Virus record (IMG/VR): IMGVR_UViG_3300049793_000106
Coordinates: 1-38,451 of that record
Strand: one strand, 5' to 3'
DNA from: a virus
DNA length: 38,451 bases
Each line of letters begins with the position of its first letter. The stretch's first letter is position 1. Both the position numbers and the translations under genes were made by a program. This document shows, in pieces, positions 1-38,451 of this stretch. The notes beneath the pieces were generated by a model. The model searched no databases, had not been told where the DNA came from, and saw only the letters and a program-made list of their open reading frames with translations.

Positions 1-156
1 CCCATTTTTCCACCCTCACCCCCAAAAAATCCGCAATTCCCCCTCAACCCCCCTTGACAAAATCCCCAAAAATGCCCCAAAAACAAGAAAAAGCGCACAG
101 ATCCCCTCTTGACATCGCTTTTCAGTCGCAATTCGCGTGCAAAGCAGTCCGACCCC

Positions 157-186
157 TTGACACCTCCCGCCCTCGACGCGTAAAAT
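157..186 (+). promoter_or_regulatory. Putative sigma70-type promoter
   Basis: A perfect -35 box TTGACA (157-162) is followed after 18 bp by TAAAAT (181-186), a 5/6 match to TATAAT. The predicted start is near 193, just before a small hairpin (205-219). No similarly spaced -10 box follows the two upstream TTGACA copies at 54-59 and 109-114. All genes downstream are on this strand, so this may drive the first operon. Functional use is inferred. Confidence 0.5.
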
Positions 187-570
187 TATCTGATCGCGGG
201 GCGAAGGCTTGTTAAGCCTCTCCGCCACGGCCTTGGCCTGTGTACGCCGCGGAAACGTGCACCTGGCGGGGCAACCGCGAAGACGTCGATCCCTCCGGTC
301 TTAGGGGCCGGGCACAGTGGAAGCGTCGGTCATTCCCCGTAGCGCTCGAGTGTCGAGGCGGGGTTTGCTCTTTAGACCCTCCGCGTCCGCGACAGCGGGC
401 CCAGGGGGCCTGACAACAACAGGGGGAGCGCCGTATCGGAAGAAAACGGCGGGAATGCTCGGTATCGGCCGTAGCGGCATTTCGCGGGGCGCAATTCCCC
501 GGCTCACCCGACCCCCTCTGCACAGCCCGCTCTTGACGTCCCTCCTTCAGTCAGAGACAAGGCCGTCGCC

Positions 571-605
571 TGCGCTTTCTCGCCCGTGACGGGCTCGAAA
601 GCGCA
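571..605. repeat. Long near-perfect inverted repeat before first gene
   Basis: Arms TGCGCTTTC (571-579) and GAAAGCGCA (597-605) pair perfectly. Two mismatched positions follow, then inner arms GCCCGT and ACGGGC around a single G. There is no U-tract, so a Rho-independent terminator is unlikely. It lies just upstream of the ribosome binding site AAGGAG (611-616) of the first gene, so an operator or a translation-controlling hairpin are both possible. Confidence 0.6.
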
Positions 606-623
606 GAGCAAAGGAGTGATTCC

Positions 624-974
624 TTGCCAAACCCGACTGATCCGAGCCGACTAGCCACCACGACCCTGTCGTGCGGCTGCGTCACGTTGAACATCGAGGG
701 CTTCGCCCCCGAGCAGTCCTTTCCACACTCTACCTGTGGGCAGAGTCCGCCAATCTGCGTCCGTCGCTTGCCGCCGGCCGCCCCCATCATCAACCTAGGT
801 GATTTCCAGGCGGCCGCCGCCGCGCGCCAACAACAGTCCCACAACTCTCCGCGTCGCGCTGTCGAGCGCTTCGCCGCCTTCCTGCTCGAGATCGAAGCTG
901 TCCGCCCCAATCCCGATTTTCCCCCGCTGACCGTTCTCGCCGCCGAATTTTGCGACAAGGAAAAGCTGCCGTGA
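624..974 (+). CDS. Unknown 116-aa phage protein
   Basis: I do not recognise this protein. A TTG start is chosen because AAGGAG sits 7 nt upstream (611-616) and no ATG precedes the conserved-looking body. It is the first gene after the structured leader. The sequence shows several cysteines in the first 50 residues (C17, C19, C38, C45), a proline-rich middle and a helical, alanine-rich second half. There is no signal peptide or membrane segment. The stop overlaps the next start (GTGA), so the two are probably translationally coupled. Its position, several genes ahead of the terminase, is typical of small accessory genes. Confidence 0.6.
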   Translation: MPNPTDPSRLATTTLSCGCVTLNIEGFAPEQSFPHSTCGQSPPICVRRLPPAAPIINLGDFQAAAAARQQQSHNSPRRAVERFAAFLLEIEAVRPNPDFPPLTVLAAEFCDKEKLP

Positions 975-1342
975 AAGGTGAAGAAAGAACCCGCCGAGCT
1001 CGCGCGAAAGCAAGGGCCCGGCGCACCCCCAACCCCCACAAAGTCCCCCTGAAAACCTGGCGCCGGTGGTCCGGCCCGGCCCGCGCGTTGTTCAACGAAG
1101 TGTTTGCAAGCATGCTGCGAAGTCCGGACCTGTTTGCCCATCCCCGCGCGCCGCGCCTGCTCCCTGCGCACTGGCGGACGACAGCCTGGAATGCCGCATG
1201 GCACGCCGCGGCCGCGCTGGACGGTTACGTGTTCGCCGCAACTCCCAAAACCATCCGCAGCGCCATTGTGGAATACGAGTTCGACGCCAGGCTGCGCGCT
1301 CTCGTCACCCACCCTCCAGAAACCGAGCCGGGCTGTCGATGA
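971..1342 (+). CDS. Unknown basic 123-aa phage protein
   Basis: The GTG start at 971 overlaps the preceding stop by GTGA. An upstream in-frame start (950) would lie deeper in the neighbouring gene. The N-terminus is very basic (residues 1-30 rich in Arg and Lys), suggesting nucleic-acid contact. The rest is tryptophan-rich and helical, with WRRW, HWRTTAWNAAW and a hydrophobic alanine helix. The pattern of FNEV, FxHP and HWxTxxWNAAW resembles a small phage protein of unknown function that I have seen near late modules, but I cannot name the family. The end overlaps the next ATG (ATGA). Confidence 0.65.
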   Translation: MKGEERTRRARAKARARRTPNPHKVPLKTWRRWSGPARALFNEVFASMLRSPDLFAHPRAPRLLPAHWRTTAWNAAWHAAAALDGYVFAATPKTIRSAIVEYEFDARLRALVTHPPETEPGCR

Positions 1343-1788
1343 GCCTGACACGTCCGCCGGACTTCATCATCGGCCCACTGTCCGACCCCTACCTGCTTCG
1401 CTGGTGGGTGATACCGCGTAACCGCTGGTTCAACATCTACCTGCACAAGATGCTGCGCGACGATGACGACCGCGCCCTACATGACCACCCCTGGGCAAAC
1501 GTGTCTGTCATTTTGCAAGGCGGGTACGTCGAGCACCTGCCCAACCGAACGAAGCGGCGGCGACCCGGCTCAGTCGTGTTCCGTCGCGCTGCGACGCCGC
1601 ATCGCCTGTCCCTGCTGAAGGCCAACCCCGCCGACCGTGACTACGCGATGCGCCCTTCATGGTCTTTGTTTATCACGGGCCCCGTCGTGCGAAGCTGGGG
1701 GTTTTGGTGTCCAAATGGCTGGACACACTGGCGAGACTTCGTCAGTGTCCGCGAAGGCGGCAACGAACGCGGAAAGGGCTGTGCATGA
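1339..1788 (+). CDS. Cupin-like phage protein
   Basis: This 149-aa protein has the hallmarks of a common phage cupin-like family: an N-terminal block with RWWVIPRNRWFNIYLH, then a DDDRALHDHPW motif (His48 and His50 as likely metal ligands), a beta-rich core and a later PHR histidine. The family is widespread in phages and has no established reaction, so the substrate is unknown. The start is the ATG in ATGA with the upstream gene, and the stop again overlaps the next ATG. It belongs to the coupled run of small genes ahead of the terminase. No signal peptide is seen, so it is probably cytoplasmic. Confidence 0.75.
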   Translation: MSLTRPPDFIIGPLSDPYLLRWWVIPRNRWFNIYLHKMLRDDDDRALHDHPWANVSVILQGGYVEHLPNRTKRRRPGSVVFRRAATPHRLSLLKANPADRDYAMRPSWSLFITGPVVRSWGFWCPNGWTHWRDFVSVREGGNERGKGCA

Positions 1789-2711
1789 GCGACCTCCTAC
1801 GCCTAGACCCTGCGACCGCGTGGTTCCTGCTAGAGAATAGCGACCTGACGCGCGTCGAAACGCGTCAGCAGATCAAACACGCGCTTCGACTTGTCGATCT
1901 TCACGAACCCGATCCAGGCTTCAATCGCTATTCGCGCAAGCAGCGCCTCGCGCTCACGCAACTGCGCCTTACGACTCCCGATTTCGACGCTTTCGCGCCG
2001 TTCAATCGTCTGTTCGGCACCGACTTCGGCAAGGGGTGGTTGCCGGAGAACACTCGCCAGCGGCTGCGAGAAGTGGTGTCCTCATTGCTCGCATGGCCCA
2101 ACCCGCCGCAAGACTCCCTGGTTGTTGAGCGTGTCATCCACCCGAACCTGCTTTCCAATCCTGACGAGTTGTTCGAAAGCCTCGCGGCGCTCTACGACAA
2201 GAGCGACGCGCTCCCGCAGCAGGTCCCTTTCGAAGAAATGTTCACCGGCCTGTGTGCGGCCGGTCGCGCTAGACCCCTCACCGGCAGCTACCCAAGAGTT
2301 GGGCCCCCGGCACAGGGCTTCGACATCGCCACACTGCGCTTGGGAGAACGTCGCACGCCACGCGACCCTGTCACGACCTCCCCCGACCACCGATACGCGC
2401 TTCGCCGCACGATCGTACGTGTCGAAGCCTTCCAGATGACTGCCGCGCGCCGCGCATCCAACCGCGACTGGCCCAACTGGATGCATGAGGCGTGGAACAG
2501 GCCGCAGGACTCAGCGGGCTCTCTCCAGCCCACTGTGGGATGCGTGGAAGATCGCGTCACCGTCGTTCAAATTTGTGGCAAGTTGCCGGACCCCTACGCT
2601 CCCGGCGAACATGTGTGTGTGAACTTCGGGGACTGGATCATCCGCGGCCCCTGTGGCGACCTATCTGTCTGTCGCGAGCTCGACGTCGACCGCACGTACG
2701 AAAAGCTGTGA
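1785..2711 (+). CDS. PGDYG-like C-terminal domain protein, 308 aa
   Basis: The last ~100 residues match the widespread phage pattern of an R-[KR]-x-V-x-x-E-A-F-Q-M start (here RIVRVEAFQM-like), a DWPNWMHEAWN segment and a terminal GDWIIRGPCGDLSVC block ending in TYEKL. This resembles the PGDYG domain. The first ~200 residues are helical with no recognised motif and could be a separate domain fused to it. The usual stand-alone proteins of this family are much shorter (around 100 aa), so this is an extended version. The start is the ATGA overlap with the cupin-like gene, and the stop overlaps the next ATG. Function unknown. Confidence 0.7.
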   Translation: MSDLLRLDPATAWFLLENSDLTRVETRQQIKHALRLVDLHEPDPGFNRYSRKQRLALTQLRLTTPDFDAFAPFNRLFGTDFGKGWLPENTRQRLREVVSSLLAWPNPPQDSLVVERVIHPNLLSNPDELFESLAALYDKSDALPQQVPFEEMFTGLCAAGRARPLTGSYPRVGPPAQGFDIATLRLGERRTPRDPVTTSPDHRYALRRTIVRVEAFQMTAARRASNRDWPNWMHEAWNRPQDSAGSLQPTVGCVEDRVTVVQICGKLPDPYAPGEHVCVNFGDWIIRGPCGDLSVCRELDVDRTYEKL

Positions 2712-2965
2712 TGCCGCGCCCCATCAACGCAGGCCGCGGACGGCGAAAGCCCTACACCGAAATCGGCATTCGCCGTGTCGCGTGCAGCCGCTGTGGCGAA
2801 CCGGCAGCGCACTCGTGGCAAGCGTGTAGCAATGACCGCCTGCACACGCCGGTGTGCCCGAAGTGTGGCATTGCGCTCAATGCCGTCGTTCTCATGTTCA
2901 TGTTTCCGCACCGGCCCGCGATGGTCCGGCGCCTGGTGCGCAAATATCGAAAGAGTGCAACGTGA
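2711..2965 (+). CDS. Small zinc-ribbon phage protein, 84 aa
   Basis: Two CxxC pairs (C25/C28 and C49/C52) with His and Cys between them form a zinc-ribbon-like knuckle. The N-terminus is basic (RGRRKPYTEIG). The pattern RRKPYTEIGIRRV followed by CxRCG and CPKCG is familiar from small phage proteins next to HNH and terminase genes. A nucleic-acid or protein-binding role is inferred from the zinc motif only. The ATG overlaps the stop of the upstream gene (TGATG), and its own stop overlaps the GTG of a 29-codon ORF. Confidence 0.7.
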   Translation: MPRPINAGRGRRKPYTEIGIRRVACSRCGEPAAHSWQACSNDRLHTPVCPKCGIALNAVVLMFMFPHRPAMVRRLVRKYRKSAT

Positions 2966-3051
2966 CGCTGCTCGATTTCCTTGACAAGCACTTCTTTGGG
3001 CTCGCAGTCCTGCTGTTGTTTCACTACGACGCGAAAGACCGCGGCGGCTGA
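2962..3051 (+). CDS. Tiny hydrophobic ORF, 29 aa
   Basis: A GTG start overlaps the upstream stop (GTGA) and reads 29 codons to TGA. The product has one short hydrophobic stretch (FFGLAVLLLFHY) flanked by acidic and basic residues, so it could be a single-pass membrane peptide. There is no independent ribosome binding site, so it would depend on translational coupling. Evidence is limited to the overlap pattern, which matches every neighbouring junction. It may be spurious. Confidence 0.35.
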   Translation: MTLLDFLDKHFFGLAVLLLFHYDAKDRGG

Positions 3052-3055
3052 TCGA

Positions 3056-3790
3056 ATGGGCGCACCACAAAAGAACTTCCGTCGTCGTGTCAACACGATG
3101 GAGGAAATGATGCGAAAGCATCATCAGACCGACCACTCTCTCTCAGAGCTCGCAGGTACGACATACCAGAACGTCAACCGCCACAAGCTCGGCCGCGCCA
3201 TACCGAGCCTCGATCTCGCGTACGCATATGCGGTGCACTTAAAGACGACCGTCGAGGACCTGTTCTTCCCCGGTGGCGGGTTTTCGTGGGCCGGCGACAG
3301 TGATGCTCCGTCCGCCGCTCCCTGCACCGTAGGACGACACGTCGCCAACACAAGAAGCACAGCGACTGTGCAGCCCCGCGTCATCGTGACTCCGCTGTAT
3401 CGACCACAGGTGCCTCCGCGCGATAACACGCCACCATCCATCACTGACCCCTGCTCCAAGTGCGGCGCCTCGCTCTCCACGGGGCACGACCGCGCAACCA
3501 GGCCGGCACCGCACCCCAATGACTGGCGGCGCAAACTCCAGGAAGACGAGATCGCGCTACTGCTGCGCATCTTCGAGACTCCCCAGAGCAATAAAAGCCG
3601 CGTCGCTGATAGCATCCGAGACCTCCAGATGACCAAGAAACGCGCATTCAGCATTCTCGGCGCGTGGGCGGACTGGGGCTGGTATGACCCGGGCTCGAGC
3701 ATCATCTCGGGTTCGTTGACACAAAAAGGAATCGAGACAGCGCGTTCGATGAAGTCGCGCCCTGTTTGCAACAAGGTGGGGGCAGCATGA
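3056..3790 (+). CDS. HTH DNA-binding protein, 244 aa
   Basis: Residues about 14-70 look like a Cro/C1-type helix-turn-helix: SLSELAGTTYQNVNRHKLG, then a DLAYAYAVHLKTTVEDLF segment typical of the XRE fold. The middle has a CSKCG pair within a proline-rich linker. The last ~75 residues are a second helical, winged-helix-like domain ending in a strand pair (GSLTQKGIETA). It could be a late-gene regulator. Its place before HNH and TerL also leaves a small-terminase role open, but no typical TerS signature is seen. The ATG is 5 nt after the preceding tiny ORF, and the stop overlaps the HNH start. Confidence 0.7.
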   Translation: MGAPQKNFRRRVNTMEEMMRKHHQTDHSLSELAGTTYQNVNRHKLGRAIPSLDLAYAYAVHLKTTVEDLFFPGGGFSWAGDSDAPSAAPCTVGRHVANTRSTATVQPRVIVTPLYRPQVPPRDNTPPSITDPCSKCGASLSTGHDRATRPAPHPNDWRRKLQEDEIALLLRIFETPQSNKSRVADSIRDLQMTKKRAFSILGAWADWGWYDPGSSIISGSLTQKGIETARSMKSRPVCNKVGAA

Positions 3791-4188
3791 CGCGCCACGG
3801 CCAAGTCACCCACATGACCATTCCCAAGCGCCGAAACGCAGAGGGGATGCCGCTGTGCCGAATCTGCGGGATCGTCGTGCAGTACCCCCGGCGCAGCTTT
3901 TGCAGCGACAAATGCTCGTGGATCTACTACCGCGTCACGCATTGGGGCACGATCGTTTCGACCGTAAGGAGGCGCTTTGGCCGGCAGCCCCGCTGCGCGG
4001 TCTGTGGCCCCGGACGTGTCAGGGAACACCTTCGCGAGCGACATGTGTCGTGGGAAGTCGACCACATCGTAGAACTCGCGGACGGAGGCGACTGGTGGGC
4101 AGCCTGGAACCTGCAACTGCTGTGCGCCCCGTGCCATGCTGAGAAGTCAGCGGCATCGCGTCGTGCGCGCCGGCAGGTGGCAGCATGA
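3787..4188 (+). CDS. HNH endonuclease next to terminase
   Basis: The 133-aa protein has an N-terminal zinc knuckle (C24, C27, C39, C43) and a C-terminal HNH nuclease core: CAVCG (C70, C73), VDHIVELADGG with Asp92-His93, NLQLLC with Asn108, and CxxCH (C113, C116, H117). This beta-beta-alpha metal fold cuts DNA. HNH proteins directly upstream of the large terminase are known to take part in cos cleavage and packaging in several phages, so a packaging role is likely here and homing is the alternative. A strong ribosome binding site (AAGGTGGGGG) precedes the ATG, which overlaps the upstream stop. Confidence 0.85.
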   Translation: MTRHGQVTHMTIPKRRNAEGMPLCRICGIVVQYPRRSFCSDKCSWIYYRVTHWGTIVSTVRRRFGRQPRCAVCGPGRVREHLRERHVSWEVDHIVELADGGDWWAAWNLQLLCAPCHAEKSAASRRARRQVAA

Positions 4189-4358
4189 GAAGGCGCCGCA
4201 CCGGCTGGCGCTTCAAGAAGACGTATCACAGCCGCGTGGTACCGATTTTGCTCCCAGACGGTCGCGAGTTGCGCATGCTCGACCCGCGCATGTACTCCGC
4301 AATGCGCGGCGCACAGACGCGAGCAGAACTCGCCCGCAACCTGAGAGTTGTGCGGTGA
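4185..4358 (+). CDS. Small basic protein, 57 aa
   Basis: The ATG overlaps the HNH gene stop (ATGA), and the TGA at 4356-4358 overlaps the GTG of the terminase gene (GTGA). The 57 residues start with MRRRRTGWRFKK and remain Arg-rich throughout, with a central PILLPDGRELRMLD segment. The size and charge fit a small DNA-binding accessory protein. No family is recognised. The double coupling to HNH and TerL supports that it is translated. Confidence 0.6.
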   Translation: MRRRRTGWRFKKTYHSRVVPILLPDGRELRMLDPRMYSAMRGAQTRAELARNLRVVR

Positions 4359-7300
4359 ACAACGAACACCCCAATGCGCTCGCGCGTTCCTTGCGCCGCA
4401 TCATCGACCAGCCGCCGATTGAGCAGCGTCCGTCAACTGCGCCTCCGAAGGTGGAGTGGAAAGAAGACCCGACCACCGGCGATCTTGCGCCGTTTGTCGG
4501 GGATCTTGCTGTCGGATGGGCGCCAATGCCCGGCAGTCAGGAAGCGTACCTGTCGTGCCCGGTGTTTGAAGTTTTGTATCACGGAACCAGGGGTCCGGGT
4601 AAGCGGATAGCAAACTCCACCCCTGTGCTGACTAACCGCGGCTGGGTCGCGGCCGGCGATGTCGTGATGGCGGATAAGTTGGTAGCGCTCGACGGGTCTT
4701 ACACTAGAATTGTCGACATCTTCCCATGTGCAAACCGTGAATTGTTTCGGGTAGTGTTTCACGACGGCGCCGAAATACTCGCGGACGCGGAACACCGCTG
4801 GCTAGTGCTCAATGGGAAAACTGGATATCGCGAAGGCTGGAAGGTTAGAACTACCGAACAAATTCGAAAAGCATCCGTTCCGTACTCAGTACCATTCATG
4901 CAGGGCCCCCTTCCCGGAAAGAAATGGGACGGCGTCGATCCATACATGGTTGGCCTGCTCCTGGGAGACGGGACAATGCGGTCGAAGCAGGTAACGCTAT
5001 ACAGCGCTGACGACCAAATCCTCGAGTATGCCGCGTCCCTTGGGTGGCTGCGTTACAAGTACGAGGGGCAGTGTGGCAGGGCCACGTGCCCCTCGAGCAG
5101 TTGTGAACAGTGGCGACGACTGCTTCCGCGACACATGTCCGGCGACAAACGGGTTCCTCGCGCACTTATGGAAGCGGACCCTTCCACACGCCTACTGGTT
5201 CTTCAGGGGCTGATGGATTCGGACGGCTCCGCAGAGACGTGCGGAAAGCAGAGATTCGTGTCCAAGTCCGAAAAACTCGCCCGAGATGTCGCAGCACTGG
5301 TGTGGTCACTCGGCGGCGTTGCGACGGTCTACAAAGAGGATCGTTTTTCACCAAAAGGCGGCGTCCACTGGAGGTGGCGAGTAACGCTTCGCCACAATAA
5401 TAAGTTCAACCCGTTTCGACTTAGCCGAAAAGCGAACCGCATGGTTGAGCAGAAAAAGTTCCTGACTCGCGGAATCAAATCTATCGAACCGGCCGGAGTA
5501 GGTGACGGGGTATGCTTTGCGGTAGCGCACAAGTCACACTGTTTTGTAATTGACAAGTTCGTAGTCACACACAACTCCACGGCGGGCCTCATAGACTTTG
5601 GCCAACACGTTGGAAAAGGATTCGGCACACACTGGCAAGGCATTGTGTTCCGCCGCACATACCCGGAACTAGAAGACATCATTGACCAGGCGAAGCGGTG
5701 GTTCCCACGCGTGTGGCCGAACTCGGGCTATCACGCGACGAAACATCAATGGGAGTGGGCGACCGGCGAGAAGTTGATGTTTCGTCATGCGGATCGCGAA
5801 AGCGATTATTGGTCATATCATGGTAGAAATATCGGATTTTTTCTGTGGGAAGAATTGACGACATGGCCGAATCTTAACCTCTACAAAGCTATGATGTCGA
5901 TTTGCCGATCACCAATTGCGGCAATTCCGAAAAAATATCGCTCGACAACAAATCCTTACGGTATCGGGCACGGCGCCGTTCGTAACCACTTCAAACTCGG
6001 CAGTCTCGATCCAGCGACCAAGCGCGCAAAAGACGAAGCAGAAAAAGCGAAGACACGCGTCGATTCGCGCAAGCTACCGACTGTCGGACCAATCTATACC
6101 GACGACAACGGCCAGCAGAGAGTCGCGATCCGCGGGCACATCTACGAAAACAAGATTTTGCTGCATTCTGATCCCGGATATATCGCACGCCTGACCAACT
6201 CGGCGCCCAACCCGGCAGCACTGATGGCGTGGCTCGAGGGCGACTGGGACGTTGTTGCGGGCGGCATGTTTGATGACGTGTGGGTGCCGTCTGTGCATGT
6301 AGTGCCCGATATCCCGGGGCCACAGATTCCCAAGGGGTGGAACGTGTCGCGCGCCTACGATCACGGCCAGAGCAAGCCATTCAGCGTCGGGTGGTGGGCA
6401 TGCAGTGACGGAACACCGGCGGTTGTCGAAGTGCCTGTCCTCACGCCCGAAGGTATAGAAATGCGCAAGCGCACTGTGGGCGAAGTCAGGGGAGACGTGG
6501 TGCGCCTGACGGAATGGTATGGGTGTCGTGAAGGCGAGCACAACGTTGGGCTCAACATGACAGCCGTGGAAATTGGCGCCGGTATTCGAGAGCGCGAAGA
6601 CCGACACTTCACTCGGCACGGGATCAAGGTACATCAAGGGCCGGCAGATAATTCGGTCTTTGACGCAAACAGTTCGGGCACCGGCACGGTAGCACGGGAC
6701 ATGGCACGCCCGCCGGCTCGCGTTACGTGGTCCCGGTCTGATAAAGGACCGGGATCAAGGATTCAGGGCTGGCAGCAGATTCGGAAGATGCTCAAAGCAG
6801 CGCTCTCAAAGCCCGCCGAGATGGGCGACGGAGTACCCCCTATTCTTGTAGACGTTCGCGGAAACCCGCTCGCGTCACGCGACCCCGCCCTGTTCATTTG
6901 CCAAAACAACGAAGCCTGGATTCGCACAGTGCCCACCCTCCCGCGTGACAAGAAAGACACGGACGATGTAGACACGAACAGCGAAGACCACTGCCTCGCA
7001 TATGGAACCGTGGTGAATACCCCGCAAGGTTCTCGGACGATAGGGTTTCTTGCCGAACACGTCCCGAACGGTACAATCTACTCTGCTGATGGAAAGGAAC
7101 ACACGTACCACAATGCGCGTCGGACGAGACGAGACGCACCCACTGTTCGCGTGTTCTTTGCCAACGGAAAAACACTTCGCTGCACTCCAGATCACCGCGT
7201 GATGCTGGAGGATGGAATCTGGTGTGAAGCACAATACTTGCACGGCCTTACGTGCTATTCGGTGAACACATGGCCCACGTCGTCACAGTCATCAGCCCCA

Positions 7301-8023
7301 CAATCCAGGAGTATGGCGGGGAACGCTACTACCTTTGCGGGCGGTACTTCCAGAGAAAAGGTAAAGGACGACTGCACGTCAAAGTCTGGGTTGACCGGCA
7401 CGGCACGAATGTTCCGGAGAATCACGAGATTCACCACAAAGACCATGACCGGAGCAATAATCAACCAGACAACTTGGAGTGCCTCCATGAGACGGAACAT
7501 GGCAAGCATCACGGGTCCGAGTCGGGTGAACGCGGGAAACAGTACCTTCCCGCCGCACAGGTGGCAGCGGCCCGATGGCACGGAAGTCGTGTCGGTCGAA
7601 AATGGCACCGGGAACACTACGGCCGAATCAAGGACGTCCTGCATAAGCGCACCGAACGCACCTGCGGGCGTTGCGGCAAGTCCTTTCAGGGGCTCGAGTT
7701 TTCCAAGTGGTGCAGCAACACATGCAAGAGTTCGGCGCGACGCGCTTCAGGAGTGGATAGGGTCGAACGTACTTGCGCCCATTGCGGGAATGTTTTTTGG
7801 GTCGATCGGTACCGCCGAACGCCAACCTGTTCCCGGCAGTGTGGTCGCGGACTGGCGCGCAGTGCGGATAGAGGAAGCGGGACCTCTTGACGTCTATTGT
7901 CTGAGTGTTCCCAGCACGGGAAACTTCGCGGTCAATGGCGGGCTCATTGTAAAGAACTGTGGTGACGAAACACGTTATCATTTGAGGCGTCGCAAAGCAG
8001 AGATCCGAAACGAGGAATTTTGA
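4355..8023 (+). CDS. terL: Terminase large subunit precursor with two inteins
   Basis: The 1222-aa precursor packages DNA into proheads by ATP hydrolysis and cuts the concatemer. The ATPase P-loop GTRGPGK (77-83) is interrupted by intein 1 (84-407) and resumes with STAGL. Walker B is FFLWEE (about 495-500). The C-terminal RNase H-like nuclease shows AYDHG (Asp669), PADNSVFD (Asp765/Asp770) and, split by intein 2 (880-1201), DTNSEDH then CGDETRYH. After splicing the enzyme would be 83+472+21 = 576 aa, a normal TerL length, with an uninterrupted GTRGPGKST loop. The GTG start overlaps the upstream stop, and the end overlaps the portal ATG (TGATG). Confidence 0.93.
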   Translation: MNNEHPNALARSLRRIIDQPPIEQRPSTAPPKVEWKEDPTTGDLAPFVGDLAVGWAPMPGSQEAYLSCPVFEVLYHGTRGPGKRIANSTPVLTNRGWVAAGDVVMADKLVALDGSYTRIVDIFPCANRELFRVVFHDGAEILADAEHRWLVLNGKTGYREGWKVRTTEQIRKASVPYSVPFMQGPLPGKKWDGVDPYMVGLLLGDGTMRSKQVTLYSADDQILEYAASLGWLRYKYEGQCGRATCPSSSCEQWRRLLPRHMSGDKRVPRALMEADPSTRLLVLQGLMDSDGSAETCGKQRFVSKSEKLARDVAALVWSLGGVATVYKEDRFSPKGGVHWRWRVTLRHNNKFNPFRLSRKANRMVEQKKFLTRGIKSIEPAGVGDGVCFAVAHKSHCFVIDKFVVTHNSTAGLIDFGQHVGKGFGTHWQGIVFRRTYPELEDIIDQAKRWFPRVWPNSGYHATKHQWEWATGEKLMFRHADRESDYWSYHGRNIGFFLWEELTTWPNLNLYKAMMSICRSPIAAIPKKYRSTTNPYGIGHGAVRNHFKLGSLDPATKRAKDEAEKAKTRVDSRKLPTVGPIYTDDNGQQRVAIRGHIYENKILLHSDPGYIARLTNSAPNPAALMAWLEGDWDVVAGGMFDDVWVPSVHVVPDIPGPQIPKGWNVSRAYDHGQSKPFSVGWWACSDGTPAVVEVPVLTPEGIEMRKRTVGEVRGDVVRLTEWYGCREGEHNVGLNMTAVEIGAGIREREDRHFTRHGIKVHQGPADNSVFDANSSGTGTVARDMARPPARVTWSRSDKGPGSRIQGWQQIRKMLKAALSKPAEMGDGVPPILVDVRGNPLASRDPALFICQNNEAWIRTVPTLPRDKKDTDDVDTNSEDHCLAYGTVVNTPQGSRTIGFLAEHVPNGTIYSADGKEHTYHNARRTRRDAPTVRVFFANGKTLRCTPDHRVMLEDGIWCEAQYLHGLTCYSVNTWPTSSQSSAPQSRSMAGNATTFAGGTSREKVKDDCTSKSGLTGTARMFRRITRFTTKTMTGAIINQTTWSASMRRNMASITGPSRVNAGNSTFPPHRWQRPDGTEVVSVENGTGNTTAESRTSCISAPNAPAGVAASPFRGSSFPSGAATHARVRRDALQEWIGSNVLAPIAGMFFGSIGTAERQPVPGSVVADWRAVRIEEAGPLDVYCLSVPSTGNFAVNGGLIVKNCGDETRYHLRRRKAEIRNEEF
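4604..5575 (+). mobile_element. Intein 1 in TerL Walker A loop, LAGLIDADG, class 3-like
   Basis: This 324-residue intein lies between Lys83 (GPGK) and Ser408 (STAGL). The N-terminal block reads RIANSTPVLT with Arg where Cys, Ser or Ala is usual. Block B has AEHRW (His64, Trp66), block F has GVCFAV (Cys304), and the end is VVTHN (Thr322, His323, Asn324) followed by Ser+1. Trp, Cys and Thr at these places with no N-terminal nucleophile match the published WCT hallmark of class 3 inteins, where the block F Cys makes the first attack. Two LAGLIDADG motifs are present: MVGLLLGDG (115-123) and LQGLMDSDG (200-208), so a homing endonuclease is built in. Confidence 0.9.
6992..7957 (+). mobile_element. 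Intein 2 at TerL nuclease site, hosting a nested HNH gene
   Basis: This 322-residue intein sits between DTNSEDH and CGDETRYH of the nuclease domain. Block A is CLAYGTVVNTPQG (Cys1), block B is CTPDHRVML (Thr65, His68), block F is DVYCLSVPSTGNF, and the end is GGLIVKN with Cys+1. The penultimate residue is Lys, not the usual His. Residues about 93-300 in this frame are low-information Ser/Thr/Arg-rich sequence with no nuclease motif, because the same DNA encodes an HNH endonuclease in another frame (7270-7890). The frame is nevertheless free of stops throughout, as splicing requires. Confidence 0.88.
7270..7890 (+). CDS. HNH homing endonuclease nested out of frame in intein 2
   Basis: This 206-aa ORF lies wholly inside intein 2 but in a different reading frame from terL. 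It reads like a complete free-standing phage HNH enzyme: ISPTIQEYGGERYYLCGRYF start, a core with NHEIHHKDHDRSNNQPDNLE and EHGKHHG, a middle WHGS/KWHREHYG segment, and two C-terminal zinc knuckles, CGRCGKSF with WCSNTCK and CAHCGNVF with TCSRQCG. The ATG at 7270 has a weak GGTGA 4 nt upstream; a GTG at 7252 is an alternative. The full domain order without truncation argues for a real, intact gene and against two chance frameshifts. Confidence 0.8.
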   Translation: MAHVVTVISPTIQEYGGERYYLCGRYFQRKGKGRLHVKVWVDRHGTNVPENHEIHHKDHDRSNNQPDNLECLHETEHGKHHGSESGERGKQYLPAAQVAAARWHGSRVGRKWHREHYGRIKDVLHKRTERTCGRCGKSFQGLEFSKWCSNTCKSSARRASGVDRVERTCAHCGNVFWVDRYRRTPTCSRQCGRGLARSADRGSGTS

Positions 8024-9399
8024 TGGCAGAAAAAGACAAAAACGACCCTTCCAACTGTTCTGCTGCGCACGCAATGATGGCTCCGCGTCTGAAAAAAATG
8101 CGGGCCGTTTTTGGCGGCACTGATGCTATGCGGGACTGCGGCGAGGAATACTTGCCCAAGAACGAGAACGAGAGTGACGCGCGCTATGACGAGAGGCTGA
8201 CCGAGAGTTTTCTCTACAACGCGACCGCTCTCACGCTTCGATCATGGGTCGGTCGTGTGTTCAGTGAGCCGATTCGCCACAGCGAGTCCGCCTACTATCA
8301 GCAGGAACAGGCGCGCAAGCTGGCGATGGGGTACACGCCGGAATCGCTGCCGAAGGTCCCCAAGCTGGACCCCCGCATCGCGGCGTTGTTTCCCGATATC
8401 GACCTGATGGGCAATTCCCTCGATGTCGTGACGCGCGAATGGTTCAACACCGGCATGTCGTACGCCGTCGCTCCCATGCTGATCCTCAACAGCACGCCGA
8501 CAGTGACGCCGAGCCCAGGGCGCAACCGAACCAAGGCGGACGACTTGGCCGAAAAGGTGAGACCGTACTGGCAAATGATCGCGCCCGAGAACGTGCTCGA
8601 CGTGCGTACCACCACGCAAGGGGGCCGTGAAGTCGTCACGCACCTGCGGGTGGCCGGTATGCGAAAAGTCTACGACGGTTTTCGCGAAGACTCCCAGGAA
8701 ACCATCACGGTGTATGGGCCCAACTACAGTCAGGTGTTTCTACTCACCAAGGTCAAGCGGCGGCAGAAACAGGAATGGATTCCTGAAGCGGTCGTGCCGC
8801 ACGACTATCCGGAAGTCCCGTTCGTCGTGTTCTACGCGCAGAAAGAGGAAACGATGGTGGGCCAGTCTGCGGCGTTCGAACTTGCCGATATCAACATCCG
8901 GCACTGGCAAAGCTACTCGAGCCAGCAGTCGTGCCTTAAGGTTGCGCGCTTCCCGATGCTTGCGGGCGCGGGCGTACCGGACGAGCAGGTTGTCGTGATC
9001 GGTAACCGTCGCTTTCTTCGCAGTGAACTTCCGGAGGCGCGATTCTACTACGTCGAGCACGGCGGAGCAGCGCTGGAGAGTGGCGAAAAGGATCTCCAGC
9101 GCCTGGAAGACTGGATGTCGGCCTACGGTGCCGACTTCCTCAAGAAGAAGCTCAGCCACGTCACGGCAAAAGACACGGAACTCTCGAGCGCGGAAGCAAC
9201 CAGCCCGATCTCGGACGTAGCGTGTCGCTTCAATGACGCGATGGCGCAGGCACTGTCACACACCGCAAGGTGGATGAACATTGCGGAGCCTGAAGCGGGG
9301 TCCGTGACAGTGACGACGAATCTCGATTCGGAAAGCGACGCGCCTCCGCCGGCCAAGCCTGCCGAAACGAAGCCGGCGCCGAAGAAAACCAAAAAGTGA
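8023..9399 (+). CDS. Portal protein (DUF4055-type)
   Basis: This 458-aa protein follows TerL directly, with GAGGAA upstream and TGATG coupling. It resembles the DUF4055 portal family: an N-terminal YLPKNENESDARYDERL segment, the ATALTLRSWVGRVFSEP region, a YAVAPMLIL stretch, VVPHDYPEVPFVVFY, and the long helix with RLEDWMSAYGADFLKKK. The C-terminus is an Ala/Pro/Lys-rich tail (PPPAKPAETKPAPKKTKK). Portals form the dodecameric DNA gate at one capsid vertex and bind the terminase. I chose the second of two adjacent starts (8020 TTG, 8023 ATG) on spacing. Confidence 0.88.
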   Translation: MAEKDKNDPSNCSAAHAMMAPRLKKMRAVFGGTDAMRDCGEEYLPKNENESDARYDERLTESFLYNATALTLRSWVGRVFSEPIRHSESAYYQQEQARKLAMGYTPESLPKVPKLDPRIAALFPDIDLMGNSLDVVTREWFNTGMSYAVAPMLILNSTPTVTPSPGRNRTKADDLAEKVRPYWQMIAPENVLDVRTTTQGGREVVTHLRVAGMRKVYDGFREDSQETITVYGPNYSQVFLLTKVKRRQKQEWIPEAVVPHDYPEVPFVVFYAQKEETMVGQSAAFELADINIRHWQSYSSQQSCLKVARFPMLAGAGVPDEQVVVIGNRRFLRSELPEARFYYVEHGGAALESGEKDLQRLEDWMSAYGADFLKKKLSHVTAKDTELSSAEATSPISDVACRFNDAMAQALSHTARWMNIAEPEAGSVTVTTNLDSESDAPPPAKPAETKPAPKKTKK

Positions 9400-9451
9400 A
9401 CAGCCCGAGTCACGTGTTCGGGACTCGATAACCTATACCCACGATCGACGC

Positions 9452-9492
9452 GCAAAAGTGACTTTTGCCCAACCTTTCGCGTGATGCGAAAG
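9452..9492. repeat. Two tandem hairpins before the scaffold-like gene
   Basis: GCAAAAG (9452-9458) pairs with CTTTTGC (9462-9468) across TGA. CTTTCGC (9474-9480) pairs with GCGAAAG (9486-9492) across five bases. Both have 7-bp perfect stems and lie in the 110-bp portal-scaffold gap, ending 5 bp before the ribosome binding site AGAGGGGA (9497-9504). Another short inverted repeat (CGAGTC/GACTCG) lies at 9406-9427. There is no U-tract. A role in mRNA stability or translation control is inferred. Confidence 0.55.
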
Positions 9493-9509
9493 TCCCAAGA
9501 GGGGATACG

Positions 9510-10331
9510 ATGTTCGACTTTACCGCAAACGAAACCACCACCGATATCAACGGAGTACCCGCCGAGTTCCGCCCCATGTTCGTGGAAGACTCCGCGACTC
9601 CCGGCACCTTCAAGCTCGCGAAAGACAATCCGATAGTGGCCGGGGCCGTCAAAGCGTTGACGGGCTTGGCCACTGCGCTGGGCAGCGAGCGCAAGATCAC
9701 GGCGGCGCAAAAGGAAGCCCTCAAGGGCGTCGATCTTTCCGAGCTCAAGGACTTCGGCGCGACCCCGGCCGAGATCAAGGCGGCCGTCGAAGCGAAGATC
9801 ACGGAACTTACGGAAGCGGCGAGCAAAGGGCTGAAGATCAATCCCGAGACGCTGCGCGCGGAGTTCCAGGCGGCGCACGGCAAAGAAATCCAGGTGCGTG
9901 ACCAAAAGCTGGCAGCCCTCACGGAACAGTTCAAGGTGCTGACCGTTGACCAGGCTGCAACGATGGTCCTGACGACGCCGGACAAGGACGGCCGCCCGAT
10001 GACCGACGCGCCCAACCTTGTCTTGCCGTTCATCCGCCAGCAGGTGCAGGTGGTCGAGGAAGACGGGCAGATGGTCACGGTCGTGGTCAACGACCGCAAG
10101 GAAGTACGCCACAACCCGGCGACCGGCCAGCGCATGACGGTGAGCGACCTCGCGCTCGAGATGAAGGAACAGCCGACCTACGCGCCGCTGTTTCGCAGCG
10201 AGACGCGCCAGGGACCGCCCAACCCGGGCAAGACCAACCAGCCGGTCAACCCGAACCTGCCGCAGCAGCGCGCCGATATGAGCCCGACGCAACTGATTTC
10301 GGCAGGGCTGGCCAAGAATCAGGTCAAGTAG
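9510..10331 (+). CDS. Scaffold-like / head assembly protein
   Basis: This 273-aa protein lies between portal and capsid, the usual place of the prohead scaffold. It is highly charged and helical: residues about 50-150 form amphipathic helices (ITAAQKEALKG, EIKAAVEAKITELTEAASKG, AEFQAAHGKEIQVRDQKLAALTEQF) typical of scaffold coiled coils. A more beta-like section follows (QVQVVEEDGQMVTVVVNDRK), then a disordered Pro/Gln/Asn-rich C-terminus. No protease motif is seen. The ATG at 9510 is chosen for its AGAGGGGA site; the upstream in-frame start (9465) lies in the hairpin region. Function is inferred from position and composition. Confidence 0.65.
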   Translation: MFDFTANETTTDINGVPAEFRPMFVEDSATPGTFKLAKDNPIVAGAVKALTGLATALGSERKITAAQKEALKGVDLSELKDFGATPAEIKAAVEAKITELTEAASKGLKINPETLRAEFQAAHGKEIQVRDQKLAALTEQFKVLTVDQAATMVLTTPDKDGRPMTDAPNLVLPFIRQQVQVVEEDGQMVTVVVNDRKEVRHNPATGQRMTVSDLALEMKEQPTYAPLFRSETRQGPPNPGKTNQPVNPNLPQQRADMSPTQLISAGLAKNQVK

Positions 10332-10334
10332 GCG

Positions 10335-10363
10335 TTGACAGCCGCGCGATCGGCGGCTAGAAA
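10335..10363 (+). promoter_or_regulatory. Putative promoter before the capsid leader
   Basis: TTGACA (10335-10340) is a perfect -35 box. It is followed after 17 bp by TAGAAA (10358-10363), a 4/6 match to TATAAT. The spacer contains the hairpin AGCCGC/GCGGCT (10340-10358). It begins 3 bp after the scaffold stop and would start a transcript about 450 nt upstream of the capsid gene. This is inferred from the boxes only. Confidence 0.4.
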
Positions 10364-10822
10364 AGAACCCGCCTGGAGAGAGGGGATTTCGGTTCCTGCC
10401 CGAAAAGGCTAATCTCTCCGGGACCACTTGATTGGCGCTGCTCTGGATGGTCCCGGGTGCAGCGGCCCTGAGACTCCAAGTCTCCGCCAGTAGCTCAACG
10501 ACCGCGCCGGCAAGTTTCGCGAGACCCCGGCCTGCCTGATAGAGCACGAAGCCATCATCGCCGGTTGTGGGTGTCGACACCTGCGCTGGGGGTTGGTCGG
10601 AGGTTGGCGGTAAGAGTCCGCCCGGCGGACGCAGATATGTTCCCCCGAAGCCTTCGTCTCGGGGGAACATAGTGCACAGGTGCAACATTGACGGCACGCC
10701 GATTGCAAGTGCATAACGTCGCCATCTTCGGGAACGCGTGATGCGGGCCTGATTCCACTTTCCAATCCAACCACGCCACGGGTGATCCACGGCGGGTGTT
10801 AAAACCCCCTGGAGGACCTGAG
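10364..10822 (+). promoter_or_regulatory. Long structured leader upstream of the capsid gene
   Basis: About 460 nt without a credible ORF on either strand. Perfect stems visible by eye are GGAGAGA/TCTCTCC (10375-10381 with 10413-10419) enclosing TTTCGG/CCGAAA (10387-10392 with 10400-10405), GGGACCA/TGGTCCC (10420-10426 with 10448-10454), GAGAC/GTCTC (10470-10484), the palindrome GGTGTCGACACC (10570-10581), GTCCGCC/GGCGGAC (10616-10630), and a 12-bp stem ATGTTCCCCCGA/TCGGGGGAACAT (10637-10670). There are no U-tracts. It could be a cis-regulatory or processed RNA, or a site for recombination. I could not match it to a known RNA class. Confidence 0.55.
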
Positions 10823-11743
10823 ATGGCCACCGTTACTCTTGTCGAATCTTCGAAGCTGTGCCGCGAAGAACTCGTTGCCGGCATCATCGCCACCATCATC
10901 AACACCGACCAGATGTTCGAACTGCTCCCGTTCAACGGGATCGGGGGCAACGCGCTGGCCTACAGCCGTGAAAACGCTCGCGGCGATGTCCAGTACGTCG
11001 GCGTCGGGGACTCGATCACGGCGACTTCGGCCGCGACGTTCACCAAGGTGACGTCCAGCCTGACGACCCTGATCAGCCAGGCCGAAGTCAACCAGTTGAT
11101 CCAGGAGACGCGATCGGACGACGGCAACGACCAGACGGCGGTGCAGCTTGCGAGCAAGGCCGCGTCGATGGGCGACCAGTACCGCGATTCGCTCATCAAC
11201 GGCACCGGCGCCGGGGACGAGTTCACGGGTCTGATCTCGCTGTGCGCCTCGAGCCAGAAGGTGGCCACCGGCGCCAATGGCCGCACCTTCGACTTCGACG
11301 TCCTGGACGAGCTCTTTGACCTCGTCCTCGACAAGCGCGGCAAGGTCGACTACTGCCTGCTTCCGTTCCGCACGCGCCGCAAGTTCCTCGCCAAGCTGCG
11401 AGCACTCGGCGGGGCGAGCATCGGAGACACCGTGACGCTGCCTTCGGGCAACACGGTTCCGGCGTATCGCGGGGTGCCGCTGTTCGTCAACAGCTTCATC
11501 CCGGTCGATCAGGTCAAGGGTGCCTCGACGGGCTGCACGACGATTCTGGCCGGCACGTTCGATGATGGCTCGGAGAAGTACGGGATTTCCGGTCTGACGG
11601 CGCGCAACGCGGCCGGCATGCGTGTGTCGCGCGTCGGCACGCACCAGACCAAGGACGAGGAAATCTACCGCACGAAGTGGTACTGTGGACTGGCCCTCTA
11701 CAACGAGAAGGGCCTCGCAATCGCGGACGGCATCCAGGACTAA
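10823..11743 (+). CDS. Major capsid protein
   Basis: This 306-aa protein follows the scaffold and a strong ribosome binding site GGAGGA 6 nt before the ATG. It fits an HK97-fold capsid: an N-terminal helical arm (residues 1-40), a central ETRSDDGNDQTAVQLASKAASMGDQYRDSLINGTGAGDEFTG-type spine region, the FDVLDELFDLVLDKRG helix, DYCLLPFRTRRKFLAKLRAL, and late-strand GVPLFVNSFIP and YGISGLTARNAAGMRVSRVG blocks ending in KWYCGLALYNEKGLAI. The family assignment is by this order of elements and genomic place. There is no obvious delta-domain or protease nearby. A 12-bp hairpin upstream and a long hairpin downstream bracket the gene. Confidence 0.87.
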   Translation: MATVTLVESSKLCREELVAGIIATIINTDQMFELLPFNGIGGNALAYSRENARGDVQYVGVGDSITATSAATFTKVTSSLTTLISQAEVNQLIQETRSDDGNDQTAVQLASKAASMGDQYRDSLINGTGAGDEFTGLISLCASSQKVATGANGRTFDFDVLDELFDLVLDKRGKVDYCLLPFRTRRKFLAKLRALGGASIGDTVTLPSGNTVPAYRGVPLFVNSFIPVDQVKGASTGCTTILAGTFDDGSEKYGISGLTARNAAGMRVSRVGTHQTKDEEIYRTKWYCGLALYNEKGLAIADGIQD

Positions 11744-11756
11744 GATGGCGGTCGGG

Positions 11757-11796
11757 CAGGTGCCGTCGCGCGGGGAAACCCGCGAGGCGGCACCTG
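11757..11796 (+). repeat. Long GNRA-type hairpin after the capsid gene
   Basis: CAGGTGCCG (11757-11765) pairs with CGGCACCTG (11788-11796). Inside, CGCGGG (11769-11774) pairs with CCCGCG (11779-11784) around a GAAA tetraloop, separated by a 3x3 internal loop. No U-tract follows, and the next ribosome binding site (AAAGGAG) begins 5 nt later. A 3'-end stabiliser of the capsid message or a processing site is more likely than a Rho-independent terminator. Confidence 0.65.
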
Positions 11797-11812
11797 ATCG
11801 CAAAGGAGCCCC

Positions 11813-12676
11813 ATGCCTGCATTCATCGTCCAGATCGTGCGCACCGGCGGCCAATCGTTCATCGAAGGCCGGGACTGTGTTCTGGTCAACGCCGCGAGCG
11901 AGGCCGACGCTCGCGCCGCGGCAAAGAACGTGATTCTGGGCTCGGGCTACTCGTCCGAAGCGTGGGACGCCGCGACCGTGACCGAGATTGCGGCCGCCGC
12001 CGACCTCGAGGGTTTCCGCCTCCGTGTCGCGATCCTGGAAGCCGATATCGACGTGATCGTGACGGGCGCTGCCGCCGCCACGATTGACGATCTCGGCACG
12101 GCCGCAGCCGCTGCGCTCAATGCGCTGCCCGAGATTGCCGGTGCCACCTACAACACCGGCACCAACGTGCTGACTGTCTGTGACGCGGCGGACGACCTGA
12201 GCGCCTTCGCTCTCACTGTCGAGTTGCTTCCGCCGATCAGTGCGCTCTACAGCACGCCAACTACTCCGATCGCGAGTTTTGTGACGGGCGTCACTGCCCC
12301 GCCCGGCACAAACGAAGTTCAGACGCTCACGATCGCGCTCATTGCCAACGGGCAGACCTACACCATCACGTTCTCGGGCCAGACGACGTCCGCGATTGCC
12401 AAGGCGGCGGACGCCGCGACGGCGCAAGCTGCCCTCATTGCACTGAGCAACCTTGCAACCGGCGACGTCGTTGTGACAGGAACGTCGGTCGTGACGGGCC
12501 TTACTCTGACTTTTGGGGGCGCCTACGCGGGAGTGGACGTTCCGGCCATCACGGCGGTTGCCAGCGATGCGGCTTCCGCCGTCATCACGACTTCACGTAT
12601 TGGCGGAGCACTGCAAGCAACCCTGGTGGCCAGCACGCCGCCGCAAGCCTACAATGACCCGGGCCTCGGCCTCTAA
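11813..12676 (+). CDS. Decoration-like head protein with inserted beta module
   Basis: This 287-aa protein follows the capsid gene with AAAGGAG upstream. Residues 1-160 and the last ~25 align by eye with the next gene product: similar AFIVQIV/AYLVQVP start, ADLEGFRLRVAILEA, TALNALPEIAGATYN, TNVLTV and ELLPP blocks. Between them, residues about 162-265 hold an extra module beginning NEVQTLTI, with YTITFSGQTTSAIA, AATAQAALIAL and DVPAIT. That pattern is familiar from repeat modules in phage and bacterial surface proteins (NEVQxVTI, GTFTLTFxGQTT, VQAALEAL). A capsid decoration role is inferred from position and lack of cysteines or signal peptide. Confidence 0.65.
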   Translation: MPAFIVQIVRTGGQSFIEGRDCVLVNAASEADARAAAKNVILGSGYSSEAWDAATVTEIAAAADLEGFRLRVAILEADIDVIVTGAAAATIDDLGTAAAAALNALPEIAGATYNTGTNVLTVCDAADDLSAFALTVELLPPISALYSTPTTPIASFVTGVTAPPGTNEVQTLTIALIANGQTYTITFSGQTTSAIAKAADAATAQAALIALSNLATGDVVVTGTSVVTGLTLTFGGAYAGVDVPAITAVASDAASAVITTSRIGGALQATLVASTPPQAYNDPGLGL

Positions 12677-12697
12677 CCCACAGGAGAACGTACCAGC

Positions 12698-13267
12698 ATG
12701 GCATCCGCATATCTCGTTCAGGTCCCCGCCGAAGGCGGACAGAACCTCATCAACGGCGCCAACGCGATGGTCGTCTACGCCGAGAGCTCGGCGGACGCCA
12801 AGGCGTTCGCCAAGTCGAAATTCTCGGGGGATTCCGCCGCCATGTGGGCTGCCGCCACCGTGACGGCGCTCGCGGCCGGCGCGGATCTCGAGGGCTGGCG
12901 CCTGCGTATCGCGCTGCTAGACGCTGCGACGCCGGTCGACGTCACGGTGACGGGCGCCGCGTCTGCCACGGTCGATTCGCTCGGCGCGCTGGCCGTCACG
13001 GCGCTCAACGCGCTCGCGACCATCGCGGGCGCGGCCTACAACTCGAGCACCAATGTTCTGACGGTCGCGGAGACCACGGACAATCTGGGTGCTGCAACGC
13101 TGACGGCGCAGCTTCTGCCGCCGGCCACCTACGGCGATCCCACGGTGGCCATTCCTTCGTTCATCACGACGGTGGTCAACGCGGGCGCGTCCAACGCTGC
13201 GGTCAAGTGCACGCTCGTCCAGTCGGCCGTCCCGGCGTTCTACGCGTCGGTCGCGGTGGTCGCGTAG
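12698..13267 (+). CDS. Decoration-like head protein, paralogue of upstream gene
   Basis: This 189-aa protein is a shorter copy of the preceding gene and lacks its inserted module. Shared segments include ADLEGWRLRIALLDA, TVTGAASATVDSLG, TALNALATIAGAAYN, TNVLTVAE and QLLPPATY. The two genes are 21 bp apart and in tandem, which points to duplication and divergence. Composition is Ala/Thr/Val-rich and beta-prone, with no signal peptide or membrane segment. It could decorate the capsid surface together with its paralogue. Ribosome binding site GGAGAA precedes the ATG. Confidence 0.65.
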   Translation: MASAYLVQVPAEGGQNLINGANAMVVYAESSADAKAFAKSKFSGDSAAMWAAATVTALAAGADLEGWRLRIALLDAATPVDVTVTGAASATVDSLGALAVTALNALATIAGAAYNSSTNVLTVAETTDNLGAATLTAQLLPPATYGDPTVAIPSFITTVVNAGASNAAVKCTLVQSAVPAFYASVAVVA

Positions 13268-13270
13268 GCC

Positions 13271-13609
13271 ATGCGCAAGAAGCTGGTACTCACGGGCCCT
13301 CTCAAGGGCCAGACCGTCGAACTTCGCAAGTACAGGTTCGTGGACGGCGTGTGCGACATTTCCGCCATGCCGGACCAGGACGTTGCGGGGCTCGCAAGCT
13401 ACATGTCCGCCTGCTACCAGGCCGAACTCATCACGGAGGGCGACAATGCCCCGACTGGACCCGTCAAAGACGTACCTGATGTCGGAAGGCGGGAAGATCC
13501 CCCCGCGCCGCCCGCCCCTGCTGGCGTCGCAGATGCTGGACCCGCAGTGGTCGAGTCTCCCAAGCGGGTCGACGCAGGAAACGGACCCCGGCCCACCGGC
13601 CGGAACTGA
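13271..13609 (+). CDS. Unknown small head-region protein, 112 aa
   Basis: The first ~60 residues form a compact domain with KLVLTGPLKGQTVELRKYRF, VDGVCDIS, DVAGLASYMSACYQAELI. This resembles short phage proteins found between capsid and adaptor genes, of unknown function. The last ~50 residues are Pro/Ala-rich and probably disordered. From 13446 the same DNA holds a second open frame with a better ribosome binding site, so the C-terminal part may be partly constrained by overlap. The ATG is 3 nt after the upstream stop with only a weak Shine-Dalgarno, consistent with coupling. Confidence 0.6.
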   Translation: MRKKLVLTGPLKGQTVELRKYRFVDGVCDISAMPDQDVAGLASYMSACYQAELITEGDNAPTGPVKDVPDVGRREDPPAPPAPAGVADAGPAVVESPKRVDAGNGPRPTGRN

Positions 13610-13649
13610 AGTCAGCCGCCTTGGCCAGTTTCACCGAGTGCGGAGGTAG
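13446..13649 (+). CDS. Possible overlapping small ORF, 67 aa
   Basis: ATG at 13446 is preceded by CGGAGGGC with good spacing, stronger than that of the gene it overlaps. The product starts MPRLDPSKTYLMSEGG, continues with a proline-rich IPPRRPPLL stretch and ends just before the next gene's site GGAGG. It overlaps the 3' half of the preceding gene in another frame for 164 bp. The order of a structured-looking start and a close fit to the next gene suggests it may be translated. No family is recognised. Confidence 0.4.
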   Translation: MPRLDPSKTYLMSEGGKIPPRRPPLLASQMLDPQWSSLPSGSTQETDPGPPAGTEVSRLGQFHRVRR

Positions 13650-13652
13650 GAT

Positions 13653-14264
13653 GTGGCGATCGTTGTCGAGGACGGGACAGGAAAGGTCGATGCTGTCTCG
13701 TACGTAGCGATTGCGACTGTCGGGACGTATCAGGCCGCACGCGGCCGAACAGCGTGGGCCGCGCTCGCGAGCGACACGCTGCGGGAGCAGGCGTGCGTCC
13801 GTGCGACCGACTATGTTGAGCTCCGCTTCGCGGCCCGGTATCGAGGCAGCAGGCGCGCCGCCGGCCAGGCGCTCGGGTTCCCGCGCATCAACGCGATCGA
13901 CAACAGCGGCCACTCTCTGAACGGCGTGCCGATACACCTGGTCAAGGCATGCTGCGAGTATGCGCTGATTTCGGCCCTGCTGGGCGAGCTCGCGGCGCGG
14001 CCGCCGGCTCCGAACGGATCTCAGAATGTCGCGACCGGAGTCGTGACGGCGTCGGCCGGCGCTTCGGGAATTATCGAGAGTTTGACGCAGATCGTGGGTC
14101 CGATCACCAACAGCGTCACCTATGCGAGCCGTGGCAGCGAGTCCCTTCGCACCGAATCGGGGGGCCTTGTCAGCAGCTTCAACCTGCCTCAGTATCCTCT
14201 TGCGGACTCGTGGCTTGCGGAACTGCTTCGCAATAGCTCGAGCATCGAAACGGTACTGGCATGA
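13653..14264 (+). CDS. Head-tail adaptor (DnaT-like connector family)
   Basis: This 203-aa protein begins VAIVVEDGTGKVDAVSYVA, a signature of the phage adaptor family often labelled 'DnaT-like'. The family usually lies right after the capsid and decoration genes. Further matches are YQAARGRTAWA, CVRATDYVEL and a helical LVKACCEYALISALLGEL block. Adaptors bind the portal ring and start the neck. GTG is the start because GGAGG lies 6 nt upstream and the ATG at 13651 is out of frame. The stop overlaps the next ATG. Confidence 0.78.
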   Translation: MAIVVEDGTGKVDAVSYVAIATVGTYQAARGRTAWAALASDTLREQACVRATDYVELRFAARYRGSRRAAGQALGFPRINAIDNSGHSLNGVPIHLVKACCEYALISALLGELAARPPAPNGSQNVATGVVTASAGASGIIESLTQIVGPITNSVTYASRGSESLRTESGGLVSSFNLPQYPLADSWLAELLRNSSSIETVLA

Positions 14265-14650
14265 ACGCGATCGACTACGGCGCAATGGCTGCCATGACGG
14301 AAAGTACGATTGCGGCCAACGGTCGTGCAATTACGCTGGTGAAGTCGGGATCGACCCCCGTGAGTTCGGGCGAGCCGTGGAAGGGCGTTTCAAATCCTAT
14401 CACGGTCGCCTCGCCCGGCGGCGCGATATCCGGCATTTTCGGTTTGTTTCTTGACTACACCGAAAAAGAGATTGACGGAACCACGATCAAGCGAGGTGAC
14501 CAGAAATGCCTGGTGGCTGCGCTGGGGATTGCAGACGTCACGCAGTACGGCGGCGTCAAAGACAGCGGCAGTACGTGGAGCATCGTCAAGGCCAGCCTGC
14601 TACAGCCCGGCCCGACTCGGCTGCTTTTCGAGTTTCAGTTGAGACAGTGA
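14261..14650 (+). CDS. Neck / head-closure-like protein, 129 aa
   Basis: The ATG overlaps the adaptor stop (ATGA). The product is small, beta-rich and free of signal or membrane segments: NGRAITLVKSG, ISGIFGLFLDYTEKEIDGTTIKRGDQKCLVAAL, then STWSIVKASLLQPGPTRLLFEFQLRQ. The 'RGDQK' plus 'W.I...' layout and the position between adaptor and tail terminator fit head-closure (stopper) proteins that seal the portal after packaging. The assignment is mainly from gene order. Confidence 0.65.
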   Translation: MNAIDYGAMAAMTESTIAANGRAITLVKSGSTPVSSGEPWKGVSNPITVASPGGAISGIFGLFLDYTEKEIDGTTIKRGDQKCLVAALGIADVTQYGGVKDSGSTWSIVKASLLQPGPTRLLFEFQLRQ

Positions 14651-14651
14651 C

Positions 14652-15098
14652 ATGCCGCTGACACACCTACAGGCACAAGACGACATCTGCGGCGCGCTCG
14701 CAGCAACGTGGGCAGGTAACGGCGCGACATCGCCCTACCCGCTGCTGTTCGAAAACACCGGCGAGCAGCGACCAAGCCCAACCGCCGACGTGGTTCTCCC
14801 CTGGGCTTGGGCACAGGTCCGACGCGTGACGAGTCCGCAAAGTTCCCTGACGTCGGACGACGCAGGGCGCAAGCGATACACCACCCGCGGCTTTGTGGGT
14901 GTGCAAATTTTCACGCCGCGGGGAGATGGAAGTACGGGGGCCCTGACGGTTGGTACAGTTGTCGAAGGCGCATTCAAGGGTAAGCGAACAGCAAACGGTG
15001 TCGTTTTCAGTCACGTTCGGCTAAAGGAAATCGGGCCAAGCGGCCCGTGGATGCAGTCCGACGTGGAAGCAGATTTCGAGTACGACTCGATTCAGTAA
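14652..15098 (+). CDS. Tail terminator-like protein, 148 aa
   Basis: This 148-aa protein has the size and alpha/beta pattern of the DUF4128/gpU type tail terminators that cap the tail tube: an N-terminal helix (LQAQDDICGALAATW), PLLFENTGEQRPS, a long strand ARVRRVT-like region, RGFVGVQIFTPRGDGSTGALT, and C-terminal VRLKEIGPSGPWMQSDVEADFEYD. It lies immediately before the tail tube gene, as expected. Start ATG is 1 nt after the upstream stop. A weak site is present, so coupling is likely. Confidence 0.72.
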   Translation: MPLTHLQAQDDICGALAATWAGNGATSPYPLLFENTGEQRPSPTADVVLPWAWAQVRRVTSPQSSLTSDDAGRKRYTTRGFVGVQIFTPRGDGSTGALTVGTVVEGAFKGKRTANGVVFSHVRLKEIGPSGPWMQSDVEADFEYDSIQ

Positions 15099-15110
15099 AG
15101 GGGGCCTATC

Positions 15111-16661
15111 ATGGCAATTCTCAGCAAGATCGACAGCAACTTTGCAGGCGGCGTCCGCATCGCGGAGGAAGCCTCTCTCGGAGTTCTGCCGGGGTCCCCG
15201 GTGTGGAGGGGCGTCGAGCCCAACAGCTTCTCGGACTTCGGCGGCAAGCTCACGCTTCTCGAGCGTCGACCGATCAATCCCTCGCGTCAGCGCAAGAAAG
15301 GGTCGATCACGGATCTGGATGCTTCGGGCGGTCTCAATGTCGACCTGACACAGAACGCGCTTCAGGAGATCCTTCAGGGCGTGTTCTTCGCGGACCTTCG
15401 CCGCAAGGCCGAGTTCGGTGACGGTTCCGGAGTCATCACGGGTGTTGTCGCGTCGTCGCACACCTACACGGCGGCCTCCGGTCTCAGCGTGTTCCGGGTC
15501 GGTGATCTGGTCAACGCCAGCGGCTTCGCCGTCACGGCCAACAATGGTCTCAAGCGCGTGACCTCGGCGTCTTCGACGGCCCCGGTCGTTGCGGAAACCA
15601 TCGCGGACGAAACGCCGGCCGCGGCCGCCAAGCTCGTCCAAGTGGGTTTTCAGTTCGCGTCGGGCGACGCCACCTTCACGAACTCCGGCGCATTCCCGGT
15701 ACTCGGCGCAGCGGCCAAGGATCTCACGCAACTCGGGATCATCCCGGGCGAGTGGATCTACATTGGCGGGGACCTGTCGGCCAATCAGTTCGCGACGGCG
15801 GTCAACAACGGATTCGCGCGAGTCCGCAGCGTCACGGTGACTGCAATCACGCTCGACAAGACGCAGTTCACGACCGTGACGGATTCGGGCAGCGGCAAGA
15901 CCATCCGCATTTTCATCGGCCGCGTCCTCAAGAACGAAACCGGGACCGACATCGTGCGCCGCACCTACCAGGTCGAACGCCTGCTCGGCGCTCCCGATAC
16001 GGCCAACCAGGTCAGCCCCGATGACTACCAGTCGGAATACCTGGTGGGCGCGCTCGCCAACGAGTTCAAACTCAACATCGGACAGGCCACCAAGGCGACG
16101 TGCGACTTCGGGTTCATTGGAACGGACTTCGAGCAGCGCACGGCCGCCGAAGGCCCCAAGTCCGGGTCGCGCCCCGACATCGAAGAAGAAGACGCATTCA
16201 ACACGTCGAGCGACTTCGCGAGAATCAAGATGGCGCTCGTCTCGCCCACCAGTGGGGCACCCGAAGCACTGTTCGCCTACGTGACGGACCTTGCGTTCTC
16301 GGTCAACAACAACGGCTCGCCGGCCAAGGCGGTTGGGGTTCTCGGGGCCTTCGAGATCATCGCGGGCATGTTCGAAGTGGGCGGCACTTTGACGGCCTAC
16401 TTCTCCACGATCGAAGCCGTCAAGGCGGTGCGCGACAATTCGGACGTCACGATCGACGCGATTCTGGTCAAGGAAAACTCGGGCATCGCGCTGGACCTCC
16501 CGCTGATCGCGCTGGGCAACGGCCGGCTCGACATCGTGCAGGATCAGGCAATCAAGCTGCCGGTCGAAATGCAGGCCGCCAGCGGCGCGAAGGTTGCGGG
16601 TACGCTGGATCACACGGCCTGTTTTTGTTTCTTTGACTATTTGCCAGACTCAGCGGAGTGA
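15111..16661 (+). CDS. Major tail tube protein
   Basis: This 516-aa protein has AAGGGGG upstream and precedes the tail chaperone pair. It fits large siphovirus tube proteins: N-terminal [57 protein letters not shown], and C-terminal [30 protein letters not shown] and [18 protein letters not shown]. About 110-165 and 205-255 hold two copies of a small beta module ([12 protein letters not shown] with [20 protein letters not shown] with NNGFARV), which probably project from the tube. The tube is longer than the usual 200-350 aa because of these. It ends 6 bp before a long hairpin. Confidence 0.85.
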
Positions 16662-16666
16662 TGTAA

Positions 16667-16708
16667 GTAAGGGGGGTGAGACGCGGAAAGAAACCACGCC
16701 CCCCTTAC
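16667..16708 (+). repeat. Hairpin after tail tube gene
   Basis: GTAAGGGGGG (16667-16676) pairs perfectly with CCCCCCTTAC (16699-16708), and two further pairs close inward. It starts 6 bp after the tail tube stop. No U-tract follows. The descending arm lies inside the in-frame upstream extension of the HNH gene, and the six-C run could also hide a length error. Confidence 0.6.
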
Positions 16709-16760
16709 CGAACGGTTAGAGGAGAAGATTGACAGGTCCGGTGGCCCGGGGGCGTGCCAC

Positions 16761-17285
16761 TTGTGGACGGCCAGTTGTCAGAACAAGGGCTACGGGCAAA
16801 TTCGCAGAGCCCTACCTGACGGCACCGTAACCAGGAGCCTTGCCCATCGTGCGTCGTACGAGACACGCGTAGGCCCTATTCCAAGCGGAATGGACGTTCT
16901 GCACAATTGCGACACTCCGCGGTGCTGCAACGAACTTCACTTATTTCTCGGCACGCACGCGGACAATATGCACGACATGGCTACCAAGGGTCGCCATTTT
17001 TCCGTCACGAAGCCGGGGAGGGTTGCGCGCGGGGACCGACACGGAACCCACACAAAGCCGGAGCGCCGGGCCACTGGCGACCGAAGCGTGATGCGTAAAC
17101 ACCCAGAAATGATTCTCCGTGGCGTGCACAACGGCAATTCTAAATTCTCAGAAGACGTCGTTGACGCTGTCCGATCAGACCTCGCAATTCCCTTGAAACA
17201 GCGAGACATCGCGGCCAAACACGGGATCAGCCAATCCCAAGTCAGCAATATCAATCGCGGCTTGCAACGTTCTCAAACTTCGTAA
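16761..17285 (+). CDS. Free-standing HNH endonuclease with HTH tail; start uncertain
   Basis: The protein has an HNH core (LAHRASYETRVGPIPSGMDVLHNCD, CCNELHLFLGTHADNMHDMATKGR) and a C-terminal helix-turn-helix (KQRDIAAKHGISQSQVSNINRG), like NUMOD-type free-standing homing enzymes. The TTG at 16761 is used, but the same frame is open upstream to 16680. There it reads LTERLEEKIDRSGGPGACHLW, the usual N-terminus of this family, without any ATG, GTG or TTG. A strong GAGGAG site at 16719-16724 is followed by a TTG at 16729 that is out of frame. So either a non-standard start (ATT 16728) is used or a frameshift has hit the gene or the assembly. It sits between two structural genes. Confidence 0.78.
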   Translation: MWTASCQNKGYGQIRRALPDGTVTRSLAHRASYETRVGPIPSGMDVLHNCDTPRCCNELHLFLGTHADNMHDMATKGRHFSVTKPGRVARGDRHGTHTKPERRATGDRSVMRKHPEMILRGVHNGNSKFSEDVVDAVRSDLAIPLKQRDIAAKHGISQSQVSNINRGLQRSQTS

Positions 17286-17314
17286 GCGCACAGGTTTTCG
17301 GGAAGGCGGAACAC

Positions 17315-17355
17315 CAAGTGGCCGGCAGGGGTACAACATCCCTGCCGGCCACTTG
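17315..17355 (+). repeat. Perfect 16-bp hairpin before tail chaperone gene
   Basis: CAAGTGGCCGGCAGGG (17315-17330) pairs without mismatch with 17340-17355 across a 9-nt loop. It lies between the HNH gene and the chaperone's ribosome binding site (AAGGAG, 17361-17366). No U-tract follows, so it is not a classical intrinsic terminator. It is the longest perfect stem in the window. It may fold the 5' leader of the chaperone message. Confidence 0.75.
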
Positions 17356-17375
17356 CCGTCAAGGAGCCCTCCCCG

Positions 17376-17786
17376 ATGCCCCTGTATTCCGACAACCAAA
17401 CCTGTCCCGACGCCGAGAAAAACGGCATCCTGGTCGAATTTTCTGACTTCTGGTTTCGCTGCGCCCGGGCCGGCGGCGCCAACAAAGAGTACGCCAAGGT
17501 CCTTGAGCGCAAGTCGCGCCGGCTGCGCGGCGAGGCCGACTCTGGCAAGCTCTCCGAAGACAAGGCGCGCGGTGTTCTCAAGGAAGTCTACGCCGAGACC
17601 ATCGTCAAGGAATGGGGCGGGCCGGGCCTGCTCGGTCCCGACGACAAGCCGCTGGAGTGTACGTCGGAAAACGTGCTCAAGGTCCTCCAGGACTTGGACA
17701 TGGTTTACGATCGCGTCTACTCCGAAGTGACGCTGGCCAAGAACTACCTCAAGTCCATGATCGAGGAAGATTCGGGAAACTCGTAG
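17376..17786 (+). CDS. Tail assembly chaperone (G-like)
   Basis: The 136-aa protein lies between tail tube and tape measure, where the G and GT tail assembly chaperones are encoded. The sequence is acidic and helical: residues 17-40 FLVEFSDFWFRCARAGG-like, EYAKVLERKSRRLRGEADSG, then VLKEVYAETIVKEWGG and a final LDMVYDRVYSEVTLAKNYLKSMIEEDSGNS. The family binds the tape measure and recruits tube protein. The stop TAG (17784-17786) comes two codons after a slippery GGGAAAC, and a longer frame-shifted product is expected (see the next entry). A GGAG ribosome binding site precedes the ATG. Confidence 0.8.
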   Translation: MPLYSDNQTCPDAEKNGILVEFSDFWFRCARAGGANKEYAKVLERKSRRLRGEADSGKLSEDKARGVLKEVYAETIVKEWGGPGLLGPDDKPLECTSENVLKVLQDLDMVYDRVYSEVTLAKNYLKSMIEEDSGNS

Positions 17787-18223
17787 CGGTCCTGCTCTGG
17801 GGTCTGGAGCATCCGCAAGAACAAGAGATCCGAAAGCAGGCGGAGCGGGACCGATTACCGCTTCCGCCTTCCTTCGAACACAAGCCCGTTCTGTGGCCCG
17901 GTCTGGGGCTCTACTGGGAAGCGTTCGAAGAACTGTGCAGCGAGCGCGACGGCATGGGAGGTTCTATCCCGTGGTCGTCCATCCACACGTACTGCACAGA
18001 ATACGCAATTTCCGGAGAGCAGCGCGAGGCGCTGTTCTATCATGTCCGTGCGCTCGAGGCTGCGCTTGCGCGGCATCACGACAAGGGGGACGGAAGTGGA
18101 CCTCCACGACCTCGCGGACAGGATGGGAAGGCGGGCCGACGCGGTCCCGCTTCGTCACGCGAGGATTCTGAGGGCGGTCTCGGACGAAGTCCTGGAGACG
18201 GTGGTCCGCAACACCCCGGTTGA
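17376..18223 (+). CDS. Tail assembly chaperone GT fusion by -1 frameshift
   Basis: The fusion is 17376-17780 joined to 17780-18223, about 282 aa. The T part begins LVAVLLWGLEHPQEQEIRKQ and continues PLPPSFEHKPVLWPGLGLYWEAFEELCSERDGM, IPWSSIHTYCTEYAIS and a helix EQREALFYHVRALEAALARHH. This extension in the known system links tube protein subunits to the tape measure. The last ~45 residues (GDGSGPPRPRGQ onward) are Gly/Arg/Pro-rich and overlap the next gene in another frame, so they may be the less constrained part. No independent start is needed or obvious for the T part. Confidence 0.78.
17774..17780 (+). other. -1 ribosomal frameshift site GGGAAAC
   Basis: The heptamer GGGAAAC is read in the zero frame as G GGA AAC, exactly the X XXY YYZ pattern needed for tandem -1 slippage. 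The zero frame ends two codons later (TCG TAG). The -1 frame continues from CTC at 17780-17782 without a stop to 18221-18223. Position and logic are those of the conserved G/GT frameshift in tailed phages. Confidence 0.85.
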
Positions 18224-18548
18224 CGAAGGCGTAGCGCGATCGAACTGGCTCGTCAGCGTGGACGCAGAAGTGGACGCGGTGATTGAGCCTTACGACCGCC
18301 TGGAGAAAGGCACCGACCTTTCGAAATTCTTCGAGACATCCAATGCCGATGGCGCAATCGCCGCCGGTCGCGAAGTGCTCTCTCTCGTCACGCAGCCCGC
18401 CACGGTCTTTGTGCAGAACAGCGTCGCGTACATCGGCTTGCTCAACTACGGGGGCTACAGCCTCCAGTCGAGCCGCTTCGTGAGGACAGCGCTGGTCGCG
18501 GGTCGCGCCGTGCTGACCTACGCCGACATGGACCTTTTCAATGTCTGA
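18096..18548 (+). CDS. gp10-like tail completion / connector protein, 150 aa
   Basis: The GTG at 18096 is chosen because AAGGGGGA (18083-18090) lies 5 nt upstream; an ATG at 18042 has no site. The product resembles the HK97 gp10-like group: VDLHDLADRMGRRADAV, then VSDEVLETVVRNTPVDEGVARSNWLVSV, a hallmark 'TPVDTGxxRxxW' pattern, and C-terminal YIGLLNYGGYSLQSSRFVRTAL. Such proteins normally complete the head-tail joint. Here it lies after the tail chaperones instead of before the tail tube, a less usual place. The stop overlaps the tape measure ATG by 8 bp. Confidence 0.72.
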   Translation: MDLHDLADRMGRRADAVPLRHARILRAVSDEVLETVVRNTPVDEGVARSNWLVSVDAEVDAVIEPYDRLEKGTDLSKFFETSNADGAIAAGREVLSLVTQPATVFVQNSVAYIGLLNYGGYSLQSSRFVRTALVAGRAVLTYADMDLFNV

Positions 18549-21500
18549 AGAACGCATTGTCGTAGCGATTGAGGGTAAGGGCCACGTCGAAGAAACGACG
18601 GCCCTCAATGCGATCAAGGCTGCGGCCGAAGGCGCACACCAAGCAATCTCGACTCTCAACGCCGCACTCAAGGGCGGCGGGGCGATCAAGGAAGTGTCTG
18701 CGGCCGCATCCGGAGCCGCGACGGCCGTGACTGCGGTCACGAAGGCCACCAAGGAAGACCTTGTGTGGGTGCGGGGCTGGGGCGCAGAGTGGAAGGCGCA
18801 GACCAAGGCGGTTGTTGCTTCCAATGCGGGTGCGGCCAAAGAAGTCGCCAGCGAGTGGGATATCGCTCAGAAAGAAATCCTTCGCGGCGTTGCCGAGCGC
18901 ATGCGCGCCGAGAACACCGTCCGCAAGCAAATGAAGGCACTCACGGCATCCGAGCTCGAAGCCGAAATCGCGCTCGAGACGGAGAAGGCCACCAAGATAC
19001 TCCAACTCGTCAAGGACGAAATCACTGCGCACAAAGAGGCAGGGAGGGAAATTCTCGCCGCCGACAAGGCGCGTATTTCTGTTCAGGACGAAATCAATCA
19101 GGCGTACGCGGATCGAGAGGCCGTCCGCCAGGCTCAAATCAACTCGGCGTTCAATTCGCGAAGCGCACAGAGTGTCAGCGGCTCCACAGGGGCGGTGTTC
19201 TCCGCCGCGTCTTCGGCTTCGCGCACACTCGACGCCGAGAATGCCGGGGAGTTCGCCGTAGCGGAACAGGCCCGCCGAGCCGAAATTCTCGCAACACAAA
19301 AGACGTTCGCAAATATGTTCCGCGAGCGCGACGCTCTTGGGCGAAAGCAGGCAGCGCAAGACCTTGCCTGGATTCGTGGGTGGGGCGCCGAGTGGAGGTT
19401 GCAGATTCGTGAGGTGGAACGGGCTCGGATCACTGCGGCCCGTGAAGCCTCCACACAGGAGCGCGCGTCCAATCGAGCCGCCGTTAAAGCGGCCCAACCC
19501 ACCAAGATCCCGTCGACCGCCACTAGCGCGGTGTTTGGGCTGGGCGCTACTCTGGGAACCGCATTCTTGGGCGTCAGTGCGCTCAAGGAACTGACCGAGA
19601 TCACGGATGCCTATCAGTCACTCAGCAACCGTGTGCGACTGGTTACGCAAACGGATCGCGAGCGTATCGCGGTTGAAACCGAACTGTTCAACATTTCCAA
19701 CCGAGCGCGTGTCTCGCTCGACGCTACCAGCCAGATTTACCAGCGCATCGCGACTTCCGCCGGCGGCCTCAACCTGACGCAGTCCAACGTACTGCGCATC
19801 ACCGAAACCATCAGTACGGCCGCGATCGTTGGCGGTTCTGTGGGCGTGGAAGCAGAAAAAGGCATCCTGCAACTCACCCAAGGATTCTCGCGCGGAGTTT
19901 TGCGCGGCGATGAACTTCGCTCCGTCCTCGAGCAATTGCCCGGCGTGGCAGACGTTCTGGCCGAGCACTTCAAGGTCAACCGCGGGGAGCTCTACCGGCT
20001 GGGTGAACAGGGCAAGCTGACTTCAGTAGAACTCATCAAAGCGTTCCAGGAAGCCGAACGCGAAATCAACGACAAGTTCGGCAAGACGATTCCGACGATC
20101 GGGCAGGCATTCACAGTTTTTCGCAACAAGTTTGTCGAGTTTATTGGTGGTGTGCAGTCGAGCACCGGAATCTTCGGGGGAATTGCAAAGGGCATCATTG
20201 AGCTAGCGGATAGTCTGGAGGAAGTGGGAAAAGTCCTCGTCACCGCAGCCATCTATAAGGGCATCCAACTCATTCAGTCCGCCATCATTGCGCTGTACGC
20301 GACCTCGGGTCTTGGACTTGCCAAGGTGATTTTTGCGGGACTGCTTGCAGCTAACCTTGACGTCAAGACCGTCTCCGACGCTGTTGGCGGGCTGCGCACC
20401 GCGATCGACACGCTCTACACTTCGGCCACGAAAGCAAAAGATGTTGTGGTCAACGTGTTCACTTTTCTCGCAGGAGCAGCGCTCGTCACTGGAATCAATG
20501 CGCTGGCAATCGCGCTGGACACCGGAGGGCTTGTCGGAGCACTTGTAAAGGTCAAGAGCGTCCTCGAAGGTATTCAGGGCTTGGCGATCATTCAGATTTT
20601 GTTGGCAGGCGCGACTAACCCAATTGTGCTTGGCCTCGCCGCAATCACGGGCGCGGCGGCCGTCGCGTACCAGAACAGGGAAGCGCTGATCCAGGCAGGC
20701 GTCACCAAGCTCGGCGGCGGCGCCTACTATGGCCATGCGGGCGCGAATCGCGCCAAGGCATTGTTGCCTACGTCGTATACGGGTGTCGGGTCAGATTCGA
20801 CCGATCAGCTTACCGAAAAGGGCGCACTCGACTCCATCATCTATGGACGCGCTGCGAGCGGCGGAGCGAAGGGAGGGAATCGTCGTACGTTCTCCGATAT
20901 TTTGAGTGAAACGAAAGACGCTCTGGTGGTTCTTCAGAACTATGGTCGAGAGCGCGCCGTGTTGGGAGGTATTCTCAAAGCAGAACACTCGCTCAAGAGG
21001 CAGTTGAATGAGGACGAGGAAAAGTCGCTTCGACTGGTGCTTGAGCAGATCGCAGCGCAGAAGGTTAAGAACACCGCCCTTGATCTCGACAAGGCAGGCC
21101 GTCGTTTTCAGCAGACTGTCGCACTGCGCGGTAGCGCGCTCGCGGCGCAGCAGGCGGTCTTCTCTGCAAGGGATTCCGCCGGAATTGAAGATGGGGACCC
21201 ACTCGGGGAAGCACTCTCTCGCAAAGCGAAGGGCATCTCACTTCGGCAGTCTTACGAAACTCTGTTTCAATCGACCACGGATAGCCTCAACTCTAAGTCC
21301 CCCGGCAATGCGGCGACTCGCGCCGAAAATATTGATGCCATCAACAAGGCGCTCGAGCAAAACGCCATCTCGGCCGACCAAGCTCGAAAGGCCCTCAATG
21401 AACTGGAGAAGCAGGCTCTTGCGACCGACCTGAGTTTCCGTTCCGGACTGTCGCAAGGCTTCCTCGATATCGACAACAAGTTGCTCGATGTCGCTAGCAG

Positions 21501-22023
21501 CGCTCGCAACATCGTGGTCGACAGCTTCGGCAAAGCGACCGATGCAATCCTTGAGTTCACCAAGACGGGCAAGCTAAATGTCACCAGCTTCGTCACGGAC
21601 ATCCTCTCCCAGCTTGCCCGACTGGCGATCGAACAGAACATCACGGGCCCGCTGTTCAAGGCACTCTCGGGCGCCCTCCCGAGCCTCTTTGGAACTTCCA
21701 GCACCCCCGGCACAACCCTGAGCCCCGTGCCCGACGCGACGATCAACAACCCCGGAATCAGCACCAGCGGCCTGAATCTCAACAACCAGGTTGCCCAGCG
21801 GCAGGCGCCCCAGCAGCAGGCGACGATTCAGGTCAATCACTACAACTACGCCCCCGGTACCAAGACTGAAACCAAGCAGAGCAAGGGACCTCAAGGTCAG
21901 GATGTTATCGAGTTCATCACTTCGGCCGTGACAGCCAAACAGTCGGAAGATGCGAACTACGGGGGAGGCAACGCGCCGCAGCTTCGCCAATACGGGTTGC
22001 GACGGACAGGAGTTCATCGCTGA
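18541..22023 (+). CDS. Tail tape measure protein
   Basis: This 1160-aa protein sets tail length. At the usual ~1.5 angstrom per residue it suggests a tail near 170 nm. Residues 1-320 are mostly coiled-coil and Ala/Glu/Lys-rich, and hold two copies of a motif: LVWVRGWGAEWKAQ (74-87) and LAWIRGWGAEWRLQ (276-289). A tape-measure domain follows at ~330-560 (LKELTEITDAYQSLSNRVRLVT, GLNLTQSNVLRITETIS, QLTQGFSRGVLRGDELRSVLEQLPGVADVLA), then hydrophobic segments at 565-725. The C-terminal LSQGFLDIDNKLLD to ITGPLFKALSG part resembles the lambda tape-measure C-terminal domain. Confidence 0.92.
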   Translation: MSEERIVVAIEGKGHVEETTALNAIKAAAEGAHQAISTLNAALKGGGAIKEVSAAASGAATAVTAVTKATKEDLVWVRGWGAEWKAQTKAVVASNAGAAKEVASEWDIAQKEILRGVAERMRAENTVRKQMKALTASELEAEIALETEKATKILQLVKDEITAHKEAGREILAADKARISVQDEINQAYADREAVRQAQINSAFNSRSAQSVSGSTGAVFSAASSASRTLDAENAGEFAVAEQARRAEILATQKTFANMFRERDALGRKQAAQDLAWIRGWGAEWRLQIREVERARITAAREASTQERASNRAAVKAAQPTKIPSTATSAVFGLGATLGTAFLGVSALKELTEITDAYQSLSNRVRLVTQTDRERIAVETELFNISNRARVSLDATSQIYQRIATSAGGLNLTQSNVLRITETISTAAIVGGSVGVEAEKGILQLTQGFSRGVLRGDELRSVLEQLPGVADVLAEHFKVNRGELYRLGEQGKLTSVELIKAFQEAEREINDKFGKTIPTIGQAFTVFRNKFVEFIGGVQSSTGIFGGIAKGIIELADSLEEVGKVLVTAAIYKGIQLIQSAIIALYATSGLGLAKVIFAGLLAANLDVKTVSDAVGGLRTAIDTLYTSATKAKDVVVNVFTFLAGAALVTGINALAIALDTGGLVGALVKVKSVLEGIQGLAIIQILLAGATNPIVLGLAAITGAAAVAYQNREALIQAGVTKLGGGAYYGHAGANRAKALLPTSYTGVGSDSTDQLTEKGALDSIIYGRAASGGAKGGNRRTFSDILSETKDALVVLQNYGRERAVLGGILKAEHSLKRQLNEDEEKSLRLVLEQIAAQKVKNTALDLDKAGRRFQQTVALRGSALAAQQAVFSARDSAGIEDGDPLGEALSRKAKGISLRQSYETLFQSTTDSLNSKSPGNAATRAENIDAINKALEQNAISADQARKALNELEKQALATDLSFRSGLSQGFLDIDNKLLDVASSARNIVVDSFGKATDAILEFTKTGKLNVTSFVTDILSQLARLAIEQNITGPLFKALSGALPSLFGTSSTPGTTLSPVPDATINNPGISTSGLNLNNQVAQRQAPQQQATIQVNHYNYAPGTKTETKQSKGPQGQDVIEFITSAVTAKQSEDANYGGGNAPQLRQYGLRRTGVHR

Positions 22024-22742
22024 TGCTCGCGCTTCCCTCTGAAATCTCGCACCCAAACCCAGAGGACTACGAGTTCATTCCGGTGGATGTCCTGTCACAG
22101 ACTCCGGTCGGAGAGGGGTACTCTCGAGCCCGACGAAGGTCGTTCAACGCGCCCACGGGGTTTACCTGCTCGTGGATACTTCCCAATGACGAAGCGAGAC
22201 TACTTCGGGACTTTCACCGCTACGGGCTGCGACGCGGCGCGGACACCTGCCTCATGCCGGTATGGGTAGATGGTTTCTTCCACGCGCAGCAGACACGGTT
22301 TGTCGAGCCGCCCAAAGAGTCGTACGTCGACGTCTTTCACAAGCGCATGTCGGCAAAGCTGATGATTGTGGAGGATCTCGGAACCTCTCTGTGGATTGAG
22401 CTAGATGTCGCGGACATCAACACCGCGCGTGACGTGGCGACCCTGGCTTCCCAGTTTCGCGTCAGCCGCATGGACATCTTCAACCGCGTCGCGCCGGACC
22501 ACGGCACCACCAACCTCTTGCGCGCAGGAATCGGCGGAACGGAGGAAGCGCTTCTCGAGGACATCTCCATTGCAACTTCGGGTCACACCGCGATCAACAC
22601 GTCGCACGCGAACGCAGGAAGCGATTTTGGGAATCTGATTTCGAGCAGTCTGCCACGGACCCTGAATGTGAAGTGGACTTCGACAGGCACTACCCCAACC
22701 GTTTGCGATGTGCTTGTCGTGATCCCCTATACGGAATCCTAA
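22023..22742 (+). CDS. Distal tail-like protein, 239 aa
   Basis: ATG overlaps the tape measure stop (TGATG). The product begins LALPSEISHPNPEDYEFIPVDV and includes FTCSWILPNDEARLLRDFHRYGLRRGADTCLMPVWVDGFFHAQQTRFVEPP, a sequence typical of the distal tail proteins that form the hub after the tape. The second half has LLRAGIGGTEEALLEDISI and a C-terminal RTLNVKWTSTGTTPTVCDVLVV strand pair. No signal or membrane segment is seen. The assignment rests on gene order and the N-terminal pattern. Confidence 0.7.
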   Translation: MLALPSEISHPNPEDYEFIPVDVLSQTPVGEGYSRARRRSFNAPTGFTCSWILPNDEARLLRDFHRYGLRRGADTCLMPVWVDGFFHAQQTRFVEPPKESYVDVFHKRMSAKLMIVEDLGTSLWIELDVADINTARDVATLASQFRVSRMDIFNRVAPDHGTTNLLRAGIGGTEEALLEDISIATSGHTAINTSHANAGSDFGNLISSSLPRTLNVKWTSTGTTPTVCDVLVVIPYTES

Positions 22743-23281
22743 TGCCCACTATCAACATGAGCGAGGCGCTTGAGGAAGCGTACGCGACTGCGGACACCAA
22801 AGCGATCCCGTACGGCACTCTCGAGTTTGTGCATCCGCTCTGGGACACGCCCGCACGAATCCTTGATGGGTGGGACCAGATCGAAGCGAGGCTCGAGACC
22901 CCTTCGGATAGCGGGCATGCGGGCGAGCTCGTTACATTTTACCCGGTGCCGATCGACTGGGTCATGCCCGTGACAACTCCGGACGAAGTCCCTTCGTTCC
23001 AGTTCAAGTTCTACGACCCTTCCCGAATGGTCATGCAAAAGATTTTCGACGCACAGGATGACCCCCAGCCCATTCAGATGTACGTGCGTATTTTTCTCTC
23101 CAATCATCTCGACATTGGGCCGGAGACTGTGCCGGTTCCTCGTTACCATGTCGCTTCCGTGAAGATCAACGCTCGCAGTTCCCTCATTACCGGGCGCTGC
23201 ATCTTCCAAGACTACATGGGCCGCAGTGCGCCTTTCCGTACATACACACTCGCAGAATTTCCGGGGCTTCGACGCCGATGA
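22742..23281 (+). CDS. Tail tip assembly protein (DUF1833-type)
   Basis: The ATG overlaps the upstream TAA (TAATG). This 179-aa protein looks like the DUF1833 family found between the distal tail protein and the NlpC/P60-like protein: SEALEEAYATADTKAIPYGTLEFVHP, ARLETPSDSGHAGELVTFYPVPIDWVMP, EVPSFQFKFYDP and C-terminal INARSSLITGRCIFQDYMGRSAPFRTYTLAEFPGL. It is probably part of the tail tip complex. The stop overlaps the next ATG (ATGA). Confidence 0.75.
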   Translation: MPTINMSEALEEAYATADTKAIPYGTLEFVHPLWDTPARILDGWDQIEARLETPSDSGHAGELVTFYPVPIDWVMPVTTPDEVPSFQFKFYDPSRMVMQKIFDAQDDPQPIQMYVRIFLSNHLDIGPETVPVPRYHVASVKINARSSLITGRCIFQDYMGRSAPFRTYTLAEFPGLRRR

Positions 23282-23646
23282 CTTGCTGGGCAACCGAATA
23301 TATTGGGCAACCTGCTGACAAGTCCCTGGCGAATAACTGCCTCGGGTATGTCAGTCGAATGTTGCGCGAGAAGCATGGGAGAGAATTTCCGAATTTTCTC
23401 GGAGCAATGCGCAAGGCCATGCGAGGCGAGCCCCTCCCCATTGTTCAAGTGGACCGCCTTCGCGATGCAACGATGGTTGTGTGCGGGGATATCGTCAATC
23501 CCGCGCACCATGTTGGGCTTTACTGCCGAGAGGCCGACCGCGTGATCCACGCTGACACCGATTTTGGAAAGGTACGCGCCCAGTCCCTGTGGCGTCTTAA
23601 ACTCGAGTGGCGTTCCGTTCTCTACTACGACGTGATGCGAACATGA
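23278..23646 (+). CDS. NlpC/P60-like tail tip peptidase
   Basis: This 122-aa protein has the layout of a small NlpC/P60-type cysteine peptidase: Cys21 in ANNCLGYVSRML, His78 in PAHHVGLYC and His91 in VIHAD as third residue. The core GDIVNPAHHVGLY is the familiar strand-turn. In tail tips of siphoviruses such enzymes cut peptidoglycan stem peptides during DNA entry, or act in tail assembly. It couples to both neighbours by ATGA overlap and lies directly before the tail tip protein, as in the lambda K-I-J order. Confidence 0.75.
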   Translation: MTCWATEYIGQPADKSLANNCLGYVSRMLREKHGREFPNFLGAMRKAMRGEPLPIVQVDRLRDATMVVCGDIVNPAHHVGLYCREADRVIHADTDFGKVRAQSLWRLKLEWRSVLYYDVMRT

Positions 23647-26600
23647 TTCAGGTAGCTACCCGGACTAATCCGTTCGCCCCCTTTTACCGAGAGGTGAAAC
23701 AGTATCACCGTCCGATGACTATTGGGGAAGCGCTGCTTCTCCACCCGATGCCGGAGTACCTGGCGTTTATCTGCGAGATCAGCACGGAGGACGACAGCTA
23801 CTACGTTTTGCGTAGCGACAACTGGGACCTATTCCCCATTCCGGAAAATGCCACGTGTTCTTTTATCAGCTACGCGAGCGGGACAAGCGGAGGGGGCAAA
23901 AAGAATCCGGTTGCCTTGATTCTCATGCTCGTAGTTGTCGCGGCGCTCTCCTACTTCTCCGGTGGCACTACGCTCGCGCTCACTCCGGCACTTGGCGCAA
24001 GTTTAGCAGGTGCGGTGGTTGCGGTGGGCAGCGGGCTGATCCTTGCGGGTGCGGCCTACCTCATCAACATGGCGCTGCCGCCGACCTTTCCCAAAGGTCC
24101 CGAAGCACCGGACCCTGCTTACTCCATCATTGGACGTTCCAACCAGGCCCGTCTCGGCGCTCCGCAGGAAGTAGGGTTCGGTTATACGAAGTGGTTCCCA
24201 TCGCTATGTGCTGCCCCATATCGCGAGTTCTCTGACAGCTTTGCCGAAAGCGCGTTCGACTCCCAGGCAGTCGGGGACCAGACTCTTTTTGAAGTCTACA
24301 TGGCCGGCGAGGGCTACTACGACTTTGATGCGTATGACTTGCTCAACCAAGACGTCGACACGTTCGGTGAAATAGTCGTCCAGAAGTTTGAACCCGGCGA
24401 ACAGGTCAATTCGTTTCCCTCCAGTGTCGTGGATGTCCCGGCCGTTGCCGACATCTTCCTGAAGTTTGCGCTAGGGGACTCGCTTACCGGCGGCACTGCC
24501 ACTGTTGGCACCCTCTATGATGGCAGCGATCTGGTCAACGAACAGCAAATCATTACCGTGGAGAACTACGCTTCGGGTACCTTCAAAGTCGAAATGGAAG
24601 GGGTCCCGACCGCGAGTATTGAGAGGGACGAGTCTGTCGAATCTTTCAAGACGAAACTCGAAGCGATCCCGTCGATTGGGTCTGGCAACACACGAGTTAC
24701 GCTCTACGCAGTCTCCGACACTTCGCGTACATGGGGGGTCGAGTTTATCAATGACCTCGCTCGCGTCCCGCTAGCCCAGATGACGATAGACGCGACTGAC
24801 CTGGTCGATACTGAGCGGATCTACCCGAACTGGGGGAACATCCCGTTCGCGGGCTATGACCTTATCACGGAGTCCGGAGTAGTCGGAGACCGGGCGTACC
24901 TCAAAGTAGACGGCGCGGATTTCGGAATTGAGGACGCCCTGGTGGGCATGCTTGTCGTATTCGCTCCGGCAAACACAGTCGTGGACGGAGTAGATACGTT
25001 CAATGATTTCTTGGCGTGCGCCACGATCGCGGCCAGCACGACGGACACCATTTACTGGGATATTCCGCTTGCGCCCTCTACTCTCCTGAACCGGCAGAAT
25101 AACGAGCCAATCATCGCGCGAATTGCAGCAGACGCAGAGGAAACCAACGGGGACATTGCAGAAGGTAGGAGACCCCCGACGATCGAGCTCGAAAGTTGTT
25201 TCTTCCAGGTTCTCGAACTCAAAAACTGGATGGGTCCCTACAAGGTCAATCCGGACGAGTCGTCGGATCTTGTTAACCAGATTGCCTTCGACATTGTGAT
25301 GCCGGAAGGACGGTATCTCAAAAACGACAACGGCCACCCCCTCGATATCGGACTCGGCTGGCGTGCGGAGATTCGTGAGTTGGACGATAACGGGGAGCCC
25401 ATCGACGGTACGTGGAAGCCTGCAACTACTGACCCCAAGTATCTCTATATTCGTGAGGATTCCTACTTTGGAGGTGGCCCCGTCGTCTCCAACATCACGG
25501 TCAGTGGGTATTCTGTTTCTCCGACCCGCTTCACTGTCAAGGTGCCTGTGCCAGACGGGCGATACGAGGCCCGCGTGGCCAACTGCTTCCGACTGAACAT
25601 GTTGTTTAGCGGCAGCACTACGGACACCAAGGAATGGGAGATCCCGGGCGGATATCAGCCCAACGGTAGCGACGCTATCGGAAATGGAAACAGCTTCAAC
25701 GACCTTGAGAAAGGTCGCGGCGTCTACGGTAAGTCCTACTGGTCCGGTCTTCGAGGGTACGGCACTCGTCAGTCTCTTAGCTGGGAAGACCGCACTATCG
25801 TCACGTTGCGTGTCACTGCTACGGACAACGTCAACGGCAGTACTCTGCAAGCGTTCGGCATTCGGGGATGCCGCAAGTTGCAGGATTATGTCGGTGCGGT
25901 GGACTCGGGAATGCTGCCGAGCAACCCCCTGACAACTACTATTTTCTCCGGCGTGCGGGTTGCGGGTCCGACCGTCAACGTGAATGTGCCACTGTCCCGC
26001 AAAGAAAGCGTCGTGGCAGTGACTGGCATTGGCGCAGAATTTAGAAAGGGGGACTACGTTCGGCTTTCTGGTTTCTCTGGAGACAGCGCGAAAAACAACG
26101 GGGAGTTCCTGGTCCTCAAGTCCGCTGACAACAGCCTGACTATTCGGGGAGACCTCGCAACAGTACCGGCAGACCCCGCGCAGGTAGCAGGCAGTCGAAA
26201 GATTCGCGGAACCGCCCCCACGGTGCTTGACAGCGTCGCAGTCACAGATACGCACGAAATCACGAAGACCGGCATTGGGCTCCTGGACGACTTCGCTCCG
26301 GGAAGCAAGGTTACTCTTTCGGGCTTTGTTGCCTCTGCGAACAACAAGAAGTTCAACGTAGAGTCCGTTACGGCGAACACCGTGACAGTCACGGAAACTC
26401 TTGTTGTAGAGACAGCCGCCCCCGGTAAGAAAGCGCATAGCGTACCGCCCAACGGGCTGATTGGGGCCCTGCTGGATAATCTTCCTGCGGTGCTGGCCGA
26501 TGCCGAATCGGTCGGCGGGATAGACGCCGACGCGATCAATACTGCGGTGATCGACGGTATCGAGATAGTTGTTAGCTCGGACCTCCCCCCGATCACTACC

Positions 26601-29600
26601 ATTGCCAAGACCGGAATTGCAGCGCTTGTTGAAGCGATCCTTGGTGAGGGAAACGTACTCGGCGCTCGCATCACACTCGGGGGCTTTTCTCAGCAGCGCA
26701 ACCAAGGCGGCGCCGTCATCACGGCCGTTGCTGACGATGCCTTGACCGTGGCGCTACCTGTCGCGTCGGAGCACGATCCCGTGCCGGTTCGTAGTTATTT
26801 TGTCACGGAAGCTGCTGGAGCAGGCAAGCGTCTGTTGCTTGGCGCTCGCGAGATTATCCGAACGGGCGACACGTCATTCTACTTCTACGCCGACCAGGGT
26901 GCGACGTCGGCAGCAACCGGGGGTGGAACGGCCGTCTCCTATTCCTTCCCGAACGTGTGGACAGGGCTGGTCCGCTCCCGTCGAATCTCATCGGCGGCGT
27001 ACAGCCTAGCGACCGACCGGAACTACGGTGGGGGCAGCGATGGGTCTCGCGTGGACCTCCAAGGGCTACGCGCCCGAGAGACGACGTGGGACAGCCGCGA
27101 TCGTTACAAGTCAGACGGTATCACATGGAAAGAAAAGCCTATCCGGGATTGCTACGACGCCCGCCTTAGTGAGCGCAAGCTGATCCAAGACCACTTCACA
27201 GAAATGGCACGGTGCGGGCGCGCCCGCCCGATGTATCCTTCGGGTCGATTCACCTTCATTCGCGACGAACCGCGTCCCGTGGCCGACGATATGTTTGTTG
27301 GTGGGTGTGGAATGAACATCGGTACGGATAGCCTCGAGTTTGTCTCCACGTTCCCTACCGAAGACACCCCGGATCATGTTCTTGTCCAGTTCTTCAACGA
27401 GGAATTTTGGGACTTTGACGAAGTAGTTTGTACGACCGTCCCCTATAGTCTTTCGCAGCTTATTTCGGTCTTCCACGTTAGCGGCGGAACAATGATCCTG
27501 AATTTTCTGGATCAGGACACTGCGCCCATTGCCGCCGTCTCGACGGCGAGCGAAATACAGGCGGCGCTCGAAACACTTGAGGGCGTTGAGGCAGACACGC
27601 TCGTATGCACCGCGGGAACCCTTACCGTGGGCCCGGTGTTCACGACCTACACCGTTCTCGTCACATACGCAGGCAGCCTACTTGGTAAGAATGTCAGCCT
27701 GATAAAAGTGAAGGGCCGGGAGATCATCGGCGGTAGTGCTCACGTGACGTTCAACATCAACGACGCGTGGCCCGGGGTCGCGCCGGCGCGGCTCGTCATG
27801 CCGGGAATCGTCCAGCGCCAGCAAGCATGGCGTGAAGGTATGTATGAACTCGGCTCCAGCCGGGCTCGCCGCATGCTGACGTCTTGGAACACGGATGTTG
27901 AAGGGCTCATACCTTCATACCTTTCGCGCGTGGATGTCTGTGACGAAGTGCTCGGAAAGGGTCAGCAGGGAATAGTACTCGACTACGTTGACAAGGGTAC
28001 GTACTTTTCTCTCCTTCTATCAGAACCCCTGATCTGGACGGAGGGCGACCACGTCGTCCAACTTCGAGACAAGTTCGGCAAGCCCTCTACCGACGCGCTT
28101 ACGTATGTGACTCAGGGGGCACTACCCAACGAAGCAATCATCGCTCTTGGGGACGGTTTCGACACGGAAGTGATTGGGCTGCATACCGACCACCAGGTAG
28201 GACGCGAAGCCACCTTCTTTTCCTTCGGGCCAGTAGACGACCACAGTTTGCAACTACTCGTGACCGGAGTCCGCCCCACAGCTAGTAACTCTGTGTCTAT
28301 CGAGGCGTACATTTACAAGGTCGAGGGCGTCTACGATATCGACGGGGATCTTGACTATGTTCCCCCGAACGAAGCAGAGATCCTTGACGCTAGGCAAGTG
28401 GGAAACACAATCGACGGCCTGCACGCCTACCTCCAGCGCTTGACGGTCGGAGATACCGTACTTGCACTGGTGCACGCCGCGTGGACACCCGCTCCATGGG
28501 CTACGCACTACCTCGTGGAGACTTCAATTGACGGGGGTTTCACGTGGGCAAAAATCGCCAAAACGACCAATTCGCGGTACAACTTTGAGCCCGAAGACAT
28601 CAGCGTCAAGGATCAGGTCATAGCCAACGACTTTACGTGCGGTTCTATTATCTCTCCTGTCGTTACAGTCATCGCCCGTCACGCGGCCACCGAAACAACT
28701 CCGTGGATTGCAGGGCAGTTCGACGGGAAGTCTTTGCAGTTCAACACGGGGGTGTATGCTGGGCAGCGGTTCCGCATCGCGCAGACATACGTCTCGGGCA
28801 GCCTCAATTTGCTTTTCCTCGAGAGCATACTTGACCCGTCTCCGGACGCCGGGACAGACACCTACGACATTATCACGCAAGTGGCTCCTACGCTGACTCT
28901 GAGTGTGCGGGGGTACAATGGCCTCTATGGGCCGCGCTCGCTTGTGAACGTCGACCTTACGTTGGCCGGAACGGGCATTCAGGCTCCTGTCAACAAGACG
29001 GTCAACATCGTCATTTACCCCGGAGTCCCCGACGTCTCGCAGCCCTACCAGATCGAGACGGAAACCCAGCGCTCCGACTACTACGGCAATTTGTTCTTGG
29101 CGGGTAAGTTGTTCGACGCGGATCATCCGACCCGATACTTCTATTGCGGGGCCGAGCCACGCTACGACGGCGCGGATCTGTCTGTAGCGTACCTGCCGAG
29201 CGAGCCTCGCCGTTTCCTGCAAGAACAGGACATTGGTCGCGACTCGATTTTGCTATTCCTCCAGGACTCGCTGATTGAGCAGGTGACGTCGTCTCCCGGC
29301 AACAATCAGTGGATGCGAGTAGGAACCAAGATCCAACTCGGGTTCGACCGAGACTCGCGCGAGCACCTTCACTTCATCATGGTTTCGGCCAACGATGACG
29401 GGGAAATTCTCTCCGGTATCAAGGTTGGCGAAAACTGCACATTTACGCCCGGCAGCTCTGCGGCAGTGCTGCCTTTTGTGCCGGCACGCCCTGAGGAAGT
29501 CCTGCTGTTTCTTAACGGCGATGTTCTGTTTCTCCATGCGACGCCCGGCATCGGGCAGTTCAGTCTTTCAGGCACCGCTATTACGACCGGCTTTACTCTC

Positions 29601-29900
29601 GAAGCCGGAGATCAGCTTCTCGCGCTGGGGCTGTCGGACGACGGAAAGACCGAAGCGTATCGTTTCCACTGTGCTCCCTTCAGCGCCGACATGATCCCGT
29701 ACTTGCCGCTTTTTCCGAAGCAGTGCGCTATCGCACAGGGAGCGACGATGCGGTGGCAGGCTCCTGGTGTAGGCAACTTCAAGTTTAACACGAACGCCTC
29801 TCCGCAAACCGTCATAGACTGGGAGAACCCCCAGCCGGCCGCAGGGGAGATCAAGTACATCATCATGCTGCGCGCACGCGCAGGATTGGGGGCGGTATGA
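23643..29900 (+). CDS. Tail tip / central host-recognition protein (J-like)
   Basis: This 2085-aa protein is the largest in the window. It begins IQVATRTNPFAPFYREVKQYH and has an N-terminal hydrophobic region (about 86-150) typical of J-like hub proteins that reach the membrane. Then come the TYSIIGRSNQARLG hub block and a run of beta modules: one like NEVQTVTI modules at ~299-385 and one at ~1272-1360 (SGGTMILNFLDQDT, IQAALETLEGV), and three small modules at ~782, ~869 and ~982 (GDYVRLSGF, GSKVTLSGF, ARITLGGF). The last ~250 residues repeat LLFLQD/LLFLNGD strands. It should contact the receptor at the tail end. ATGA overlap at both ends. Confidence 0.85.
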   Translation: MIQVATRTNPFAPFYREVKQYHRPMTIGEALLLHPMPEYLAFICEISTEDDSYYVLRSDNWDLFPIPENATCSFISYASGTSGGGKKNPVALILMLVVVAALSYFSGGTTLALTPALGASLAGAVVAVGSGLILAGAAYLINMALPPTFPKGPEAPDPAYSIIGRSNQARLGAPQEVGFGYTKWFPSLCAAPYREFSDSFAESAFDSQAVGDQTLFEVYMAGEGYYDFDAYDLLNQDVDTFGEIVVQKFEPGEQVNSFPSSVVDVPAVADIFLKFALGDSLTGGTATVGTLYDGSDLVNEQQIITVENYASGTFKVEMEGVPTASIERDESVESFKTKLEAIPSIGSGNTRVTLYAVSDTSRTWGVEFINDLARVPLAQMTIDATDLVDTERIYPNWGNIPFAGYDLITESGVVGDRAYLKVDGADFGIEDALVGMLVVFAPANTVVDGVDTFNDFLACATIAASTTDTIYWDIPLAPSTLLNRQNNEPIIARIAADAEETNGDIAEGRRPPTIELESCFFQVLELKNWMGPYKVNPDESSDLVNQIAFDIVMPEGRYLKNDNGHPLDIGLGWRAEIRELDDNGEPIDGTWKPATTDPKYLYIREDSYFGGGPVVSNITVSGYSVSPTRFTVKVPVPDGRYEARVANCFRLNMLFSGSTTDTKEWEIPGGYQPNGSDAIGNGNSFNDLEKGRGVYGKSYWSGLRGYGTRQSLSWEDRTIVTLRVTATDNVNGSTLQAFGIRGCRKLQDYVGAVDSGMLPSNPLTTTIFSGVRVAGPTVNVNVPLSRKESVVAVTGIGAEFRKGDYVRLSGFSGDSAKNNGEFLVLKSADNSLTIRGDLATVPADPAQVAGSRKIRGTAPTVLDSVAVTDTHEITKTGIGLLDDFAPGSKVTLSGFVASANNKKFNVESVTANTVTVTETLVVETAAPGKKAHSVPPNGLIGALLDNLPAVLADAESVGGIDADAINTAVIDGIEIVVSSDLPPITTIAKTGIAALVEAILGEGNVLGARITLGGFSQQRNQGGAVITAVADDALTVALPVASEHDPVPVRSYFVTEAAGAGKRLLLGAREIIRTGDTSFYFYADQGATSAATGGGTAVSYSFPNVWTGLVRSRRISSAAYSLATDRNYGGGSDGSRVDLQGLRARETTWDSRDRYKSDGITWKEKPIRDCYDARLSERKLIQDHFTEMARCGRARPMYPSGRFTFIRDEPRPVADDMFVGGCGMNIGTDSLEFVSTFPTEDTPDHVLVQFFNEEFWDFDEVVCTTVPYSLSQLISVFHVSGGTMILNFLDQDTAPIAAVSTASEIQAALETLEGVEADTLVCTAGTLTVGPVFTTYTVLVTYAGSLLGKNVSLIKVKGREIIGGSAHVTFNINDAWPGVAPARLVMPGIVQRQQAWREGMYELGSSRARRMLTSWNTDVEGLIPSYLSRVDVCDEVLGKGQQGIVLDYVDKGTYFSLLLSEPLIWTEGDHVVQLRDKFGKPSTDALTYVTQGALPNEAIIALGDGFDTEVIGLHTDHQVGREATFFSFGPVDDHSLQLLVTGVRPTASNSVSIEAYIYKVEGVYDIDGDLDYVPPNEAEILDARQVGNTIDGLHAYLQRLTVGDTVLALVHAAWTPAPWATHYLVETSIDGGFTWAKIAKTTNSRYNFEPEDISVKDQVIANDFTCGSIISPVVTVIARHAATETTPWIAGQFDGKSLQFNTGVYAGQRFRIAQTYVSGSLNLLFLESILDPSPDAGTDTYDIITQVAPTLTLSVRGYNGLYGPRSLVNVDLTLAGTGIQAPVNKTVNIVIYPGVPDVSQPYQIETETQRSDYYGNLFLAGKLFDADHPTRYFYCGAEPRYDGADLSVAYLPSEPRRFLQEQDIGRDSILLFLQDSLIEQVTSSPGNNQWMRVGTKIQLGFDRDSREHLHFIMVSANDDGEILSGIKVGENCTFTPGSSAAVLPFVPARPEEVLLFLNGDVLFLHATPGIGQFSLSGTAITTGFTLEAGDQLLALGLSDDGKTEAYRFHCAPFSADMIPYLPLFPKQCAIAQGATMRWQAPGVGNFKFNTNASPQTVIDWENPQPAAGEIKYIIMLRARAGLGAV

Positions 29901-30394
29901 AAATGAAGAAACTATTTGTCGGTCTTCTGATCGGGCTGTTTGCGAACATCGCGCAAGCGGACAACCTCCCACTAGCCTCGCGCGGACACATGGGTTGCAG
30001 CAATACGGCTGCGCTAGGCATGGTGGGAGTCGGCAACGGGACGGGCTTCTGCGAAGAAAAAATGCAGGAAGATTTCGTGATGGGGTGGAGCGGAAAGCCG
30101 CCCGCCAGCGCGATCTTCTCCATCCCACTCGGCCGTGCGCGTACGTGTGCCGACAACTTTGCCGGTTCCAAGGCCAAGGCCAAGACACCTTCCGCCGGCA
30201 CTGCGGTATTTACTATCAAGAAAAATGGGGTGCCTGTCGCAACCGTCACGTTTACGGCCGACGACGATGGAGTCTGGAACACCAGCGGCGGTGCAACCAG
30301 CTTCGCGGTTGGCGACACTGTCGAACTCTATGCCCCGGCTTCACAGGACATGGGCCTCGCTAACGTCGGCTTCTACTTCCTGTGCACGAGGTGA
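29897..30394 (+). CDS. Secreted beta-sandwich protein, 165 aa
   Basis: The protein starts with a clear Sec signal peptide, MKMKKLFVGLLIGLFANIAQA then DN, cleaved at about residue 21. Its start overlaps the tail tip stop (ATGA). The mature part has two cysteines near the start (CSNTAALG, GFCEEK) and a C-terminal beta module AVFTIKKNGVPVATVTFTADDDG, FAVGDTVELYAP, DMGLANVGFYFLCTR, a pattern seen in phage receptor-binding and surface proteins. A signal peptide on a protein at this locus is unusual, since virion parts are normally cytoplasmic. It may be exported to the host envelope. No family name is certain. Confidence 0.72.
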   Translation: MKMKKLFVGLLIGLFANIAQADNLPLASRGHMGCSNTAALGMVGVGNGTGFCEEKMQEDFVMGWSGKPPASAIFSIPLGRARTCADNFAGSKAKAKTPSAGTAVFTIKKNGVPVATVTFTADDDGVWNTSGGATSFAVGDTVELYAPASQDMGLANVGFYFLCTR

Positions 30395-30399
30395 TTCCT

Positions 30400-31359
30400 A
30401 TGCGAAGAATTGCAGTGCTTCTTGTCTTTCTGCTCATGAGTTCGAGCGCCTATGCAACGTGCGGCTACGTTGATCTCGCGATCGGGAACTCCGCGGGACT
30501 CGCGTTGCAGGAGTCGGACAACAAGCCGTTCATCTGGGGCGATGACATCAACGACTTCGCAACCAACAATCCTGCGGTGGCGTTTTCGTCGCTGGATGCG
30601 GACGAGAACTACGCCTGCGGAATCAAGCTCGACGGAAGCCTCGCGTGCTGGTACGCGCAAGGCGTTGGCTCCGACGCCTTTCACGTTGTGTCCGGCGTTC
30701 CGGCAGGAACGAGCTATGTCGAAGTCAGTGTCGGGTACGGAAACGCGTGCGCCCGCAAGTCTGACAACACTGTCGTGTGCTGGGGAGACGAGGCGAGTGG
30801 CGGACCGTGGTCCGGTCCCTCCGGCACCTACACGCAGTTCAGTGGGATTCAGGACTGTTATTGCGGCGTGACTACCGGAGGGTCAGTAGACTGCTGGGGC
30901 TACGGCTGCTCCGACACGGTGGGGCACGAGCCATCCGGAACGTTCACCTTCGCCGCCAGCTTCGACAGCTTCGCGTGCGCCGTGAAGTCAGACTACAGCA
31001 TCGTGTGCTTCGGCAACGACGCCGGAGACCACGTCATTGGATACGAACCGTCAGGGGCTTTCGCCGCGGTGTCGGGCAGCACCGGAGTCTCTGGGGGAAG
31101 TGCAGCGTGCGGCCTCGACACCTACGGCGGCATTACCTGCTGGGGCGACGGCACTCCCTTCGTGCACCCAACTCCTGTTGTGGGTGTGTTCACGCAACTT
31201 GACGCGTGGATTGACGATATGTGTGCGCTAGATAGCGGACACAACGTCGTGTGCTGGGGCGACGACGGTGAAAGTGTTGTAGCCTCTGCGCCGACCGGCT
31301 GTACGACCACCACAATGCCGCCCGTAGCATCTGACATCTTCGTGACTCTTTCGCAGTGA
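30400..31359 (+). CDS. Secreted RCC1-like seven-repeat beta-propeller
   Basis: The ATG at 30400 has GAGGTGA 5 nt upstream. A signal peptide MRRIAVLLVFLLMSSSAYA is cleaved before TCGYVD. The body is a chain of seven repeats of about 40 residues ending in FIWGDD, ACGIKLDGSLACWYA, ACARKSDNTVVCWGDE, YCGVTTGGSVDCWGYG, ACAVKSDYSIVCFGND, ACGLDTYGGITCWGDG and MCALDSGHNVVCWGDD. Six have two cysteines spaced by about 10 residues, so disulphides are likely after export. RCC1/BLIP-II-type repeats form propellers that bind proteins or glycans. Such a protein in a late phage locus is unusual, and its partner is unknown. Confidence 0.8.
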   Translation: MRRIAVLLVFLLMSSSAYATCGYVDLAIGNSAGLALQESDNKPFIWGDDINDFATNNPAVAFSSLDADENYACGIKLDGSLACWYAQGVGSDAFHVVSGVPAGTSYVEVSVGYGNACARKSDNTVVCWGDEASGGPWSGPSGTYTQFSGIQDCYCGVTTGGSVDCWGYGCSDTVGHEPSGTFTFAASFDSFACAVKSDYSIVCFGNDAGDHVIGYEPSGAFAAVSGSTGVSGGSAACGLDTYGGITCWGDGTPFVHPTPVVGVFTQLDAWIDDMCALDSGHNVVCWGDDGESVVASAPTGCTTTTMPPVASDIFVTLSQ

Positions 31360-31367
31360 GCTTCCCA

Positions 31368-34300
31368 ATGCGCTTTACGTTCATCCCCGCAATGCTTCTC
31401 CTGGCGGCCGTCACGGCACACGCCGGCGCAACCGGCGACGTCTCGTCCGTGGACAACGCGGGGGACTCGTCCACGAACGCGAAGGTGATGGATGCATATC
31501 GAGGCACTTCAACGGCCAGGGGCACAACGGGTGTCGGCGTGAGTGGTGGCGGCCACCTCACCGGCAAGGTGCAGGACACCAGCAGCGCAAGCGTTGAAAC
31601 GTTCGGGGGTAAGCTCGAAGCATTCATCTCTGGCAGTGGCACGTCTCCGTCTGCGATCGGCAGTGACGCCCACGCACGCAACAGCGGCACGGGCGACGTG
31701 CCTGTGATTATCGGATCCCGAGGCTGGGCAGAAGCGACAGGGGCAGGCGACACTGACGTACTTGGCGCGTTCGACGGTCTGCTCACACACTCTGGCGCAG
31801 GCGATGTCGATCTCGCTTACGGCCTTCGCCTGCCAGACGTAGCGGGGCTTGGCACAACGTCGTGGGCCATCATGTCCTACGGTGGCAACAGCTTTCACGT
31901 GGGAAGTATGACACTAGGTTCGACGGACCCACCGACCGCAGGCGCGATTCTCGACCTTGACACCGTGCTAGGCGCGTTCCTTCCTCCGCGGCTCACGACC
32001 ACGCAGCGCGATGCGCTCACTGCTGCTGAAGGCATGCAGGTCTACAACACCACCACCGATCAGATGGAGGTCTACGCCCTCGGTTCATGGGTCAGCATGG
32101 GCGGCGCAGGCGGCGGCATCACTGGCAGCGGCACCGACAAGCACCTGATGCGGTGGAACGGCACGAGTGCGGCGCAGGACTCTGATGTCGTGGAAGCGGT
32201 ACCCGGCGAACTTGTGCTGGAGGACGGGTACTTTGCCGTAGGGAACTACATCGGATTTCCACTCACGGTCTATAACGATCCTGCGTACATCGCACGATTC
32301 GCTATCGCGAACGAGGAATCGGGCAACGCCACGGCAGGCAAGTCGATAGGCATTGATGCCTACACTTGGAACGACAGCCCGCTCTCGACAGGGCGCATCA
32401 GCTACGGCGGTAATTTCTGGGCAGGCTTGGACGGTGTCGCGGGCGAAGCCTACAGCGGCAATATGTTCGGGGGCCAATTCGGCGCGCAGCAGGCTGTTGA
32501 CGGCACGTTCACCGCAGACCTACGCGGCATATACGCCTACGCGCGACTCGCGGGTGCAGCCGTTAACACGAATGGCGGCGGCATCGCAGGTGTGACGGCC
32601 GGGCTAGATGTGGCGGACACTTCAAGCACGCTTGTTGCTGCCGGGCTGATAACAGGAGTGCAGATCGGGGCCACGGCTTACGTTGGCAACCTTCGCCACC
32701 TGTGGTTGACCGAGAACATCATCTCGGGCGCGACCGTTACTGAGCAATACGGCCTCTACATGGAAGCGTTGCAGGGAGCGACGAACAACTACGTTTTCGG
32801 GTTCACTTCACCGGGCGGGGGCATCCTCAAGACCGCAGTTCCTTCGACGGCGAGCAATACGCTGGTGACGTGGCCCAGCGGCACGGGCACGCTCGCACTC
32901 ACTTCCGACATTGCCGCCCTCTCGTCCGTCTACCAACCTCTCGATACGCAATTGACCAGCCTTGCGGCACTGACCTACAGCGGCAACGGCAGCAAGGCGG
33001 TGCGACTCAATTCTGGCGCGACCGACTTCGAGTTCTACACGCCGACCACCGGCACCGTGACCAGTGTCGCCGTTAGTGGCGCAAACGGCATCGGCGTATC
33101 GGGTTCGCCCGTCACTAGCACTGGCACCATCGCGCTGTCCTTGGGCGCGATCACACCGACCAGCGTCAACGGCAACACGATCACGACCGGCACTGGAGTG
33201 CTCACACTCGGCGCGGGCAAGACGTTCACGGCGTCCAACACTCTGACGCTGACAGGCACCGATGGCTCGACGCTCAACGTCGGCACGGGTGGAACCTTGG
33301 GCACCGCCGCTTACACCGCTGCGAGCGCCTACGAAGTCCCGCTCACGTTCTCGACGGGCCTGACGCGCAGTACGAATACGATCACGGTCAACACGACGCA
33401 GAACCTTCTAAAGGATTCGGCGCTGACCACGAACGGCATCGTGACTACGAGCGGGAGCGACGGCACTCTAGGTGTCACGGTGCCGGGCACAGGGGTGCTC
33501 ACGGCGCTCGGTGTCAACATCGGCAGCGCTGGCGCTCCGGTGCTGTTCAACGCCGCGCTCGGCACCCCGTTGAGCGGCGTGGCCACGAACCTGACAGGCA
33601 CCGCTGCGGGGCTGACGGCAGGCAACGTCACGACGAACGCGAACCTAACCGGCCCGATCACCAGCGTGGGCAACGCCACGAGCATCGCGTCGCAGACAGG
33701 CGCGGGCACGAAGTTCGTCATGGACACGTCGCCTACACTGGTCACTCCGACATGGACTGGACGTGCCGCTGGCGACACGCTTGGACTTGGCGGGGCCAGC
33801 ACGGTTGTCCTCGACGTGACCGGGACATCGGCCAGCCTGACGGACATCAACGGCTCTACGCGCGAAGCAATCTCGCGGACCAAATTGAGCAGCACGTCCC
33901 CCGCCGCTGCGGGCGGCGTTGGCCTGTGGGAATACGAACTAGACCCGAGTGCGAACACGGCTGCGCTGTTGTCCTCCGGTGTGTTCCTGACGACGGTGAA
34001 GGCGGGCAACGCCAAGGATCTGTCCGGCAGCACTCGCGGCATTCGCGTCTCGGTGCTCCATTCCGGAACCGGCACGGTGACCAACCTCATCGGTACGCTA
34101 TCGGACGCTACGGCGGGCTCTGCGGGCCTCGTCACCAATCTCTATGGCGTGCAGGGTGGCGCGACGGCGAGTAGTACTGGCAACGTCTCGCTCATGCGTG
34201 GCGGCAACTTCAGTGCCACAAACAGCGGCAGCGGGACCAACGGCACCGTAACAGGCGTGTTCGGCCAGGGACTTCTCAGTAGCACCGCGACTTCGACCGA

Positions 34301-35498
34301 ACTGCGCGGTGTGCATGGCATCGGTAACACGAGCGGGAGCGGGAACGTCTCGCTCGTCCATGGCGGATTCCTTCTGGGCGAGAACACTGGAACCGGGACC
34401 AACGACAACATTTGGGGCGTGCAGGGGCAGGCCACCATGACCAGCACCGGCACGACGACCAACCTTGTCGGTGTCGAAGGCAAGGTGACAAACACCGCAG
34501 GCGGCACTGTCTCATATGCCGCCGTCTGCCTGCACGCGATACCGCCAGTGGGTCGCACGAGCGGCGCGCCCAATTCCGTCTGGACCGGCGTCTATGGTGT
34601 TGCCATTGACGACATGAACCCGAGTGGCGCGTCGAATACGGTCGGCACCACCTACGGCATCCACATCACCGACCAGACGGCCGCGGACGCTTGGGGCATT
34701 TACAGCGACTATGCTGGAAAGAGCGCGCTCAAGGGCAACCTCCGACTCGGCGGCGTGACGGCACCGACCGTGCCGCTCGACGTAACCGGCAATGCGCTCA
34801 TCAGCGGAACGCTGGGCGTCACGGGTGCGTTGTCGCTGACGACCGCGCTCACTGTGCCCAACGGCGGTACGGGCGTCGCAACGCACACGACGGCCTATGG
34901 CTTGCTCGCGGCTGGCACTACGGCAACGGGTGCGGAGCAGACGCTTCCGGCGGGTGCCACCACTGAAATACTCGTCGGCGGTGGCGCGAGCGCGTTGCCG
35001 GTCTGGACGACGGCGCAAGGCTCCGGCGCTCCGGTGCGCGCTACCAGTCCGACGCTGACGACGCCGAACATGGGCGCGGCAATCGGCACGAGTCTCGATC
35101 TTTCCGCCGGAGGTGGCTCAATCTCGCTGGCACAAGCATCGAACCTGTGGCTGGGCGGCAGCGGGACGGGCTCGCGCATTCGTCAAAACGTGTCCGGGAA
35201 CATGGTCCTGTCGCGTGGCGGGACGGACTACCTCGTCCTGACTGCCGGTGCCCTGTCGCCCAACGCCGCAGGCTCAACCGACCTCGGGACCATCGCGAAG
35301 GGTTACGGGGTTCAGTACCTCGCTGAACTTGCGGCAAACCCTTCCTCGCCGACGAGCAACACGGAACTCGCCGCTTACATGAAGGCAGACAAGTTCGTCA
35401 TCCAGTTCAACAACGGCGGCACGGTTCGTTACTTCACCCTCGACCTGACCCAGAGCGGCGCGACGCCGACGTGGGCGCAGTCGACGAGCGCGCCTTAG
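31368..35498 (+). CDS. Fibre-like protein with a signal peptide, 1376 aa
   Basis: The N-terminus MRFTFIPAMLLLAAVTAHA is a Sec signal ending at AHA, then GATGDV. The GTG at 31356 is an alternative start. Residues ~200-240 have the common LPPRLTTTQRDAL with EGMQVYNTTTDQMEVY block. From about 560 the sequence is Gly/Thr/Ser-rich with GTVTSVAVSGANGI and other fibre-like runs, and ~920-1040 has repeats of GV.G....S.TGNVSL..GG. The end (DKFVIQFNNGGTVRYFTLDL) matches the C-terminal block of many tail fibres. It therefore looks like a receptor-binding fibre, but with an export signal, which normal tail fibres lack. No trimerising chaperone or peptidase domain is seen. Confidence 0.72.
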   Translation: MRFTFIPAMLLLAAVTAHAGATGDVSSVDNAGDSSTNAKVMDAYRGTSTARGTTGVGVSGGGHLTGKVQDTSSASVETFGGKLEAFISGSGTSPSAIGSDAHARNSGTGDVPVIIGSRGWAEATGAGDTDVLGAFDGLLTHSGAGDVDLAYGLRLPDVAGLGTTSWAIMSYGGNSFHVGSMTLGSTDPPTAGAILDLDTVLGAFLPPRLTTTQRDALTAAEGMQVYNTTTDQMEVYALGSWVSMGGAGGGITGSGTDKHLMRWNGTSAAQDSDVVEAVPGELVLEDGYFAVGNYIGFPLTVYNDPAYIARFAIANEESGNATAGKSIGIDAYTWNDSPLSTGRISYGGNFWAGLDGVAGEAYSGNMFGGQFGAQQAVDGTFTADLRGIYAYARLAGAAVNTNGGGIAGVTAGLDVADTSSTLVAAGLITGVQIGATAYVGNLRHLWLTENIISGATVTEQYGLYMEALQGATNNYVFGFTSPGGGILKTAVPSTASNTLVTWPSGTGTLALTSDIAALSSVYQPLDTQLTSLAALTYSGNGSKAVRLNSGATDFEFYTPTTGTVTSVAVSGANGIGVSGSPVTSTGTIALSLGAITPTSVNGNTITTGTGVLTLGAGKTFTASNTLTLTGTDGSTLNVGTGGTLGTAAYTAASAYEVPLTFSTGLTRSTNTITVNTTQNLLKDSALTTNGIVTTSGSDGTLGVTVPGTGVLTALGVNIGSAGAPVLFNAALGTPLSGVATNLTGTAAGLTAGNVTTNANLTGPITSVGNATSIASQTGAGTKFVMDTSPTLVTPTWTGRAAGDTLGLGGASTVVLDVTGTSASLTDINGSTREAISRTKLSSTSPAAAGGVGLWEYELDPSANTAALLSSGVFLTTVKAGNAKDLSGSTRGIRVSVLHSGTGTVTNLIGTLSDATAGSAGLVTNLYGVQGGATASSTGNVSLMRGGNFSATNSGSGTNGTVTGVFGQGLLSSTATSTELRGVHGIGNTSGSGNVSLVHGGFLLGENTGTGTNDNIWGVQGQATMTSTGTTTNLVGVEGKVTNTAGGTVSYAAVCLHAIPPVGRTSGAPNSVWTGVYGVAIDDMNPSGASNTVGTTYGIHITDQTAADAWGIYSDYAGKSALKGNLRLGGVTAPTVPLDVTGNALISGTLGVTGALSLTTALTVPNGGTGVATHTTAYGLLAAGTTATGAEQTLPAGATTEILVGGGASALPVWTTAQGSGAPVRATSPTLTTPNMGAAIGTSLDLSAGGGSISLAQASNLWLGGSGTGSRIRQNVSGNMVLSRGGTDYLVLTAGALSPNAAGSTDLGTIAKGYGVQYLAELAANPSSPTSNTELAAYMKADKFVIQFNNGGTVRYFTLDLTQSGATPTWAQSTSAP

Positions 35499-35511
35499 CA
35501 GGAGGAGCACG

Positions 35512-35913
35512 ATGAACAAGGAAGTCTGGAAGAGGGTAAGGGGAATGGCCGTGGTCGGCCTGTCCGCCGGAGGTCTAGTCGCATCCTGCCTCGGGATGGT
35601 CTGCGCCTTTGCTGACCACACGGACACGCCGCGCGTCGCGCTGTCCGCAGGCGGCGGCGAGGACGCTTATAGCAGCCTGATCGGACTTTTGTTCAAGGGC
35701 CCGATCGTGATTCAGGTGACCGAGAGCGACGGAAATCACGCGAGTGAAACGGTAGGCATTAAGATTTCTGCCAGCGATTTGTCTCGGTTCTGGACGATCA
35801 CGCTTCCGTGTGGAAATCAGGCCGTCTACGCCTTCAACGAGATTCCCGATCACGACGTTCCGTGTCCGTGCGGCGACCCGACGCACTGGTTCGTGAAGTA
35901 CGACGTCCCGTAA
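35512..35913 (+). CDS. Unknown exported or membrane-anchored protein, 133 aa
   Basis: A very strong ribosome binding site (AGGAGGAG, 35500-35507) precedes the ATG. The N-terminus has a basic start (MNKEVWKRVRG) and a hydrophobic run to FADHTD, so either a signal peptide cleaved after AFA or an uncleaved anchor. VASC inside the run could also be read as a lipobox. The mature part is beta-rich with a short CGNQ, CPCG cysteine set near the end. No known family is recognised. It belongs to the secretory run after the fibre gene. Confidence 0.6.
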   Translation: MNKEVWKRVRGMAVVGLSAGGLVASCLGMVCAFADHTDTPRVALSAGGGEDAYSSLIGLLFKGPIVIQVTESDGNHASETVGIKISASDLSRFWTITLPCGNQAVYAFNEIPDHDVPCPCGDPTHWFVKYDVP

Positions 35914-35925
35914 AAGGAGATCACC

Positions 35926-36207
35926 ATGCTCACCATCGCACTCGTTTCCTTCCTGACGATCCACTCGCACTACGCGAGCAGCAATTCGCTGAAGGCCGCC
36001 GACGCTGTGCAGGAGGTAGCGTCCAAGAAGGTCGCACCGCCGACCGGGGTACCCACCAACTGCGGGCCGGTGTGTGGGGGCGGCACGGTGTGCCTGACGG
36101 CGACCGCGATCAGCGGCAAGATGGTCACCACGACTGCTACGCCGCCCGCGGGCCGGGTGTTCGTGTTCGATTCGGCCAAGCGATGCTGGTCGGCGGTGAC
36201 GCCGTGA
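35926..36207 (+). CDS. Unknown exported small protein, 93 aa
   Basis: The ATG has AAAGGAG upstream. The N-terminus is a short hydrophobic stretch (MLTIALVSFLTIHS) without a strong basic region. The mature part is small with CGPVCGGGTVC cysteines in the middle and a Cys near the end (AKRCW). It could be an exported or membrane-associated protein. No family is recognised. The stop overlaps the protease gene start (GTGA). Confidence 0.55.
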   Translation: MLTIALVSFLTIHSHYASSNSLKAADAVQEVASKKVAPPTGVPTNCGPVCGGGTVCLTATAISGKMVTTTATPPAGRVFVFDSAKRCWSAVTP

Positions 36208-36707
36208 AGCTCGCTCTCGCGGTCCTGCTTGCCCTGCTGACGGCGGCCCCGGCGCACGCGGCGCGCTGGCAGCAAAAGCGGATCTCGGTCGTGGACTACA
36301 CGCCGGGGTGGCCGATTGCGGAGGCGGCGCGGCGATGGTCCGACGTGACCGTTCTGTCGCTCCAGACGAGCGCGGCCTCGGCCCCCTACCCCAACGGCTG
36401 CCCGCCCGCCGAAGGCGCGGTGGCGGTCTGCTTGGGCGATTTCGGTGCCTCCTACGGCCTGTCCAGCACGGCATACGTGTCGGGGAGGCGCGGCAACATC
36501 GTGGCGGCCCGAATCATCATCAACACGTACGGGGGCCGCGACTTCACCGACTTCGAGAAACGCTACCTGATAGTGCACGAACTCGGGCACGCCATCGCAG
36601 GGCTCCCCCACAACGACCGGCCGACGTCGTGCATGGCGCGCGGGTACGTCAACGAGTTCCCCGACGCCCTCGACGCGCAGGCGGTCAACGCGGAGTACGG
36701 GCGATGA
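36204..36707 (+). CDS. Secreted metzincin-like metalloprotease, 167 aa
   Basis: GTG at 36204 overlaps the upstream stop and follows GGCGGTGA; an ATG at 36183 is the alternative. The signal peptide MKLALAVLLALLTAAPAHA ends at AHA. The catalytic signature HELGHAIAGLPH (125-136) fits HExxHxxGxxH of metzincins, with three zinc His and Glu126 as base. SCM (Met144) shortly after fits the Met-turn. A strand with NIVAARIIIN leads into it. The protein is small for a secreted protease and needs no obvious prodomain. Possible roles are cleavage of host surface proteins or of exported phage proteins; both are inference. Confidence 0.8.
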   Translation: MKLALAVLLALLTAAPAHAARWQQKRISVVDYTPGWPIAEAARRWSDVTVLSLQTSAASAPYPNGCPPAEGAVAVCLGDFGASYGLSSTAYVSGRRGNIVAARIIINTYGGRDFTDFEKRYLIVHELGHAIAGLPHNDRPTSCMARGYVNEFPDALDAQAVNAEYGR

Positions 36708-36799
36708 CGCCGGAGTTTCACTTCCTGGTCGCCACGGGGCTGCTTGCGGCCGCGATCGGGCTGTTCTCGCTCTACTGTTGGTGGAAGGGGTGGCTCTAG
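36704..36799 (+). CDS. Tiny single-pass membrane protein, 31 aa
   Basis: ATG overlaps the protease stop (ATGA). The product is one transmembrane helix (FHFLVATGLLAAAIGLFSLYCWW) with a short charged tail (KGWL). It lies just before another secreted protein and the endolysin, so a holin-like or small envelope peptide role is possible. It is too short for firm assignment. Confidence 0.45.
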   Translation: MTPEFHFLVATGLLAAAIGLFSLYCWWKGWL

Positions 36800-36850
36800 T
36801 CACCTACTTGGACTTGTGTTTGGGAGCGCAGGTGTGGTAAGGGGAGCGCC

Positions 36851-37231
36851 ATGAAAAATACCAGCCCGTTCGCCCTTGCTCTGCTCTGCGTGTTCCTTGC
36901 CCTTCCCGCACAGGCGGCTCCCGACTTCGTTAAGCCTACCGAACCGGACAATTCGGTCGCGGCCACCGAAGGCATCACATTCGATCAGGCGCTGGCCGAA
37001 TCGCTCAAGCCGGGCGACGTCCTGCGTGTCACGGCCGACCGCCGCATTGAACGCATGCCGGCCGCCGAACTCGACAAATCGGCGGCCGGCCTCAAGACGT
37101 GCCTCGACACACTGGGCCAGGTTCAGGGCGTTTCGAGCAACCTGGCCGCGGGCTCCGCATCCCTGACCAGCCAGCTTTCCACCCTCTCGACCCAACTCAA
37201 CAGCATACTCAACCCGCCGGCTGCGAAGTAA
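36851..37231 (+). CDS. Unknown secreted helical protein, 126 aa
   Basis: AAGGGGAG precedes the ATG. A signal peptide MKNTSPFALALLCVFLALPAQA ends at AQA before APDFV. The mature part has ITFDQALAESLKPGDVLRVTADRRIERMPAAELDKSAAGL and then Ser/Leu-rich helices with heptad-like spacing (SNLAAGSASLTSQLSTLSTQLNSIL), suggesting a short coiled coil. It is 3 bp upstream of the endolysin. A role in envelope disruption is possible from its place only. Confidence 0.65.
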   Translation: MKNTSPFALALLCVFLALPAQAAPDFVKPTEPDNSVAATEGITFDQALAESLKPGDVLRVTADRRIERMPAAELDKSAAGLKTCLDTLGQVQGVSSNLAAGSASLTSQLSTLSTQLNSILNPPAAK

Positions 37232-37234
37232 GAC

Positions 37235-37816
37235 GTGGCGGCCTTCAAGGAAGCGTATGCCGCGATGCGTCTCCTTGAGGGCCCGCGGCACCTTGGGTAC
37301 GTCAACGACCCAGCAGACCCCGGCGGCGAGACTCTGGGCGGCATTGCGCGCAATTTCTGGCCCAATGAGGAAATGTGGAAGGTCGTAGACGGCGCCAAGG
37401 CGTACGCGAACTTTCCCGCGTGTCTGGAGCGCCCCTCAATGCTGGGACTGCTTGAAGACGCAATGGCGGCGTTTTACCTCAAGAATTTCTGGACTCCGCT
37501 ACTGCTCGACGCAGTGCCCAGCCAGGCGCTGGCGGATGAGATTTTTGAGGAAGCCGTAAATATGGGCACTGTGCCGGCCGTGCGGTCGCTTCAAACGGTG
37601 CTCAACTCGCTCAACAACTACTCGAAGCGCTGGCCCGATATCGCACCTGACGGCAAGATGGGTCCCGCGACAGTTGCGATTCTGCAAGGCGGGGCGGCGA
37701 AGGCCGGCATGCTGGACACGATCCGCAAAGGGATCAACTGCTTGCAGGGTGCGCACTACATTGAGTCGAAAAACGAGAAGTTCACCGTGGGATGGATGGC
37801 TCGGGTTTCGCTCTAA
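37235..37816 (+). CDS. Endolysin, GH108-type muramidase with peptidoglycan-binding part
   Basis: GTG start, 3 bp after the upstream stop. Residues 15-33 LEGPRHLGYVNDPADPGGET match the GH108 lysozyme hallmark, with Glu15 as likely catalytic acid, though several residues are inserted between Glu-Gly and Gly-Tyr-Val. A C-terminal peptidoglycan-binding-3-like half follows from ~100 (DEIFEEAVNMGTVPAVRSLQTVLN, IAPDGKMGPATVAIL). No signal peptide is present, so a holin is needed. It cuts the glycan strands at the end of infection. Confidence 0.85.
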   Translation: MAAFKEAYAAMRLLEGPRHLGYVNDPADPGGETLGGIARNFWPNEEMWKVVDGAKAYANFPACLERPSMLGLLEDAMAAFYLKNFWTPLLLDAVPSQALADEIFEEAVNMGTVPAVRSLQTVLNSLNNYSKRWPDIAPDGKMGPATVAILQGGAAKAGMLDTIRKGINCLQGAHYIESKNEKFTVGWMARVSL

Positions 37817-37855
37817 AATTTACGCAGTAGTCGACGCCAGGGGGACGTGACGCCG

Positions 37856-38152
37856 ATGGACTTGCTAGAGGGGTTGCTTAAGTGGTGGCCGTTGATTGCC
37901 GCAATAGCGTGTCAACTGGTGGCGCTCGGGTGCAGCATTCAAATGCAGCGCAACCATGGCAACAGCCTGAAGGCGCAACGCGAGGATCTTGCCGCACATC
38001 GGCTGGACGACACTCACAACTTCAACATACTCAGGCAGGAAATGCGCGAGGATACCGATGCACTACGCGGCGATTTGCGAGGGGTTCACGACAGGGTCGA
38101 CCGTATCGTGGACCGGCGTAGGCCGTCCGATGAGCCCAGCCACCGAAGATGA
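37856..38152 (+). CDS. Membrane-anchored coiled-coil protein, 98 aa
   Basis: ATG at 37856 has AGGGGGA 10 nt upstream; GTG at 37847 is too close to that site. Residues ~10-30 form one transmembrane segment (WWPLIAAIACQLVALGCSI). The rest is hydrophilic coiled coil with HNFNILRQEMREDTDALRGDLRGVHDRVDRIVDRR. The layout resembles an inner-membrane spanin or a holin-associated anchor. It comes directly after the endolysin, but no classical Rz signature is seen. Confidence 0.6.
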   Translation: MDLLEGLLKWWPLIAAIACQLVALGCSIQMQRNHGNSLKAQREDLAAHRLDDTHNFNILRQEMREDTDALRGDLRGVHDRVDRIVDRRRPSDEPSHRR

Positions 38153-38240
38153 TTTGATGCTCCGCTACCAAAAAGTGATCGTATTCGCGACAGCGATCTC
38201 GTGCATTGGCCAGATCGTACTGGCGCTGCGGCTGATATGA
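38130..38240 (+). CDS. Tiny membrane protein, 36 aa
   Basis: An ATG at 38130 reads 36 codons in a frame different from the upstream gene, overlapping its end by 23 bp. The product is one membrane helix (VIVFATAISCIGQIVLALRLI) preceded by an acidic N-terminus. Small holin-like peptides often sit here. Its stop overlaps the ATG of the next gene (ATGA), supporting a coupled gene. Confidence 0.45.
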   Translation: MSPATEDDLMLRYQKVIVFATAISCIGQIVLALRLI

Positions 38241-38451
38241 TGCGTAGACTAGGAGTTCTCGCCTTAGTTGCTGCAATATCCTCCATAATCGCGTGGGGGT
38301 CCCTGACTGTTTTTCTCGCGAACGGGCGTAGGCGCGCCGACACCACTGCTGTGAAGATCGAAAACCTCGACAGGCAAGTCAAGGAACTGCGGCGGTATCA
38401 CACGGCGGGGGGGGGGGGGGGGGGCGGCGAGTCGCGGGGGGCGGCGGCGGC
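38237..38451 (+). CDS. Spanin-like membrane protein, truncated by contig end
   Basis: ATG at 38237 overlaps the previous stop. The visible 55 residues before the low-complexity part show a membrane segment (LGVLALVAAISSIIAWGSLTVFL) and a following coiled-coil start (TTAVKIENLDRQVKELRR), a layout like inner-membrane spanins. The open frame runs into poly-G and GGC-rich sequence at the end of the contig, so the C-terminus is missing. Another start (38240 ATG) is adjacent. Confidence 0.5.
   Translation, partial: MMRRLGVLALVAAISSIIAWGSLTVFLANGRRRADTTAVKIENLDRQVKELRRYHTAGGGGGGGESRGAAA
38407..38424. other. 18-base poly-G run near contig end (probable artefact)
   Basis: Eighteen consecutive G are followed by GGC-rich sequence to the last base. 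Poly-G tails are a known artefact of two-colour sequencing chemistry when signal is lost. The preceding coding sequence reads normally up to about 38400, so the last ~50 bases should not be treated as genomic without support. Confidence 0.7.

Follow-up and report, generated by a model that had tools for sequence, protein, structure and literature searches.

Organization of the terL locus

The window analyzed here is a stretch of 38,451 nt (one strand, positions 1 to 38,451 of IMG/VR record IMGVR_UViG_3300049793_000106), which carries a terL gene for the terminase large subunit (TerL) with two inteins (Table 1). The TerL extein at 5576-6991 matched TerL in 614 phage records, with the best identity at ~45%. 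Intein 1 is a neighboring element and lies outside the nested unit formed by intein 2 and an HNH gene. Intein 2 is inserted between EDH and CGDETRY, close to the 3' end of terL.

Table 1. Coordinates of features at the terL locus, numbered from the first position of the window.
Feature	Position	Strand	Details
terL ORF, two inteins	4136-8023	+	Open throughout; start codon provisional
Intein 1	4604-5575	+	324 aa; in P-loop; in-frame LAGLIDADG
Intein 2	6992-7957	+	Class 1 type, 322 aa; Cys1 to Asn322, then Cys+1
N-terminal splicing half	6992-7261	+	Residues 1-90 (Cys1, block B CTPDHR); AlphaFold2 pLDDT ~97
Possible Shine-Dalgarno site, GGTGA	7261-7265	+	4 nt before ATG 7270; short match, weak alone
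Intein-frame spacer	7262-7855	+	Residues ~91-288, the HNH DNA in terL frame; pLDDT mostly ~50
Nested HNH endonuclease gene	7270-7890	+	206 aa, frame +2 relative to terL/intein; Pfam, PHROG, AlphaFold2
HHKD of HNH	7432-7443	+	
HNH zinc motif 1	7663-7725	+	C132/C135/C148/C152
HNH zinc motif 2	7774-7842	+	C169/C172/C187/C191
C-terminal splicing half	7856-7957	+	Residues 289-322, blocks F and G, terminal Asn; pLDDT 93-98 from ~291

The splicing blocks of intein 2 were found in the order Cys1 (6992), CTPDHR (block B), VYCLSVPSTGNF (block F), IVKN (ending at 7957) and Cys+1 (7958). In the terL frame, matches were obtained to TIGR01445 (intein_Nterm, 3.6e-7), TIGR01443 (intein_Cterm, 0.004) and Pfam Intein_splicing (E=1e-6, below Pfam's own cut-off). 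All residues of a class 1 intein were present (Cys/Ser nucleophile, TxxH block B, C-terminal Asn and Cys/Ser/Thr at +1); the penultimate residue is Lys, not His, and Lys occupies this position in 4 of 121 members of the nested family. AlphaFold2 predicted a HINT fold with pLDDT ~97 in both halves, and Foldseek related it to the Npu DnaE, RecA and DnaB inteins, with Npu DnaE as the top match of the N-terminal half (E=1.7e-5). Judged by these residues and the predicted fold, TerL intein 2 probably undergoes protein splicing. Its N- and C-intein belong to one ORF, not to separate ORFs as in split inteins.

The HNH gene begins at ATG 7270 (alternative GTG at 7252) and ends at a TGA of its own (7888-7890). 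Its product matched Pfam HNH_3 (E=7.8e-12) and PHROG 15471 "HNH endonuclease" (E=2.9e-46), and showed the His/Asn core and DNA-binding appendage of an HNH homing-endonuclease domain, with two four-Cys zinc motifs at the C terminus. The mean pLDDT was 95.4 when this DNA was read in the HNH frame, and ~50 in the intein frame. A PDB sequence search with the HNH protein gave no match, and Foldseek of its model against PDB placed I-HmuI first, with a weak score (E=0.45). These searches of both translations bear out what had been proposed in a sequence-only reading of the window, namely intein blocks in the terL frame and a complete HNH gene, with HHKD, two zinc motifs and its own start and stop, in another. 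As that reading had also stated, the terL frame is open across the HNH gene and holds no nuclease motif there (the spacer has no Pfam or NCBIfam domain of its own), and the third forward frame is interrupted by stops, including the TGA at 7263. HNH genes are frequent in phage group I introns, and the element might be read as one of intron type; this is extremely improbable given that the protein-splicing motifs are intact, the intein fold is confident, the host frame is open and an Rfam search of the window returned no intron or other RNA.

Recurrence of nested HNH genes in TerL inteins

Relatives were assembled in two ways, by HNH search alone (set 1, 97 loci) and by the intein N-block (set 2, 80 loci). 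We found that 63 of the 97 loci of set 1 encode the N- and C-intein blocks in a single ORF and the HNH in a different frame (frame +2 in 56 loci and +1 in 7). Similarly, the HNH was out of frame in 73 of the 80 loci of set 2, and 7 were mini-inteins. Homologues with an in-frame HNH, which the sequence-only reading had regarded as evidence against itself, were looked for, and none was present among the classified loci of set 1 or set 2; nor did its other contrary outcome, compensating indels in reads that bring HNH and intein blocks into one frame, come to light. No in-frame insert of endonuclease size was seen in these inteins either. Besides, 11 TerL relatives were split, with separate N- and C-intein ORFs and the HNH between them (e.g., Lactobacillus phage CL2 and Brochothrix phage BL3). 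The nested HNHs formed 116 clusters at 80% identity, and most homologues had the intein at the same conserved TerL site as intein 2 of the window. On these sequences, the nested out-of-frame HNH in a TerL intein is a widespread class of more than 100 loci that apparently has been little noticed.

The window itself had no close relative in our viral contig and phage searches: a viral contig scan with its HNH as the single query confirmed no relatives, and tblastn of the intein-frame protein in phages gave no match. Among genome contig scans, query A2 returned nothing and query A3 returned two loci, including L097 from a Gammaproteobacteria MAG, in which the HNH is nested in the same way as in the window.

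Stop avoidance and constraint in the two frames

The terL frame could be open merely by chance in G+C-rich DNA, with the intein dead or irrelevant and the HNH gene having simply landed in terL. Synonymous shuffling of HNH codons gave a mean of only 0.3 stops in the terL frame of the window, so its openness is compatible with chance alone, and other long spurious ORFs occur in this G+C-rich window. The case against chance therefore rests on the homologues. No intein-frame stops were observed in the 56 frame +2 loci (109.9 expected), in the 7 loci of the other phase (67.5 expected) or in the N-block set (110.7 expected), and the intein frames remained open even in loci of 30–35% G+C. In contrast, stops occurred at close to the expected numbers in the third frame (923 observed vs. 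994 expected), in free-standing HNH genes (124 vs. 119) and in the split relatives (59 vs. 56); thus, it is only in the intein frame that the nested homologues avoid stops. Since both sets, although selected differently, have 0 stops where ~110 are expected, and splicing residues are nearly invariant in the nested family (Cys1 in 120/121, terminal Asn in 119/121, Cys or Ser at +1 in 119/121), chance is refuted at the family level, and we consider it a very unlikely account of the locus.

Cys191 (7842) is the last residue of the HNH core, and the C-intein is confidently folded from near residue 289 (7856) onward, so the overlap of the two proteins is limited to the 15-residue HNH tail and the first C-intein strand. 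The previous description of the 3' end as truly dual-coding holds for this short stretch only. In close nested pairs, third HNH codon positions changed more than first and second positions, as expected if the HNH frame is constrained. These most variable positions are second positions of the intein frame, so that, apart from stop avoidance, nothing pointed to conservation of the spacer. As far as these substitutions indicate, the HNH DNA specifies no second conserved protein in the intein frame; it serves there as a spacer whose main constraint is the absence of stops.

Instead of internal initiation, a ribosomal frameshift from the intein frame might generate the HNH as an N-intein–HNH fusion. 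Approximately half of the nested loci lacked a clear Shine-Dalgarno site, and ahead of the start the HNH frame often continued for some distance without a stop, as such a shift would allow. However, nested HNH genes have start codons, several of them behind strong Shine-Dalgarno sites (AAGGAGGT in L020, AAGGAGG in L023 and GGAGGTG in L059), and Shine-Dalgarno-like sites ahead of these starts were moderately enriched (~2-fold or more above shuffles). Phases +2 and +1 both occur and would require opposite shifts, and the free-standing relatives are ordinary separate genes. We regard frameshifting as improbable, and translation of the HNH from its own internal start as the likely route.

Mobility and origin of the nested element

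In Acinetobacter phage Highwayman, the nested element is a 981-nt insertion that was absent from 41 close relatives; empty sites were read directly in three of them (Acba_21, MRABphi22 and Brutus). When Highwayman and Acba_21 TerL were compared, all 15 mismatches fell within the interval from −200 to +50 nt around the site, and Leu+1 was changed to Cys+1 inside this sharp tract. Such an insertion with a co-conversion tract in near-identical alleles is, at the sequence level, a signature of homing, observed in this relative rather than in the window itself. Acinetobacter phage BP10 was rejected as an empty-site partner because its TerL was too divergent, and the terL genes of TJE1 and LS06 had no close relatives in the phage collection beyond themselves.

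The tract reveals conversion and not the nuclease that initiated it, although the nested HNH probably drove the Highwayman insertion. It may be argued that the nested HNH no longer drives homing and is a passenger or has taken on a different function, for instance in phage competition or packaging, while another nuclease spreads the intein. Free-standing HNH relatives do persist beside terL without an intein, and HNH proteins can assist terminases (discussed in PMC11855218). On the other hand, the Highwayman co-conversion surrounds exactly the unit of intein and HNH, these inteins showed no in-frame insert large enough for an endonuclease, and the HNH catalytic and zinc residues (H55, H56, D58, N64, N68, H77 and eight Cys) were invariant or nearly so across the family. 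A passenger role thus seems unlikely, and homing by the nested HNH is favored.

Two mini-inteins (L143 and L144) were 85–87% identical to a nested intein (L119) and differed from it by 522 nt, i.e., by presence or absence of the cassette; the L119/L143 junction was taken from blastn and raw sequence, as the gap was misplaced in the global MAFFT alignment. In addition, the window HNH was sister (99/94) to HNH genes of Pseudomonas phages PAE1 and FBPa53 and Sphaerotilus phage SN1, which belong to the same family (PHROG 15471, 52–54% identity) but are free-standing, located just downstream of terL with no intein around them and with stops in their other frames. Together with stop avoidance in the intein frame, these sister genes support the earlier proposal that an HNH gene, once free-standing, came to lie within an intein while both reading frames stayed open.

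Comparison with known systems

The general view is that the endonuclease of an intein is a domain in the intein's own frame. Because of this expectation, surveys restricted to the host frame would either overlook the nuclease or classify elements such as intein 2 as mini-inteins with an unusual linker. In canonical endonuclease-containing inteins, including those of mycobacteriophage TerL, the domain is an in-frame LAGLIDADG (Kelley et al. 2016, PMC5050341). They share with intein 2 the class 1 blocks, conserved TerL sites, an endonuclease between blocks B and F, and homing (PMC5050341), whereas the window nuclease is a separate HNH protein in frame +2.

It has been reported that the ShiLan element is an out-of-frame HNH insertion in a mycobacteriophage DNA methylase (Arsenault, Gosselin and Gogarten 2025, PMC11855218). 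This HNH gene also encodes zinc fingers, lies in another frame of a host gene that has no stop, and shows a disjunct, mobile distribution, and an internal translation start was proposed. However, ShiLan lacks an intein splicing domain, and in its authors' view the insertion is retained in the methylase (PMC11855218). The window HNH is instead flanked by both intein halves in the essential TerL, and the arrangement extends to >100 loci. ShiLan is the closest precedent but not an intein. The sequence-only reading knew of no case exactly like that in the window; out-of-frame HNH insertion without an intein has been published, and the nested class is widespread.

Proposed mechanism and implications

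We propose, with a probability of about 0.87, that the locus carries a mobile element composed of a class 1 intein and a self-started, out-of-frame HNH homing nuclease, two genes on one stretch of DNA. Translation would produce the whole TerL precursor, from which the intein, once its two halves have folded together, would excise itself to give intact TerL. The HNH gene would occupy the place where inteins normally hold an in-frame endonuclease, with its own start and stop in the other frame, and ribosomes initiating internally on the terL transcript would make its product as a separate protein. This protein, presumably specific for intein-free terL, would cut that gene at or close to the insertion site in phages that co-infect the cell, and repair would copy intein and HNH along with adjacent parts of terL. 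An unstructured spacer of ~200 residues would result from the HNH DNA read in the terL frame. As this spacer would be discarded with the intein, the only strong cross-frame demand on the HNH gene would be the lack of a stop codon. The sequences themselves show the architecture, its recurrence, stop avoidance confined to the intein frame, constraint on the HNH frame and one recent co-converted insertion in a relative.

If such elements are common, estimates of which inteins are mobile would change, and a large set of natural overlapping genes would become available in which the overlap is clearly explained by the need to avoid stops in a disposable spacer. A testable route would also emerge from free-standing to nested nuclease and on to split intein. 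More tentatively, and at slightly less than even odds, the out-of-frame nuclease may be a stable and, in these phage TerL inteins, the usual form of endonuclease carriage, and a gateway from mini-intein to split intein. Mini-inteins would gain mobility by taking in a neighboring free-standing HNH gene without fusion; a stop codon in the spacer and a start before the C-intein would then give a native split intein with the nuclease gene in the middle. One stop and one start would suffice, since the nuclease already has its own. The mini, nested and split TerL inteins form a matched set that may be a source of splicing domains tolerating spacers of ~200 residues. Fractured genes, reportedly described by Dassa and colleagues in 2009, carry split inteins with a homing endonuclease gene between the halves. 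As proposed for the present elements, the N- and C-intein coding parts flank a homing endonuclease gene that is translated independently, but in the window and the nested majority the host gene is unsplit, and the ORF that holds both N- and C-intein continues through the nuclease gene. The 11 split TerL relatives, in contrast, resemble fractured genes of this type.

A complete HNH gene out of frame within intein 2

The sequence-only reading had placed a complete, out-of-frame HNH gene between the splicing blocks of intein 2, and ORF reading together with domain matches bore this out. When both translations were searched against families, the terL frame matched Pfam and NCBIfam intein models (block B is CTPDHR, block F VYCLSVPSTGNF), and the other frame matched HNH_3 (E=7.8e-12) and PHROG 15471 (E=2.9e-46) and carried two four-Cys zinc motifs. 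A GTG at 7252 is a possible alternative start. The intein insertion site is ~65 nt 5' of the terL stop.

Coordinates of terL, its inteins and HNH genes in the window
Feature	Position	Strand	Description
Small HNH gene	3766-4188		PF01844, E=5.6e-7; directly upstream of terL ORF, overlapping its start
terL ORF	4136-8023	+	Open end to end; two inteins inside
Intein 1 of terL	4604-5575		P-loop site GTRGPGK/R...THN/STAG; in-frame LAGLIDADG_3 domain
Intein 2	Cys1 at 6992, terminal Asn at 7957, then Cys+1	+	Splicing motifs in terL frame
Nested HNH gene	7270 (ATG) to stop 7888-7890	+	206 aa; other forward frame, between intein 2 splicing halves
Free-standing HNH_3 gene	16761-17285		E=2.1e-9; tail gene region

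Intein 1, whose first residue is Arg and which seems to have the Trp/Cys/Thr positions (HRW, VCFAV, VVTHN), resembles a class 3 intein by its motifs; thus, one terL appears to hold two inteins of different class and with different nuclease arrangements. The HNH_3 gene in the tail region is probably another homing endonuclease.

Stop codon avoidance in the intein frame

For expected stops, the synonymous codons of the HNH gene were shuffled, which left protein and codon usage unchanged. Only 0.3 stops were predicted in the terL frame of the window, which by itself therefore proves nothing about the open frame. Among 97 homologous loci (first set; search by HNH alignment only, plus phage and plasmid records), 63 had N- and C-intein blocks in a single TerL ORF and the HNH in a different frame, shifted relative to the intein frame by +2 in 56 and by +1 in 7 (L039, L045, L047, L052, L076, L080 and L096); in none of these 63 continuous TerL-intein loci was the HNH in the intein frame. 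The earlier proposal that both frames were kept open held in these homologues: intein-frame stops numbered 0 in the 56 +2 loci (109.9 expected) and 0 in the 7 +1 loci (67.5 expected), counts that are not independent trials since nested loci share kinship. Controls were near expectation, with 923 stops against 994 in the third frame of the 56 loci, 124 against 119 in free-standing HNH genes and 59 against 56 in split relatives (N- and C-intein in separate ORFs), so stop avoidance is restricted to the intein frame and to loci with a continuous intein. The nested HNHs formed 116 clusters at 80% identity and are thus not copies of one sequence.

A second set of 80 loci was picked by the intein N-block irrespective of HNH and shared 4 contigs with the first. 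An out-of-frame HNH was found in 73 (some matches partial), and 7 were mini-inteins without the insert; the 61 loci with longer HNH matches, including L097, had 0 stops versus 110.7 expected. Per gene, shuffling predicts about 2 stops in the +2 phase and about 18 in the other. The predominance of +2 fits these expectations, and an inherited old phase may have contributed. Because far more chance stops are expected in the +1 phase, the +1 loci strengthen the case that selection keeps the frame open.

Products and translation of the two frames

An AlphaFold2 model of the intein frame, built with 46 intein-frame sequences, had pLDDT ~97 at residues 1-90 and about 291-322, and about 50 over most of the spacer; Foldseek matched it to Npu DnaE, RecA and DnaB inteins. 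The HNH-frame reading of the same DNA had a mean pLDDT of 95.4. In the window, the N-intein fold ends near 7261 and the HNH starts at 7270; at the other end, the final zinc Cys occupies 7840-7842, ahead of a C-intein fold that begins near 7856. As modeled, the folded parts hardly overlap. In the 121 nested loci, a median of 19 codons separated the HNH stop from the intein end downstream of it, so that the tail of the HNH usually extends into the C-intein block. In the window, the dual coding claimed for the 3' end is confined to the 15-residue HNH tail and the first strand of the C-intein. Constraint in each frame was checked by codon position between closely related nested loci. Change was greatest at the third positions of HNH codons, equivalent to intein-frame second positions in the +2 phase, indicating that the HNH protein is constrained and the spacer peptide is not.

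Shine-Dalgarno matches of at least 4 nt preceded 52% of nested HNH starts (25% in shuffles) and those of at least 6 nt 19% (4%); with the GGAG/GAGG/AGGA core only, the values were 33% versus 19% and 10% versus 3%. Conserved intein Gly-Asp codons (GGTGAT) can be a partial source of the all-match signal. The window has GGTGA 4 nt 5' of the ATG at 7270. Overall, internal initiation at the nested HNH seems likely. At four loci (L040, L085, L089 and L065), TGATATAAT-like sequences just 5' of the HNH start look like an extended -10 promoter and double as codons for the conserved Gly-Asp.

Relatives of the nested element

The window HNH was sister (99/94) to free-standing HNH genes of PAE1, SN1 and FBPa53, located directly 3' of terL near the intein-site position. 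State labels switched repeatedly on the HNH tree: counted without fixed root or direction, nested +2 took 16 changes, at least 7 of them forced by well-supported branches. The nested locus L119 and mini-inteins L143 and L144 were 85-87% identical in flanking DNA and differed by a 522-nt HNH-containing segment; the L119 HNH start and stop codons sit outside this segment, in intein sequence.

The split relatives (n=11: L007, with a remnant HNH, L015, L022, L024, L026, L030, L035, L038, L049, L067 and L075) had the order N-intein ORF, HNH gene, C-intein ORF, and the C-fragment start often overlapped the HNH end. Such two-piece loci, candidate native split TerL inteins, are found among others in Lactobacillus phage CL2 (L015), whose TerL C-piece is unannotated, and in Brochothrix phage BL3, with a remnant HNH. 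The nested form was also present on the archaeal plasmid pGSL19_54.9 (Halobacterium; L016), probably proviral, where it is annotated merely as "Hint domain-containing protein".

Mycobacteriophage TerL inteins described earlier have LAGLIDADG domains in frame (PMC5050341). No intein encoding its homing nuclease out of frame was found in the literature searched. Actinobacteriophage inteins of "non-canonical architecture" are the subject of a 2025 preprint, cited in PMC11855218, that may contain overlapping findings. The nearest case is the ShiLan element, an out-of-frame HNH in a methylase gene but without splicing motifs (PMC11855218), unlike intein 2 with its intein-model matches.

Mobility

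In phage Highwayman (OZ038341), a 981-nt intein contains a nested HNH. The N-extein of this phage's terL is 80-99% identical to 41 other Acinetobacter phage records, and DNA similar to the intein was absent from all 41; an uninterrupted 1302-bp terL was read directly in three. Between Highwayman and Acba_21 there were 0 mismatches over the first ~1000 nt of terL, 8 within 200 nt ahead of the intein site, 7 within 50 nt past it and 0 in the following 1200 nt (portal gene). The +1 residue is Leu in the intein-free alleles, which have a common local sequence, and Cys in Highwayman, where that sequence differs. Judged from the alignment, this tract shows the co-conversion that homing is expected to leave behind, and it brought in Cys+1, the nucleophile needed for splicing. 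The nested HNH was the only endonuclease recognised in the Highwayman intein.
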